Of a stretch of DNA of 64,000 nucleotides, positions 1-64,000 are shown piece after piece. How positions within the stretch are numbered: the first letter of the stretch is position 1; each line of letters begins with the position of its first letter. The notes beneath the pieces are model-generated. The model made no database searches. It had not been told where the DNA came from and worked only from the letters and a program-made list of their open reading frames with translations. The translations under genes were made by a program, and so were the position numbers. This DNA comes from Treponema sp. (GTDB lineage Bacteria; Spirochaetota; Spirochaetia; Treponematales; Treponemataceae), in contig JAILEY010000038.1 in the NCBI GenBank assembly GCA_024687165.1, positions 1-64,000 on the forward strand. Reading direction: 5' to 3'.

Positions 1-162
1 AAGACTAGTTACTTCCTTATCCTTTTTATGTAGTATTTTATTTAAATCTTCTACATCTGCTGGTCTAGACTTAAAAAGAGGATATTTTATTTCAAGTTCA
101 TATTTATATTTTTTTTCATAAAGATTCATTTTCTCCAATTCAGCACATATGGAATAAACCAT
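1..162 (-). CDS. Partial hypothetical protein (runs off the left edge)
   Basis: Open minus-strand frame from ATG at 162 to the window edge (MVYSICAELEKMNLYEKKYKYELEIKYPLFKSRPADVEDLNKIL...), with AAAGGA upstream of the ATG. Confidence 0.4.
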   Translation of the reverse strand, partial: MVYSICAELEKMNLYEKKYKYELEIKYPLFKSRPADVEDLNKILHKKDKEVTSL

Positions 163-343
163 ATTTCTATATTCCTTTTCTTCTAATTAATATTCTTTTG
201 TTTCGATTTCATAAACAGATGAATTCATTTTTTTACCGTACAATATATATTATAATGCTTTGTTTTAACTGTTCAAAGTTAAAATTTTTAGATTTAAGAC
301 TAATGATGGTCATAGATTTTTGGAATTTGTTTCATTTTACACA

Positions 344-420
344 CATCCTCCCCCAGTCCGGGTGGAGCCCCTTTAGTCCACCGCAGCGGAGCGAGGAGGA
401 TGAGCGTGAGCGAAGGGCGG
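344..420. repeat. GC-rich intergenic inverted-repeat element
   Basis: CATCCTCC (344-351) pairs with GGAGGATG (395-402); inner GGTGGA (361-366) pairs with TCCACC (377-382). GC-rich against an AT-rich background. Confidence 0.6.
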
Positions 421-452
421 AACACGTTTAAGAGAAAATGTTTGCTGCAAAA

Positions 453-1643
453 TTAAAGTCCCTTTGCCCAGATGTAGGTACTCATGTAAGGATCAGGTTT
501 TACTACGCCATCGCTGCACCAAATTTCGTCAATGAGACTGTCGGAATTTATGCGTCCCATGCGTACCTGTTTCTTGAGGTGCTGGTTTTCGCCGTCTATT
601 GTTACAAGACCTTCTGGTGCATTTATAGATAAGTTTTTTGCTGCCATTCGGACATCTTCTACGTTGAAAGTTCCGGCTTTTTCACATGCTGCAGCCCACA
701 ATTTTACTGCAATGTATCCGGCTTCCATAGGGTCTCCTATAACTCTGTTTTCTCCGTAGAGTTTTTTGTAATTTGAAACGAATATTTGATTTTCTGCGGT
801 AGATATAGTCTGAAGATAGCTCCACGAAACATAATGTCCTTTAAGAAATTCTTCTCCTATATAGTCAATTTCATTTTCTGAAATTGAGAAACTCATTACA
901 GGAATTTCTGAAGCTGTGATTCCTGAACGTTTTAATTGTTCGAAGAAAGCTTTGTTTGAATTTCCGTTAAGGGTATTCAGTATGACATCAGGTTTTGTTC
1001 TTTTTATCTGGTTTATGATATGAACGAAATCTTTACAGTCCATGCTGACATAACGTTCACCGACGCAATTTCCCTTTAAATGTGAAAGGTATGAGTTAAT
1101 TATATTGCCTGCTGTTCGAGGAAATACGTAATCAGAGCCGATGATGAACATTTTTTTTCCAAAGTTTTTATAGCAGAATTCTACTGCAGGAACTACCTGT
1201 TGATTTGGGGCTGCTCCCATGTACATGATGTTTGTGCTTGCCTCAAGACCTTCGTATTGCAGCGGGTACCATAAAAGGCCGAATATATCTGGATTTTCTA
1301 CTACCTGCTTTACTTTTTTGCGTGAAGCGGATGTCCAGCAGCCGAATATTGTTGCAACTTTCTCATTCGTAAGCATGGCGTGGGCTGCTTCTGCAAATTT
1401 TTCAGGATCGCTTTCTCCATCCATCTGAATAATTTCTATTTTTCGGCCGAGAACTCCGCCTGAAGCATTTATTTCTTCTATTGCCATTCGTTCTGCTTCA
1501 CAAACAGGAATTTCACTTTCTGCCATTGGACCTGTCAGCGAATGAAGAAGACCTACTTTTATTGTCTGTACTTTGTTTTCTTTTTTACAACCGGTGAAGA
1601 GCAGTGCAAATACTGCAGCTATGAACAATATATTTTTTTTCAT
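453..1643 (-). CDS. ABC-transporter-type substrate-binding lipoprotein, urea/amide (UrtA/FmdD/AmiC-like) family
   Basis: Lipobox LLFTGC; KVGLLHSLTGPMAESE, INASGGVLGRKIEIIQMDGESDPEKFAEAA, GLLWYPLQYEGLE are typical of UrtA-like periplasmic binding proteins. Confidence 0.8.
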   Translation of the reverse strand: MKKNILFIAAVFALLFTGCKKENKVQTIKVGLLHSLTGPMAESEIPVCEAERMAIEEINASGGVLGRKIEIIQMDGESDPEKFAEAAHAMLTNEKVATIFGCWTSASRKKVKQVVENPDIFGLLWYPLQYEGLEASTNIMYMGAAPNQQVVPAVEFCYKNFGKKMFIIGSDYVFPRTAGNIINSYLSHLKGNCVGERYVSMDCKDFVHIINQIKRTKPDVILNTLNGNSNKAFFEQLKRSGITASEIPVMSFSISENEIDYIGEEFLKGHYVSWSYLQTISTAENQIFVSNYKKLYGENRVIGDPMEAGYIAVKLWAAACEKAGTFNVEDVRMAAKNLSINAPEGLVTIDGENQHLKKQVRMGRINSDSLIDEIWCSDGVVKPDPYMSTYIWAKGL

Positions 1644-4600
1644 CAGTTTTCCTCCATTACAACTTCATATGTAATCATCCGGCCTTTACCTTTTATGTCA
1701 CATTCGATTGGTCCGTTGAATTTTATGTCTGTATCCTTGAGTTTTTCGTAAACTGCCTGAGACACTCTTATTCCTCCTGGTGAACATGCTGATTCCATGC
1801 GGCTTGCGACGTTTACTGTGTTACCCCATACATCATAAGTGAATTTAGTTTTACCGATAACGCCTGCACTTACAGGTCCTCTGTTAAGACCTATTCTCAT
1901 GTTAAATTTTATGCTTGAATTCATGTTGTAGTCTTTGAGGTCTCGGTACATTCCTTTTGCAAATTCTACCATTGTGTATGCGTGGTTTTCATTAGGTTCA
2001 GGAAGTCCGCATGCAGCCATGTATGCGTCTCCGATTGTTTTTATTTTTTCAACTCCCATTCGTCTGGCTCTTTCATCAAAGCGGCTGAAAAGGTCGTTGA
2101 GTGCGTATACTATTTCTTTTGCTGAATGTTCGCTTGAAATATTAGTAAAGCTTACTAAGTCAGAGAAGAGCATTGTTGCATCGGTAAAGCTTTCACCAAT
2201 TGCGCGAACTTCGTTTTTGAGTTCTGATGCAATTTTTTCAGGGAGAATTGCACGAATCAGGTGATCAGATTTTTCCTTTTCAACGGCAAGTTCTTTTGTG
2301 CGTTCTTTTACAAGTCCTTCAAGTCTTATGTTTTCCTGTTTTACAGCTCGTTCTTTGAGGTAGAAAATCAATATAATAGAAAAAAGAACAACTAAAGTTG
2401 TGACTATCCAGAACCATTTTGTCTGCCAGATGTATGGTTTTTGAACAAAAAGCATTGTTTCTGCGTTGTCTGATATGATTCCGTCACCGTTTATTGCAGA
2501 TACGAGGAATGTATGTTTTCCTGGCTTCAGATTTGTAAAGGAAACGGATCTTTCTGTGCTTGGTGCAGATAAATCGTCGTCAAACCCTGTAAGCTGGTGT
2601 GTAAAAAGAATGCGTTCCGGGGCATCAAAACTTAGACCTGTGTATTTTATGTCTACTCGTTTTGTTCCAGGCTTGAGCTCTATTACGGAATCAAATTTTG
2701 TGTATTCCAGATTGTCTATTCTTATGCTTTCTATGCAGATTAATGGTTTTACATGATTTGATTTTGCCTTTACAGGATTATATATTGCTACACCATCTAC
2801 CATAGGAAACCACAGATTTCCTTCTTTATCACACATGCTTACGGCTGTTGAGGTTGCTCCGTCTGAATCAAGTCCATCGTTTTTGTTATAGAACTTTGGA
2901 ACCATCATTTCAATTTTTCCGCAGCTTACATCTGTAAGTTTTTCATATGAAATGGAAGAAACTCCGTAATTACTTGTCATCCAGATGTTGCCATGTTTGT
3001 CCGGTAAAATCTGAAAAACAGAATCTGTCCCAAGTCCATGTTCTGCACGTATTGTTTCAAAATGCTCAGGGAGATCTTTTTGCGAACTGTCGTACCCAGG
3101 ACATCGTGAAAGACCGCTGCTTGTACAGATCCAGTAATCTCCTTTTGCATCCTGAGAAATCTTAAATATTACGTTACCTGCAAGGCCGTTTTCTGTTGTA
3201 ATTTTCTTTATAATCTTTTCATTGTACATCAGGAATATGCCGCCGCCGTCTGTTCCAATCCAGAAAATATCGTTTTTGTCACGGAAAAGGCACATTACGT
3301 ATTCGTTCTCAAGACCGTCCATGAGCTTGTAGTTTTTGATTATTCCGTTTTTATGAATTATGCTTAATCCTGTTGTTGTACCGACGTAAAGTTCTCCGTT
3401 AACGCCTTCTATTGCTACGCGGACCTTGTTTCCTGCAAGTCCTTCATCTGTACTCCAGCTTGTAATTTCTTCTGTAAACGGATTATATCGTAACTGACCG
3501 GGCTTTTTGTAACAGCTGACAAGAATGTCGCCGTTTTCTGTAACACCAATATGGCGGATTCTTATATCCGTGGTAAATTCTGTAAGTGTATTTTCTATCT
3601 GTTGTCCATTTTTATAGCAGAATACGCCTGTATCAGTTCCAACCCAAACACTTCCGTCTTTACCTTCTGCTATGGCATTTGTCGTTATTCCTGTGTGAAA
3701 AATCTTAAAGTGGCTTCGTGTCATTTTTCCGATGCCGTTTCTGTCTGTGGCAATCCAGATGTTTCCTTCACGGTCAGAAATAATTCTGTTTATTTTTGAA
3801 TTTTTTATGCCTGTTTTTTCGCAGATGTAAAATTTTCCGTTGCTGTATACTGCAAGACCTGCTTCTGTTCCAATCCAGATATTTCCATCCTGATTCTGGA
3901 AAATAGCTGTAACTGGGGTATTGTCAAGCATAGTTTCGGTATGAACAGAAGTTGCAATGCCGTTTTTAATTACAATAAGGCCTGCATTGTCCGTACCGAC
4001 CCAGATATTTCCGTCTTTGTCCTGGCAAATTTCCTTTACAGTATAACTGCCGAATTTGTCCATGGAAGGAATTGTGCGGAAAAGTCCGTCTTTATAAACA
4101 AAAAGCCCTTTATCGTTTGCTGTTGTAAGCCAGACCTGACCTTCATTGTCACACATAAGCTGCGTGGAAATAACACCCTTTGAAACTGCTCCTGCTTCAA
4201 ACTGCGGATTAATAAGATGACGGCTCTTTGTCATGTAAACAACACCGCCTGCAGTTCCTACCCAGACATTTTTTTCGTGATCTTCTACAATTGCACGGAT
4301 TGAATTGTTAGGTAGTCCGTTCTGGATTGTAAAAGTCATGTTTCCTTCAGGCTGAATAACCTGGATTCCTTCGTCATTGGATCCAACCCACATGTTGCCT
4401 GATTTATCTTCCATAACAACGCGTACTGAAGCGAAAGTAAAATCATTGTTTTTGCCGCGTCTAACTGTTTTAAATGAAATTCCGTCAAAACGGACAAGCC
4501 CTTCGTAGGTACCTATATTGATATAGCCGTCATGAGTTTGAATTATATCTGTGGCGGTTGTCCCTGTAAGACCTCCAAAGGATCTCCACTGCTGGTAAAC

Positions 4601-4690
4601 GTAATTGTCAAAAAAGGAGGACTGTGCCGCAAGATGTACATAAAATATCAGTCCTGCTATTAATAATGCGAACTGTTTTTTCATATACAT
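1643..4690 (-). CDS. Two-component-regulator-type beta-propeller receptor with Y_Y_Y domain, TM helix and C-terminal class III adenylate/guanylate cyclase domain
   Basis: Signal peptide; many repeats of the form DKDGNIWVGTDNAGL; C-terminal TMLFSDLVSFTNIS...KIKTIGDAYMAACGLP...YDVWGNTVNVASRMES. Confidence 0.85.
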   Translation of the reverse strand: MYMKKQFALLIAGLIFYVHLAAQSSFFDNYVYQQWRSFGGLTGTTATDIIQTHDGYINIGTYEGLVRFDGISFKTVRRGKNNDFTFASVRVVMEDKSGNMWVGSNDEGIQVIQPEGNMTFTIQNGLPNNSIRAIVEDHEKNVWVGTAGGVVYMTKSRHLINPQFEAGAVSKGVISTQLMCDNEGQVWLTTANDKGLFVYKDGLFRTIPSMDKFGSYTVKEICQDKDGNIWVGTDNAGLIVIKNGIATSVHTETMLDNTPVTAIFQNQDGNIWIGTEAGLAVYSNGKFYICEKTGIKNSKINRIISDREGNIWIATDRNGIGKMTRSHFKIFHTGITTNAIAEGKDGSVWVGTDTGVFCYKNGQQIENTLTEFTTDIRIRHIGVTENGDILVSCYKKPGQLRYNPFTEEITSWSTDEGLAGNKVRVAIEGVNGELYVGTTTGLSIIHKNGIIKNYKLMDGLENEYVMCLFRDKNDIFWIGTDGGGIFLMYNEKIIKKITTENGLAGNVIFKISQDAKGDYWICTSSGLSRCPGYDSSQKDLPEHFETIRAEHGLGTDSVFQILPDKHGNIWMTSNYGVSSISYEKLTDVSCGKIEMMVPKFYNKNDGLDSDGATSTAVSMCDKEGNLWFPMVDGVAIYNPVKAKSNHVKPLICIESIRIDNLEYTKFDSVIELKPGTKRVDIKYTGLSFDAPERILFTHQLTGFDDDLSAPSTERSVSFTNLKPGKHTFLVSAINGDGIISDNAETMLFVQKPYIWQTKWFWIVTTLVVLFSIILIFYLKERAVKQENIRLEGLVKERTKELAVEKEKSDHLIRAILPEKIASELKNEVRAIGESFTDATMLFSDLVSFTNISSEHSAKEIVYALNDLFSRFDERARRMGVEKIKTIGDAYMAACGLPEPNENHAYTMVEFAKGMYRDLKDYNMNSSIKFNMRIGLNRGPVSAGVIGKTKFTYDVWGNTVNVASRMESACSPGGIRVSQAVYEKLKDTDIKFNGPIECDIKGKGRMITYEVVMEEN

Positions 4691-4800
4691 TATTTTATTG
4701 CACTTATATGAGTTTTACAAAGAATATATTAAGATTATTTTATTAAATATTTTTTTTATTATGATAAACTAAGACTTAGTTGTTGTTTTGGAGATATTTG

Positions 4801-5352
4801 ATGAATCGCAAATTATTTATAATCTTTATCTTTTTTGCTGTTTTATTCAGTGGCTGCGGATCAAAAAAAGTCGGTAAAAAATCTGTAGAGCAGTGGAGAT
4901 TTATATCATCTCTGTCTGATCTTAAAGGTTCGTGGAAAAATAAAAACTGTATTTATGAATATCCTTTTGTCTTTAATAATAAAGAATATCTTCTTGTAAA
5001 GTTTACTCCTGTTGATGATACCCAACGGTGGCTGAAATTCGTTCAAAGCAATAATCTGAATCTTGAGCATGTAAAGAGAAAGAAAAATTCTTATGTGAAA
5101 TATCTGTATGGAAATTATCCTTGTGCTGATGAAAACGGAATTGAAACCGGCTTGAAGTTTGATTTTAATGGTGAAAAAATTTTTTATCAGCTTCAGATGA
5201 TGATTCCTTCTAAGATCCTGATGGACAATAAAAATTTTTTTAAGATGAGTGATGATAAAATGCATCTTGTTGAAAATGGAACTTTAAATCTTCATTCTGA
5301 TGTTTTTGATGATATAACCAGCGATGGGTTTATTTTTGATAAAGTAGAGTAG
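4801..5352 (+). CDS. Hypothetical lipoprotein
   Basis: MNRKLFIIFIFFAVLFSGCGSKK lipobox; internal ATG of track ORF 4780..5352 taken as the likely start. Confidence 0.6.
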   Translation: MNRKLFIIFIFFAVLFSGCGSKKVGKKSVEQWRFISSLSDLKGSWKNKNCIYEYPFVFNNKEYLLVKFTPVDDTQRWLKFVQSNNLNLEHVKRKKNSYVKYLYGNYPCADENGIETGLKFDFNGEKIFYQLQMMIPSKILMDNKNFFKMSDDKMHLVENGTLNLHSDVFDDITSDGFIFDKVE

Positions 5353-5355
5353 TTT

Positions 5356-6243
5356 ATGAAAGTTAGATTTATTTTGTTTTTTCTGATGATTGTAAAAAGT
5401 GTATTTGCCCAGGAGTATGGTCTTGTTCTTTCCGGTGGCGGCGGAAAAGGAGCTTATGAAGTCGGCGTGTGGAAGGCTCTTAAGGAGTACGGAATTGCTG
5501 ATAAAGTTACTGTTATTTCCGGGACTTCTGTCGGCGGATTAAATGCGGCTCTTTTTTCCTGTGAGGAGATTGAATCGATTGAAAAAATCTGGCTTGAAAA
5601 AGTTCCTCTAAAACTTAAAACTTCAGAAAGTCTTATTTCGCAGGATGGGCTTCTTGAAATTATAAATACAGTTCATCTGGAAAAATTAAAGCCGTATCAT
5701 TTTCCTCATGTCATTGTAACAACTGTAAGAAACCGATTTAAAGCTGCAAAAGCTGTAACAGGTGGCAGAGGCGATTATTCTCATAGATTTCGTTTGAATG
5801 ATGAAGATGATATCAGTGAAATTAAAAGGATGCTGCTTGCAACAAGTGCGTTTCCTGTAATTTGTTCTCCAGTCAAACTTAAAGATGGTCATAAATATAT
5901 TGACGGCGGCGGAAATTTTATGGGCGGTGATAACGTTCCTTACAGTCCTGTCCTTGATTTTTATCCGTCTGTGAAAAATCTTATTGTTGTTTACCTCGAT
6001 GATAATCCAAAGAAAAAGCTTAGAATCAAAAAAATAAAATATGATGATTATGATATTATCGAAATAATCCCGACAATAAAAATGTCATTATTTGCTCTTG
6101 AAGGCACCGTTAATTTTACTCAGGAAAGAATAAAGCTTTTGATTCAGCAGGGCTATGAGGATACAGTTGAAGTTCTTAAAAAACATAATTCTGTTAACGG
6201 TGTAAAGCTTTATCCTGTTTCTTCATACTGGTTTGAAGACTGA
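5356..6243 (+). CDS. Patatin-like phospholipase with N-terminal signal peptide
   Basis: LVLSGGGGKGAYEVGVWKAL oxyanion motif, GTSVGG (GXSXG), YIDGGG (DGG); N-terminal MKVRFILFFLMIVKSVFAQ. Confidence 0.88.
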   Translation: MKVRFILFFLMIVKSVFAQEYGLVLSGGGGKGAYEVGVWKALKEYGIADKVTVISGTSVGGLNAALFSCEEIESIEKIWLEKVPLKLKTSESLISQDGLLEIINTVHLEKLKPYHFPHVIVTTVRNRFKAAKAVTGGRGDYSHRFRLNDEDDISEIKRMLLATSAFPVICSPVKLKDGHKYIDGGGNFMGGDNVPYSPVLDFYPSVKNLIVVYLDDNPKKKLRIKKIKYDDYDIIEIIPTIKMSLFALEGTVNFTQERIKLLIQQGYEDTVEVLKKHNSVNGVKLYPVSSYWFED

Positions 6244-6280
6244 TGTTGCCATTTGGAATCAATTTAAGTATCTTTAAATC

Positions 6281-7495
6281 ATGAGTTTTAAAATCCTTCA
6301 TACCGCAGACTGGCATCTTGGCAAGCTTTTAAATGGACATTCTCTTGAGGATGATCAAAGTAATTTTATAGAACAGATTTTTACTGAACTAAAACAGGCT
6401 GAAGAAAATCTCTCTCCGTACGATGCGGTTGTGATTGCAGGTGATATTTACGACACAGTAAATCCCGGTGAAAAATCTATGCGGCTGATGGATAAGTTTT
6501 ATTATGACCTTCATAAAAATTTTCCTCAAGTTCATCTTTTTGTGTTAAAAGGAAATCATGATTCTCTTCGCATTGGTTATAATAAATCGTTCCTTGATCT
6601 TCATAACATTCATCTTTGTTCTGATGCTGAAAATTTTCTTGAGCCGTTTGAAATCAAAAAAGGAAATGAAGTCCTTTGTGTTTATCAGCTTCCGTATTTG
6701 AATCAGCTTAATGCACCTCAGATTTGTGAAGATATTTCAGACGGAAAACTGCATTCCCAGAAGGAGCTGGTTGGTTCTGCCTGCGAACAGATTTTGAAGT
6801 CTCATGAAAAAAATTATAAAAATTGCCTCTCTCTTTTGTGCGCGCATCTTACTACATTCGGTTCCATAAAATCAGCTTATGATGAACATGCTGTCGGTGC
6901 AATTGATGATGTTGATTCTTCTGTTTTTGAAAAATTTAATTACACGGCTCTTGGACATATTCATAAGTTTCAAAAATGCGGTTCAAAAGGCTGTGTTTAT
7001 TATTCAGGTTCTCCGTTTCCATATTATTTTGACAGTTCAAATGACACGTTTATGATATGTGCAGAAATTTCTGAAAGTGGAACTGTTGTTTCTAAAATTT
7101 CGTTTAAGCAGCTTCATAAAGTTGAGCGGCTTGAGATGAATCTTTGCGATATTCTTAATGCTGATGAAAAATTTATCAGTGAACACAAAGATAATTACAT
7201 TGAAATAATTTTTGATGATGAATATTTTCCTGTTGATGCAGTTTCAAAAATCCGTGAGCTTTTACCGCTGTCACTTTCATTCAGGCGGAAAGAGCGGGTG
7301 CGTGATACAGAAAAAATACAAAAAACTGCAGAATTAAGGGAAAGTGCTTTTGACAGTCCTGAAAAATATTTTGATTCTTTTTTCGAAGATGTTTGCGGCG
7401 GTGAAATAGTTGATAAAGAACTTCATGAAGAATCAAGGCGTCTGTTTATTGAAATAGCCGGCAGAATTGAAAAAGAGATGGAGGAAGAAGAGTGA
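6281..7495 (+). CDS. sbcD: Exonuclease SbcCD subunit D
   Basis: ILHTADWHLGKLLNG, VVIAGDIYDTVNPGE, LKGNHDS, TALGHIHK calcineurin-like phosphoesterase motifs. Confidence 0.93.
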   Translation: MSFKILHTADWHLGKLLNGHSLEDDQSNFIEQIFTELKQAEENLSPYDAVVIAGDIYDTVNPGEKSMRLMDKFYYDLHKNFPQVHLFVLKGNHDSLRIGYNKSFLDLHNIHLCSDAENFLEPFEIKKGNEVLCVYQLPYLNQLNAPQICEDISDGKLHSQKELVGSACEQILKSHEKNYKNCLSLLCAHLTTFGSIKSAYDEHAVGAIDDVDSSVFEKFNYTALGHIHKFQKCGSKGCVYYSGSPFPYYFDSSNDTFMICAEISESGTVVSKISFKQLHKVERLEMNLCDILNADEKFISEHKDNYIEIIFDDEYFPVDAVSKIRELLPLSLSFRRKERVRDTEKIQKTAELRESAFDSPEKYFDSFFEDVCGGEIVDKELHEESRRLFIEIAGRIEKEMEEEE

Positions 7496-10482
7496 AGCCT
7501 GTAAAACTTTTTTTGAAGAATGTCGGTCCGTTTCATGAAGAAAAAATTGATTTTTCAAAGCTTGGTGGCCTTTTTCTGATTACTGGAGAAACCGGCAGTG
7601 GCAAGACGTTTATTTTTGATGCGATGACTTATGCGCTTTATGACACTACCTGCGGAACACGAGGAACTTTAAATAACAACATGTTGATTTCAAGGAAACG
7701 AAAGCAGGATGAAGATTCATTTGTTGAATTTACGTTTGATGTTTCCGGAGTATATTACAAAGTTACGCGCTATCTTGAAAAAGTAAGTCGTCCAACAACA
7801 ATAAAGGCTATCCTTGAAGTATCTTATGATAGCGGCGCAACTTTTGAAGTTAAATCTGAAAAGGCTGAAGTTAAAAAAGATATCCTTGAAATTTTAAAAC
7901 TTACGGCGGATGAATTTTCAAAGATTGTTCTTTTGCCTCAGGGGCAGTTTGAAGAATTTCTTACAAGTTCCAGTGACAAGAAAAAAGAGATTCTTAAAAA
8001 AATGTTCAACGTTGAAAAATTTACACGAATTGGAGAGTACATAAAAACTCAGGAAAAGAAATATGCAGATGAACTTTCTTCACTTGATGAACTTAATGAG
8101 CAGGTTTCGCATGGAAGAAAAATTGATGAGCTTGAAGCAGAACTTGAAGCAGGGCAGAAAAGTATTGCTGATTTAACTTCGGAAGAAAAAAAACTGAATA
8201 GAAAAATCACTTCAATCAGTCTTCATCAAAAATCTTTGAATGATGAAAAAAATGCAGCAGAAAAAAAAGCTCAGTGTAAAAATGAATTAGAAGCAGAAAA
8301 AAAGAAAAGTTCTGAAATTTATTCTCTTGAAAAAATTCTTGAGAATGCAAAAAAGGCTGATTCTCTTTCTGTTTTTTTAAAGGATAAACAGAAAGCTGCA
8401 TTTAATTTTGAAGAGCGCAAAAAAGAGCTTAGAAATGCTGAAGAAAAATTTTCAAAGGCGCAAAAGGATTTTGAACTTTCCCTTGTTTCTTTTAATGAAA
8501 TCCCCAAAATGGAAGAAGAAGCAAATGTGCTTTCCGTTGAAATTTCAGCTTTAACAGAAAAGCTGAATAAGGCAAAAGAGTTTGAAATAATTAATAAAAT
8601 ATATGAAGATGTGCAAAAAAGTAGTCAATTATTAAAATCTGAGCATGAAAAAGCTGAAAAATCACTTTCAGAATTAAAAAAAATGCTTCCGGAAGGTAAA
8701 AATATTGATGAATATCTGATTTCGCTGCTTTCTCAAAAAAATGACCTTGAAGGAATATTAAAAGAAACTGAAAAAAAACTTAAAGATAGTCTCTTGTTTG
8801 AAAAGCTTTCATCTGAAATTTCTGAGCTTGAAGTAAAAATTCGTGAATGCACTCTACTGAAAACTCAGAATGAAGCTTTACTTGAGAAAAAATCAAAGCA
8901 GCTTGAAACTGCAAAAACTCAGTCTAAAATTGCGTCTTTAATGTCTCAGGCATCGCTCCTTGCTGCAAAACTTGAAGAAGGAATCCCGTGTCCTGTCTGC
9001 GGATCTAAAAATCATCCTCATCCTGCAGTGAATGAATTTTCGTTTGATTACGGAAAGCAGATTGAAGATCTTGAAAAGGAAATTAAATCCATTGAAAAAA
9101 AGAATTCTGAAAATGAACTTGAGCTAAATTCCTTAAAGATTAAGCTTGAAGAAAATAAAAAAGCTGCAGCTGAACTTGGTGAATGTATTTCCTCTATGGA
9201 AGCTGAAAAAAATCTTAAAGAAAATCAGCAGAAATATGAAGAATGTGTTAAAAAATATGACGATACAGAAAAATTAAAGGAAAAAATCAATCTTCTTGAG
9301 GATGAAATTAAGTCTAGTGTGGATAAACTTAATGATGCTGAAAAAAAACTTGCCCAGACTGAAACTGAATGGAAGCTTGCAAAAAAAGACCTTGGTGATG
9401 AGCTTTCGTTTACAGCGATTGAAGAAAAAGTTTCGGTTGCTTCAGCAAAATATGATGAAATTGTAAAAAAAATTGCAGATTCAAGAAAACTTCATTCTGA
9501 CTGTTCTACATCAAAGGCTGAATGTTCAGCATATCTTGAATCTTCTGCTAAAGCGCTTAAAGCGGCAGAAACAGATTTTGAAAATGCTGAAAATGTGTTT
9601 CTTTCTAAACTTTCTGAAAACAAAGAGTTTGCAGATGAAAAAGCTGTTGAGAAGGCTCTTGTTTCTTTGCAGGAACAGAAAAAAATGCAGACTGAAATAT
9701 CAGTTCATCATGAAAATCTTGTCCGTCTTGAAACTCTTTTGTCTTCCTTTGGTGAAACACGAGAAATTGATGCTGTTGAAAAGGAACTTGAAGAGAGTTC
9801 TGCCTTAAAGGAAACGTTATCAGCAGAATTTGAAAAAATATCTTCTCAATTGATGGAGCTTAACGGAAAGTGTGTTCTTCTAGAGTCTTCAATCAGGGAT
9901 TATAAAAAGAATTCAGAAAAAATTGCGGACATTCAGAAAAAACACAGATGCTATCAGTATTTGAAGCAGAAATTTTCGTATAAAACACAGCTTGATGCGT
10001 GGGCTTTGGGTGCTTATTACAGCCGGATTGTCGATTTTGCAAGTCAGCGTTTTGAAAAATTATCAGGCGGTCGCTACAGGCTTAAGCAGAATCTGGATTT
10101 TACTTCTGGACGTGCAAATTCAGATACTTCGCTTGATCTTCTTGTTGAGGATACTTATTTTGGTCAGTACAGCGGAATTGCATCTTTGAGCGGCGGTGAG
10201 AGATTTGAGGCTTCTTTGAGTCTTGCACTTGCTCTTACAGACTCCGTTAAAAGCAGAAAAGGCGGTATTGAGCTTGATTCGATTTTTATTGATGAGGGGT
10301 TTGGAACTCTTGATGCAAAAACCCGTAATCTCATAAAGCCGGTTCTTAATGATCTTCAGATAAATCAGAAAAAAACTGTAGGAATTATTTCTCATGTTGA
10401 AGCCTTTCAGGAAGAGATACATGATCAGATTCAGCTTGAAAAGGAAGATGGTGAGACTCATGTTAAGATTGTAAAAAAGTAA
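7492..10482 (+). CDS. sbcC: Exonuclease SbcCD subunit C (AAA/SMC-like ATPase)
   Basis: Walker A GETGSGKT, long coiled coils, zinc hook CPVCGSKNHPHP, LSGGERFEASLSLALAL signature, IFIDEGFGTLD; GTG start overlaps the sbcD stop. Confidence 0.93.
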   Translation: MKPVKLFLKNVGPFHEEKIDFSKLGGLFLITGETGSGKTFIFDAMTYALYDTTCGTRGTLNNNMLISRKRKQDEDSFVEFTFDVSGVYYKVTRYLEKVSRPTTIKAILEVSYDSGATFEVKSEKAEVKKDILEILKLTADEFSKIVLLPQGQFEEFLTSSSDKKKEILKKMFNVEKFTRIGEYIKTQEKKYADELSSLDELNEQVSHGRKIDELEAELEAGQKSIADLTSEEKKLNRKITSISLHQKSLNDEKNAAEKKAQCKNELEAEKKKSSEIYSLEKILENAKKADSLSVFLKDKQKAAFNFEERKKELRNAEEKFSKAQKDFELSLVSFNEIPKMEEEANVLSVEISALTEKLNKAKEFEIINKIYEDVQKSSQLLKSEHEKAEKSLSELKKMLPEGKNIDEYLISLLSQKNDLEGILKETEKKLKDSLLFEKLSSEISELEVKIRECTLLKTQNEALLEKKSKQLETAKTQSKIASLMSQASLLAAKLEEGIPCPVCGSKNHPHPAVNEFSFDYGKQIEDLEKEIKSIEKKNSENELELNSLKIKLEENKKAAAELGECISSMEAEKNLKENQQKYEECVKKYDDTEKLKEKINLLEDEIKSSVDKLNDAEKKLAQTETEWKLAKKDLGDELSFTAIEEKVSVASAKYDEIVKKIADSRKLHSDCSTSKAECSAYLESSAKALKAAETDFENAENVFLSKLSENKEFADEKAVEKALVSLQEQKKMQTEISVHHENLVRLETLLSSFGETREIDAVEKELEESSALKETLSAEFEKISSQLMELNGKCVLLESSIRDYKKNSEKIADIQKKHRCYQYLKQKFSYKTQLDAWALGAYYSRIVDFASQRFEKLSGGRYRLKQNLDFTSGRANSDTSLDLLVEDTYFGQYSGIASLSGGERFEASLSLALALTDSVKSRKGGIELDSIFIDEGFGTLDAKTRNLIKPVLNDLQINQKKTVGIISHVEAFQEEIHDQIQLEKEDGETHVKIVKK

Positions 10483-10504
10483 ATTCTGCATTATAATCTT
10501 CTAT

Positions 10505-11401
10505 ATGAATTTCCTTATCATATATTGCGACTCAAAAAAAATTGATTCAGTTGATTCTTCTGTAAAAAAGCTTGATTTTAATGCTTCAGGAATATCTTTA
10601 GCTGATCTTTGTAACAAAAAATATAATGAGATTTTTGATTTTACTGCAGATTTTTCACATTGTGTTGTTATAGATGAAGCTGCTGACTCAATTCTTGAAA
10701 AGCCTCAGATTCAGTTTATTTCGGGTCTTTTTGCAGCTAAAAAGAAGCCTGTGTATGTAGTTTCTTCTTCTGCTCTTTTTGATGGACTTGAATCATTTTT
10801 GAATTTTGCTGATGTAAAAGCATTTACTGCATTCCTTAAAGAAAATGCAAAATCACTGAGTGCAGAATGTGAAAAGAGAGAAGCATTTGATAAACTGATT
10901 TCAATGGGAATTTCTTTTACTGCTACAAATCTTGCATATTACATGGAAAAAGAAAAAACTGATATCTGTGAATTATTTTTTACAGCGGGTATTGATCCTG
11001 ATTCCTTTACAGATACTGGAGTTCCACTTCTTTGTGTTGCAAGCCGATGTGACAATATGGATCAGATTAAGTGGCTTCTTGAAAAAGGGGCTGATATCAA
11101 CGTTATTTCGAAAGACCGCGGTTATACACCTGTAATGGATGCAGTCTGGCGCAAAGATTATGATATTGCAAAGCTTCTCATTGAAAAGGGTGCTGATTTA
11201 AGCGTTATGAGTTCAGAAGGGCAGTCAATCCTTGTTCTTGCAGTTGGTAATGAAAATGCAAAGATTGTTGAGCTTCTTCTTGAAAATGGTGCAGATCCTG
11301 ACATTAAGGATTCAATGGGAATGAGTGCACGCGGATATGCAAATCTGTTTAAGAAAGAAGAAATCATTAAGCTGATGGAAAAATATCCGGAAAAGAAATA
11401 A
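10505..11401 (+). CDS. Ankyrin-repeat protein with an uncharacterised N-terminal domain
   Basis: C-terminal repeats GADINVISKDRGYTPVMDAVWRKDYDIAKLLIEKGADL... and LLLENGADPDIKDSMG. Confidence 0.8.
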   Translation: MNFLIIYCDSKKIDSVDSSVKKLDFNASGISLADLCNKKYNEIFDFTADFSHCVVIDEAADSILEKPQIQFISGLFAAKKKPVYVVSSSALFDGLESFLNFADVKAFTAFLKENAKSLSAECEKREAFDKLISMGISFTATNLAYYMEKEKTDICELFFTAGIDPDSFTDTGVPLLCVASRCDNMDQIKWLLEKGADINVISKDRGYTPVMDAVWRKDYDIAKLLIEKGADLSVMSSEGQSILVLAVGNENAKIVELLLENGADPDIKDSMGMSARGYANLFKKEEIIKLMEKYPEKK

Positions 11402-11428
11402 TTTTTAATTTTACGGGTGGGATATAAA

Positions 11429-12589
11429 ATGGGTGAAAATAATAAAAAGTATAAGGTTGTATTTGCGGGCGGAGGTACAGGCGGTCATATTTATCCTGGA
11501 ATTGCTGTAGCAGACAGTCTTAAACTTCTTGCAAAAGAAAAGAATGTTGAACTTGAAATACACTGGATCGGTAATTCAAAAGGAATGGATCGTTCCATTG
11601 TTGAAAAAAATCTTGAATCCTGTGGCGGAAGTCTTTTTGCGTTTCATGGCATTCCGTGTGGAAAATTAAGACGATATTTTTCTTTTCAAAATTTTATAGA
11701 TTTATTTAAAATTGCTGCAGGGCTTATAAAAGCGTTTTTTATTCTGAAAAAACTCAAGCCGGATTTTATGTTTTCAAAGGGCGGTTTTGTCAGCGTTCCT
11801 CCGTGTAAAGCAGCAAAAGTTCTTAAGATACCTTTTTTCACTCATGAGTGCGATTTTACTCCGGGGCTTGCTACAAGGCTCAACAGCAGTGGTGCAAGAA
11901 AAGTTCTTGTTTCTTATGAAGAGACAAAAAAATATTTTGGGCCTCTTGTTCAGTCAAAATGTGCTGTTACAGGAAATCCGGTTCGTCCTGTTTTTTATTC
12001 TGATAATGCACAAGCCGGTTTAAAATTTCTTGGAATAAGTCCGGATCATCAAAAGCCGGTTCTTCTTGTTCTTGGTGGAAGTCTTGGTGCGCTTCAGATA
12101 AATAACCTTGTTGTTGAAAATCTTGAAGAACTTAAGAAAAATTATATCGTCGTTCATCAGACAGGAAAAAAATTTGCTGATGAAAATAAAGAAATTATGG
12201 AAAGCGGCGATGATTCTTATAAACCGTATGCGTTTATTTATTCTGAAATGCCATCTGTAATACAATCAGCAGATGTTGTTCTTTCAAGAAGCGGTGCAAA
12301 TTCTTTATGGGAATGTGCTGTCTGTGCAAAACCTATGATTCTTGTTCCTTTGTGCGGAAACGGGACACGTGGGGATCAGGTTGATAATGCACGTAATTTT
12401 GAAAATCAGGGTGGAGCAATTGTTCTTGCGGGAGAAGATGCAAACAGCGGAAATCTTTTAAAATCATTGAACACAATGCTTGACAGTGAAGATCGTAAAA
12501 AGTTTTCTGAAAACTGCAGAAAAATTTGCGGCACAGAAATCCCTTCAAATAAAATTGCTTCACTCATAATGGAGGAAATGGGATTATGA
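11429..12589 (+). CDS. murG: UDP-N-acetylglucosamine--N-acetylmuramyl-(pentapeptide) pyrophosphoryl-undecaprenol GlcNAc transferase
   Basis: FAGGGTGGHIYPGIAVAD, THECDFTPGLATR, TGNPVRPVF, LGGSLGALQIN; start placed at the second ATG after GGGTGGGAT. Confidence 0.92.
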   Translation: MGENNKKYKVVFAGGGTGGHIYPGIAVADSLKLLAKEKNVELEIHWIGNSKGMDRSIVEKNLESCGGSLFAFHGIPCGKLRRYFSFQNFIDLFKIAAGLIKAFFILKKLKPDFMFSKGGFVSVPPCKAAKVLKIPFFTHECDFTPGLATRLNSSGARKVLVSYEETKKYFGPLVQSKCAVTGNPVRPVFYSDNAQAGLKFLGISPDHQKPVLLVLGGSLGALQINNLVVENLEELKKNYIVVHQTGKKFADENKEIMESGDDSYKPYAFIYSEMPSVIQSADVVLSRSGANSLWECAVCAKPMILVPLCGNGTRGDQVDNARNFENQGGAIVLAGEDANSGNLLKSLNTMLDSEDRKKFSENCRKICGTEIPSNKIASLIMEEMGL

Positions 12590-13101
12590 TGATTGCTCCG
12601 ATAGATATAGTTTTTCTTTTGATTATACTTCTTTGTTCTGTCCTTGCAGCAATGAATGGATTTTTAAATGAAGTATTTGGAAAAGCAGCTCCTGTTGTTG
12701 CAGTCTGGGTTGCACTTATTTTTTATAAGCCTCTTGTAATCCCGATTCAGCAGTATGTAAAAAATCCTACGGTTTCAGTTATCCTGGCATTTGTTCTTGT
12801 TTTTGTGATGGCATTTATTGTAGTAAAACTGATGCAGTCTGTGATAAAAAATATTTTTGGCGGAGAAATCTTTACGCAACTGGACAGATTCCTTGGTGTT
12901 ATCTTCGGGATTATTGAAGGAGTTGCTGTTGTATGCGTAATTTTAATTTTGCTTAGACTTCAGCCATGGTTTCCTGTTTCTTCAATTCTTGAAAGAAGCT
13001 TCTTTGATTCTATGCTGAATCCGTTTGTAAGGGAACCTTTGAATGGTTTTATTCAGTCGGTTAATTCTAAAAATATTGTAATTCAGTCAAAAGCAGCGTA
13101 G
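12586..13101 (+). CDS. CvpA family membrane protein
   Basis: Multi-TM protein with N-terminal PIDIVFLLIILLCSVLAAMNGFLNEVFG; overlaps the murG stop. Confidence 0.75.
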   Translation: MMIAPIDIVFLLIILLCSVLAAMNGFLNEVFGKAAPVVAVWVALIFYKPLVIPIQQYVKNPTVSVILAFVLVFVMAFIVVKLMQSVIKNIFGGEIFTQLDRFLGVIFGIIEGVAVVCVILILLRLQPWFPVSSILERSFFDSMLNPFVREPLNGFIQSVNSKNIVIQSKAA

Positions 13102-13105
13102 TAAA

Positions 13106-14338
13106 ATGTTTGATAATATTTTAAATCAAAGTGCAACGACTCTTTTAACAGATGATATCCTGAATAACAGATTGCCGAATTCAATTTTGTTTTCCGGACC
13201 TGAATCAAGCGGAAAGCTTTCCTGTGCTTTAGAAACAGCAAGAATTCTTTCCTGTAAAGAAAAAGGTGAGTGGACCTGTAAATGCTCTTCGTGTTTGCAG
13301 CATAAGGCGATGGTCTCTCAGAATCTTTTGATTATGGGAAGTTCAAGCCGTACTCTGGAAATTGATGCTGCACGATCTACTTTATTGCGGCAAAGTTCTC
13401 AAAACTCACGTCATCTTGAAGCCGCTGTTTATCTTTATATAAGGGCTGTAAGAAAATTAACCGCAAGATTTTCTCCGATTTTATGGGAAGGCGATAAGGA
13501 ACTTGCAAAGTTTTCTCCGCTGCTTGAAATTATTGATGACGGACTTGAGCTGATTCAACCTGGAAGAGTTTTACCAGAAGATGCTGATCTGAAAAAAATT
13601 GTTGATGATATAGGGGATGCATGCAAGAAGCTTGAAACCTCTTATCTTTACGATTCAATCCCCGTTTCTCAAATCAGAAAATTTTCTGCATGGGCACATC
13701 TTGCTTCAAGCTCAGGAAAAAAAGTTCTCATTATTGAACATGCTGAACTTATGGCAGAAAGCAGCCGTAATGCTCTTTTAAAGATTCTTGAAGAACCGCC
13801 TGAAGATGTTGTTTTTATTTTAACAACAGACAGACGTGGTGCAATTCTTCCGACAATTTTATCTCGTGTAAGAACTTATAATTTCTTTGAGAGAAGCAAT
13901 GAACAGCAGCAGAATCTTATTTCAAGAATTTTTCATCATAATCCGCTGTTTAATGAAGAAAATAAATTCAATACAATTAATGAATTTCTTCAGTCGTATC
14001 TGCCGGTGAAACCATCTGTCGTTTATCAGTATTCATCGCAGTTTTATAAAAGCGTTTCAGAAGGCCATGTACCGCCTGTTGCTGATATTGTTGCAGGATG
14101 TTCAAATTTTACTCCGCGTGTTCTTTATAAAATTTTTCTTCAGGGGATAATTGCTGAACAGAAAAAACTTATTTCAACACAAGCAGGCTGTGAATCGTCA
14201 AAGAAAATTTTAGAAGTTCTTTATAAATCTTATGAAAATGTTTCTATATTTTATCAGAATCCGCAGGCAGCCCTTGAAGAACTTACACGCAGTCTGATGC
14301 AGATAAATTATTTGAATGGCGGGATTTTAAAACAATGA
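13106..14338 (+). CDS. DNA polymerase III delta'-like clamp-loader ATPase
   Basis: RLPNSILFSGPESSGKLSCALETARIL Walker A-like motif, CKCSSC zinc-type motif, NALLKILEEPPEDVVFILTTDRRGAILPTILSRV. Confidence 0.8.
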   Translation: MFDNILNQSATTLLTDDILNNRLPNSILFSGPESSGKLSCALETARILSCKEKGEWTCKCSSCLQHKAMVSQNLLIMGSSSRTLEIDAARSTLLRQSSQNSRHLEAAVYLYIRAVRKLTARFSPILWEGDKELAKFSPLLEIIDDGLELIQPGRVLPEDADLKKIVDDIGDACKKLETSYLYDSIPVSQIRKFSAWAHLASSSGKKVLIIEHAELMAESSRNALLKILEEPPEDVVFILTTDRRGAILPTILSRVRTYNFFERSNEQQQNLISRIFHHNPLFNEENKFNTINEFLQSYLPVKPSVVYQYSSQFYKSVSEGHVPPVADIVAGCSNFTPRVLYKIFLQGIIAEQKKLISTQAGCESSKKILEVLYKSYENVSIFYQNPQAALEELTRSLMQINYLNGGILKQ

Positions 14339-15528
14339 CAGATTTTGTTGAAAAGGCTTATGGAAAAATAAACAAGCTTTCTGAAGAGCAGCTTGGAATT
14401 CTCATGAACAGAATCAAAGATGAAAATGAAGTTTTTGATTCAATTATCCAGGGACTTCCGTGTGGCCTTATCATCATTGACAACGATTGCCGCGTAATGA
14501 AAATTAATCGTGCTGCAAAAAGATTTATTCCAGTAAACTTTAAGCACCTTCAGAATGATGTTGTCTGGAATTATATTGAAAATGAAGAAATCGCTGATTT
14601 TATAAAACAGTGCGGTGAAAAAAAACTTGCAAATCAGAATAAAGAATTTTCTATTGCTGAATCAGATGGAAAATTCCGGTTCGTAGTTATTTCAGTTCTT
14701 CCTCTTTTGCGTAATTCTGAGATTGAAGGAAACATAATTTATATTGAAGATGTAACTGCGAAACGACAGCAGGAAATTCTCATGCACAGAATGAAGAGTC
14801 TTAAATCTTTAACGAGTCTGGCTGCATCTGTTGCTCATGAAATTAAAAATCCTCTTGGAGCTATAAGTATTCATATTCAGCTTTTGCAGAAGGCGATTAA
14901 AAAAAGTCGTGAAGGAGACGGACTTCTTCCCGATGAAAAATTCCTTGAAAATTATCTTGGCGTCGTAAATGAGGAAATAGATAATCTCAATAAAATTGTT
15001 ATGGACTTTCTTTTTGCAGTTCGTCCGGTTCAGGCAAATATTGAACTTTCAAGTGCTGATTCTGTTGTTGAGAAAACTTTGAATTTCTTTAAGCCTGAAT
15101 TTGATCAGAGTAATATTGATGTTATGATAGATCTTGATGATTGCGGTACACGTGTCTTGATTGATACAAAGCTTTTTAAGGAAGTTATTGTTAATCTGAT
15201 TCAGAATGCAAAGGTTGCTGTTATTGAAAAAAATGGAAATATTGACGGACATATTGCTGTAAAATCATTTATTAAAAATGATAATTATGTGCTTACTATT
15301 GCAGATAATGGTACTGGAATGGATGCAGAAACCTGTGGTAGAATTTTTGAGCCTTATTACACAACGAAGGCTAATGGAACAGGACTTGGGCTTACAACGG
15401 TTTATAAAATCATCAAGGAGTTCCGCGGAGACATAAGTGTTAATTCTGAAAAGGGGACAGGTACGATTTTTACAATTTCCATTCCGGTTCCACAGCAGGA
15501 TACTCTGCTTCTTGAGGAGTCAAAATGA
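14335..15528 (+). CDS. PAS-domain sensor histidine kinase (NtrB/AtoS type)
   Basis: PAS region, H-box SVAHEIKNPLGAISIHIQLL, N-box LIQNAKVAV, G-boxes DNGTGMD and TGLGLTTVYKII. Confidence 0.9.
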   Translation: MTDFVEKAYGKINKLSEEQLGILMNRIKDENEVFDSIIQGLPCGLIIIDNDCRVMKINRAAKRFIPVNFKHLQNDVVWNYIENEEIADFIKQCGEKKLANQNKEFSIAESDGKFRFVVISVLPLLRNSEIEGNIIYIEDVTAKRQQEILMHRMKSLKSLTSLAASVAHEIKNPLGAISIHIQLLQKAIKKSREGDGLLPDEKFLENYLGVVNEEIDNLNKIVMDFLFAVRPVQANIELSSADSVVEKTLNFFKPEFDQSNIDVMIDLDDCGTRVLIDTKLFKEVIVNLIQNAKVAVIEKNGNIDGHIAVKSFIKNDNYVLTIADNGTGMDAETCGRIFEPYYTTKANGTGLGLTTVYKIIKEFRGDISVNSEKGTGTIFTISIPVPQQDTLLLEESK

Positions 15529-16874
15529 AATTTACGCTTCTTGTAATAGACGATGAAAAAAATATTCGTGATGGTCTTGCAGCAAATTTTGAACTTGAAG
15601 ATTATAATGTAAAAACTGCAGCCAGCGGACAGGAAGGTCTTGATCTGATTTCTAAAGGCGACATAGATCTTGTCATTACAGATTTGAGAATGAACGGAAT
15701 CAGCGGAGAAGAAGTTCTTGAGCGTGTTGCAACAGAAACTCCAGGTATTCCTGTAATAGTTCTTACGGGACACGGCAGCATTGATTCAGCGGTTGATGCA
15801 ATGCGGCACGGCGCTTATGATTTTCTTACAAAACCTCTTAATCTTGATCAGTTGAATCTGATTGTAAAGCGTGCTCTTGAAGGTCACCGCATGAAGCTTG
15901 AGCATGAGGAGCTTAAAAATCAGCTTTCAAGAATGGATGCTTTTAAAAATATGACAGGAAATTCTCCTGTCATGCAGAAGATTCAGGAAGTGATAAAAAA
16001 GGCTGCTTCTTCTAAGGCAAATGTTCTTATAACCGGGGAAAGCGGTGTAGGTAAGGAAGTTGTTGCGCGTTCCATTCATGAGCTTTCTGCCCGTCATGAT
16101 AAATCTCTTGTAAATGTTCATTGTGCAGCATTGAGTGAGACTCTTCTTGAATCAGAGCTTTTTGGTCATGAAAAAGGTGCTTTTACAGGGGCGGATCATC
16201 TTGCGAAAGGAAGGTTTGAACTTGCTCACGGTGGTACGATTTTTCTTGATGAAATCGGTGAGATCAATAAGAGTGTTCAGATAAAAATTCTTCGTGTCCT
16301 TCAGGAGCGTAAGTTTGAACGTGTCGGCGGTGAACAGACAATTGAAGTTGATGTTCGTGTTGTTGCCGCTACAAACCGTAATCTTGAAGAAGAAATTAAA
16401 AAAGGAAATTTCCGAGAAGATTTGTATTATCGTCTTAATGTTGTGCATATACATGTTCCGCCTTTAAGGGAAAGAAAGGAGGATCTGCCTCTTTTGATTG
16501 CACGTTTCCTTGAGGAATTTAATAATGAAAACGGAAAGAAGATAAAGGGCTTTGAGTCAAAGGCAAAAGCTGCAATGTTTAAATATGACTGGCCTGGAAA
16601 TATCCGTGAGCTTAAAAATTGTGTTGAAAGTGCCGTCGTAATGTGCAGTGGTGATGAAATTATGCTTGAAGATCTTCCGCCGAATGTTTCAAAGGAATCT
16701 GCGGAAAACACAATAAGTATTCCGCTTGGGATTACGCTTGATGAAGCTGAAAAAATTATTATACAGCAGAATCTTGCCGCAAACAGAAATAACAAAAGCC
16801 GGACTGCAGAAGTTCTTGATATCGGAAGAAAGACCTTGCAGAGAAAGCTTGCAGACTGGGAAATTGAAGAGTAG
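15525..16874 (+). CDS. Sigma-54-dependent response regulator (NtrC/AtoC type)
   Basis: Receiver domain VIDDEKNIRDGL/VITDLRM; AAA+ GESGVGKE, GAFTGAD motif; C-terminal HTH SRTAEVLDIGRKTLQRKL. Confidence 0.93.
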   Translation: MKFTLLVIDDEKNIRDGLAANFELEDYNVKTAASGQEGLDLISKGDIDLVITDLRMNGISGEEVLERVATETPGIPVIVLTGHGSIDSAVDAMRHGAYDFLTKPLNLDQLNLIVKRALEGHRMKLEHEELKNQLSRMDAFKNMTGNSPVMQKIQEVIKKAASSKANVLITGESGVGKEVVARSIHELSARHDKSLVNVHCAALSETLLESELFGHEKGAFTGADHLAKGRFELAHGGTIFLDEIGEINKSVQIKILRVLQERKFERVGGEQTIEVDVRVVAATNRNLEEEIKKGNFREDLYYRLNVVHIHVPPLRERKEDLPLLIARFLEEFNNENGKKIKGFESKAKAAMFKYDWPGNIRELKNCVESAVVMCSGDEIMLEDLPPNVSKESAENTISIPLGITLDEAEKIIIQQNLAANRNNKSRTAEVLDIGRKTLQRKLADWEIEE

Positions 16875-17335
16875 TGGAAGAAAAAAACAACGAGTCCATG
16901 TACGACCGTCTGGGTGATTTGTTAAGTAAGACTCTTGAAGATGGATTTGTAAAAATAATCAGTAATGAGCGTATTTCCCGTGAAAAAGAAGAACTTGAAA
17001 AAATAAATTTTGAAAAAGAAGCTGAAGAAGAAAGACAGCAGCTTCATGAAGAAATTGCACAGCGCCTTAAATCAAAAAAATTACAGGAAGAAAAAAGACG
17101 CAAAGCAAAAACATCAACTATTATAAAACACCTGTCTCCTGAACTTGAACGCGCATACAGACTTTTAAATATTACTTATGGAGCATCGGCTGAAGAAATA
17201 AAAAAAGCTTACAGAGATCGTCTTATGTATTTTCATCCGGATAAGCATAAGGATAGTCCCGTTCTTCAGAAGGTTGCGAATGACAAGACAAGGCAGATTC
17301 TTGAAGCTTATGATTTAATTGTTAAAAATCTTTAA
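16874..17335 (+). CDS. J-domain protein with C-terminal DnaJ domain
   Basis: YRLLNITYGASAEEIKKAYRDRLMYFHPDKH (HPD present) after a charged coiled-coil N-terminus. Confidence 0.82.
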   Translation: MEEKNNESMYDRLGDLLSKTLEDGFVKIISNERISREKEELEKINFEKEAEEERQQLHEEIAQRLKSKKLQEEKRRKAKTSTIIKHLSPELERAYRLLNITYGASAEEIKKAYRDRLMYFHPDKHKDSPVLQKVANDKTRQILEAYDLIVKNL

Positions 17336-17341
17336 AAAAGA

Positions 17342-17412
17342 AAAAGCACAATTTTATAACAGGTTTTGAATCATTCTGCAGATTCCGCCATTATAAAACT
17401 TGTGCTTTTTTT
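17342..17412. terminator. Long-loop bidirectional terminator between convergent dnaJ-like gene and glgC
   Basis: AAAAAGCACAATTTTATAA ... TTATAAAACTTGTGCTTTTTTT inverted repeat with A/T tracts on both sides. Confidence 0.7.
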
Positions 17413-17464
17413 ATATGCTCTCCATATCCTTGTAAAATGGAGTTACATTAAAGTTTGCTGTAAA

Positions 17465-18781
17465 TTAGATTACAGTTCCGTCAGGGATAATTGCACCCTT
17501 ACGTATAACGATGATTCCTTCTGCGCTGTAGAATAATCCATGATCACCGTCATCGTATTTTTTACCGCTTACATTAATACAACAGTTGTTTCCAATATGA
17601 GCATTTTTATCGATGATTGCGCGTTCAATTTTACAGCCTCGACCAATACCCATATCCGGCTGCTTCTTCTTTTTGTTTGCAGCTTTTTCTTCTTCTGTTT
17701 CGTAGAAGTCTGCACCCATCATGATTACTCCCTTGAGGTCGCAGTCTTCGCGGATGATTGAGCGTACACCGATTACAGACTTTTTGATACTGCTGTCTGA
17801 AATAACACATCCTTCACTTGCAAGAGTAGAAGAAAGTGTTGCATTGTTGATTTTGCTTGGAGGGAGATTACTCATCTGTGTGTAAACAGGTTTTGTTTCC
17901 TCGTACATATTGAATGCAGGTACCGGATTTGTAAGGTCAAGTGTAGCATCGTAGAATGAGCGGATTGTACCGATATCTTCCCAGTAATCATTGAAGATAT
18001 AGCTTGAAACCTTTTTTGTTTTGATTGCCATTGGAATGATTTCTTTACCGAAGTCAGTCTTTTCGTTGTTAAGAAGTTCTTCCATTGTATCTGCGTTGAA
18101 TATGTAGATACCCATTGAAGCAAGATACTCTAAATCTGCAGGAAGGTTTCCGCGTGATTTTTCAGGAATTTTCCAGTGGTCAATGTTAAGGTCTGCGGCT
18201 GGTTTTTCCATAAATGCAGTGATTTTATTTGAATCATCAACCTGCATGATACCGAAACCTGTTGCATCGCGGCGGTTAACTGCTTTTGCTGCAATAGTAA
18301 TGTCTGAACCGCTTTCAATATGCTGATTCATGAATTCTTTAAGGTTCATCTTGTACAGCTGGTCGCCTGAAAGAATGATGTAATGTGTTGGTTTCTGAAC
18401 GCGGAAGTGTCCGAAGTTTTTGCGTACTGCGTCAGCTGTTCCTTCATACCATCCGGAATGTTCGAGAGTCTGTTCAGCAGCAAGAATTTCTACGAAGCCA
18501 CCTGAAAAACGGTCAAAGTTATAGGAATTATTGATGTGAAGATGAAGAGATGCTGAGTTGAACTGAGTCAGCAAATAAATCTTTTTATAACCTGAGTTAA
18601 TACAGTTTGAAATAGGGATATCAACAATACGATATTTACCACCGAATGGAACTGCAGGTTTAGATCTTTCTTTTGTAAGCGGGTAGAGACGTGTACCTTT
18701 TCCACCGCCAAGAATAATTGCCAGAACTCTTGGTTCTTCTTTCATTGTGTTTTTTGATGCCATATTCTTAAATTCCTCCAA
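17465..18781 (-). CDS. glgC: Glucose-1-phosphate adenylyltransferase
   Basis: AIILGGGKGTRLYPLTKERSKPAVPFGGKYRIVDIPISNCINSG, YEGTADAVRKN, LSGDQLYKMN. Confidence 0.93.
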   Translation of the reverse strand: MEEFKNMASKNTMKEEPRVLAIILGGGKGTRLYPLTKERSKPAVPFGGKYRIVDIPISNCINSGYKKIYLLTQFNSASLHLHINNSYNFDRFSGGFVEILAAEQTLEHSGWYEGTADAVRKNFGHFRVQKPTHYIILSGDQLYKMNLKEFMNQHIESGSDITIAAKAVNRRDATGFGIMQVDDSNKITAFMEKPAADLNIDHWKIPEKSRGNLPADLEYLASMGIYIFNADTMEELLNNEKTDFGKEIIPMAIKTKKVSSYIFNDYWEDIGTIRSFYDATLDLTNPVPAFNMYEETKPVYTQMSNLPPSKINNATLSSTLASEGCVISDSSIKKSVIGVRSIIREDCDLKGVIMMGADFYETEEEKAANKKKKQPDMGIGRGCKIERAIIDKNAHIGNNCCINVSGKKYDDGDHGLFYSAEGIIVIRKGAIIPDGTVI

Positions 18782-18895
18782 TATTCTTATGCAACTTCAT
18801 GTGATAAGATAATTATAAATCACATTTTCTAATTTGCAAGGAAAAGATTTATTTTGAGAAATTTAAATCGTTAAAATATGCTTAATTTGTAAGAA

Positions 18896-20506
18896 TCAGG
18901 TAAGTGATTTTTTATTCTGCTTTGCCAGAGTTGAATTTACAAGAAGTTCGCGGAAGTTGCTCTGTGGCATCGGCTTTGCGTAGTAGAATCCCTGTGCTAT
19001 GTCACAACCTATATTTTTGAGAAGATCGCACTGAGTTTTAGTTTCAACGCCTTCAGCTACAGTTGTAATATTGAGCTTCTTTGCCATTTCAATTACAGAT
19101 GTAATGATAACATTTTCCTTGATATTTTCAGGTCCTCCAGAAAGGAATTCTTTATCAAGCTTAATTACGTCTGCCGGCATGTTTTTAAGAAGATTTAATG
19201 ATGAATATCCTGCTCCAAAATCATCAACAGAAACGCCAAATCCTGCTTTTTTGATTTCACCCATCATCTTAATGAGGCGCTGCTGGTTGTCAAACATTAC
19301 GCTTTCTGTAAGTTCAACTTCAATTTTGTTATCCCCGATTTCATACTGAGAGGCAATATCCTTGAGTTCCTTTATTAAATTTGTGTTGTAAAGGTGACAG
19401 CGGCTTAAGTTGAATGATATTGTAAGTGGCGCATGATTTTTTGATTCAGGAGATTTATTCCAGTCGTCAAGGAACATGCAGACTTTTTTCAGTACGTATT
19501 TGTCAATTTTTTCAATAAATCCGTTGTCTTCAAAAAGCGGCACGAATTTAGCAGGCTGAAGAAATCCTTTTCTAGGGTTGTTCCATCTGATAAGAGCTTC
19601 TGCACCGATTACGCTTTCATCTTCAAACTTGAATTTTGGCTGGAAGAAAACTTCAAATTCCATGTTTTCAATTGCCTTATCCATTGTGAGCGTAATTTCG
19701 CGGTTCCACTCGTGGGCTTCGTTCATTTCTGCGGTATATTCTATTACTCGGTGAGTTGCGTAGTTATTTTTGCAGAGCTTTTGGGCAAGATTAGCTTTAT
19801 CAATCATCGATTCTACGGAAGAATCAGGCTTGTCGATGTAGTAAACACTTGTTGTAAAATCTAGATTGTAATCGCCATGAATAAGATCCTTTATTGCATC
19901 TTCTACGCATGTCATTGTAAATACACGTTCTTCTATGCTCCAGAAGAAATCCGGGCTTTTCATGAAGAAAATAAAATTATCCGCATAGAAACGGCATACT
20001 GCTTCATTCTGTTTACAGTGCGAAACAAAATTTCTTGCAAGTCTTCTAAGAACTTTATTACCGACTATTACGCCGTATGTTTCATTTATAAAGCGGAAGT
20101 TATCAACATTGAATGAAAGAATCAGGTATTCGTTTGGTTTTGCGTTTTTAAGTGTTTTTTGAAGGTGTTTTTCAAATGTAGAAAATGTAGAAATCCCCGT
20201 AATGTTGTCTTTGTCTGCAATTATCTTCTTTTTGTGAAGAACAAGAACCATTATGGAAATAATAAGAAGGATTACAGTTGTTGCAAGTAAAATAAAGTAT
20301 ATGTGATATGTAGATTTTGCAATTGTTACCGATTTTGATTCAGCACCGCAGACACCAGTAAAAATCAGTGAGAGGAAAGATAGTAGAAGGTATTTAATTG
20401 AAAAAAACGATTTGTTGCTCATGAAGCTGAAATTCCCTCTTAAATAGAAATATTTTCCTCTCTCACCACTTGAGCCAAGTATACAGTCAAAAAAAGAATA
20501 GCACAA
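18896..20506 (-). CDS. GGDEF (degenerate)/EAL domain membrane protein, probable c-di-GMP phosphodiesterase
   Basis: EALIRWNNP, SVDDFGAGYSSLNLLKNMPADVIKLDK, VAEGVET intact in the EAL domain; the GGDEF position reads RFYADNF. Confidence 0.88.
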   Translation of the reverse strand: MCYSFFDCILGSSGERGKYFYLRGNFSFMSNKSFFSIKYLLLSFLSLIFTGVCGAESKSVTIAKSTYHIYFILLATTVILLIISIMVLVLHKKKIIADKDNITGISTFSTFEKHLQKTLKNAKPNEYLILSFNVDNFRFINETYGVIVGNKVLRRLARNFVSHCKQNEAVCRFYADNFIFFMKSPDFFWSIEERVFTMTCVEDAIKDLIHGDYNLDFTTSVYYIDKPDSSVESMIDKANLAQKLCKNNYATHRVIEYTAEMNEAHEWNREITLTMDKAIENMEFEVFFQPKFKFEDESVIGAEALIRWNNPRKGFLQPAKFVPLFEDNGFIEKIDKYVLKKVCMFLDDWNKSPESKNHAPLTISFNLSRCHLYNTNLIKELKDIASQYEIGDNKIEVELTESVMFDNQQRLIKMMGEIKKAGFGVSVDDFGAGYSSLNLLKNMPADVIKLDKEFLSGGPENIKENVIITSVIEMAKKLNITTVAEGVETKTQCDLLKNIGCDIAQGFYYAKPMPQSNFRELLVNSTLAKQNKKSLT

Positions 20507-20583
20507 GTAGATTTATAGTTTTTAGAGATTTAACTGCTTAATATAAACTTAAATAGTGTAAAAATGATAAAAAAAATAATACT

Positions 20584-20609
20584 TAACTAAATTTTTTAAT
20601 ATCCGATAA
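20584..20609 (+). promoter_or_regulatory. Putative sigma-28 (FliA)-type promoter upstream of the first flagellar gene
   Basis: TAAC - N14 - TCCGATAA, close to the sigma-28 consensus. Confidence 0.45.
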
Positions 20610-20627
20610 ATAAATAGAGGTTATTTT

Positions 20628-21428
20628 ATGATTAGAGGTTGGTATATTGGAGCAAGTGGAATGAATGTACAGCAGAACAGGCTGGACACTATTTCCAATA
20701 ATCTTGCAAACGTAGATACTACAGGATTTAAAAAAGAAACTCCTGTCAGCAAAGAATTCAGCGAACTCCTTCTCAGAAGAACTCAGGCAGATGGAGTTTA
20801 TCATACATCGCTTGGATCTGCAGATGCTGCACCTATAATCGGTACAATCGGTCTTGGAGCAGAAACAAATGAATTGTTTACAGATTTCACCCAGGGCTCT
20901 TTCAAAAATACAGATACAAAAACAGACTTCGCACTTGCAGATAAAGGATTTTTTGCAGTTCATACTCCAGACGGTGAGCGCTATACACGCAACGGAAACT
21001 TTCATCTTGGAAAAGAAGGAATTCTTCTTACAAAAGACGGATATCCGGTTCAGGGTGAAAATGGTGCAATCTATCTTGAAGATGATAAGTTTTTTGTAAA
21101 TCAGGATGGAATGATTTACACTTCAAAAGACAATACTCTTGTAGACAGAATTAAAATCGTAAGATTTGATAATGAAAGATATCTTCAGAAGCAGGGAAAT
21201 TCCATGTGGAAGACAACACAAACTTCTGGGGAAGCTTATATTGCTGAAGGAAATGAGCGTCCTCGTGTTATGCAGGGATATACAGAAACAAGCAATGTAA
21301 ATGTTGTAAATGAAATGGTTCAGATGATTGAAGTGAACCGTGCATATGAAGCAAACCAGAAGACAGTTCAGACTGAAGACAGCATGATGGATACTCTCTG
21401 GTCAAAAGTTGTAACAGTTAACAGATAA
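20628..21428 (+). CDS. flgF: Flagellar hook-basal body (rod) protein, FlgF/FlhO type
   Basis: MIRGWYIGASGMNVQQNRLDTISNNLANVDTTGFKKE; C-terminal VNVVNEMVQMIEVNRAYEANQKTVQTEDSMM. Confidence 0.85.
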   Translation: MIRGWYIGASGMNVQQNRLDTISNNLANVDTTGFKKETPVSKEFSELLLRRTQADGVYHTSLGSADAAPIIGTIGLGAETNELFTDFTQGSFKNTDTKTDFALADKGFFAVHTPDGERYTRNGNFHLGKEGILLTKDGYPVQGENGAIYLEDDKFFVNQDGMIYTSKDNTLVDRIKIVRFDNERYLQKQGNSMWKTTQTSGEAYIAEGNERPRVMQGYTETSNVNVVNEMVQMIEVNRAYEANQKTVQTEDSMMDTLWSKVVTVNR

Positions 21429-21449
21429 TCATTAATCGGGGGATAAAAA

Positions 21450-22244
21450 ATGGTAAGAAGTTTATGGAATGCAGCTACCGGAATGAACGGTCAGCAGATG
21501 AATATTGATACAATTTCAAACAACCTTTCTAACGTAAATACAACAGGTTTCAAGCAGCATAGAGCTGAGTTTGAAGACCTTATGTATCAGAATGTAAAAC
21601 TTGCAGGAACTCCTGCTACAGAAGATACAGTTACTCCTGTAGGACATCAGATGGGATCCGGTGTAAAAGTTGGTGCTACACAGCGCATCATGACACAGGG
21701 ATCTTTGCAGGCAACTGGAGTTGATACAGACGTTGCTGTTGTCGGTGACGGATTTTTCCGTGTTCAGCAGTATGACGGATCATGGGCTTATACCCGCGAC
21801 GGTTCTTTTAAGGTTGATTCAACTGGTCAGCTTGTAACTGCAAATGGTCTTAGAGTTCAGCCTGAAATTATTCTTCCTGAAGGATTCCAGCTTGAAACAC
21901 TTACAATTACAGATCACGGAAAAGTAAGTGTAAAAGTAAACGGTGAGCTTGAACCTGTTGAAGTAGGTCAGCTTGAACTTTACAGATTCCCGAATGCTGT
22001 TGGTCTTGAAAATACAGGAGATAACCTGTACAAGGTAACAAATGCTTCTGGAGAACCTATCGCCGGAATTCCAGGTATTGAAGGAATGGGTGTTACAAAG
22101 CATAAGTTTATTGAAATGAGTAACGTTTCAGTTGTAAATGAAATGGTTCAGATGATTGTTGCACAGAGAGCTTATGAGTTCAATTCAAAAGCAATCCAGA
22201 CAAGTGATACAATGCTTCAGACTGCAGCAAGCCTTAAGCGTTAA
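21450..22244 (+). CDS. flgG: Flagellar basal-body rod protein FlgG
   Basis: MVRSLWNAATGMNGQQMNIDTISNNLSNVNTTGFKQHRAEFEDLMYQNVK; C-terminal MIVAQRAYEFNSKAIQTSDTMLQTAASLKR. Confidence 0.93.
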   Translation: MVRSLWNAATGMNGQQMNIDTISNNLSNVNTTGFKQHRAEFEDLMYQNVKLAGTPATEDTVTPVGHQMGSGVKVGATQRIMTQGSLQATGVDTDVAVVGDGFFRVQQYDGSWAYTRDGSFKVDSTGQLVTANGLRVQPEIILPEGFQLETLTITDHGKVSVKVNGELEPVEVGQLELYRFPNAVGLENTGDNLYKVTNASGEPIAGIPGIEGMGVTKHKFIEMSNVSVVNEMVQMIVAQRAYEFNSKAIQTSDTMLQTAASLKR

Positions 22245-22295
22245 GATATGAAAACAAAATAATGTAAAAAATAAAATCTTCGGGTGAAGGGGAAC

Positions 22296-22332
22296 AGCCG
22301 CTTTCTGTGGGAGGAAGGCGGCATTTTTTTTT
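22296..22332 (+). terminator. Rho-independent terminator after flgG
   Basis: GCCGCTTTCTGTGGGAGGAAGGCGGC followed by a run of T. Confidence 0.6.
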
Positions 22333-22335
22333 GCT

Positions 22336-22361
22336 TAAATTTATTTTTATAATGCCGATAA
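22336..22361 (+). promoter_or_regulatory. Putative sigma-28 (FliA)-type promoter upstream of the rod-binding protein gene
   Basis: TAAA - N14 - GCCGATAA, near-exact match to the sigma-28 consensus. Confidence 0.65.
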
Positions 22362-22392
22362 ATTTAGTGAGAGACTTTTTAGAGGTGATTTT

Positions 22393-22962
22393 ATGGCAAT
22401 GGGAATTTCAGGTTATGGAATAACAGGTACACTCGGCGACGGAAATGTCGGTGTTGATACATCCCTTATGCAGAAAGAAGCAAACCGTTTTGCAGATCTT
22501 GTAAAGGAAAGTCAGAGACAGCAGGCATTAGCTCTTGCATCTTCTCCATCTTCAGATACTCACATTGGGACTGGAGTTTCTTCAAGTCAGATTTCAAGAA
22601 ATCATAGATTGAACGGCGATTACACAATGGGATTTGCCGGAACTTATACGTCTCAAGCTGATAAATCGTCTGCACCTAGAGGCTTTGCTATGGGGGCAAA
22701 AAATAAAGACGGTTCTAATGCGACGATTGACAGAACAAGTGAACTTTATGAACAGTCCATGGAACTTGAAAATTACATGGTAAAAATGATGATGTCTTCT
22801 ATGCGCAATTCAATTACACATACATCTCTTGCTGAAGGAAACGATTATGCAAGAAAGATGTATGATGACATGATGTATGACAACATGGCTGAAGCAATGA
22901 CAAAAAATGCAGGTTTTGGTCTTGCAGATAAAATTTATCTTGAATTAAGCGGTCAGAGATAA
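22393..22962 (+). CDS. Flagellar rod-binding (FlgJ N-terminal-like) protein
   Basis: Position next to flgFG; C-terminal ELENYMVKMMMSSMRNSITHTSLAEGNDYARKMYDDMMYDNMAEAMTKNAGFGLADKIY. Confidence 0.78.
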   Translation: MAMGISGYGITGTLGDGNVGVDTSLMQKEANRFADLVKESQRQQALALASSPSSDTHIGTGVSSSQISRNHRLNGDYTMGFAGTYTSQADKSSAPRGFAMGAKNKDGSNATIDRTSELYEQSMELENYMVKMMMSSMRNSITHTSLAEGNDYARKMYDDMMYDNMAEAMTKNAGFGLADKIYLELSGQR

Positions 22963-22988
22963 AATCTGTAAATATTAAAATTTAATTT

Positions 22989-23020
22989 TCAAGCTTGAGA
23001 TTTATATTTCAAGCTTTTTT
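22989..23020. terminator. Terminator between convergent genes
   Basis: AAGCTTGA-loop-TTCAAGCTT followed by TTTTTT. Confidence 0.6.
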
Positions 23021-23030
23021 TTATTTGCTT

Positions 23031-24203
23031 TTATTTTTCTTCAAAATTTTTATCAACTGCTTTGAATGTAATTTCAAGGAAAAAAATATTTAAAAGTGAA
23101 AATAAGAGTACATAATACGGCATGATAAAAATTCCAAAGACCTGCTGAAGATGTCCAAAAATCATCGGCATAAAAGTTGTCCCCGTATATGCGGAAGCCA
23201 TTTGTAATCCGATTACAGATGCACTGTATTTTTTCCCAAAGTTAACAGGTGCCATATGCTGAATTGCAGGATAAACCGGTCCCATTCCACAGCCGCTGAT
23301 TATAAATCCTGCTGCCGCGTAATAATAATTTGAAGTGGGAATTATAATCAGAATAATTCCAAAAAGTTCAATTATAAATCCTGCTCTGATTAAAAGTCTG
23401 TCTCCTGCTTTATTTGAAACAATCCCTGAAATAATTCTTCCGATCATAAGTCCTGCAAAAATCAGGGATCCAAATGAGGCTATAACTTCTTCACTTATTC
23501 CTGATTTTGTTCCGGCAAAATAGCTTGAGGTCCATAAAAAACAAGTTGCTTCTCCTGAGCAGTATGAAAAAAATGCAATCATTGTAAACATAACGCCAGG
23601 ATGTAAAAGAGTTTTTCGTATTCCTGCACTTTGATTTTTCTCTTCATTTTCTGTGGTTGAATTCTTTTTCCATAGAGGAAATGATAAAATACAGACAAAT
23701 AAAATTCCAAGCTGAATAAAAGAAACCCATCGATAGCCTTCATTCCATCTTGCATATTTTAATGCTAGTGCCATGATGTTAGGACTTATTACAGCACCCA
23801 TTCCGTAAAAACAATGTAAAAAGTTCATCACGGAACCGGAAAAATTATTTGCAACATAATGATTAACTGCAGAATCAATCGCTCCTGCTCCAAGTCCGTA
23901 TGGAACCACAAAAATAAAAAGCATCCAGTATTCACTGCAGAAAGAAAATCCTGCAAGTCCGATTACGCTTAAAAAAACAGAAAAACTGATAATCCATTTT
24001 GTTTCAAATCGTTTTATGACTTTAGGACTTACAAGTGCAGATATTATCGTCATAAATGCAATTGCCATATATATAAAGCCTGCGTAAGAAGACGGAACAT
24101 TAAACACTCCCTGCATTACAGGCCATGCAGATCCTAAAAGAGAATCAGGAAGTCCCAGGCTTATGAAAACAAGATAAATTATAGCAAGCAGAAGTGATGC
24201 CAT
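23031..24203 (-). CDS. Major facilitator superfamily transporter
   Basis: About 12 hydrophobic segments; LPDSLLGSAWPVMQGVFNVPSSYAGFIYMAIAFMTIISALVSP. Confidence 0.82.
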   Translation of the reverse strand: MASLLLAIIYLVFISLGLPDSLLGSAWPVMQGVFNVPSSYAGFIYMAIAFMTIISALVSPKVIKRFETKWIISFSVFLSVIGLAGFSFCSEYWMLFIFVVPYGLGAGAIDSAVNHYVANNFSGSVMNFLHCFYGMGAVISPNIMALALKYARWNEGYRWVSFIQLGILFVCILSFPLWKKNSTTENEEKNQSAGIRKTLLHPGVMFTMIAFFSYCSGEATCFLWTSSYFAGTKSGISEEVIASFGSLIFAGLMIGRIISGIVSNKAGDRLLIRAGFIIELFGIILIIIPTSNYYYAAAGFIISGCGMGPVYPAIQHMAPVNFGKKYSASVIGLQMASAYTGTTFMPMIFGHLQQVFGIFIMPYYVLLFSLLNIFFLEITFKAVDKNFEEK

Positions 24204-24343
24204 TTTTTTTCTCCAGTAAAATGTAGAAACTTTTCATCGCGATTATAAACATTTTAAGTAAAAAACATAAGATATTCCCTATAAAAATTTCATTCTGATT
24301 TTTTATTTTCAACGATTATTAAATTTGTTATAATGAAGACATT

Positions 24344-25840
24344 ATGAATAATAAAGATCTTCCCGTAGATTTGAACGGGGTAAAATTTCATTTTGTCGGA
24401 ATCAAGGGAACTGGAATGGTAGCCCTTGTTGAAATATTAAATGCCCGTGGTGCTATAATTTCAGGCAGCGATGTCAGTGAACGGTTTTACACTGATGAAG
24501 TTCTTGAAAAACTTGGAATCAAGCCTCTGGAATTTTCTGAGAAAAATGTAACTTCAGATATTGATTTTGTAATTTATTCTTCAGCATATTCACCTGAAAA
24601 AAATCCTGATTTAATTTCTGCTGTTAAACAGAATAAGCCGATGATGCTTTACAGTGAGGCCCTTGGTGCATTCAGTAAAACTGCATACAGCTGTGGAATC
24701 TGCGGTGTTCATGGAAAGACGACAACTACGGGTCTTACAGGAACGTTGCTTAAAGAACTTCCGCTTAATACTCAGATTCTTGCAGGAAGTATCATTTCTT
24801 CTTTTGGAAATTCATGTACTTCTACAAATAAAAAAGAAGATTCAAGCGGTGTAAATTATTTTGTTGCAGAAACCTGTGAATATCAGCGTCACTTTATGGC
24901 ATTTAATCCGCAGAAAATAATTTTAACTTCTGTAGAAAGTGATCATCAGGATTATTATCCGACTTTTGCAGACATCCAGAATGCTTTTGTTGATTATATC
25001 TGCAAGCTCCCGAAATATGGAACTTTGATTTATTGCGCTGATGATAAAGGTGCTGTTGAAACTGCGGAAATTGCAAAATCAAAAAGAAGCGACATTAAAT
25101 ATGTTCAGTATGGAGAAAATGCAGTTGGTGATTATAAGGTAACGTTAGGTTCTGTTGAAAATGGACGTCAGCATTTTAATATTGCTGTTGCTGGAGAATG
25201 CTGTCTTTGTGTCCCTGGTGCCCATAATGTTAAAAATGCCGCCGCTGCTTTTGCTCTTTGTGTTGAAATTATGAAGGAAGATGGTCTTAATGCTTCTGAT
25301 TATTTTAAAAATTTAAAAGAAGGACTTGAAAAGTTTTCTGGTGGAAAAAGAAGAAGTGAAATTGTTGGAAGAAAAAAGAATTCAAATGGTGATGAAATAA
25401 TTTTTATTGATGATTATGGTCATCATCCGACTGCAATAAAAACTACACTTAAAGGCTACAGGGATTTTTACAGTCATCACAAAATCATCGTGGATTTTAT
25501 GAGTCACACTTACACTCGAACTGCAGCTCTGCTTGATGAATTCGCTTCAAGTTTTGAAAGTGCTGATGTAGTTATTTTGAATAAAATTTATGGAAGCGCC
25601 CGTGAAGATGCAAGTGCTGCAAATGTAACTGGAAAAACTTTAGCAGATAAAGCCCTTGAATATTCAAAAAAATACGGTAACAAAGTAATTTATGCAGAAG
25701 AATTTGAAGAGGCTGCAGAAAAAGCCTTTGAGATTTTAAGTGAAAAATGTGATTCAAAGTACAGTGACGGATATCTGTTTGTTACAATGGGTGCCGGCGA
25801 TAACTGGAAAGTTGGTAAAAAGATTATTGAAAAATTATAG
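24344..25840 (+). CDS. murC: Mur ligase family protein, UDP-N-acetylmuramate--L-alanine ligase type
   Basis: FHFVGIKGTGMVALVEIL, GVHGKTTTTGL, PGAHNVKNAAAAFAL, IDDYGHHPTAIKTTL. Confidence 0.82.
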   Translation: MNNKDLPVDLNGVKFHFVGIKGTGMVALVEILNARGAIISGSDVSERFYTDEVLEKLGIKPLEFSEKNVTSDIDFVIYSSAYSPEKNPDLISAVKQNKPMMLYSEALGAFSKTAYSCGICGVHGKTTTTGLTGTLLKELPLNTQILAGSIISSFGNSCTSTNKKEDSSGVNYFVAETCEYQRHFMAFNPQKIILTSVESDHQDYYPTFADIQNAFVDYICKLPKYGTLIYCADDKGAVETAEIAKSKRSDIKYVQYGENAVGDYKVTLGSVENGRQHFNIAVAGECCLCVPGAHNVKNAAAAFALCVEIMKEDGLNASDYFKNLKEGLEKFSGGKRRSEIVGRKKNSNGDEIIFIDDYGHHPTAIKTTLKGYRDFYSHHKIIVDFMSHTYTRTAALLDEFASSFESADVVILNKIYGSAREDASAANVTGKTLADKALEYSKKYGNKVIYAEEFEEAAEKAFEILSEKCDSKYSDGYLFVTMGAGDNWKVGKKIIEKL

Positions 25841-25890
25841 AATTAACGTTTGTTAGTTGACTGATGAACGTTAGTTTTGAGAGGTAAAAA

Positions 25891-26760
25891 ATGAATTCAA
25901 TGACAGGATATGGTTTTAAAGAAACCGTTGTAGAAAATACTCAGATCAGCGTTGAGATTAAATCTGTAAATTCAAGATTTCTTGATCTGAATATCAATAT
26001 ACCGTCTTTTTTAAATCCGATTGAAGCTCGCTTACGAAAGTTAGTTAGCGAAAAAATTGTTCGCGGAAAGATTGATCTTACGATTCGAGTGCATGATAAC
26101 AATTCAACTGTAAAGGTTTCTGCTTCTCCTGCCGCAGCCAAAATGTACAATGAGGCAATTCTTGAAGTTGCAAAGGCTCTGGGAAAGTCAGAATCAGATG
26201 TTCCTCTTGGTCTTATAATTTCGCAGGACGGAGTTTTGAATGTTGTTCATGAATATGATGCTGAAACTTACTGGACAAAAATTGAAAAGATTTTTACTGA
26301 AGTTCTTGAACAGTTTGTTGCAGACAGAAGTCGTGAAGGTGAAAATTTAAAGAAAGATCTTCTTGAAAAGCTTTCTGTTCTTGATGAATGTGCAGCATTC
26401 TTTAAGGAATGGCAGCCGAAAATGGAAGGTAAATTCCGCGAACAGATTACTGCAAAATTTAATGAGCTTCTCGGTGACAGAGTTGATGAAAATCGAATTA
26501 TGAGTGAAACTGCAGCGATGATTGTTAAGTATACAATTAATGAGGAAATCATCAGACTGCACAGTCATCTTAAGGCTTTGCGCGATGAAATAAATACGAA
26601 TCCTGTTCCAGGTAAAAAACTTGATTTTATCTGTCAGGAAGCAAATAGAGAAATAAATACAATCGGCAGTAAAAATCAGTTTACGGAAGTTGGAGCAAAA
26701 GTTATTGCTGCAAAAGATGCTCTTGAAAATATTAGAGAGCAGTCAAAAAATGTTGAGTAA
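25891..26760 (+). CDS. YicC/YloC family endoribonuclease
   Basis: MNSMTGYGF..., SVEIKSVNSRFLDLNINIPSFL, C-terminal GKKLDFICQEANREINTIGSK. Confidence 0.92.
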   Translation: MNSMTGYGFKETVVENTQISVEIKSVNSRFLDLNINIPSFLNPIEARLRKLVSEKIVRGKIDLTIRVHDNNSTVKVSASPAAAKMYNEAILEVAKALGKSESDVPLGLIISQDGVLNVVHEYDAETYWTKIEKIFTEVLEQFVADRSREGENLKKDLLEKLSVLDECAAFFKEWQPKMEGKFREQITAKFNELLGDRVDENRIMSETAAMIVKYTINEEIIRLHSHLKALRDEINTNPVPGKKLDFICQEANREINTIGSKNQFTEVGAKVIAAKDALENIREQSKNVE

Positions 26761-26789
26761 GACTGCATAATAATATAAGGAGAAAAATT

Positions 26790-27335
26790 ATGAAGATGAA
26801 TAAGGATCTTAGAATTGCGATCAGTGGAAAATCTGGATGTGGAAATACTACAGTGAGCACTTTACTTGCAGAAAAACTTGGAGTTAAGCTCATTAATTTT
26901 ACATTTCGTCAGCTTGCCGCAGAAAAAGGACTTACTCTTGCGCAGGTAATTGAAAACGCAAAAACTGATGACAGTTATGATATTGCAGTTGATACTAGAC
27001 AGGTTGAACTTGCTCGTGCGGAACCTTGTGTTCTTGGAAGCCGTCTTGCAATCTGGATGCTTAAAGAAGCAGATCTTAAAGTTTATCTTATGGCAGATGA
27101 TGATGTACGTGCAAAAAGAATTCTCAACAGAGAAGGTGGAGATTTAAATGCAATCAAAGAATTTACTTCTATGCGTGACAGTGAAGACAGCCGCCGCTAC
27201 CTTAAGCTTTATGATATTGATAATTCAAAATTTGATTTTGTAGATCTTAAGATTGACACTGCATTGTATAATCCGGAACAGATTGTTGAATTGATTCTTA
27301 AGGAGCTGAAAAATAAAGACTTTATTGAAATGTAA
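26790..27335 (+). CDS. Cytidylate kinase-like family protein
   Basis: RIAISGKSGCGNTTVSTLLAEKLGVKLINFTFRQLAAEKGL P-loop, NREGGDLNAIKEFTSMRDSEDSRRYLKLYDID. Confidence 0.82.
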   Translation: MKMNKDLRIAISGKSGCGNTTVSTLLAEKLGVKLINFTFRQLAAEKGLTLAQVIENAKTDDSYDIAVDTRQVELARAEPCVLGSRLAIWMLKEADLKVYLMADDDVRAKRILNREGGDLNAIKEFTSMRDSEDSRRYLKLYDIDNSKFDFVDLKIDTALYNPEQIVELILKELKNKDFIEM

Positions 27336-27383
27336 ACCCAGTGGTAGGTTTTTATGGCTGATGATTTCGGTCGAAAATAAATC

Positions 27384-27426
27384 CCTTTGGTATATTCAGT
27401 AACACTGCGTATTCAAAGGAATTTTT
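27384..27426. terminator. Terminator between convergent cytidylate kinase-like gene and pbpC
   Basis: TCCCTTTGGTATATTCAG-loop-TGCGTATTCAAAGGA followed by ATTTTTT. Confidence 0.55.
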
Positions 27427-29747
27427 TATTTCACAAAGAAATTTCTTCTTTGAATTGTTCCTGTATTATCTGTAATTGTAAGCGTATGTTTTCCTGAAGG
27501 AGGAGACACTTCTTTTGAATGAATGTACTGTGTCTGTCCTATAAATTCGCCGTCGATATCCCAGTATAAAACTGAATTACTTTTTTTTGCAGCTGCTTCA
27601 AAAACAACAGCCCCTTGTTTTCCTGTAATTTCTATCGGTATGATTATTATTGCGTTTTCTTCCGGGAATACAATTTCAAAACTTTTTGTGTCTGTTCCTT
27701 TATGCCATGGAACAAATGACGGAAGTTTTAAATATGAAACATCCTGCTTTACATACCATCTTTCAAGCCATGTTGGAAGTACAAAATATTTCTCTTTTAT
27801 AAGTTCTGTGTTTTTGTATTCGTTAATCAAATCTTCCTGAGTTGCCTGAAACTTTTTGTCATGAGTCAGCGTAACTGTTCTGCAGTAAGGACATGCCGCA
27901 GACATTGGAGCTCCTTCCGGCTTATGAATCATTTTTATTGAGGTGCAGTCTGGTCCAGCAAGATATCCTGATTTAGCACAGATTTTTACATGCTTAAGAT
28001 TCATGACTGGTTCCTGAGGAAATGACGTAGATGGAAGAATTGAGAAAATATCAAAAAGAACTGGAGCGGCTGTAGTTGCACTCGTAAGATTGATTGTTCC
28101 GTTTCCTTCTGCATTACCAACCCAGACACCTACTGTATATTCTGGAGTTGTTCCTATACACCATGCGTCTCTGTTTCCGCTTGAGGTTCCTGTTTTCCAT
28201 GCAATCCTTTTTGAGTTTGCATAACGCTGCCACTGAGCTTCATCCAGAGGTCTGTTTCCTTCAGATAGAGTTTTAAGCGTAATGTATGAAACACCAACTG
28301 ATGCTGGAAATGATGCTGCACTTTCTTCATCAAGGGCTCTGTTCATAAATGATGCGTAAACATTTGTAATTTCATAAAGCGTTGTTTCTCCGCCTCCAAG
28401 AATAAGCGGAATTCCGTAATAGGCTCCGGTTTTATTGAAGGTTGTAAATCCGCATCTTTTTAGGTAATCAAGAAATGGCGTAACTCCGTAAACCCTCAGT
28501 TCCCGTGCTGCTGGAATATTCAGTGACTGAGTTAAAGCTGTAGAAGCAGGTACAACGCCTGAATACTGTTTTATGTTATTTTCCGGGACATAGCTTCCCA
28601 TACGGGTTGGAATGTCTATTACAAGCTGCTCTGGGAGCATTTTTCCGCTGTCAATCATTGCAGCATATAAAAATGGCTTTAAAAGACTTCCGCTGCTTCT
28701 GTGTGCCTGTACCATGTCAACATCTTTTGTTTTAAGGTTTCGTCTTCCCGAGTAAGTGTTTCCTACGTATGCAAGAATATTTTTTGTCTTTGTATCAATT
28801 ACAAAAGCTGCTGCATTTTCAATTCCAAGAGCAGAAAATTTTTTTGACCAGTTTTCAGTTAATCGGGTAACTTTTGTCTGCAGGGAACTGTCCAATGTAG
28901 AATAAAATTTTGTCTGTCCTTTTGCGGCATGTGCTTTTTCGTAAAATAAAAAGTGTGGGGCAATCATCGGGAGATTATACGGTTTTCCCGGGAGTGATTC
29001 CTGAAGAGAAAGTTCAAGCGTCTTTGAATCAATAATTCCTTTTGAGTGAAGTTTCTGCAAGAGAAAATTTCTTTTTTTCAGAAGAATATCTGCATTGTAT
29101 CCGGGTTTTACAAGCGAAGGCTGATTTGGAAGAACTGCAAGAGTTGCACTTTCTGCCCAGGTCAGATCATGCGGAGCTCTGTTAAAATATCTCCAGGACG
29201 CTGCTTCAAGCCCTATGATGTTTCCTCCAAAAGGCGCATTTGAACTGTAAATTGAAAGAATCTGCTTTTTTGAAAAACGCCATTCAAGAAATTCAGCAAA
29301 CAAAGCTTCCTTTATTTTTTGAGAATATGTTCTTTTTTTGTTTCCCATTAAAAGCCGAGCAGTCTGCATTGTGATTGTAGATCCACCTGAAACAATTCTA
29401 TTTGATGATGAATTGTCGCGGAATGCACGGGCCAGTGACAGAACATCTATTCCTCTGTGGTAATAGAATCGGCTGTCTTCAAACTGAATTATGCACTGTT
29501 CAAATTTTGTAGGAACAGTACTCGGTTCAAAACGCCATTGTCCGTCAGCTGCTACTTGTGCTCCGATGAGAATGCCTTTTTTGTCGTAGAGTGCGTATGC
29601 GTAAGATGATGCTTTAGGTACATACATGCAGGCTGCAATAACCGCTATTGTATATACCGCGCATACTGAAAGAATTATATAGGAATTCCTGAGGCTTTTT
29701 TTTACCTCAGAAATCCCCATAAATTTTTTATTTGTTGGAAGGAACAT
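27426..29747 (-). CDS. pbpC: Penicillin-binding protein 1C
   Basis: EDSRFYYHRGID, SGGSTITMQTARLL, SSGSLLKPFLYAAMID, KTGTSSGNRDAWCIG, C-terminal BiPBP_C-like domain. Confidence 0.9.
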   Translation of the reverse strand: MFLPTNKKFMGISEVKKSLRNSYIILSVCAVYTIAVIAACMYVPKASSYAYALYDKKGILIGAQVAADGQWRFEPSTVPTKFEQCIIQFEDSRFYYHRGIDVLSLARAFRDNSSSNRIVSGGSTITMQTARLLMGNKKRTYSQKIKEALFAEFLEWRFSKKQILSIYSSNAPFGGNIIGLEAASWRYFNRAPHDLTWAESATLAVLPNQPSLVKPGYNADILLKKRNFLLQKLHSKGIIDSKTLELSLQESLPGKPYNLPMIAPHFLFYEKAHAAKGQTKFYSTLDSSLQTKVTRLTENWSKKFSALGIENAAAFVIDTKTKNILAYVGNTYSGRRNLKTKDVDMVQAHRSSGSLLKPFLYAAMIDSGKMLPEQLVIDIPTRMGSYVPENNIKQYSGVVPASTALTQSLNIPAARELRVYGVTPFLDYLKRCGFTTFNKTGAYYGIPLILGGGETTLYEITNVYASFMNRALDEESAASFPASVGVSYITLKTLSEGNRPLDEAQWQRYANSKRIAWKTGTSSGNRDAWCIGTTPEYTVGVWVGNAEGNGTINLTSATTAAPVLFDIFSILPSTSFPQEPVMNLKHVKICAKSGYLAGPDCTSIKMIHKPEGAPMSAACPYCRTVTLTHDKKFQATQEDLINEYKNTELIKEKYFVLPTWLERWYVKQDVSYLKLPSFVPWHKGTDTKSFEIVFPEENAIIIIPIEITGKQGAVVFEAAAKKSNSVLYWDIDGEFIGQTQYIHSKEVSPPSGKHTLTITDNTGTIQRRNFFVK

Positions 29748-32700
29748 AAAGTCCAGGTTCTACAGCACCAATTGTTGCATCATACATTGCTTCTGCTGTT
29801 ATAGCCGGAATGTAGATTGATCCGTCATAAACTGCAGTTGCATGGAATGTAAATGTCTTGTCACTTGAAAGGGTGAAGTATGTACAAACCTTATCATCCC
29901 TGAAATCCTGATAGTCGAAATTAGAATTGTATGACTTTTCTGTAGATCCGATTCTATCATTGCTGAATTCCCATGCAGTTGAAATTGGAACTGTGAGGGC
30001 AACATTTTCAATGCTCTTTTCTGTATCATTGATTACATCGATTTCGATTGTAAAGTTGTCTCCCTTCTTTATGTTTCTCTTGTTAAGATATTTTCCATTT
30101 TCATCAAAATACTTAACACTCAATCTCATGCCGTCAGCTTTTACAGTTTCTGTTCCAGGTTTTGATGTTCCCTGTGCAGTAAGAGTTCCGTAAAGAGTGC
30201 TCTTTCCAGTATTTGTGAATTTAACAACCTGGAATTCTGCATCAGTAGTTTTCAGAACTTCAAGTGAAGAAGTGTGCTTGAGTACGTTTTCACGTTTTTC
30301 TCCATTACTTTCACTAATCCATGAAGACTTGTCTGTTGCCTGTTTTGTATAGTATGGAAGGAGAGTCATGAGACACCATGCTGTTTCCTGTGTAGAAAGC
30401 CATTTGTCATCATTAAGAATTCCACAAACCTTCTTTGCATATACAGCAGCCTTTCTTTCATCATTAAGAAGAGTATAAGTAAGAAGTCTCATTGCAACTT
30501 CTCGAGTAGATGAGTTGAATGAAGCACCTGTGTATCTGTATTCCTTGAAGTCCTTTGATTTTTCCATGATTTCTTTTGCATAATCGCTGTTTCCGCTGAG
30601 CAAGTATGCTGCACTGATGAGATAGATTCCGTTGTTGTTGATATCTTTCATCGATGCAAGACGGTTCATGGCACCAAGGTTTGATTTTTTAGCAAGGGCA
30701 AGATCATAGAGTCTGTATGCCTGAACACTTACACTTTCTGCATTGTGTGTTGAGTACCATGAATTTGCCTTTGATGAGATGTATTCAAGAGCCGGGTCAA
30801 GAAGTCCTGATGGAACTGAGTAACCTGCTGCTTTTGCTTCAAGCATGAAGTGAACTGCATAACAAGTTCCCCATTCATGTGGAGAAGAATTTCCTGGCCA
30901 GTAGCCGAATCCACCTTCAGAAGTCTGGTATGTTGTATATCTTTCAATTACTGAATTTACATTTGACTTAACTTTTGCCAGTTTTTCATCAGAAAGATCA
31001 ACAAAAGAAGGAATGTAAAGCTGAGGGAATCCGCCTGAAGTAATCTGTTCAATACAACCGTGTGGATATCCTGTAAGATATTCAAGTCTTGATGAAAGAT
31101 TGATTGATGGAAGGGTAGAAAGCTCAGCTGTAAGACCTAAAGTTCCTTTTTCCATCGGGCTGTCAACTCTTACGCTCTTTGATTCTCCAGGGTTGAGGAT
31201 AAAGTCTGTTTTGTAAGAAACATTTACGCCTCTTGACATAACAGGAACCTTGATTTTTTCTGATGCTGTAGTTGTAGGACCTGTTGCAGAAATTTCAATA
31301 TTTGCTGTACCTGCTTTATCTGCCTTCAATGTAAACATTACATTTGAATTGTCAGACGGCTTGAGGGTAATTGTTTTTGAATCTGAAGCAATTGCTGCAT
31401 TCTTTGATTTGAAGTTTACAGTAACTTTCTGTTCTTTTTCTGTTCCGTTGAAGACTGTTACTGGAACTGTAATATCTTCTCCAATTCCGATTGTTCTTGG
31501 AAGTACAGATTGAACCATAAGGTCTGATTTTACAGGAACTGATTTTTCCTGAACACCATAAGCACCCTTGTTACCTGCAACAACCATTACACGAACTTTT
31601 CCTACATATTCAGGCATTTCGAATTTTGTAGTCTTCTTTTCGTTTGCCTTGATTGAATATGGACCGAAGTATTTTACAACTGGAGCAAACCTGTTTGCTT
31701 CTTTTCCTTCTTCGCCACCGTTTCCTTCAGAACCACCAATAGAAAGAATAGTCTGAAGTTTTCCGGAATATGCGTTCATTACGTATGAGTACAAATCCCA
31801 GCTTTCAATCATTGAAGCTTCTTTCTTGTAGAATTCGTTCTTAGGATTTTGTGCACTGTGGTTTGTAAGACCAAGAAGACCTTCATCAACAACTGCAAGA
31901 GTATATGTCATTTCCTTGCCGTTCTTTTCAGCAACTGTAATCTGACAGCTCTTGTTTGGTTCAAACTTATCTTCACAAACGATTACAGGATCAAGATCTG
32001 TCTGAGGATCATTTACAAATACAGGTACAACGCCGTAAAGTCTGATTGGAAGACTGTTAGCTGTCTGCAAATGAGGCTGAAGAAGTGTAATGTGTGCGTA
32101 AGCATTCGGCGACATTTCTTTTGTAAGAGGCAGCTTGTATACTGTTGAGCCTTCACTTGTTGTAATCCAGTCCTGCTTGATTACACAGCCGTTTCTTTCA
32201 AGAGTGAGAAGAGCTCTCTGTCCCTTTGAAGAAGAGAATGTAATACTTGCAGTTTGTCCAACGTTGTACTGCTTTTTGTCTGTAATAAGAGGAAGCATAA
32301 CGGCACTTCCACCGCTTCCTTCCTGTGCTCTTCCAGCCCATCCCGGCCAGTCGATGTATACGATTTTACCGGCACTATGATTTCCCTTTGGATCTGTAAC
32401 TACAACAAGGTAGCGTCCCCAGTCAGGGTATTTAACCTGGAATTTAAATGCACCTTTTCCGTTTTTGATTGTAACATCTCCGGAAGAGATTTCGTTGTAT
32501 GATGAGTCGTAAACATATCCTGCGTTTGTGAGTGCATCCTGTTCCCACCACCATTTCCAGCTGATTTTATATACTTTATAGCGGAGAATTGAGTTCTTTA
32601 CAGGTGATCCGTCTGAGTTGAACATTACAACGTCTGCAGTATGGTCTGTATCTGTAAGAAGCATTCCGCGTGCAGCATCTCCCTTAGGAAGTCTTATACC

Positions 32701-35283
32701 TACATATTCATTATAAGGAGAGTAAACAAATGTCTTGTACTGAGTAGAGAAGTTTCCGCTAGGTTCAAAAATACGTGATACGGCATTAACGTTGATTTTT
32801 CCAGGAAGATCATCACTGTCATTAATGTCAGCACGGAATGTTGCAGTAGAATCATCACCAAGATATCCTGACCACAATGTTTTTCTTGATCCGGAAAGCT
32901 TTCTCAACGGATTTGTAAATGTATATTCTGAATATCCGTCAAATGTTGTGCTTGCATTTGAGAATGTTGCAGTAAGATCTGCTTTGTATCCAGGTGTTTT
33001 TGCACCGTGGAGCCATTCACCTTCGAGCTTGAAGTTGTTGTATCCAGGAATAAGTTCTTTGTATTCAGATGAAAGCTTTACAGAGAGCTTGTTTGGAATA
33101 ACTGTTTCAACTCTAAGATTTTTTGTCCATGTACTTCCGCCGATGATTACCTTTGCAGTATAAAGACCTGTTGTTCCTTCTGCAGATGTTTTTGTGCGGA
33201 TAGGGTAGAAGCCGTTTACATTTTTGAGTACTGACTTGCTTTCAATAACACGTCCGAGAGGATCTGTAAGTTCAAATGAAACCGGAATATCTTCTGGAAG
33301 ACGTTTTTCGATGTCCTGAAGAATGAATGTGAGGTAAATATTGTCACCTGGTCTCCATACACCGCGTTCACCGTAGATGAATCCTTTTACTCCGTTTACT
33401 GATTTTTCACCGCCTGTATTGAAATGGCTTACACTCAGTGTAGTGCCTTTTTCCAGTTTGAGGAATGATGACTGTTCTTTGTAAGATGCAATTACGAATA
33501 CTGCATCCTTTTCATTCTTGAAGTTAACGCAGCCGTCATCTCCAGTAACACCAGATTCAAGTTCTGTTCCGATGAAGTTATATGTTTTTACAGAAACTCC
33601 TTTAGCAGGACCTGCATTTTTGATGTCTGTTGTAGTAATGAAAAGCTTTCCACCTGTTTCTCTCTTTGCAATTATGCCGAGGTCTGAAACGAGAACATTC
33701 TTCTTGATAAGGCTGGCGCTGTTGTAGCTTTCCATATAGAATGCCGGGTGACAAGGATCGTTCTGATAGTTCCAGAATGTGCTTCTGTCTTCCCAATCCA
33801 TTTCGTTGTACCAGTCCCAGTAGCTTGAGTCATAGTTGCTCTGTCTTTCTTCCGGGATTTTATCTTCCGGCATCTTGAATTTTGAGAAATCTCGGTGATT
33901 GTTTGAGCAGACGTATTTAATATCGTCTTTGCGGAATGAAATTCTGATCTGGAACATTCCGTTTGGATATTTTTTAATCAGCTGCGAAAGATTGATTCCC
34001 TGAGGTATGTATTGGTTCTTCATTGAATCATTCCAGCCAAAGTGAATTCTGCTTTCCCATACTGGTTCACCAACGCGGTAAAGTTCATTTGTTCCGTCAA
34101 GTCTGTTTACCTGAAGGAACTGATTCATGTTGCGTGCAGGAATGTCATAAACCTGAACAAGTACACTCTGAAGGTTGCGTGTCTGAATTGGAAGAACTCC
34201 ATCCTGTGATGTTGGAAGAATATTTCCGTTGTTTGAGAATTTTACAGCTGGAACTTCCCATTTGCTTGAAACTTCATAAGATGAGTTTTTTGCAAGATAT
34301 ACTCCGTCTTTACTCTTAAGACCGTTGAGAATTTCAACCTTTGCTACATTTGCAAAATTGTTGTCGCTGTAGATTTTAAGAACGTTATTTGCTGCAATTG
34401 TATTTGTAACAGAGATGATTCTGTCATTCTGGTCATAAAAGCGGATAAATCCTTCTATATTCTGCTTTGTTTCGATTGCTTTAGAAAAACTGATAGAAAT
34501 GAATGAATTACCGATGTTTGAAGTATTTACGTCGATGATTTTAAAATCGTCTTTTGATGGAATGAGGAATGATTTGTTTCCGGCAAACATTTTGTCTTCA
34601 ACCTGAGACAAGCCGATGTTTGTTCCAGACCATGATACTTCAACTTCATTCTGCTTTGTTCCAGACTGAATAGATCCGATTTTAAAGTTGTATGTGCATG
34701 GATTTGAATCTTTTTCCCATGATACAGGAAGTTTTTCATTATTGATTTTTGCATTTACAACTGATTTAATTTCGTTTTCAGAAAGAGGAATATCTGATGT
34801 AACAGATCCGTTTAAATGGAACTGTTTGTTTGTTTCGAGTTCAAGAGTGTCGAATTTTACAGAATAATATGCGCCCTGAACAGCAAAAGGGTGTGTGAAA
34901 AATCCTTTTTCTCCCTTTGATTCAAAGAGCTTTCCGCAGTCAGCCTTCATAATCAGTGCTGAGTTGGACTTGTATGCCTTTGTAGGTGTAAATACTGCAG
35001 TCCTTGAATCAGCCATAGTCCATGTTCCCTGAGTTTCAGGTTCAAAAGAAATGGCTTTTTCCGGTTCACATTCAACATCGTATACGAATGAAACCCTGAT
35101 GTCCGAAAGTCGACCGATTCCTGTTGCTGAAATTGCTTCAACAAGATGATCGTTTTCTGTAGAAAGAACTATTTTAGTTTCTTTCTTTTCTTTTCCCTTT
35201 GATTTGCATGATGCAAAAATTGCTGCACCTGCAACTACCAAAGCGGCAATAAGGTAAAATCGTCTCCTCATTTTAATCCCCAT
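29728..35283 (-). CDS. Alpha-2-macroglobulin family lipoprotein (YfhM-like)
   Basis: Lipobox AIFASC; MG-type domains; thioester motif YPHGCIEQITSGGFPQLY; overlaps pbpC. Confidence 0.93.
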   Translation of the reverse strand: MGIKMRRRFYLIAALVVAGAAIFASCKSKGKEKKETKIVLSTENDHLVEAISATGIGRLSDIRVSFVYDVECEPEKAISFEPETQGTWTMADSRTAVFTPTKAYKSNSALIMKADCGKLFESKGEKGFFTHPFAVQGAYYSVKFDTLELETNKQFHLNGSVTSDIPLSENEIKSVVNAKINNEKLPVSWEKDSNPCTYNFKIGSIQSGTKQNEVEVSWSGTNIGLSQVEDKMFAGNKSFLIPSKDDFKIIDVNTSNIGNSFISISFSKAIETKQNIEGFIRFYDQNDRIISVTNTIAANNVLKIYSDNNFANVAKVEILNGLKSKDGVYLAKNSSYEVSSKWEVPAVKFSNNGNILPTSQDGVLPIQTRNLQSVLVQVYDIPARNMNQFLQVNRLDGTNELYRVGEPVWESRIHFGWNDSMKNQYIPQGINLSQLIKKYPNGMFQIRISFRKDDIKYVCSNNHRDFSKFKMPEDKIPEERQSNYDSSYWDWYNEMDWEDRSTFWNYQNDPCHPAFYMESYNSASLIKKNVLVSDLGIIAKRETGGKLFITTTDIKNAGPAKGVSVKTYNFIGTELESGVTGDDGCVNFKNEKDAVFVIASYKEQSSFLKLEKGTTLSVSHFNTGGEKSVNGVKGFIYGERGVWRPGDNIYLTFILQDIEKRLPEDIPVSFELTDPLGRVIESKSVLKNVNGFYPIRTKTSAEGTTGLYTAKVIIGGSTWTKNLRVETVIPNKLSVKLSSEYKELIPGYNNFKLEGEWLHGAKTPGYKADLTATFSNASTTFDGYSEYTFTNPLRKLSGSRKTLWSGYLGDDSTATFRADINDSDDLPGKINVNAVSRIFEPSGNFSTQYKTFVYSPYNEYVGIRLPKGDAARGMLLTDTDHTADVVMFNSDGSPVKNSILRYKVYKISWKWWWEQDALTNAGYVYDSSYNEISSGDVTIKNGKGAFKFQVKYPDWGRYLVVVTDPKGNHSAGKIVYIDWPGWAGRAQEGSGGSAVMLPLITDKKQYNVGQTASITFSSSKGQRALLTLERNGCVIKQDWITTSEGSTVYKLPLTKEMSPNAYAHITLLQPHLQTANSLPIRLYGVVPVFVNDPQTDLDPVIVCEDKFEPNKSCQITVAEKNGKEMTYTLAVVDEGLLGLTNHSAQNPKNEFYKKEASMIESWDLYSYVMNAYSGKLQTILSIGGSEGNGGEEGKEANRFAPVVKYFGPYSIKANEKKTTKFEMPEYVGKVRVMVVAGNKGAYGVQEKSVPVKSDLMVQSVLPRTIGIGEDITVPVTVFNGTEKEQKVTVNFKSKNAAIASDSKTITLKPSDNSNVMFTLKADKAGTANIEISATGPTTTASEKIKVPVMSRGVNVSYKTDFILNPGESKSVRVDSPMEKGTLGLTAELSTLPSINLSSRLEYLTGYPHGCIEQITSGGFPQLYIPSFVDLSDEKLAKVKSNVNSVIERYTTYQTSEGGFGYWPGNSSPHEWGTCYAVHFMLEAKAAGYSVPSGLLDPALEYISSKANSWYSTHNAESVSVQAYRLYDLALAKKSNLGAMNRLASMKDINNNGIYLISAAYLLSGNSDYAKEIMEKSKDFKEYRYTGASFNSSTREVAMRLLTYTLLNDERKAAVYAKKVCGILNDDKWLSTQETAWCLMTLLPYYTKQATDKSSWISESNGEKRENVLKHTSSLEVLKTTDAEFQVVKFTNTGKSTLYGTLTAQGTSKPGTETVKADGMRLSVKYFDENGKYLNKRNIKKGDNFTIEIDVINDTEKSIENVALTVPISTAWEFSNDRIGSTEKSYNSNFDYQDFRDDKVCTYFTLSSDKTFTFHATAVYDGSIYIPAITAEAMYDATIGAVEPGLYVPSNK

Positions 35284-35301
35284 GATAATAAATTTTTATT
35301 T

Positions 35302-35835
35302 TTAAAACTTTTTGTCAGCGTATCCAATCCAGCCTTCATTTTCAATAAGGGCTTTTTCGAATCCTTCAAGATGGAAAATATAGCTTTTTGAAAGAGATCC
35401 TGCAATAAGCTTTACTTTCCATGATCCGTCTTCTTTTTCTTCTATTTTGCATTCAGTATCTTTGTCTGCAAATGTATGGAACATATCTTCAATATCTTTT
35501 TTGCTCATTTCAAGTGCAAGAAGTCCGCAGTTATACATATTCTGACGGAAGATTCTTGCAAAATTTGCAGCGATTACTGTATAAATTCCGTTTGCTTCCA
35601 AAGCCCATGGTGCATGTTCCCTGCTTGAGCCGCATCCGAAGTTTTCTCTTGTTATAATCACTTTTTTCCCGCTGATATCAGTTTTAGGATTGAAACCATC
35701 AAGCTTCAGGTCTTCAAGAAGATAAGGTTTAAGTGCCTGTTTTGAATTTTCTGTAAGATATTTTGCAGGTATAATCTCATCTGTGTTGATGTCTGATCTG
35801 TCCAAAAACAGAACCTGTCCGCCAAAATGTTTCAT
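35302..35835 (-). CDS. leuD: 3-isopropylmalate dehydratase small subunit
   Basis: DRSDINTDEIIPAKYLT, NFGCGSSREHAPWAL. Confidence 0.88.
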   Translation of the reverse strand: MKHFGGQVLFLDRSDINTDEIIPAKYLTENSKQALKPYLLEDLKLDGFNPKTDISGKKVIITRENFGCGSSREHAPWALEANGIYTVIAANFARIFRQNMYNCGLLALEMSKKDIEDMFHTFADKDTECKIEEKEDGSWKVKLIAGSLSKSYIFHLEGFEKALIENEGWIGYADKKF

Positions 35836-35881
35836 AATTTCCTCCTGTTACATGCTCAACATGCTTTTTAAACTCTATTCC

Positions 35882-37165
35882 CTATAAGTATAACTCAGAA
35901 TTTACTATTTTCCCTTTTATTGCCGTTGCTGCTGCAGTTGCAGGACTCATCAGGTGTACCATACCGCCTTTTCCCATTCTTCCGTTGAAATTTCGGTTTG
36001 TTGTACTGGCACAGATTTCACCCTCAGAAAGTACACCGTTGCTCATTCCAAGGCATGCACCGCAACTTGGATTTGTTACGCAGAATCCCGCATCCAGAAA
36101 GATTTCAAGAAGTCCTTCCTTTAACGCTGCTTTGTAAACACTGCTTGTTGCAGGACTTACAATCGCCCTGATTCCCGGTGCAATATGTTTTCCTTTTAAA
36201 ATTCCGGCTGCTATCCGAAGATCGCTGATTCGTCCGTTTGTACATGAGCCTATATAAACCTGATTTACACTGATATTTGACATCTGACTCACCGGTTTTA
36301 CCTGGTCCGGCTTATATTCAACAGTGCACATAGGTTCAAGGTTACAGAGATTGAATTCAATCGATTTTTCGTATATTGCGTCATCGTCTGAAGCCCATTT
36401 TGAATACTCTTTAAGGGCTTCTTCCTTGCTGCAAAATTCATCTTTTATGAAAGGCCACAGATATTCTACAGTTGTCATGTCTGGCATACAGATTCCACTT
36501 GTTGCACCGCATTCTACTGCCATATTGCATACAGTCATTCTTTCTTCCATCGAGAAGTTTTTTATAATGTCACCTGTAAATTCTATAACGCAGTCTGTGG
36601 CTCCGTTTGTTCCTATCTGACTTAAAACAAAAAGTATGACATCCTTTGCAAAAACGCCTTTTTTTAGATTTCCTTTTAAGGTTATTTTAATTGTTTTGGG
36701 TTCTTTGAAGGAACATACGCCTTTAAGAATCCCGACTTCAAGGTCTGTTGTACCGACACCTGCTGCAAAAGCACCAAAAGCACCGTGTGTACAGGTGTGG
36801 CTGTCTCCCATAATCACTGTAAATCCGGGGCGGATAAAACCTTTTTCCGGGAAGAGTGCATGGCATACACCATTTGAACCTATATCAAAAAAATCTTTTA
36901 TATTGTTTCTTTTTGCCCAGTCGCGCAGAATTTTTCCCTGTAGAGCAGTCTTACTGTCTTTGGCTGGACTTACATGGTCTATTACGGCTTTAATTTTAGT
37001 GCTGTCAAATACTTTATCTTTTCCGCGTTCTATAAGATCTTGAATTGCAAGCGGGGTAGTGATTTCGTGGCAGAAAACTCTATCAATCCTTAAAATTGAA
37101 GTATCTTCGTATGGCTTATCTACGAGGTGAGATTCAAAAATTTTCTGCGCTAAAGTCTTTCCCAT
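35882..37165 (-). CDS. leuC: 3-isopropylmalate dehydratase large subunit
   Basis: TLAQKIFESHL, MGDSHTCTHGAFGAFAAGVGTTDLE, YIGSCTNGRISDLR, PSCGACLGMSNGVL. Confidence 0.9.
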   Translation of the reverse strand: MGKTLAQKIFESHLVDKPYEDTSILRIDRVFCHEITTPLAIQDLIERGKDKVFDSTKIKAVIDHVSPAKDSKTALQGKILRDWAKRNNIKDFFDIGSNGVCHALFPEKGFIRPGFTVIMGDSHTCTHGAFGAFAAGVGTTDLEVGILKGVCSFKEPKTIKITLKGNLKKGVFAKDVILFVLSQIGTNGATDCVIEFTGDIIKNFSMEERMTVCNMAVECGATSGICMPDMTTVEYLWPFIKDEFCSKEEALKEYSKWASDDDAIYEKSIEFNLCNLEPMCTVEYKPDQVKPVSQMSNISVNQVYIGSCTNGRISDLRIAAGILKGKHIAPGIRAIVSPATSSVYKAALKEGLLEIFLDAGFCVTNPSCGACLGMSNGVLSEGEICASTTNRNFNGRMGKGGMVHLMSPATAAATAIKGKIVNSELYL

Positions 37166-37166
37166 T

Positions 37167-38114
37167 TTATTTGTTTACAACGTTCTGAGGATTACCCGCA
37201 AGATATTTTTTTATGTTCTCTACAACAACACCCTGTAATCTTTTTCTGGTTTCTGTTGCGGCCCATGCAATATGAGGGGTAATTATACAGTTCTTTGCCG
37301 TTAAAAGGGGATTATCCTTTGACATTGGCTCCTGACAGACTACATCTGCTGCATATCCTGCAATTTTTCCACTGTTGAGGGCATCTGCAACATCTTTTTC
37401 GTTTATGAGGGGGCCTCGTGCTGTATTGATGATGTAAGCTGTTTTCTTCATTAGGAACAGAGTAGACTTATTTACAACTTCTCTTGTTTTATCTGTTAGC
37501 GGTGCGTGGAGGGAAATGAAATCTGATTCATTAAAAAGAGTTGATACATCAACGGGATTTTCAATTTCCTCTTTTGGAGTTCTTGTGTTTACAATAACCT
37601 TCATACCGTAAGCTTTTGCAATTCTTGCTACTCTTGCACCAATTGAGCCGTATCCGTAAATTCCAAGAGTTTTTCCTTCAAGTTCAATCAGTGGAGTCTT
37701 CCAGTAGCAGAAATCAGGGCATTTTATCCAGTCTCCAGACATTACGCTGTCTGAATGGAGCTGTGTATGGCATGCAAATTCACTTATAAAAGCAAATACC
37801 AGCTGTGCAACACCCGCAGTACTGTAGGACGGCACATTTGTTACGACTACATTGTGTTTTTTGCAGGCTTCAAGGTCGATTACATTATATCCTGTTGCCA
37901 TTACTCCTATATATTTGAGTTTTGGACAGGCAGAGAGAACTTCTTCTGTTATGTTGATTTTATTGAGGAGAATAATTTCACTGTCACCGATTCTTTCAGC
38001 GACAAGTTCCTGTGGTGTGCGCGGATAAACTGTAAGTTCACCGAATGATTTTATGCAGTCCCAGGATAAGTCACCTGGATTGAGTGCATTTCCATCAAGG
38101 ATTGTAATACGCAT
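37167..38114 (-). CDS. D-2-hydroxyacid dehydrogenase (glycerate dehydrogenase/hydroxypyruvate reductase type)
   Basis: LGIYGYGSIGARVARIAKAYGMKVIVNTR, FISLHAPLTDKTREVVNK, IINTARGPLINEKDVADAL. Confidence 0.9.
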   Translation of the reverse strand: MRITILDGNALNPGDLSWDCIKSFGELTVYPRTPQELVAERIGDSEIILLNKINITEEVLSACPKLKYIGVMATGYNVIDLEACKKHNVVVTNVPSYSTAGVAQLVFAFISEFACHTQLHSDSVMSGDWIKCPDFCYWKTPLIELEGKTLGIYGYGSIGARVARIAKAYGMKVIVNTRTPKEEIENPVDVSTLFNESDFISLHAPLTDKTREVVNKSTLFLMKKTAYIINTARGPLINEKDVADALNSGKIAGYAADVVCQEPMSKDNPLLTAKNCIITPHIAWAATETRKRLQGVVVENIKKYLAGNPQNVVNK

Positions 38115-38118
38115 TTTA

Positions 38119-38328
38119 TCAACCTAAAGCCATTACGCCGGTTGAACTGATTGCTGCAGAAATTGCATCTTCAATTCCGGCTGTAGATTCATCGAAGTCT
38201 ACACATACCTGACATTTTGCTGCTGAAGAAACAACATTTGTTACTCCTGCAACACCTTTTACTGCAGCATCAACTTTTGCTGCTGTTGCATCGTCATCCA
38301 TGCCGGTTACGTAAATTTTTTTCTGCAT
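38119..38328 (-). CDS. HMA-like (heavy-metal-associated fold) small protein lacking the CXXC metal site
   Basis: MQKKIYVTGMDDDATAAKVDAAVKGVAGVTNVVSSAAKCQVCVDFDESTAGIEDAISAAISSTG has the HMA pattern, but GMDDDAT replaces GMTCxxC. Confidence 0.72.
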   Translation of the reverse strand: MQKKIYVTGMDDDATAAKVDAAVKGVAGVTNVVSSAAKCQVCVDFDESTAGIEDAISAAISSTGVMALG

Positions 38329-38415
38329 ATTTCAATCTCCCTTGAGAAACTCTTCCAAAAAGAATTATATATACTGTAGGGGATTTATTCAAGTAAATTT
38401 TTTCTGAAATGTGCT

Positions 38416-39435
38416 TTAGTCGGTCTCTGATCTGCCTAATTGACCACATGCACCGCCAATTTTTTTCCCTCGTGGTGTTCTTAAGTTTACATTAAGATTT
38501 GCTTTCTCTAGATACTTAACGAATGTATTGCATTCTTTCCTTAATGGAGTCTTAAATTGTAAATTTGGTACTGGATTCCATGGAATAAGGTTTATGTATA
38601 CATCTGCACCCTTAGCAAATTCTATTAATTCGTCAGCACTTTCTTTTGATGTATTTTTCCCTGAAAGAAGAGCCGCTTCAAGGGTAACACGTTTTCCTGT
38701 TTTTTCTGCATAATATTTTATGGCTTTTTTTAACTCTGGCAGAGGATTTCCTTTTGTAACAGGCATAAGCTCTTCCCGTAACTGAGGGTTTGCTGTTGTT
38801 AAACTTACAGCAAGTCTCATCGAAGGACCATTGTCTGCAAGATCGTAAATTCCTTTTATTATTCCGCTTGTGCTCAGTGTAATTCTTCTGGCGCTTAAAG
38901 CTCTCCCTTTTGGATCTGTAAGTACAGCTACGGCTTTTCTGATCTCACTAAGATTTTGCATAGGTTCACCCATGCCCATGAATACAATGTTGTCGAGTTT
39001 TCCGGCTTCTTTTTCCATAAAGAGGAATTCTTCAACTATTTCACCTGCTGTAAGATTTCTTCCAAGACCAAGCTGTCCTGTCTGACAGAATGCACATTTC
39101 ATGGCACATCCGGCCTGGCAGCTTACGCATGCAGTTTTTCTTCCTTCTTTATCAGTTAACAGTACTGTTTCAATCTGTCTTCCGTCAAAAAGCGTAATCT
39201 GAAGTTTTATAGTTCCGTCCGGATCTATAAGTGCTTTTGAAACAGTGGAGGTGCGAAGAGCTACTTTTTCTTCAAGAACAGCCCTTGTGTTTTTATCAAT
39301 GTTTGTCATTTCATCAAAAGAAACTGCACCTTTTGCTATCCATTCGTAAATCTGCTTTGCACGGAATTCCGGCTTGAGCTGCAGTTTTTCAGCAATTTCT
39401 TTTGGAAAGAGGCCTGTGAGTGAAATTTTTTCCAT
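38416..39435 (-). CDS. rlmN: 23S rRNA (adenine2503-C2)/tRNA methyltransferase RlmN
   Basis: CVSCQAGCAMKCAFCQTGQLGLGRNLTAGEIVEE, GMGEPMQN, RRITLSTSGI, C-terminal GACGQL. Confidence 0.93.
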   Translation of the reverse strand: MEKISLTGLFPKEIAEKLQLKPEFRAKQIYEWIAKGAVSFDEMTNIDKNTRAVLEEKVALRTSTVSKALIDPDGTIKLQITLFDGRQIETVLLTDKEGRKTACVSCQAGCAMKCAFCQTGQLGLGRNLTAGEIVEEFLFMEKEAGKLDNIVFMGMGEPMQNLSEIRKAVAVLTDPKGRALSARRITLSTSGIIKGIYDLADNGPSMRLAVSLTTANPQLREELMPVTKGNPLPELKKAIKYYAEKTGKRVTLEAALLSGKNTSKESADELIEFAKGADVYINLIPWNPVPNLQFKTPLRKECNTFVKYLEKANLNVNLRTPRGKKIGGACGQLGRSETD

Positions 39436-39441
39436 AATTCG

Positions 39442-40596
39442 TCAGCTTGCCTGGATCTGATCCATAAAATCGTTTATTGCCTGGCTTTTTATACCAAGTC
39501 TCTGGAATGACTGAAGTATGTTTATTGCTTCCTGCTTTTTATTTGTCTTCATGTAGCAGTCTGCTATGTCAATGTATAATCTGTAGTTTTTAGGGTCATC
39601 CTTTACAAGTTTTGAAAGACGATCGATTGCTTCATCGTATTTTCCCTGACCTTTGCAGATTAATGCAAGACCAAGTGCTGCGTATACATCAAAGTCTATG
39701 TCCATAGCACGATTGTAATAATCAGCTGCTGTTGCATAGTCTCCTGTATTTCTGAAAGCGTCGCCTGTACGTGTAAGGATAACTTTGTTTTTAGGATCGA
39801 TTTCAAGAATTTTGTTCCAGTATTCAATCGAACGGAACTGCTGGTTCATACCGCGGTAACAGTCAGCAATTCCGAATAAGGCGTAGAAATTTTTTGGATC
39901 TTTTTCAAGTGCTTTTTCAAAATATGGGAGCCCTTTTTCAAAAGTCTTGAGCTTTCTGTGACAGTTTCCTATTGATGTAAGAACGCGGATATCAACTCCA
40001 TCTGGATTAATATCTACCATACGAGTCCAGTAGAAAAGAGCATCCTTGTATTCCTTAAAATCATAGTGCAGGTGTCCAAGACCGATGAGAGCATATGCAT
40101 TATTTTCTTCCATCTCGAGAACTTTAAGATAAAGTGCCTTTGATTTTTTTAAGTCATGAGTTTTTCTGTAGGCATCTGCAACTCGTGTTAAAACCGTAAT
40201 GTTTCTGTCATCATGTACAAGGTACTGTTCCCAGATTTCAATTGCCTTGTGATACTGATTAATTGCCTTATAGCAGTCAGCAAGACCAAAAAGGGCATAG
40301 TTGTTCCCCGGATGATGAGCAAGACATTTTGAATAATATTCTATTGCAGCATTGAAGTGTGACTGTTTTCTTTCACAGTCTCCAAGACCGACAAGTGCAT
40401 AGTTGTTGTTGTCTTCTATTTCAAGAATTTCTTTAAAGGATTTAAGAGATTCTTCAATATTGTTTTCTTTTAGAAACTGATAACCTTTTTTGGAAAGATC
40501 GCTTATCTGCTTTGCTTTTGGATCATCTGTTTTGCCTGCATCTGCTACAGATTGAGCTGACATGTCAAATTCTGATTCGTTTTTTTGATTTTCCAT
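39442..40596 (-). CDS. Tetratricopeptide-repeat protein
   Basis: Serial TPRs (NYALVGLGDCERKQSHFNAAIEYYSKCLAHHPGNNYALFGLADCYK...). Confidence 0.85.
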   Translation of the reverse strand: MENQKNESEFDMSAQSVADAGKTDDPKAKQISDLSKKGYQFLKENNIEESLKSFKEILEIEDNNNYALVGLGDCERKQSHFNAAIEYYSKCLAHHPGNNYALFGLADCYKAINQYHKAIEIWEQYLVHDDRNITVLTRVADAYRKTHDLKKSKALYLKVLEMEENNAYALIGLGHLHYDFKEYKDALFYWTRMVDINPDGVDIRVLTSIGNCHRKLKTFEKGLPYFEKALEKDPKNFYALFGIADCYRGMNQQFRSIEYWNKILEIDPKNKVILTRTGDAFRNTGDYATAADYYNRAMDIDFDVYAALGLALICKGQGKYDEAIDRLSKLVKDDPKNYRLYIDIADCYMKTNKKQEAINILQSFQRLGIKSQAINDFMDQIQAS

Positions 40597-40613
40597 TTTT
40601 TACTTCCTTATTT

Positions 40614-40952
40614 TTATTCTTTTAGCAGGGCTGATATGGTTTGTGAAACTTTTTCAATAAGCGGTTCACTTTTTCTTTTATTATGTGCAAGAAGATATAA
40701 TTTTAGCGCGTCAAGAAATTCATTTTTTTCCGCATATTTGTCACCGACTCTTGTAAGTCCGTCTGAATATCCGGTTGTAATAAAAATTCTTTCCGCCATT
40801 TCAAATTTTCCCTCATTAAATAAAGCATTTGCTTTTCTGTTGAGAGCAACTTTCTGCGGATCTGAAAGCCCGGAAACTGGAGCATCTGTTGTTTTTATGA
40901 ATGCGTACGAGTCCTGCTTTTTATCAATCTCATTTTTTAAATCTTTATTCAT
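40614..40952 (-). CDS. Hypothetical protein
   Basis: 112-aa ORF directly upstream of and co-oriented with the TPR gene. Confidence 0.55.
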   Translation of the reverse strand: MNKDLKNEIDKKQDSYAFIKTTDAPVSGLSDPQKVALNRKANALFNEGKFEMAERIFITTGYSDGLTRVGDKYAEKNEFLDALKLYLLAHNKRKSEPLIEKVSQTISALLKE

Positions 40953-41003
40953 ATAATAATAAATTGTAACTTGATATTTTCATTTGTCAAGTTTATGAAA
41001 AAA

Positions 41004-41573
41004 TTAGGACAGATTTTCACTATTTTTTTCATATTCATAGAAATTTACAATCGAACGGCCATAGACTCGTTTGTCTGTAAGCACAAGATTTTCAATTTTG
41101 TCTGGAAGTGCATCTTCTGCAGGGTAGTGAATCATCAGCTGTCCGCCTTCTTTTAAGAGGCCTCTTTTTGCAGCTGTTGAAATAATCTCCTGACGGAATT
41201 TGTATGGAAACGGAGGATCAAAGAAAATAAAATCATACTGACCCTTGTGACGTTTTAAGAATAGCTCTACAGCCATAAAGTGACAGTTGATTCTAACTCC
41301 GACTTCTTCAGCCATCTTTACATTCTGAAAAATTATTTTTGCTTTTGACTTGTCCATCTCACATAGTGTTACGTCTTTTGCACCATGACTAACTGCTTCA
41401 AGAGCTATTGTTCCTGAGCCGGAAAACAGGTCAAGAAAAGATTTTCCTTCAAGTCTTGTAGAAAGAATGCTGAATACAGATTCCCTCATTTTATCCATTG
41501 CCGGACGAATAGCCATCTTTCCGTATGGAGTTTCCGTAACGCGTCCCTTGAGTTTACCGCCTGTAATTCTCAT
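41004..41573 (-). CDS. rsmD: 16S rRNA (guanine966-N2)-methyltransferase
   Basis: MRITGGKLKGR, FLDLFSGSGTIALEAVSHGA, IFFDPPF. Confidence 0.92.
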   Translation of the reverse strand: MRITGGKLKGRVTETPYGKMAIRPAMDKMRESVFSILSTRLEGKSFLDLFSGSGTIALEAVSHGAKDVTLCEMDKSKAKIIFQNVKMAEEVGVRINCHFMAVELFLKRHKGQYDFIFFDPPFPYKFRQEIISTAAKRGLLKEGGQLMIHYPAEDALPDKIENLVLTDKRVYGRSIVNFYEYEKNSENLS

Positions 41574-41583
41574 TGAGTGATCC

Positions 41584-43212
41584 TTACTTTGATTTTTTTG
41601 ATGAACTGTTTAATGCCCAGTAAGTATCATCATGTGCAAGATTTTTGTTTGATTTTGCATAGTCAAATGCAGTTTTCCCAGAATCATCCATAATGTCAGT
41701 TCTTGCCCCGGAATCAAGGAGAATCTGAAGAACCTGTGTAGAAGTTGCATACTGTGCTGCATACATCAAAGGTGTCTGTCCTTTCCAGAGTCTGTTGAGA
41801 GGAAGTCCCATTTCTGTAAACAGTTTGATTTTTGCAAGTCTTATATGATCATTTCCTGAATTTCCTGTAATTGCAAAAATAAATGCGCGGAAAACCTCAG
41901 CTTCGGATGCAGAGCGGTTTTTAAGAAGAAGTGCAATTATTTCCGGATTCTGAGAGTAATCTGCAGCCATAAGGAGTGGTGTTGCGTTGTACTTGTTTCT
42001 AACTCGAACATGAGCTCCTTTATCAATCAGCATTTTTACGATGTTCAGGTTGTTCTGGTAACGGCATGCATACATCAGTGCAGACCATCCGTCTCTGTCT
42101 CTTCTATTTACATCAGCACCGCTTTCAATAAGTTTGCGGACATCCCAGTCATTTCCTGTTTTTGCTGCTTTCATAAGAAGTGTTACACCGTATTTATCTG
42201 CTGCATCAGGATTTTTTATGAGGTCTGAATTAAATGCTTTTGTCTCTTCAACTTCATCTTCCTCTGCATAATCCATGAGGAATGTCTGTGTATACTGTTT
42301 GATTTCAGCTTTTTTAGGATCTGCGAGAGGCTTTACTACAGGTTTTTCAACTTCTACCTGAGGTTCTTTTTTTTCTGTGATTTCTGTATTTTCTGCTTTT
42401 ACAGGTTCTGCTTCTGTAACAGGTGGAACTGCGGCAATAGCTGGAGTTTCTGCAACAGGTTCTGTAACTGCTTCAGCTTCTGCGACAGGATCTGGTGTCT
42501 GTGCTTCAGTTGACGGAATTTCTGCTTCTGTAACTGGTGCGGGTGCTGTTTCTGTTGTAATTTCTGCTGCAGTTTCTGTCTCTTGTGTCTGTGCTGCAGT
42601 TAAAAGAGCTGCATCTTCAGCTGCTTTTTCTGCCTGAGCATTAGCTTCAAATTCTGCCGCTGCCTGCTGTGCTGCAAGAAGCTCCGGATCGATTCCTGTA
42701 TTTTCAGCAGGTGCGTTTGCTTCTGCATTAGGATCGTCTGCGTATTCAAGAAGTTTTTTATAGATGTTTCTGTTTGAATTCATTGCAGCATATTCAAAAC
42801 TGCATTTTCCCTGACTGTCTTTTGCAAGGACTTTCTTTTTTCTTCCGCTTTTAAATAAAGTGTCAGCCTTTGCAATTTCTTCAATAACCTTTATGTCTGA
42901 AGTGTACTGTGCCGCAAACATGAGTGGAGTTCTTTTGTCTTTTGCAGTAGCTCTTGTATCAGATTCATAATCGATGCATAACTTTATGATATTGTATCCG
43001 CGGTTGTTTTCAAGACAGAGCATAAGGAAAGTTTCTCTGTTATCACCGAAAACCTGGTCCGGGAGCTTTCTGTTTTTTCTGAATGCATCCTTGATGTTTT
43101 CTACGGATCCTGTTTTTGCTGTTTCAATGTAATCTACAGGATCATTTGATTTTGCAAAAATTGATGCAGTTAATATAAATAAAAGTGGCAGTGCTAAAAA
43201 TGTCTTTTTCAT
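41584..43212 (-). CDS. Secreted ankyrin-repeat protein with long Ala/Glu/Thr/Pro-rich linker
   Basis: Signal peptide MKKTFLALPLLFILTASIFA; ankyrin repeats at both ends separated by AAQQAAAEFEANAQ...EITEKKEPQVEVEKPVVKP. Confidence 0.82.
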   Translation of the reverse strand: MKKTFLALPLLFILTASIFAKSNDPVDYIETAKTGSVENIKDAFRKNRKLPDQVFGDNRETFLMLCLENNRGYNIIKLCIDYESDTRATAKDKRTPLMFAAQYTSDIKVIEEIAKADTLFKSGRKKKVLAKDSQGKCSFEYAAMNSNRNIYKKLLEYADDPNAEANAPAENTGIDPELLAAQQAAAEFEANAQAEKAAEDAALLTAAQTQETETAAEITTETAPAPVTEAEIPSTEAQTPDPVAEAEAVTEPVAETPAIAAVPPVTEAEPVKAENTEITEKKEPQVEVEKPVVKPLADPKKAEIKQYTQTFLMDYAEEDEVEETKAFNSDLIKNPDAADKYGVTLLMKAAKTGNDWDVRKLIESGADVNRRDRDGWSALMYACRYQNNLNIVKMLIDKGAHVRVRNKYNATPLLMAADYSQNPEIIALLLKNRSASEAEVFRAFIFAITGNSGNDHIRLAKIKLFTEMGLPLNRLWKGQTPLMYAAQYATSTQVLQILLDSGARTDIMDDSGKTAFDYAKSNKNLAHDDTYWALNSSSKKSK

Positions 43213-43429
43213 GATGCTACAATTATAGGTTGAAATTTAAAAAAACACAATGATTAATTGATATGAATATAAGCGCACAAGATGTTTTTCGTCTATGAGT
43301 TTCCGCTGATAGTTAGTCCCTGTGTTTTTACTTTATTTTTCAAAATTGTTTTTCTGCTGAATTTTATGCGTGTTTTAGGGCTTCATGCTTTGACTTTTCT
43401 ATTATCTCATGATAGAATTCACAAACTTT

Positions 43430-43451
43430 TTGGACTGTGTTTGCGGTCCAA
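43430..43451. promoter_or_regulatory. Operator-like or leader hairpin upstream of cellobiose phosphorylase
   Basis: Perfect inverted repeat TTGGAC-N10-GTCCAA about 30 bp upstream of the start codon. Confidence 0.35.
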
Positions 43452-43479
43452 TTAATAAATTAATGAAGGAAAAAAAAAT

Positions 43480-45966
43480 ATGGAATTCGGACACTTTGAT
43501 GACCAGAACAGAGAATTTGTAATCACAAATCCTGCAACACCTTGGCCTTGGATCAATTACCTTGGCAACGAAGATTTCTTCTCGCTCATTTCAAACACAG
43601 CGGGTGGTTATTCATTCTACAAAGACGCTAAGTTCCGCCGCATTACTCGTTACCGCTATAACGGTGTACCAATGGATAATGGTGGACGTTATTTCTATAT
43701 CAATGATAATGGTACAGTATGGAATCCTGGATGGAAGCCATGCAAGACTGAACTTGACAGCTACGAGTGCCGTCATGGTATGAACTATACACGCATCACA
43801 GGAAGCAAGAACGGAATTGAAGCATCAGTTCTTTTCTTTGTTCCTCTTAAGACATGGGCAGAAGTTCAGAAAGTAACACTTAAGAACACAACAAACGCAA
43901 CAAAGAAAATCAAGCTTTTCTCATTTGCTGAATGGTGTCTCTGGAACGCTGCAACAGATATGGAAAACTTCCAGCGCAACTGGTCAACAGGTGAAGTTGA
44001 AATCGATGGTTCTACAATTTACCACAAAACTGAATATAAGGAACGCCGCAATCATTATGCATACTATTCACTTACAAATGCAAAGATTGACGGATACGAT
44101 ACAGACCGCGAATCATTCATCGGTCTTTACAACGAATTTGCAAATCCTCAGTGCGTAATGGCAGGAAAGCCAAGCAACTCACTTGCTCATGGATGGTCTC
44201 CGGTTGCTTCTCACTATGTAGAAGTTGAACTTAAGGCTGGTGAAAGCAAGGATTATATTTTTGTTCTTGGTTATGTTGAAAATGCACAGGAAGAAAAATT
44301 CTGTGAAGCTGACATTGAACGCAAGAAGAAGGGAACTCTCATTTCTTCACAGGACAGCGATGTAACACTCGTAAACAAGACAAAAGCAGAAGCACTTATC
44401 AAGAAGTTCTCTACAGTAGAAGCTGTTGATGCTGCATATAACGAACTTCGCGCAATGTGGGATGCTCTCCTTGATAAGTATGTTGTTAAGAGTGATGATG
44501 AAAAGCTCAACCGTATGGTTAACATCTGGAGCCAGTATCAGTGTATGATTACATTCAACTTCTCACGCTCTGCTTCATTCTTTGAAAGCGGTGTAGGTCG
44601 TGGAATGGGCTTCCGTGATTCTAACCAGGACCTTGTTGGATTCGTTCATCAGGTTCCTTCACGTGCACGCGAAAGAATTATCGATATTGCTTCAACACAG
44701 TTCCCTGATGGCGGATGTTATCACCAGTATCAGCCTCTTACAAAGCATGGTAACAACGACATCGGTGGCGGATTCAACGATGATCCTTGCTGGCTGATTT
44801 TCGGTACAGTTGCATACGTAAAAGAAACAGGAGACTTCTCAATTCTCGATGAACCTGTTCCATTTGACAACAAGGCTGGAACTGAAGTTTCCCTCATGGA
44901 ACACCTCAAGATTTCTTTCAATCATGTTGTAGAAAACCTCGGACCTCACATGCTTCCACTTATCGGACGTGCTGACTGGAACGACTGTCTTAATCTTAAC
45001 TGTTTCTCTTGGGATCCAAACGAATCATTCCAGACAACAGAAAATAATTCTGAAGGTTCTAAAGCAGAATCTCTTATGATTGCAGGTCTCTTTGTTGTTA
45101 CAGGAAAAGACTACATCGAACTTTGTAAGCAGGTTGGAAAGAATGACGAAGCTGAACGTGCACAGAAATGTGTTGACTCAATGATTGAAGCTGTTAAGAA
45201 GCACGGCTGGGACGGAGAATGGTATCTTCGCGCATACGACTTCTACGGAAACAAAATTGGTTCAAACGAAAACGAAGAAGGAAAAATCTTCATTGAATCA
45301 CAGGGCTTCTGTACAATGGCTGGAATCGGTCTTGAAGAAGGAATGGTTGATAAGGCTATTGATTCTTGTAAGAAATACCTTGACTGTGAACACGGTATGG
45401 TTCTCAATAATCCTGCATATACTAAATATCATGTTGAAATGGGTGAAATTTCTTCTTATCCTGCCGGATACAAGGAAAACGCTGGTATCTTCTGCCACAA
45501 CAACCCATGGGTAATTATCGGTGAAACAGTTGCAGGCCGCGGTAACGATGCATGGGAACTCTTCCGCAAGATTTCTCCGATGTACCTCAAGGATCAGCAG
45601 CTTCACAAGGTTGAACCATATGTAAACTGCCAGATGGTTGCAGGTAAAGATGCAGCAAAACCTGGTGAAGGAAAGAACTCTTGGCTCACAGGAACTGCAG
45701 CTTGGATGTGGCTCACAGTAAGCCAGTATCTCCTTGGAATTAAGCCTTCATATAAGGGAATTGTAATTGATCCATGTCTTCCTTCAGATGTTAAGGGCTA
45801 CAAGGTAACACGTAAGTTCCGTGATGCAACATACAACATTGAAATTGTAAACAACGGTTCTCAGAAGGGAATCAAGGAACTTTACATCGACGGTGCTAGG
45901 GCAGAAGGAAATCTCGTTCCAATGGCTAAGGCCGGCGAAACAGTTAATGTTAAAGCTGTTATGTAA
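43480..45966 (+). CDS. Cellobiose phosphorylase-type glycoside phosphorylase (GH94)
   Basis: [83 protein letters not shown]. Confidence 0.92.
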
Positions 45967-46005
45967 TAATTAAAAGATAAATATTTTTATCTTATTAGAT
46001 GTACT

Positions 46006-46042
46006 GGGATGCTGATGGGAAAACTGTCAGTATCCCTTTGTT
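46006..46042 (+). terminator. Terminator after the GH94 gene
   Basis: GGGATGCTGA-loop-TGTCAGTATCCC followed by a T-rich tract. Confidence 0.55.
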
Positions 46043-46114
46043 GTTTTTAGGTGTTGTGGAAATAAAATAACATTTATTATTGAAGTTTTTGAAACATAAG
46101 GAAAAGAAATTAAA

Positions 46115-47806
46115 ATGAAAAAGCAGAAGGGAGCAACAAAAGCAACTTTATTGTTGAGTATTGCAGGTAAAGTTCAGAAGAAGCAGCTTGATAAGGCAGC
46201 AAAAAACGTAAAAAAGACAGAAGAAAAAACTCTGCGTGGAATTCTTGAATACGCTAAAGATACAGAATGGGGTAAAGCTCACAATTATGCAGAAATTTTA
46301 AAGGCAAAAACTCCGGAAGAACTTTATGCTTTGTGGCAGAAAAATGTTCCTCCTTCAGATTATGAAGATATCCGTCCGTTTGTTGAGCGTCATAAAAATG
46401 GTGAAGCAAATATTCTTTTCCCTGGAAAGCCGATGATGTATGCAACAACAAGCGGTACAACAAAAGAACCAAAATGGATTCCAATCACACATGAATATTA
46501 TAAAAACATCTACAATAAGATGACTAAAGTCTGGCTTTATACAATGATTATGCATCGTCCTAAAGTATTCTGGGGGCAGATTGTATCTATCGTTGGAAAG
46601 TCGATTGAAGGTGCTGCTCCTGATGGAACTGTATTCGGTTCTGTATCCGGAGTTACACAGAGAGACTGTCCTAAATTTGTAAAGGCTCTTTATTCAGCAC
46701 CAGCTGCTGTTTTCCGCATTGCAGATTATAAAGCAAGATATTATGCAATCATGCGTATGGGAATTGAGCGCGATGTAACTCTTATCGTAACTGCAAATCC
46801 TTCAACAATCGTTGAAATGCAGAACAACGTAAATGAGTTTTATGATTCATACGTTGAAGATATTGAAAAAGGTATAATCAACTCAAGCCTCAATATTCCT
46901 CAGGATATCCGCGATGAACTTCAGCCTTATCTTAAGCCTAATCCAAAGCGTGCGGCTGAACTTAAGGCTCTTAAAGAAAAATACGGCACGGTACTTCCAA
47001 AGCATTACTGGCCGAACATGCAGCTTTTGAATACATGGTACTGTGGAAACACACACGTTTATCTTGAAAAATTCAGAGATTCATTTAATCCAGAAATGCT
47101 TCACATGGAATTCAGTTATTTTGCTTCTGAATGTCGTGCAGGTCTTGTTATGGACGGAAAAGATAATACAACTCTTTTTGCACACATGCATTATTTTGAA
47201 TTTGTGCGTGAAGAAGATATGGATAAAGAAGATAAGGTATTCCTTCAGCTTCATGAACTTGAAGTTGGAAAGAGATACTGCATTTATGTAACAACTTACG
47301 CTGGTCTTTACCGCTATGACATGAACGATCTTGTTGAATGTACAGGTCACTACGGAACAATTCCTACAATCAAACTTATTCAGAAGACAAACGGAATAAT
47401 TACTTTGACTGGTGAAAAGCTTCATGAAAGTCAGTTTATCAATGCCGTTCATCAGGCAGAAAAAAATACAATGATTAAGACAAAGTTCTTTGTTGGTTTT
47501 GCATCTGTTGCAGAATCAAAGTATCATTTTTATTTTGAATTTGCAGATGAAAAAATGACTCAGGAACTTGCTGATAAATTTACGGCAGAAGTTGATAAGC
47601 TTCTTAAAGAAAGCAACATTGAATATGCAGCTAAACGTGATTCATTCCGCTTAAAGGATCCTGAATGCCATTTGCTCCAGCCTAATTCTTTTGAAACTTA
47701 CAAGGCAAGATGTATTGATATGGGCGCTCGTGACGGGCAGTTTAAACTCAATCTTTTGATGCAGGATGAAAAACGTCATGCGATGTTTAAGGATCTTGTA
47801 AAATAA
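46115..47806 (+). CDS. GH3 (auxin-responsive promoter) family acyl-adenylate-forming protein
   Basis: MYATTSGTTKEPKWIPITHEYYKN adenylate motif; GLYRYDMNDLVECTGHYGTIPTIKLIQKTNGIITLTGEKLHESQ. Confidence 0.88.
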   Translation: MKKQKGATKATLLLSIAGKVQKKQLDKAAKNVKKTEEKTLRGILEYAKDTEWGKAHNYAEILKAKTPEELYALWQKNVPPSDYEDIRPFVERHKNGEANILFPGKPMMYATTSGTTKEPKWIPITHEYYKNIYNKMTKVWLYTMIMHRPKVFWGQIVSIVGKSIEGAAPDGTVFGSVSGVTQRDCPKFVKALYSAPAAVFRIADYKARYYAIMRMGIERDVTLIVTANPSTIVEMQNNVNEFYDSYVEDIEKGIINSSLNIPQDIRDELQPYLKPNPKRAAELKALKEKYGTVLPKHYWPNMQLLNTWYCGNTHVYLEKFRDSFNPEMLHMEFSYFASECRAGLVMDGKDNTTLFAHMHYFEFVREEDMDKEDKVFLQLHELEVGKRYCIYVTTYAGLYRYDMNDLVECTGHYGTIPTIKLIQKTNGIITLTGEKLHESQFINAVHQAEKNTMIKTKFFVGFASVAESKYHFYFEFADEKMTQELADKFTAEVDKLLKESNIEYAAKRDSFRLKDPECHLLQPNSFETYKARCIDMGARDGQFKLNLLMQDEKRHAMFKDLVK

Positions 47807-47811
47807 AAAAA

Positions 47812-47854
47812 ACAGGCTGTTCACTGAATGAACTTAATCATCCTTTGAACAGCC
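47812..47854 (+). terminator. Terminator after the GH3-family gene
   Basis: AGGCTGTTCA-loop-TGAACAGCCT followed by TTTTT. Confidence 0.7.
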
Positions 47855-47862
47855 TTTTTTAT

Positions 47863-48687
47863 TTATTCATCGTAATTGGCAGGCCATTTGTTCTGCTTTA
47901 TACCAGCCAGTTTTATCATTTGTGCATGTGCTTCATTTCGCATTTTTTCACAGGCATCTTTTCTGCTTAAAGTTTCATCAGGAAAAATTAAATCGCCGAC
48001 TGTAAGGGTTATAAGCGGATGATTTTTTGCAAACAGTCTGAATATTCCGGTCGGTTTTCTGTAGGAAAAAGCCATCGGTATCATAGGAACATTCCACCGG
48101 TGTGCGAAAGTAAAGGCTCCTTTTTTGAAAGGTCTTATAGGCTGATAAAAGTCCCATCTGGAACCTTCCGGGAAAATATGAATCCACTGTTTTTTTTCAT
48201 GTAGTTTGTCAAATGCTTCGTTGAATTTTCTTCCGCCGCCTAAATTTTGAGCCAGAGGAATTCCTCCAATCCCGCGGATTAATTTTGCATCTTTTCCTTC
48301 AAGATGCTCTGTTCTTACAGGAACCCACATGCGTCTGTAACGGCATGCATAAAGAATTGCAAGAAAGTCCCAGCGGTAAACATGATTTGAAATCGTTATT
48401 GCACCGTTTTTAAGATATTTTTTTGCTTTGCGGATATTGCTTCTGTTTTTTATTTTAAGGCCGAATAAAAGTCTGTTTGCAGGAAATGCAAAAAAGTAGG
48501 ATGCCAGGTAGATTCTCAATCTGAGGAATCGGCCTTTAAATGAATTGTCTATAAAAGGGTAGTGTTCATCAACATTTACTTCCCTGATTTTTTCTGCTTT
48601 AACAATAAAGTCAAAAGGATTTTCGGGATAAGTGATGTTTGTTTCCGGTATATATACGTCGTCTTCTACGATATGTTCTTTAATCAT
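47863..48687 (-). CDS. 1-acyl-sn-glycerol-3-phosphate acyltransferase family (PlsC-like)
   Basis: ITISNHVYRWDFLAILYA (variant of NHxxxxD) and HIFPEGSRWDFYQPIRPFKKGAFTFA. Confidence 0.83.
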   Translation of the reverse strand: MIKEHIVEDDVYIPETNITYPENPFDFIVKAEKIREVNVDEHYPFIDNSFKGRFLRLRIYLASYFFAFPANRLLFGLKIKNRSNIRKAKKYLKNGAITISNHVYRWDFLAILYACRYRRMWVPVRTEHLEGKDAKLIRGIGGIPLAQNLGGGRKFNEAFDKLHEKKQWIHIFPEGSRWDFYQPIRPFKKGAFTFAHRWNVPMIPMAFSYRKPTGIFRLFAKNHPLITLTVGDLIFPDETLSRKDACEKMRNEAHAQMIKLAGIKQNKWPANYDE

Positions 48688-48768
48688 TATGAAAGCATTT
48701 TAATGAAATTTAAGATTTATTTCTATACGACTGAAAGTTTTTGTAAATGCTTTAAAATCTTATTTTGA

Positions 48769-48830
48769 ATTTAAAATTAAAAAAGCCCTTACTTTAAGAA
48801 GTAAGGGCTTGCTTATGTGGGGAGTGAAGG
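48769..48830. repeat. 62-bp direct repeat, distal copy (terminator plus tRNA-Tyr 3' end)
   Basis: 60/62 identical by eye to 48935-48996. Confidence 0.85.
48783..48810 (-). terminator. Terminator of the tRNA transcript (perfect-stem copy)
   Basis: AAGCCCTTACTT TAAG AAGTAAGGGCTT perfect hairpin, T tract on the minus strand. Confidence 0.8.
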
Positions 48831-48934
48831 TGAGGAAAACAAAGTTTTCCGAAGCGGAGGGAGCGCTCGCGGCGCGAGGAGGAGCGACCGAAGCTGAGAA
48901 CCGTAGGTTCGGATCCTTCTAAAAAAATGTAGGT
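48831..48934. repeat. GC-rich palindromic element between the direct repeats, containing an inverted tRNA-Tyr T-arm fragment
   Basis: GGAAAAC AAA GTTTTCC; GAGCGCTC; CTCGC GGC GCGAG; GAACC GTA GGTTC; CGTAGGTTCGGATCCTTC is one mismatch from the tRNA-Tyr T-arm sense sequence. Confidence 0.65.
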
Positions 48935-48996
48935 ATTTAAAATTAAAAAAACCCTTACTTTAAGAAGTAAAGGCTTGCTTATGTGGGGAGTGAAGG
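48935..48996. repeat. 62-bp direct repeat, proximal copy, overlapping the intact tRNA-Tyr 3' end
   Basis: 60/62 identical by eye to 48769-48830; both differences weaken the terminator stem. Confidence 0.85.
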
Positions 48997-49064
48997 ATTC
49001 GAACCTACGAAGGAAAACCAACAGATTTACAGTCTGCCCCCTTTGACCACTCGGGAAACTCCCC
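48984..49064 (-). tRNA. tRNA-Tyr (GTA)
   Basis: GGGGAGT...ACTCCCC acceptor stem, anticodon loop CTGTAAA, long variable arm, T-arm GGTTCGAATCC; CCA not encoded. Confidence 0.92.
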
Positions 49065-49097
49065 AATTCTTTCCAAGGAGAACCCCTTTTCAAGAAG

Positions 49098-49170
49098 AGC
49101 TGCTTGTAGGACTTGGACCCACGACCCCGAGATTACAAATCACGTGCTCTACCAACTGAGCTAAAGCAGC
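49098..49170 (-). tRNA. tRNA-Thr (TGT)
   Basis: GCTGCTT...AAGCAGC acceptor stem, D-arm AGCTCAGTTGGTAGAGC, anticodon loop TTTGTAA; CCA not encoded. Confidence 0.9.
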
Positions 49171-49355
49171 TTGTTTCAAGTTCAACTTTCATCGTTCCTG
49201 ATGTTTAGTATATTATCGGAATCAGTATTTTATGTCAAGCGGTTTTCTGTTTTTTTAACAAAAATTTTGAAAATAATTATAAGTTAAAAGTTTGTCGAAT
49301 ACATTTTCCTGTGGTATAATATTCCACATATATTTTAAGTACAGAAGGTAAAAAA

Positions 49356-50558
49356 ATGGCAATCGCAAAGCATATTAAGGAAACAATTACAAGTCCAAGT
49401 GCCGGTGTAATCCGCAAGATGTTTGAAGAAGGCATCAAACTTAAGTCAATCCACGGTGAAGATAATGTTTTTGATTTTTCAATCGGTAATCCTGATTTGA
49501 TTCCGCCAAAAGAAGTTCAGAAAAAAATAAAGGAGCTTGCATTAAGAGCAGGTGAGCCTAATTTCAGCGGTTATATGCCGAATGCCGGTTTTGATTTTTG
49601 CCGTAAAGCAATGGCAGAAAAAACAAGTAAAGAACAGGGTGTAAAAGTTTCAGGCGACTGTGTTGTAATGAGTGTAGGAGCAGCTGGTGCAATCAACAGC
49701 CTTTTTAAGGCAATTTTGAATGAAGGCGATAATATCGTTGTTCCGTCTCCATTTTTTACAGAATACAGAAACTACGCAAAAAATTTTAATGCTCAGTTAA
49801 TTGAAGTTCCAACAAAAGCTGATTTTTCACTCGATGTAGAAGCAATTTCAGCAGCATTAAATGAAAAAACAGCAGCAGTTCTTATCAACTCTCCGAATAA
49901 TCCTACAGGACGAATTTATTCAAAAGATGAAATTAAAGCATTGGCAGAAGCGCTTGAAAATCATGCTAAAAAATGCGGAAGAAAGCCATATCTGATTTGT
50001 GATGAACCTTACCGCGCAATTGCATACGATGGAAAAGAAGTTGCTGCAACATTCCCGATTTATGACAGTTCTGTAGTCGTAACTTCATTTGCAAAAAATT
50101 TAAGTCTTCCTGGAGAACGCATCGGTTATATCTGTGTAAATCCTGCATGTCCGGATAAAGATGAACTTATTTCTGCATGTATTTTTACAAACCGCGTAAT
50201 CGGCTATGTAAATGCACCTGCTTTCTTCCAGCGTGTTGTTGCAGAAACCTGGGATGCCCCTGTTGATTATTCACTTTATCTTGAACGCAGAAACCTTCTT
50301 ATGGATATTCTTGATGAAGCGGGAATTGAACATGTAATCCCTGAAGGTGCTTTCTATATGTGGTGTAAGGCACCTGCATGCTTTAACGGAGACGACATGG
50401 CTTTTGTTGATTACCTGAAAAAATACTTTATCCTTGGTGCACCAGGCAGCGGTTTTGGTGGAAAAGGCTGGATCCGTCTTGCATATTGTGTAAGCAAAAA
50501 AAGCATCGAAAATTCACGAAAAGCATTCATTCAGGCAATGAAGGATTTGAATAAGTAG
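49356..50558 (+). CDS. Pyridoxal phosphate-dependent aminotransferase (class I/II)
   Basis: VLINSPNNPTGRIYSKDEI, ICDEPYRAI, SFAKNLSLPGERIGYI. Confidence 0.9.
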   Translation: MAIAKHIKETITSPSAGVIRKMFEEGIKLKSIHGEDNVFDFSIGNPDLIPPKEVQKKIKELALRAGEPNFSGYMPNAGFDFCRKAMAEKTSKEQGVKVSGDCVVMSVGAAGAINSLFKAILNEGDNIVVPSPFFTEYRNYAKNFNAQLIEVPTKADFSLDVEAISAALNEKTAAVLINSPNNPTGRIYSKDEIKALAEALENHAKKCGRKPYLICDEPYRAIAYDGKEVAATFPIYDSSVVVTSFAKNLSLPGERIGYICVNPACPDKDELISACIFTNRVIGYVNAPAFFQRVVAETWDAPVDYSLYLERRNLLMDILDEAGIEHVIPEGAFYMWCKAPACFNGDDMAFVDYLKKYFILGAPGSGFGGKGWIRLAYCVSKKSIENSRKAFIQAMKDLNK

Positions 50559-50640
50559 GATGATAAGTAAGATTCCCGCTGGAAATTGATTTCTGGATAT
50601 TATTTTTGAGCCTTGACATTTGATTTAATAGGAGGTAATT

Positions 50641-52116
50641 ATGAAAATTTTGATGGTCAGTTCTGAAGTAGTTCCTTTTGCAAAAACAGGTGGCCTTGCC
50701 GATATGGTAAGCGCACTTTCAATTCAGCTTGTGAAAATGGGACACGATGTAAAAATTGTTCTTCCGCGATATTATAAAATTGATAAAAACAAGCTCAAGC
50801 ATCTTGAAGGACCTATGGCAATTGCTGCAGGAAATCAGGAAACATGGTCTGCAGTTTATGAAACAAGCATGCCTGGCTGTGATAATCTTCCTGTTTATTT
50901 TATAGATCATGAACAGTGTTACGGTCGTGACGGAATTTATGGCGTTGCGGGTGAAACTGATTTTCATGATAATCCATACAGATTTGCTGTTCTTGCTCAC
51001 GGTGCATTCCAGCTTTGTCGAAAACTTGGCTGGTATCCTGATATCGTTCATTGTCATGACTGGTCTTCATGTCTTGTACCGGTACTCTTAAAGCATGTAT
51101 GCCGTTACTGCGGATTTGAAAATACAGCCAGCGTCCTTACAATCCATAATCAGGGCTATCAGGGACAGTATTCAAAAGATTCTTACCCGGCACTCGGAAT
51201 TGACTGGGGACTTTACTATGGTGCAGGTTTTGAGCATAACGGCGGAATCAATTTCCTTCAGGCCGGTGTTTCAAGTGCAGATATGATTACAACAGTTTCT
51301 CCGACTTATGCAAAAGAAATTCAGACTGCAGAAGGCGGATTTGGAATGGATGGACTTTTGCGTGTTAGAAGTGAAGTTATCCGCGGAATCCTTAATGGTG
51401 CAGATTTAAGACAGTGGAATCCGGAAGTTGACAAAAAGATTCCGTATCAGTATTCAGCAAAAGACATGAGTGGAAAAGCAAAGTGTAAAGCTGAACTTCA
51501 AAAACGCATGGGACTTGAAGTTAATCCTGATATTCCTGTAATTGGAATTGTTACCCGTCTTGTTGATCAGAAGGGAATTGCAGAAATTTTTGCACCGACA
51601 TACGGCTCGATTTTCAACATCTGCCGCGACATGAAAGTTCAGTTTGCAATCCTTGGAAGTGGAGAGTCATGGTGTGAACATGAAATCAATGTGCTTCAGT
51701 CAAAGCTTCCTAATCTTAGGGCATATATCGGTTATGACGATGCATTGAGCCATCTTATTGAAGCAGGTTCTGACTTCTTCCTGATGCCTTCAAAATATGA
51801 ACCGTGCGGACTTAATCAGATTTATTCAATGCTGTATGGAACACTTCCGATTGTAAGAAAAACAGGCGGACTTGCAGATACTGTTGATAATTATAATCAG
51901 AAAAACGGGGATGGAACAGGATTTGTCTTTGAACAGCTTACACCACGCTCAATTTACGATACAGTCGGCTGGGCTGTGTGGGCTTATTACAACAAAAAAG
52001 ATCACATCAAAAAAATGCAGCAGACCGGCATGAAAAAAACATTCGGCTGGGATGAAGCAGCAGAAAAATACCTTGACGTTTACAAAGAAGCTCTCTTCCG
52101 TGGCTGCGGCCGCTAA
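50641..52116 (+). CDS. glgA: Glycogen synthase
   Basis: MKILMVSSEVVPFAKTGGLADMVSALS, HCHDWSSCLVPVLL, PSKYEPCGLNQIYSMLYGTLPIVRKTGGLADTV. Confidence 0.93.
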   Translation: MKILMVSSEVVPFAKTGGLADMVSALSIQLVKMGHDVKIVLPRYYKIDKNKLKHLEGPMAIAAGNQETWSAVYETSMPGCDNLPVYFIDHEQCYGRDGIYGVAGETDFHDNPYRFAVLAHGAFQLCRKLGWYPDIVHCHDWSSCLVPVLLKHVCRYCGFENTASVLTIHNQGYQGQYSKDSYPALGIDWGLYYGAGFEHNGGINFLQAGVSSADMITTVSPTYAKEIQTAEGGFGMDGLLRVRSEVIRGILNGADLRQWNPEVDKKIPYQYSAKDMSGKAKCKAELQKRMGLEVNPDIPVIGIVTRLVDQKGIAEIFAPTYGSIFNICRDMKVQFAILGSGESWCEHEINVLQSKLPNLRAYIGYDDALSHLIEAGSDFFLMPSKYEPCGLNQIYSMLYGTLPIVRKTGGLADTVDNYNQKNGDGTGFVFEQLTPRSIYDTVGWAVWAYYNKKDHIKKMQQTGMKKTFGWDEAAEKYLDVYKEALFRGCGR

Positions 52117-52125
52117 AACTTCTTA

Positions 52126-52215
52126 TTATCCACTCACACAATTACGCTCGATCCATTGACTGTGGATAGTCCATTCCATTGACAGTGGATAGCCCGTAAT
52201 TGAGGGTGTGGATAA
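52126..52215. repeat. Imperfect 90-bp palindrome with DnaA-box-like 9-mers
   Basis: Arms 52126-52146 and 52195-52215 pair at 18/21 positions; the interior holds ATCCATTGACTGTGGATAG and TTCCATTGACAGTGGATAG. Boxes: TTATCCACT (52126+), CTATCCACA (52161-), CTATCCACT (52184-), TTATCCACA (52207-). Confidence 0.65.
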
Positions 52216-52230
52216 GACGTTTTGTTTATA

Positions 52231-52743
52231 ATGTGTAAAGAAAAACTTGAAAATGGTGACCTTCTTTTTATGAGCGATAGTTCGGAATTTTCTAAGGCTA
52301 TCATTGAGACTACAAATAAATACAGTCATGTTGGAATATATTTTGATGGTATGATTTATCATGCAACAAGAAAACATGGTGTGATAAAACAGACGCTGGA
52401 AGATTTTTTGAATGAGGGGAACTGGAATATTGATATTTACAGATACCCGGAAATTGATTGTGAGACTGTTTATAAGCGTGCTGAGAAATATTTAGGTTGT
52501 GAATATAACCACAGCTTCTATCCTGATAACGGGAAGTTTTATTGTTCACAATTTATTGCGGAAATTCTTCCTGTTTTTGATTCTGTTCCAATGAAATTTA
52601 ATGATGATGAAAAGGAAGTTTCTGATTACTGGAAAAAATATTATAAAGAACTTAATCTGGATGTTCCGATTGGCGTGATGGGAACAAATCCTAGTCAGCT
52701 TTCTGAATGTAAGAAAATTATGTTTATTGGGAAATATAAATGA
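52231..52743 (+). CDS. YiiX/YebB-like NlpC/P60-type cysteine hydrolase
   Basis: LENGDLLFMSDSSEFSKAIIETTNKYSHVGIYFDGMIYHAT...KYLGCEYNHSFYPDNGKFYCSQFIAEIL; start placed at the ATG after the track's TTG start. Confidence 0.72.
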   Translation: MCKEKLENGDLLFMSDSSEFSKAIIETTNKYSHVGIYFDGMIYHATRKHGVIKQTLEDFLNEGNWNIDIYRYPEIDCETVYKRAEKYLGCEYNHSFYPDNGKFYCSQFIAEILPVFDSVPMKFNDDEKEVSDYWKKYYKELNLDVPIGVMGTNPSQLSECKKIMFIGKYK

Positions 52744-52772
52744 AATTATTAAAAATTAAGGATTGAATAAAT

Positions 52773-54895
52773 ATGGATTACAAGAAGTTACGAGAAGAAC
52801 CGTTAAAAAGTGCGGTTCAGCAAGATTATTTTAAATCATACAAATATACACAACTTGGAAATATCGATTTTGTAATTGCAAAGCATAATACTGATAAAGG
52901 AATGCTTTCACTTTTCTAGGAAGAAGGAATCGATGGAAGTATAAAATCTATTCTTTGGGCAGAAGCAAAACAAGGTACAAATCACGATATCTATGAAAGT
53001 TTTGTTCAACTCATCCTTACAATAGGAAAAGAAAAACTTTTGAAAAATACCTACCGCCCAAGTATATAGGTGCTTTTGATGCAGAAAAATTTGCATTTAT
53101 CGAATATCACAGCATACAGGAAGTATTTTACCAGAACGATTTTAACTGGAATGTAACACCATCTAATCATGAAACAAAAGAATTTAAGCAATTACATGAA
53201 CTTTGCGAGAATATTTTAGAAGATAATTCGATTCTTTTTAAATATGAAACACAGGGCGCAGAACTAAAAGAATTCATTAAGCTGAATTTTAAAACTGACA
53301 AAGACATTTCTGAAAAAATCAGTGTTACAAAAAATAATTTTACATTTGTTTTTCAGCGTTGGTCAGAAGTAGTAAAGCCTACAATTAGCGTAGATTTGGA
53401 AAAAGCAAATAAGGCTGGTATTATTAGTGCAGATTTCTTTTTGGCAGATTTACTTTCCAGTGAAAATGAATCACTTAAAGATTCGCTATATGTTGCCCTT
53501 AAAAAAACAAAGTACGAACTTGCAAAAAAAGTTGATGAACTTGGTTTTGAGACAGCAAGTTATGTCGGTTTTACCGACAAACAAAAAGCCTATAAAGAAT
53601 TCTGGTCAATTTATAGCCGTCCCCCAAAAGAAGAGTATTGGGATTATATTATTGGTCGTCGTGATTTACTTGTTTCGCAGGATATTCGAGAAAGTAAAGG
53701 TAGTTTCTTTACACCACAAATTTGGGTTGAAAAAAGTCAGCAGTATCTGGCTGATGTTTTAGGAGAAACATGGCAGGATGAATATTACATTTGGGATTGC
53801 TGCGCCGGAACTGGAAACCTTTTGAACGGGCTTACGAATTATCGAAATGTTTGGGCAAGTACTCTCGACAAGCAGGATGTCGATGTAATGAAAGACCGCA
53901 TTTCTAACGGCTGGAGCATGTTTGAAAATCATATCTTTCAGTTTGATTTTTTAAATGATGAATTTTCAAAATGTCCTCAAGAGTTGCAGGATATTCTGAA
54001 TGATGAAGAGAAGCGGAAAAAGCTCGTAATTTATATAAATCCACCGTATGCGGAAGCTGCAACTACAAAAACGATTTCAGGTACGGGCGAAAACAAAACG
54101 AATGTTGCAGTTAGGCAAAAAACTTATGAAAAATATCTTGATAGTATTGGAATTGCAGGAAGAGAACTTTTTGCCCAATTCTTCATTCGAATTTACTGCG
54201 AGATAAGCGGTTGTATTCTTGCGGAATTTTCAAAATTGAAAATGCTCCAAGCTCCGAATTTTGATGGATTCAGAAATGTATTCCGTGCAAAACTTGAAAA
54301 ACTGTTCGTTGTACCTGCAAAGACATTTGATAATGTAAAGGGGAATTTCCCGATAGGTTTCTTTATTTGGAACAAGGTTCCTTATTCTGTTAATAGCAAC
54401 GAAACTAGTTCGTGTGGCAATATTTTTTCTGTTGATGCTGATGCATATGATGAAACTGGCATTTTCTTACAAAAAATGACATTTACGACCATTTCTGATT
54501 TCAAATCTATAAACGACTGGATTATCACAACTAGAAACAGAGCTGGAGAGCAACCTATTGGTTACATGTCGGCTAAAGGTGCTGATTTTCAAAATAATGG
54601 ATTTAACTACATCGTAAATGATAAATCTCAACTTCCACATCCGCGTGGAACAGTTGTAACAACGAAAAATGTTTTGGAAATAGCAATTTACCTTTCAGTT
54701 CGTCAATGCATTCCGCAGTCTTGGCTTAACGATCGTGACCAGTTTTTTTTTCCAAAAGATGACTGGCAGAATGACCGTGAATTTCAAAGTGACTGCATAA
54801 TTTATACTCTTTTCCACGGACAGAACCGCATTTCTTGTGAGGAAGGTGAAAATAATTGGATCCCGTTTAGATATTGTAAATCCAACTCAATTTAA
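52773..54895 (+). pseudogene. Disrupted N6-adenine DNA methyltransferase (restriction-modification-like)
   Basis: MDYKKLREEPLKSAVQQDYFKSYKYTQLGNIDFVIA then in-frame TAG at 52917; same frame resumes EEGIDGSIKSILWAEAKQGTNHDIYE; frameshift near 53016-53050; then a long ORF with SKGSFFTPQIWVEKSQQYL, WDCCAGTGNLLNG, YINPPY; C-terminus stops abruptly at NNWIPFRYCKSNSI. Confidence 0.78.
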
Positions 54896-54991
54896 ATTGA
54901 TATAAAAAAAATAATAAAATAGTATATTTTTTTCTAATTTTTTTTTCCCATTTACCTGAATTTTAAGTTATTATGGGCTTAAAAAAGAGGT

Positions 54992-57067
54992 GTGGTTATG
55001 AATCTTAAGATAAAGCTCAATGTTGTTCTTCTTGCTATAGTTACTGTTTCTATTGGATTAATCATTTTTGCAGCATACAATATGTCAAAATCAGAACTGA
55101 CAGATTCTGTGCTCAAGTCAAATCGAAATCTGGCGGAAAAAACTGCAAGCGATATCGAAAAGATTGTTGAGAAGGAATTTTCTATGCTTGAGTCGCTGGC
55201 AAAGTTTCCTTCAATTACCGACCCGAAAATCGACATATATGATAAATGGAAGGAAGTAAGTGTTGTAATTCAGGGAAATCCACGATACAGCGGTCTTGCT
55301 TTTTACAATAATAAGGGTGTAGGCTACAATTCAAAAGGTAAGCTTGCTGATAATCACTCAAAAGATTATATGATTGGTGCTTTGTATGGGAAGCGGGGCA
55401 TGATGGATCCGCATACAAACATGTTTGGTACTTTGGTTACAAATTATGCCGTGCCTGTTTTTGCTCCTAACGGGGACAGAATCGGTGTTCTCTCTTCGGC
55501 TATAGAAGCTTCTGAAATGGCTTCTTCAATGCAGGATATTACAATCGGAAAATCTTCTCATCCGATGATTGTTAACAAGGTTTCATGTAAGGTTGTTGCT
55601 CATACAGATATCAATATTTTAAATGGTGAGAAGTCGCTTCGGGATGTTGTCAGTGAAGATTTTATGAATGCTGGAAAAGACTGGCAGAAGGGTGCAACTA
55701 AATCGATTATTTATTATGACAGCAGTAAAAAAATGAAAATGGCGGCATCTTACTGTTCTATAGAAAATACTGACTGGGCTGTTATTCTGATTGCTCCGTA
55801 TTCTGATTTTTTCGGCGGCATTTCAAATCTGTTTAGAATCATGCTTGTTATTATGGCTGTTGCTTTGATAATTGCGGCTGTGATTGTTGTGTTCGTAGTT
55901 AACAGTGTTGTAAATCCTCTGCGTAATCTGCGTGGTGCAATTCACGAAATTGCTACGGGTGAGGCTGATTTAACAAAGAGGCTTCCTGCAACATCAAAGG
56001 ATGAAATCGGCGATGTTGTTGACGGCTTCAATTCGTTTAGTGAAAAGCTGCAGATTATAATCGGTGATGTTAAACATTCTAAAGAAGCTCTTGTTGTTGC
56101 CGGCTCAGATATGTCAGAAGCAAGTGAAAATACTGCAAGTGCAATTACTCAGATTATTGCAAATATTTCAAGTATAAAGAATCAGATTGAAAATCAGGGA
56201 CATAGTGTAAATAATACTGCCGGTGCTGTTAATGAAATTGCGGGTAATATAGAATCGCTTGAGAAAATGATTGGCAGTCAGGGCGAGATTGTAACGGATG
56301 CTTCTTCTGCTGTTACTCAGATGATTGGAAATATCAGCCAGGTTAATATGTCTATGGACAAAATGTCTGATTCGTTTGAGACTTTGCGGGCAAATTCTCA
56401 GGATGGATTTAGTAAGCAGCAGTCTGTTAATGAGAAGGTTAAGGAAATTGAAACTCAGTCGCAGATGCTTCAGGATGCAAATGCTGCAATTTCATCTATT
56501 GCAGAACAGACAAATCTTCTTGCAATGAATGCGGCAATTGAAGCGGCTCATGCGGGGGAAGCAGGAAAGGGCTTTGCTGTTGTTGCAGATGAAATCCGTA
56601 AGCTTTCTGAAACTTCTAATTCTCAGTCAAAAACTATCGGTGACCAGTTGGAGAAAATTAAAGATTCAATTAATTCTGTTGTTTCTTCTTCAAATGAGGC
56701 TAGTGCAACCTTTGAAAAAGTTTCTGCTCTGCTTCTTGAAACAGAGGAACTTGTTATGCAGATTAAAGCTGCAATGAAAGAACAGAATGAAGGTTCATCT
56801 CAGGTTATTGATATGCTGAAGAAAATGAATGACAGTACTGCAGAAGTTCGTGCTGCCGGTGCAGAAATGCGTGAAGGCAACAAGATGATTTTATCAGAAA
56901 TGAAGTTGCTTCAGGATGCAAGTACAAAAATGCTTGAGAGTATGGACGAAATGAGTATCGGTGCCCGTAAAATCAGCGAAACAGGTACTGCTCTTGGTGA
57001 AATTTCATCTCAGGTTCAAAGTTCAATCAGCGAAATCGGCACTCAGGTTGATTTGTTCCGTGTTTAA
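54992..57067 (+). CDS. Methyl-accepting chemotaxis protein (Cache-type sensor, HAMP)
   Basis: N-terminal TM and Cache-like region, [29 protein letters not shown], signalling tip [40 protein letters not shown]. Confidence 0.92.
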
Positions 57068-57205
57068 TCAAAATGTATTATTCTGAAGAAAGGAAGTTAT
57101 AATGAAAAAATTATTTTGTTGATAAAATGTAATAAGCAGAAGAAATTGATTCTTTTGAAATCTATGTTAAAATTGTTAGTGTAATCATGTTTTTGGAGGT
57201 CTGCT

Positions 57206-57415
57206 ATGATGACTCGCGAAGAATTAATTTTAAAATTGAATTTAGCTTCTCCCGGTGATTATTCTGACTGGAATATGGTCGATTTACAGAATCAGGCTAT
57301 GTCTTTTGGCATTGACTGTTTTACTCCGCCAAACTTTAATAATAATATTAATAATAGCATTTTTCCGTCAAATAATTTTGGTATGGGGTCATCTTTTCCT
57401 GGTTTTGGAATGTAA
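57206..57415 (+). CDS. Small hypothetical protein, Asn/Phe/Gly-rich C-terminus
   Basis: 69 aa, preceded by a TTTTTGGAGGTCTGCT ribosome-binding site; MMTREELILKLNLASPGDYSDWNMVDLQNQAMSFGIDCFTPPNFNNNINNSIFPSNNFGMGSSFPGFGM. Confidence 0.6.
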   Translation: MMTREELILKLNLASPGDYSDWNMVDLQNQAMSFGIDCFTPPNFNNNINNSIFPSNNFGMGSSFPGFGM

Positions 57416-57420
57416 TTTTA

Positions 57421-57552
57421 GTTTCATACGGTGAAACAGAGTGTTTCATATGTAGAAACAGAATGTTTCATATGTAGAAACAGAATGTTTCATACTGAGA
57501 AACAAAGTGTTTCATACAGTGAAACAAAGTGTTTCATACAGAGAAACAAATT
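57421..57552. repeat. Six-unit 22-bp tandem array of imperfect palindromes
   Basis: Consensus GTTTCATAYNNNGAAACARART; units begin at 57421, 57443, 57465, 57487, 57509, 57531 with no gaps. Confidence 0.95.
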
Positions 57553-59501
57553 TAGAATTCAAACCATTCGCCGTTTACAGTAAGGTACCAGTCTGAAACA
57601 GGTTTCTGCTTGTTCTGGTCATACCATGAGATGCTTCCGTTTGAATTTAAAACTGCAAGAATTCTGTTTGTTGCGCGTGCCTGCTTTGGAACGGATGCTG
57701 ATCTGTCGTAAACGGTCGTTCTTCTTGAATCAGTGTTGCAGCCTCTGACTTTGCTTTTTCCGATGTTTGTATAGATGTATTTATTGTTCAGCGAAGTAAA
57801 GGCTGAATTATCTTCGTCGTTCATGTAAAATAAAACAGAATACTGTGAAGTTCTTTTTTCATAGCTGAAAACTTCTGTTCTAAGCTTGTCTTTTTCTGTT
57901 TTAATCATTATCCCGTATACCATTGGTCTTTCGCTGTCGTAGTCGTAGCTCAAAGAAAAGGCAACTGCACCTGCAACATTCATTCTTACAGTTTCTTTTG
58001 TCTGGATGTTTACGGAAATTAATGCAGAGTCACTAGCTCCTGTTTTTGTTTTTGCAACATAAAGTGTGTTGTCGTCTACAAGTACTGCATCCTGAATTGA
58101 AGTTCCTGTGTAAATAGTGCTTGTCTTTCCTGCAGCAAAATCATAAATTCCGACTGTAGTTGTTCCCTGGATGTAAACAAGCTTGTTCCCGAATACTTTA
58201 AGATTTTTGAGTTCTGATGTTGGTGTAAAAAGAATTTTTGGTTCTTCTGATGATGTAGAAAGTTTTACCTGACTTACCGGCTTCTTTGTGTTCTTTGACC
58301 AGAGGATTGCAGAGTCGTTGAATTTGATTATGTTCTTTGCGTCTGAATTTGGTGCGACTGTTTTAATCGATCTTGTTTCATAAGAAGTCTGGAGAATTGA
58401 GTTTCTTGTAAGAATGTAGAAAGTGTCTCCGTCGCAGTCAATGTCGTAAATTTTTTCATAGATATTTTCTGTCTTTGGTTCAAGACTGTAATGCTCTGAT
58501 TCCGGGAGATCGCTTAAAGTATAGATGTTTCCGTATGCTGTGCCGAGCATTATTGTATCCATGTTTTTTGCTGCACATGTAAAATAATCTCTTCCTGTAA
58601 GGCCGGAAAAAGTTTTAAGCGTCTGAGGCTGTGCTGTTGAGATTCCGTTTACAAGTCCTTCAAGAATTGATGCATCAACAAGCTTAAGTGCAAAGTTTCT
58701 TCCTGAAGTTGATGTAAAATAAAGTCCTGCTTTTTCTTCTTCTGAATTTTTTGATGCAAAAATAAACGGGCTTGAAGCAGAGTAGGTTGTTAAAGTTTTT
58801 CCTGATGTTGCATCAATGATGTAGATTGCATTGCTTTTTACACCTGCAAAAAATCTGCTGCCACCAAAAATCACTGTCTGTTCAAGCATTCCAACTGTTG
58901 AAATTTTTTTCTTTATTGAGCGTTTTGACATGTCGTAGTAATAGAGCTGTCCGTTCTGAGAATAGAGTACGGCAGTTTTTTCTGAAGGACTTGTCTGTGC
59001 CATTGTAATGATTCCGGAAATCCCTGATATTGTTGAAACAACGTCTCCAGTTCTTCCGTTTAGAATGTAGGTTCCGTTTACTGTTGTTGTTCCTGCTAAA
59101 ATGTAATTTCCTTTTTCAGAAAAATTGAGGGAAGCAACCGGGTCCTGAAATCTTTTTGTAAATTTTTTGTTGTAGGTTTTGCAGTCGATTAAAGAAATTT
59201 TATGTGTTGAAATTCCGTCTGTTTCATAAACTGCAATGTCTCCCGTTACAGGGTTATTTGTGATGAGGTTTATCTGAAGATCCGAAACCTGATAGTGATC
59301 GCCGTAATTGTCTCTGTTATTCCACTTAATGATAAATCCGTCTTTTCCGATTGAATAAAAATCATTGCTGGTGTTGTTGTATGTTTCAAGAGGCAGAATT
59401 GCGTTTACTTTTCCTTCGTGAGATTGTGAAGAAGGGTGCTGTGCAAATACTGCTGATGTTGAAAGTGCAGCTGCAATTAAAATCGATTTATTAAGTTTCA
59501 T
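57552..59501 (-). CDS. Exported WD40-like beta-propeller protein, function unknown
   Basis: Signal peptide ILIAAALSTSAVFAQ; SSQSHEGKVNAILPLETYNNTSNDFYSIGKDGFIIKWN; repeated propeller-blade-like segments. Confidence 0.7.
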   Translation of the reverse strand: MKLNKSILIAAALSTSAVFAQHPSSQSHEGKVNAILPLETYNNTSNDFYSIGKDGFIIKWNNRDNYGDHYQVSDLQINLITNNPVTGDIAVYETDGISTHKISLIDCKTYNKKFTKRFQDPVASLNFSEKGNYILAGTTTVNGTYILNGRTGDVVSTISGISGIITMAQTSPSEKTAVLYSQNGQLYYYDMSKRSIKKKISTVGMLEQTVIFGGSRFFAGVKSNAIYIIDATSGKTLTTYSASSPFIFASKNSEEEKAGLYFTSTSGRNFALKLVDASILEGLVNGISTAQPQTLKTFSGLTGRDYFTCAAKNMDTIMLGTAYGNIYTLSDLPESEHYSLEPKTENIYEKIYDIDCDGDTFYILTRNSILQTSYETRSIKTVAPNSDAKNIIKFNDSAILWSKNTKKPVSQVKLSTSSEEPKILFTPTSELKNLKVFGNKLVYIQGTTTVGIYDFAAGKTSTIYTGTSIQDAVLVDDNTLYVAKTKTGASDSALISVNIQTKETVRMNVAGAVAFSLSYDYDSERPMVYGIMIKTEKDKLRTEVFSYEKRTSQYSVLFYMNDEDNSAFTSLNNKYIYTNIGKSKVRGCNTDSRRTTVYDRSASVPKQARATNRILAVLNSNGSISWYDQNKQKPVSDWYLTVNGEWFEF

Positions 59502-59512
59502 TTTGTTCCTCG

Positions 59513-60628
59513 TTATTTTTTTATAAAATATAAAATATCACTGCCGATGGCAAATGTCATCATAAGTGCAACGATTGCAACTCCTGCAATCTGAATGTAA
59601 TACATTATTTTTGGATTAATTTTTTTTCGTCTTATTATTTCTATTATCGAAAAGAGAATCAATCCGCCGTCTAAAACCGGAATTGGAAGTAGATTTGTTA
59701 AAAATAATGATATACTTATTAAAGCAATAAAGTTTAAAGTGGTTACTATTCCGGCTTTTATTCCGATTCCAAATCCATCCTGAACCGTTTGTCCGAGCAT
59801 TCCTGTAATTCTTGCCGGTCCTGAGACAGCTTTCTTTGCATTGATTTTTGCTGTTATAAGATACGAGATTCCTTTGACTGTAAGAGAAATTGTTTCTGTT
59901 GTTTTCTTTGCGCCTTCTGAAAATGCTTCAAAAATATTATCTGTTTTATATTCTCTTTTTATTTTTGATGAGGAATCGCATTTAATTCCGATAACTCCAG
60001 CTCCTGTGTCTTTGTTTAAGCCTGTGTGAAGTTTTATTTCAAGCTTTTCTCCGTCCCGTAAAACTTCTATGCTTACGTCTTCATCTCCATGCGTCATAAT
60101 GAATTCTGCTATGTCCGAGAAGTCATTCATTTTCTTTTTGTTGATGCTTAAAATTTCATCTCCGCTTTGCATTCCGTTTTTGTGTGCAATTGATTCGGTG
60201 CATTCGTCGTCTTCATCTGCCATTGTAACTTTGCATCCTGCACTGTAATAAGTGTAACCTGCTGCTGCAATAATAAAGAAGCATATAAAACCTATCACTA
60301 GGTTTGCTAAAGGGCCTGCGAATGCAATCATAAGTCTTTTTGCAGGATGAATTCCGTAAAATGAATCTTTGTCTGCTGTAATTTCTTTTTGATCTTCTTC
60401 CAGCGCTTTTTGAAAATCTTTTTCGCCTTTCATTGCGCAATAGCCGCCGAGTGGAATTGCAGAAATTCTGTAATCAGTATCTTTAATTTTTTTGTGGAGA
60501 AGCACAGGTCCCATCCCGATTGAGAATGCTTCTACTTTAACTCCTGAAAGACGTGCTGCAATAAAGTGCCCGAGTTCATGAAAAAAAACTAGAGTTCCTA
60601 ATCCGAGTATGCCCCAAATGTAAATCAT
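59513..60628 (-). CDS. rseP: RIP metalloprotease RseP (site-2 protease, M50)
   Basis: [30 protein letters not shown] region, [10 protein letters not shown]. Confidence 0.9.
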
Positions 60629-61722
60629 GAGTTCAATTCCTTTAACGCGATTTCCCTTGCTTTTTTGTCTGATTCATAAATTTTTTCAAGGGTGTCAGGT
60701 TTGCTGCTCCAGTCTTCTTTGAGTGTGTTTTCAACGATTTTTGCAATCTGTGTGAAGCTGCATTTTTTTTCAAGGAAGGCTGCTACTGCAATTTCGTTTG
60801 CTGCATTGAAAGCGATTGTATAAGCATTTCCTTTTTCTGCACAATCATATGCAAGTTTTAAAAGAGGGAAGGATTCTGTTCGTGGCGGGAAAAATGTCAT
60901 CTGATCACATTCTGTAAGATCAAATGGTTTGAGGTATGTTTTAGAAAATTCCGGCCATACAAGTGCACTGTAAATCGGGTGCCGCATATCAGGATCTGAA
61001 ATCTGTGCATAAAGTACACCGTCGTTTGTTCTTACAAGGGAGTGAATTAAACTCTGCGGATGAACTACAACTTTTACTTTTTCACTCGGAAAATCAAAAA
61101 GTCTTACCGCTTCAATTACTTCAAGCCCTTTGTTTGCAAGACTTGCACTGTCGATTGTAATTTTTCTGCCCATGTTCCAGGTAGGATGCTTGAGTGCATC
61201 TTCAACAGTTACATTTTTTAGCTGTTCATCTGAAAGCTCTCGGAAAGGGCCGCCGCTTGCTGTGATTACAATTTCTGAAATATTTTCAATTCCAATTTTT
61301 TGTGTAAGGTTGAATATTGCAGAGTGTTCGCTGTCAACAGGAAGTATCCGTGCGTTATGTCTTTTTGCAATTTCTTTTACAACAGGCCATGCCATTACTA
61401 CGGTTTCTTTGTTTGCCAATGCAAGATCAATTCCGTTTTCAAGAACAAGAACACTTGGTTCAAGTCCTGCTGCTCCTGCAATTCCGTTGACTGCAATGTC
61501 TGCGTCTGTTGATTTTATAAGCTTTTTAATTCCTTCAATTCCGTCTTTTGAAAAAACTGTTCCCGGACAGTTGAATTCTTCACAAAGCTCTTTTACTTTT
61601 GATTCACTGGAACCTGCAGAAATTCCGCAGACTTCAAATTTGTCACTCATATTGCGGCAAATATCCAGAGTCTGGCTACCAATAGATCCTGTGCAGCCTA
61701 AAACAAGAATTCTTTTTTTCAT
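60625..61722 (-). CDS. dxr: 1-deoxy-D-xylulose-5-phosphate reductoisomerase
   Basis: [73 protein letters not shown]. Confidence 0.94.
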
Positions 61723-61742
61723 TTTATGACTTCCTGATTTTT

Positions 61743-62624
61743 TTAGAATGGTCCGTATAAAATTGAAACAAGAAGATAAAAAATTGGTGCTGACATAAGG
61801 ATTGAGTCTACAGAATCAAGTACACCGCCTCTTCCAGGAATAACTTTGCCAGAATCTTTTACGCCTGAAGAACGTTTGAAAACTGATTCTGCCAAATCTC
61901 CAATGATTGAAGAGAATGCCATACACACACTTATGATGATGATTTTATAAACAGGTCCCTTGAAAATCTCAGACCAGAAATAATATGCTCCGATTCCAGC
62001 TGCAATTGCACCGATGAAGCCTCCGAAGAATCCCATCAGGCTTTTGTTTGGACTTGCCTTTACAAAGCCCTTGTTGTTTTTTCCGAAGAGAACCCCCATG
62101 AACCAGGCGATACTGTCGCACATGAAAACCATCAGAACAAATGTTATGAACATTGGAACGATGATTGTTTTTCCGTTAAGTTTCCATGCAATCATTCTCT
62201 GAATAAATGTAATGAGAAATCCTGTGTAGGTGATTGTGAAAACCGATGTTGCAATTTTTGTGTTTGAATCTTCGAATGTCTGTGCTGTAATAGCTTCTTT
62301 TGCAAGAATAATCAAAAGTGTGATGATATAAAAATAAGTGATTACTTCGCTGCCCATAATCTGGAATGGATTATATTTTCTTGGCAAAACAGAGTGAAGT
62401 GCTGCAACGAGTGAAATTAATGTACTTAATGTAACTACAAGTTTTTTTGAATGAACTTTGTGCTTTAATGAAAGCATATGATGAAGTTCACTTGCTGCAC
62501 CTGCTGTAATCAAAAGAAGCATGATATGGAATGCAACATGATTGAAATATGGAAGATAAATGATTCCCATTACAATCGGAATTCCAATAAAAAATACTAA
62601 AAGTCGTGATATTACATTGCTCAT
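61743..62624 (-). CDS. cdsA: Phosphatidate cytidylyltransferase
   Basis: Multi-[41 protein letters not shown]. Confidence 0.92.
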
Positions 62625-63340
62625 ACAGGTACCGCTCCAAATCTTCGAGTTCGTTTCTGAAATTCCAGAATGTCTTCATAGAATTCATCCTCTTTGTAGT
62701 CTGGCCAAAGAGTGTCTTTGAAAATCAGTTCAGCATATGATGCATGCCACATCAGAAAATTACTGAGCCTTTTTTCTCCACCAGTGCGAATCAATAAATC
62801 TGCATCCGGCAGTTCTGGTATGTCAAAATTTTTTGAAATTGTTTCTTCTGTAATGCTTTTTGAATCGATTTTTGAATCAACTATTTTTTTTACGCTTCTT
62901 ACAAGTTCGTCTCTTCCACCATAGTTTATGGCAAGATTCAGTGTAAGTCCGTCAAAGGATTTTGTGTCATTTTCTACTTCTTCAATGTCTTTCTGGATGT
63001 TCTTCGGCAGATTGTTTTTGTCTCCAAGTAATCTTACGCGTATTTTATTTGTTTTGTAGAATTCAAATTCTTGCTTAAGATGTACGTGAATCAGGTTCAT
63101 CAGAAATCCGACTTCCTGTTCTGTTCGTTTCCAGTTTTCTGTTGAAAAAACGTAGAGTGTAACAAACTTGAGTCCCAGATCAGCAGCAACTTTTGCAATT
63201 TCTTTGGCACGTTTTAAACCTTCGCTGTGTCCGTTTGTTCTGAGAGAATTGCGCTGCTTTGCCCATCTGCCATTCCCATCCATTATAATTCCGACGTGTA
63301 CAGGCAGCTGGTCCTTGTTAATCTGGGATTGTGCGTTCAC
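62621..63340 (-). CDS. uppS: Isoprenyl transferase (undecaprenyl diphosphate synthase)
   Basis: HVGIIMDGNGRWAKQRNSLRTNGHSEG, LYVFSTENWKR, LNLAINYGGRDELV. Confidence 0.94.
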   Translation of the reverse strand: MNAQSQINKDQLPVHVGIIMDGNGRWAKQRNSLRTNGHSEGLKRAKEIAKVAADLGLKFVTLYVFSTENWKRTEQEVGFLMNLIHVHLKQEFEFYKTNKIRVRLLGDKNNLPKNIQKDIEEVENDTKSFDGLTLNLAINYGGRDELVRSVKKIVDSKIDSKSITEETISKNFDIPELPDADLLIRTGGEKRLSNFLMWHASYAELIFKDTLWPDYKEDEFYEDILEFQKRTRRFGAVPV

Positions 63341-63344
63341 GAAA

Positions 63345-63884
63345 TTATTCCATTATTTCTTTTTCTTTTGCTTCGAAAACTTTGTTAATTTCGTCAATAT
63401 ATTTGTCAGTGAGCTTCTGAAGTTTGTCAGTTTCTGTTTTAAGCTGATCTTCAGTGATTTCACCAGCTTTCTGTTGTTTCTTAAGATCGTCGTTTCCGTC
63501 GCGGCGAATATTTCTGATTGTTGTGCGGTAATTTTCAGCAGTAGTCTTTGCCTGTTTTACAAGTTCCTTTCTGCGGTCTGCTGTTAGTGGTGGAATTGAA
63601 ACACGGATTACTTTTCCATCGTTATTTGGATTAAGTCCGAGATCTGCAGTCTGAATTGCTTTTTCAATTGCACCGATTGTTCCCTTGTCAAAAGGAGAAA
63701 TTACGATTGTTCTTGCTTCTGGAATTGAAATTGTTCCTACCTGATTAAGTGGAGTAGGTGTTCCGTAATAATCAACGCGAACCTTGTCAAAAATTGATGC
63801 ACTTGCTCTTCCTGTGCGGATTGAATTGAATTCTTCCTTCAATGCGTTAACTGTTTTTTCCATGCGGCTTTCATTGTCTGCCAT
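63345..63884 (-). CDS. frr: Ribosome recycling factor
   Basis: SIRTGRASASIFDKVRVDYYGTPTPLNQVGTISIPEARTIVISPFDKG. Confidence 0.95.
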   Translation of the reverse strand: MADNESRMEKTVNALKEEFNSIRTGRASASIFDKVRVDYYGTPTPLNQVGTISIPEARTIVISPFDKGTIGAIEKAIQTADLGLNPNNDGKVIRVSIPPLTADRRKELVKQAKTTAENYRTTIRNIRRDGNDDLKKQQKAGEITEDQLKTETDKLQKLTDKYIDEINKVFEAKEKEIME

Positions 63885-63898
63885 ATTTTTCCCCTTTC

Positions 63899-63943
63899 AA
63901 AAAAAATCTGCTTCCCGCCGGATAAGACGGAAAACAGATTCTT
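63899..63943 (-). terminator. Intercistronic terminator/attenuator upstream of frr
   Basis: Minus-strand AATCTGTTTTCCGTC-loop-GGCGGGAAGCAGATT followed by TTTTTT. Confidence 0.6.
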
Positions 63944-63949
63944 ATTAAA

Positions 63950-64000
63950 TTATTTTCCCAAAACGAAAAGGTTGATTTCGCCGAATTCGAGAGTTGCTCC
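63950..64000 (-). CDS. C-terminal end of an upstream gene, possibly tsf by synteny
   Basis: Minus-strand frame ...GATLEFGEINLFVLGK*; in Treponema, frr usually follows tsf. Confidence 0.4.
   Translation of the reverse strand, partial: GATLEFGEINLFVLGK

Follow-up and report, generated by a model that had tools for sequence, protein, structure and literature searches.

The current analysis concerns two adjoining genes of a Treponema sp., one encoding a membrane-bound adenylate cyclase with a periplasmic beta-propeller and the other a UrtA-like binding lipoprotein, the pairing of which is not due to chance. We consider it fairly probable that their products form a two-protein receptor whose cytoplasmic cAMP would report periplasmic urea, for which we infer docking, urea binding, and cAMP production from the sequences. 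A sequence-only reading of the same DNA had proposed a one-component cAMP sensing system; the sensing-system part of this proposal is supported, whereas the term "one-component" is too loose for what would be a two-protein receptor. The following features lie within the window, i.e. the whole stretch of 64,000 nucleotides that was analysed (contig JAILEY010000038.1, GenBank assembly GCA_024687165.1):

1643..4690, minus strand: propeller adenylate cyclase gene, 1015 aa (ORF; Pfam; sequence matches to solved structures; AlphaFold model; Foldseek)
4625..4690, minus strand: putative cyclase signal peptide, aa 1-22 (hydrophobic N-terminus by sequence reading; model helix 2-21)
2756..4618, minus strand: periplasmic beta-propeller region with Reg_prop repeats, aa about 25-645 (Pfam Reg_prop, 157 bits; BT4663/BT3049-like fold)
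2453..2629, minus strand: Y_Y_Y domain, aa 688-746 (Pfam, E=1.2e-9, 38 bits)
2351..2419, minus strand: single transmembrane helix, aa about 758-780 (hydrophobic stretch by sequence reading; model helix 758-800)
2213..2350, minus strand: coiled-coil/helical transducer, aa 781-826 (model helices 758-800, 805-815, and 818-826; confidence low at 790-813)
1664..2194, minus strand: class III cyclase catalytic domain (Pfam Guanylate_cyc, 192 bits)
1641..1645, minus strand: TGATG overlap, in which the cyclase stop and lipoprotein start share base 1643 (sequence)
453..1643, minus strand: UrtA-like binding lipoprotein gene, 396 aa (ORF; Peripla_BP_5; TIGR03407; closest fold 8TG1)
1587..1643, minus strand: lipoprotein signal with lipobox LFTGC and predicted lipidated Cys19 (sequence; Cys19 conserved without exception among 38 aligned homologues)
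477..1562, minus strand: Venus-flytrap domain, predicted to bind urea (residue mapping onto P. marinus UrtA)

Both ORFs are intact, and the propeller cyclase gene, the UrtA-like lipoprotein gene, and the TGATG overlap between them are confirmed by the ORFs, the sequence, and Pfam, as originally described. A Shine-Dalgarno-like GGAGG is located at 1651-1655, inside the 3' end of the cyclase gene, and a promoter/terminator scan yielded counts no higher than the chance level. The contig begins at base 1 of the window, which leaves only 452 bases beyond the lipoprotein gene on the downstream side. The window therefore gives no basis in this direction for the earlier remark that no ABC genes sit beside the lipoprotein; the remark was tested instead genome-wide, as described below, and across relatives.

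The cyclase exhibits all of the features of a Reg_prop/Y_Y_Y receptor, namely the repeats, the Y_Y_Y domain, the transmembrane helix, and a BT4663-like fold. Its AlphaFold model (pLDDT 85.6) matches the periplasmic domain of BT4663 over about 787 columns in Foldseek. Neither the histidine kinase nor the response regulator output of an HTCS is present, as Pfam shows a cyclase output only. Among 74 homologues, the metal residues D844 and D888, the transition-state residues N960 and R964, and the adenine residues K882 and D953, which select ATP over GTP, are all invariant. The predicted catalytic domain has an intact ATP-type class III adenylate cyclase active site, in keeping with the Lys and Asp that had previously been read as fitting ATP, and the alignment also accounts for both of the metal-binding Asp residues upon which the earlier proposal depended. 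Candidate cAMP effectors are encoded in the form of cNMP-binding proteins.

The lipoprotein scores 473 bits to Pfam Peripla_BP_5, and its nearest solved structure is the urea-binding protein 8TG1 (58% identity). Mapping onto P. marinus UrtA places its urea pocket at W103, S105, Y126, Q129, E131, Y172, F174, N226, and S253, such that 9/9 urea-contact residues of crystallised UrtA are found in the window lipoprotein, and these are invariant in 52 paired homologues. Its TIGR03407 score of 471.6 bits falls just below the 492.75 cut-off (other paired copies score 474-536 bits and transporter-type UrtA 526-624), and because of this score the protein is filed as UrtA-like and not as a transporter UrtA. 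The lipoproteins paired with a cyclase group in a single clade whose sister is the UrtA found in urtABCDE-urease operons, and the lipoprotein is a duplicate of the urea-transporter UrtA. An AmiC-like amide ligand was rejected, since the AmiC pocket is mismatched at 5/9 positions (W/Y, Q/P, F/Y, N/V, and S/T). Thus, of the original "UrtA/AmiC-like" description only the UrtA part stands, and the suggested ligand class of amides, urea, or amino acids can be narrowed, with urea as the leading candidate according to the complete pocket and the nearest structure. On the lipoprotein surface, seven columns are invariant in 13 transporter-type UrtAs and rare in paired copies, whereas random controls give about 2 with a maximum of 8; as a signature of lost permease docking, this is only suggestive.

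Conservation of the pair was surveyed in 196 genomes of the genus, counting lipoprotein homologues at a minimum of 54% identity. Close homologues lie directly behind an orthologous cyclase in 100/129 cases, found in 99/196 genomes, while 20/129 precede UrtB and 9/129 are located elsewhere, mostly at contig edges. Of the 106 orthologous cyclases in this survey, three are truly without the lipoprotein. In an independent collection, the pair is present in 77/77 readable loci, most of them from ruminant-foregut treponemes; the adjacency that the sequence-only reading proposed to look for in other Treponema genomes is evident in both datasets. The pair was also found in two sister genera, and its carriers include the cultured, sequenced T. 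ruminis RU1, T. saccharophilum DSM 2985, and T. zioleckii kT3. No third conserved neighbour gene exists across 40 neighbourhoods, and a larger conserved operon was rejected, as these neighbourhoods share only the two genes. The lipoprotein is never adjacent to paralogous propeller cyclases (<53% identity) among about 45 listed, nor were SBP partners for such cyclases found in 20 loci.

Given its descent from UrtA and its unchanged pocket, the lipoprotein could conceivably be an ordinary urea-uptake component for a permease encoded elsewhere, its co-transcription with the cyclase being a mere regulatory convenience, and 21/99 carriers do have an UrtB gene too. However, a genome-wide search of the window's genome (97% complete, 87 contigs) found no UrtB-like gene, and hence neither the partner permeases/ATPases of UrtABCDE nor the urtBCDE-type permease that would have contradicted the original proposal; urease is absent from this genome as well. 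Both UrtB and urease are missing in 78/99 carriers, including 31/36 high-quality ones, and where carriers have urtBCDE, that operon mostly includes a further UrtA of its own. The window's genome encodes a single Peripla_BP_5 protein, and its sole BPD_transp_2 gene adjoins an ATPase ORF containing a pair of ATP-binding cassettes, a locus that by sequence reading looks sugar-importer-like. With no UrtB in this genome and a second UrtA in most urtBCDE carriers, uptake via a distant permease was rejected as distinctly improbable. Because the usual route for importing and breaking down urea is missing in most carriers, the pair probably serves them for sensing urea and not for consuming it. It is also rather unlikely that the pair is a binding-protein-coupled cyclase sensor for some urea-like ligand (a short amide, formamide, carbamate, or guanidine-type compound) other than urea. 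AmiC, which is closely related in fold, does bind aliphatic amides, and urea binding by the lipoprotein is a prediction from its residues, but the conservation of all nine urea contacts, five of which differ in AmiC, and the identity of the nearest structure both argue for urea itself.

Two counterpoints to a two-protein receptor are that the propeller might have a ligand of its own and that the SBP could pair with another partner. The propeller's ligand could be, for instance, an oligosaccharide, much as BT4663 senses heparin fragments, in which case the lipoprotein would belong to the same pathway and make no contact with the cyclase. Homologous Bacteroides propeller ectodomains bind glycans directly, according to the BT4663 entry titles, and no lipoprotein partner accompanies the paralogous propeller cyclases. 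Nevertheless, we regard this scenario as unlikely, as the adjacency is strictly one-to-one and the lipoprotein co-diverges with the propeller (r 0.58-0.79 versus propeller segments of 180 residues, compared to r about 0.4 versus the catalytic domain). Furthermore, the fraction of pair-specific propeller residues retained is 0.36 in L116 and 0.27 in L118, two cyclases without an SBP, whereas it is at least 0.82 in every paired cyclase; the C-terminal pair-specific residues of L116 and L118 are kept at 0.88. In these two cyclases, decay has apparently been selective for those propeller residues that distinguish paired cyclases, although they are the only two informative SBP losses and the SBP-less state of L118 may be ancestral and not a loss. 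A third cyclase, L117 of genome G189, has lost the lipoprotein and still retains 0.91 of these propeller residues, which may reflect a recent loss; no convincing remnant of the lipoprotein gene is found at this locus. Lastly, the two genes could be functionally meaningless neighbours hitchhiking within one genus, as all carriers found are confined to one family of Spirochaetota. This is strongly disfavoured and very improbable, since the pair survives at 52% protein identity amid flanks that are unrelated on both sides, and no other neighbour does.

For the two-protein receptor, we propose that the UrtA-derived lipoprotein, tethered in the periplasm via Cys19, would close on urea and, in this closed state, dock on the ectodomain of the single-pass cyclase, with its BT4663-like double propeller and Y_Y_Y domain. 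The transmembrane helix and coiled coil would relay docking to the dimeric cyclase and change its activity, either up or down. Cytoplasmic cAMP would then act upon cyclic-nucleotide-binding effectors and presumably upon downstream targets of theirs. Urea is abundant in ruminants, where it is recycled into the rumen and fed as a nitrogen supplement. The chances seem evenly balanced that foregut treponemes without an Urt/urease route read urea as a host or diet signal via the propeller-docked lipoprotein and cAMP. If non-ureolytic spirochetes do have such a dedicated urea-to-cAMP receptor, urea in ruminants would be a signal as well as a nutrient.

When compared with known systems, the lipoprotein resembles the UrtA of UrtABCDE (TIGR03407; PDB 8HIC, 7S6E, 7S6F, and 8TG1) in fold, sequence, and its nine urea contacts, but it is coupled to a cyclase, without a permease/ATPase partner, and belongs to its own lower-scoring clade (471-536 vs 526-624 bits). 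AmiC-AmiR likewise employs an UrtA-related binding protein as a sensor and not a transporter, although AmiC resides in the cytoplasm, has amides as its ligands, and controls antitermination. The Bacteroides hybrid two-component sensors BT4663, BT3049, and BT4673 share the periplasmic double propeller, Y_Y_Y domain, and single transmembrane helix, whereas their output is a kinase in place of the class III cyclase and binding-lipoprotein partner found here. To our knowledge, Reg_prop/Y_Y_Y propellers have so far been recognized as direct glycan sensors; if the proposal is true, they also act as read-outs of binding proteins. We found no paper in the open-licence literature linking Reg_prop with adenylate cyclase or describing a binding-protein-linked urea-sensing cyclase, and the proposed receptor would be, as far as we found, the first to drive a cyclase by means of a propeller that reads a binding protein. 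In LuxP-LuxQ, ChvE-VirA, and TorT-TorS, a periplasmic binding protein presents its ligand to a membrane receptor that signals to a histidine kinase; the same ligand presentation is proposed here, but with a propeller receptor and a cyclase output. In the natriuretic peptide receptor guanylate cyclase NPR-A/GC-A, the ectodomain has the type I periplasmic-binding-protein fold and drives, through a single transmembrane helix, a class III cyclase. That receptor is one fused chain with a peptide ligand and uses GTP, whereas the present system comprises two genes, an intervening propeller, a proposed small ligand, and ATP as the predicted substrate, and would, if true, represent a split bacterial counterpart of the animal binding-protein-fold receptor cyclases.

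The sequence-only reading had described a propeller adenylate cyclase gene that overlaps a binding lipoprotein gene through TGATG, and both genes proved to be intact ORFs on the minus strand of the window, sharing base 1643:

1643..4690, minus strand: cyclase gene, intact ORF of 1015 aa with Reg_prop repeats, Y_Y_Y and Guanylate_cyc (Pfam)
453..1643, minus strand: lipoprotein gene, intact ORF of 396 aa with Peripla_BP_5 (473 bits)
1643, minus strand: TGATG overlap, base common to the cyclase stop and the lipoprotein start (sequence)
1651-1655: GGAGG (sequence)

Also present in the cyclase are a signal peptide and a single TM helix. The overlap, together with GGAGG, is a layout suited to translational coupling. 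Window base 1 is the contig start, which leaves the downstream side of the lipoprotein gene almost unseen, and the absence of transporter genes therefore had to be checked elsewhere. Near this contig end, a GC-rich stretch in AT-rich surroundings (346-430, a single occurrence in the window) could represent a repeated genomic element at which the assembly broke off. On the other side, a patatin-like phospholipase gene with a signal peptide (5356-6243) diverges from the cyclase gene and adjoins a small lipoprotein-like ORF, for which a Pfam search gave no match.

The predicted adjacency is kept in relatives. Among 129 lipoprotein homologues (at least 54% identity) in 196 genomes of the genus, 100 (99 genomes) immediately follow a cyclase orthologue in the same orientation, and 20 directly precede UrtB, the urea transporter permease. 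Nine are neither by coordinates, although four of these are also cyclase-paired at contig edges upon inspection (G086, G111, G097, G026), G034 is classed as paired too, three are contig-edge or fragment cases (G128, G185, G170) and G106 holds a further lipoprotein copy before a hybrid histidine kinase. In the latter locus (L265, G106:C27, 259-4311), where the upstream side of the UrtA-like copy is at the contig start, this copy directly precedes the kinase (with HisKA, HATPase, receiver and Hpt domains) as well as an SBP_bac_1 protein; the arrangement may apply the binding-protein/receptor idea to a kinase. Conversely, of 106 cyclase orthologues (at least 53% identity), 100 have the lipoprotein as their partner, three sit at contig edges (G128, G185, G155) and three truly lack it (G017, G189, G035), with no homologue above 54% identity elsewhere in those genomes. 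The G189 cyclase (L117) is flanked by the same genes as the G001 locus (L113), but with the lipoprotein gene cleanly absent in G189. Among the paralogous propeller cyclases listed (roughly 45, <53% identity), none has this lipoprotein next to it. Across 40 fetched neighbourhoods, the pair comprises the only recurring genes, while the flanks vary. In some genomes the paired cyclase has another propeller cyclase as its neighbour, arranged in tandem (L108, 4542-10715) or divergently (L089, 562-8531), and in G026 a CHASE2-cyclase gene is convergent with the pair, placing two cyclases side by side (L264, 3958-6129). In a separate collection of named genomes (80 loci), the lipoprotein gene comes next in 77/77 readable loci, including one broken cyclase frame and one truncated lipoprotein. 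These carriers, among them Treponema ruminis RU1, T. saccharophilum DSM 2985 and T. zioleckii kT3, are mostly from forestomachs of goat, sheep, cattle, yak, deer and buffalo. The pair is also present in sister genera (G519, G693); outside the family, cyclase relatives have no lipoprotein partner.

The lipoprotein had been described as UrtA/AmiC-like, of which the UrtA part holds. Cyclase-paired lipoproteins form one clade whose sister group is the UrtA of urtABCDE operons, some running directly into urease genes. Nine residues surround urea in crystallised Prochlorococcus UrtA (W120, S122, Y141, Q144, E146, Y190, F192, N246, S274; PMC10392092). Their equivalents in the window lipoprotein (W103, S105, Y126, Q129, E131, Y172, F174, N226, S253) match at all nine positions and do not vary among 52 paired and 10 transporter copies, whereas AmiC differs at five. 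The AlphaFold model (pLDDT 90) best matches 8TG1, a urea-binding protein of Caldicellulosiruptor (58% identical). Against the UrtA profile the lipoprotein scores 471.6, slightly under the cut-off of 492.75, versus 526-624 for transporter-type UrtAs; judged by sequence, its pocket is unchanged and it is altered elsewhere. Urea permease genes elsewhere would have pointed to transport, but the window's genome (97% complete, 87 contigs) contains no UrtB, no urease and no second Peripla_BP_5 protein. The lipoprotein is therefore probably not a transporter component in this genome. Both UrtB and urease are missing from 78/99 carriers (31/36 of high quality), and carriers having the urea transporter mostly encode a second UrtA inside that operon.

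As for the cyclase, the ATP-type Lys and Asp and both metal Asp proposed from the sequence are present and, like the catalytic Asn and Arg, invariant in an alignment of 74 homologues. Its model resembles the ectodomain of the Bacteroides heparin sensor BT4663 over ~787 columns and, C-terminally, class III cyclases. A cAMP circuit is plausible in this organism because its genome encodes seven class III cyclase domains along with four proteins that together hold six cNMP-binding domains.

Three observations suggest indirectly that the two proteins work together. The lipoprotein-less cyclases of G017 (nested in the paired clade) and G035 (basal), older or more diverged, keep 0.36 and 0.27 of the propeller residues specific to paired cyclases, versus no less than 0.82 for every one of 49 paired cyclases scored leave-one-out; in the C-terminal half, both retain 0.88 of the pair-specific residues. 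The G189 cyclase keeps 0.91 of the propeller residues, and its lipoprotein loss is perhaps recent. Candidate positions are 29, 163, 164, 167, 172, 192, 324, 402, 423 and 608, including a loop at 154-174. Furthermore, in 73 pairs lipoprotein divergence tracks the propellers (r 0.58-0.79, 180-residue segments) more closely than the catalytic domain (r ~0.4). In addition, the paired cyclases are essentially one lineage. All of these are correlations to which shared ancestry contributes, and loss events are few.

Presumably, urea would close the tethered lipoprotein, which could then dock onto the propeller ectodomain; the Y_Y_Y-TM-coiled-coil rod would in turn shift the cyclase dimer and change cAMP levels, up or down. 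The rumen epithelium is the site where host urea enters. A slight ecological hint is the enrichment of Treponema at this epithelium in one lamb study (PMC7046558). Our search of open-licence papers found none joining Reg_prop with adenylate cyclase. Receptors coupled to binding proteins are known, as are propeller receptors; the novelty here would lie in bringing the two together on a cyclase that is paired with a urea protein.
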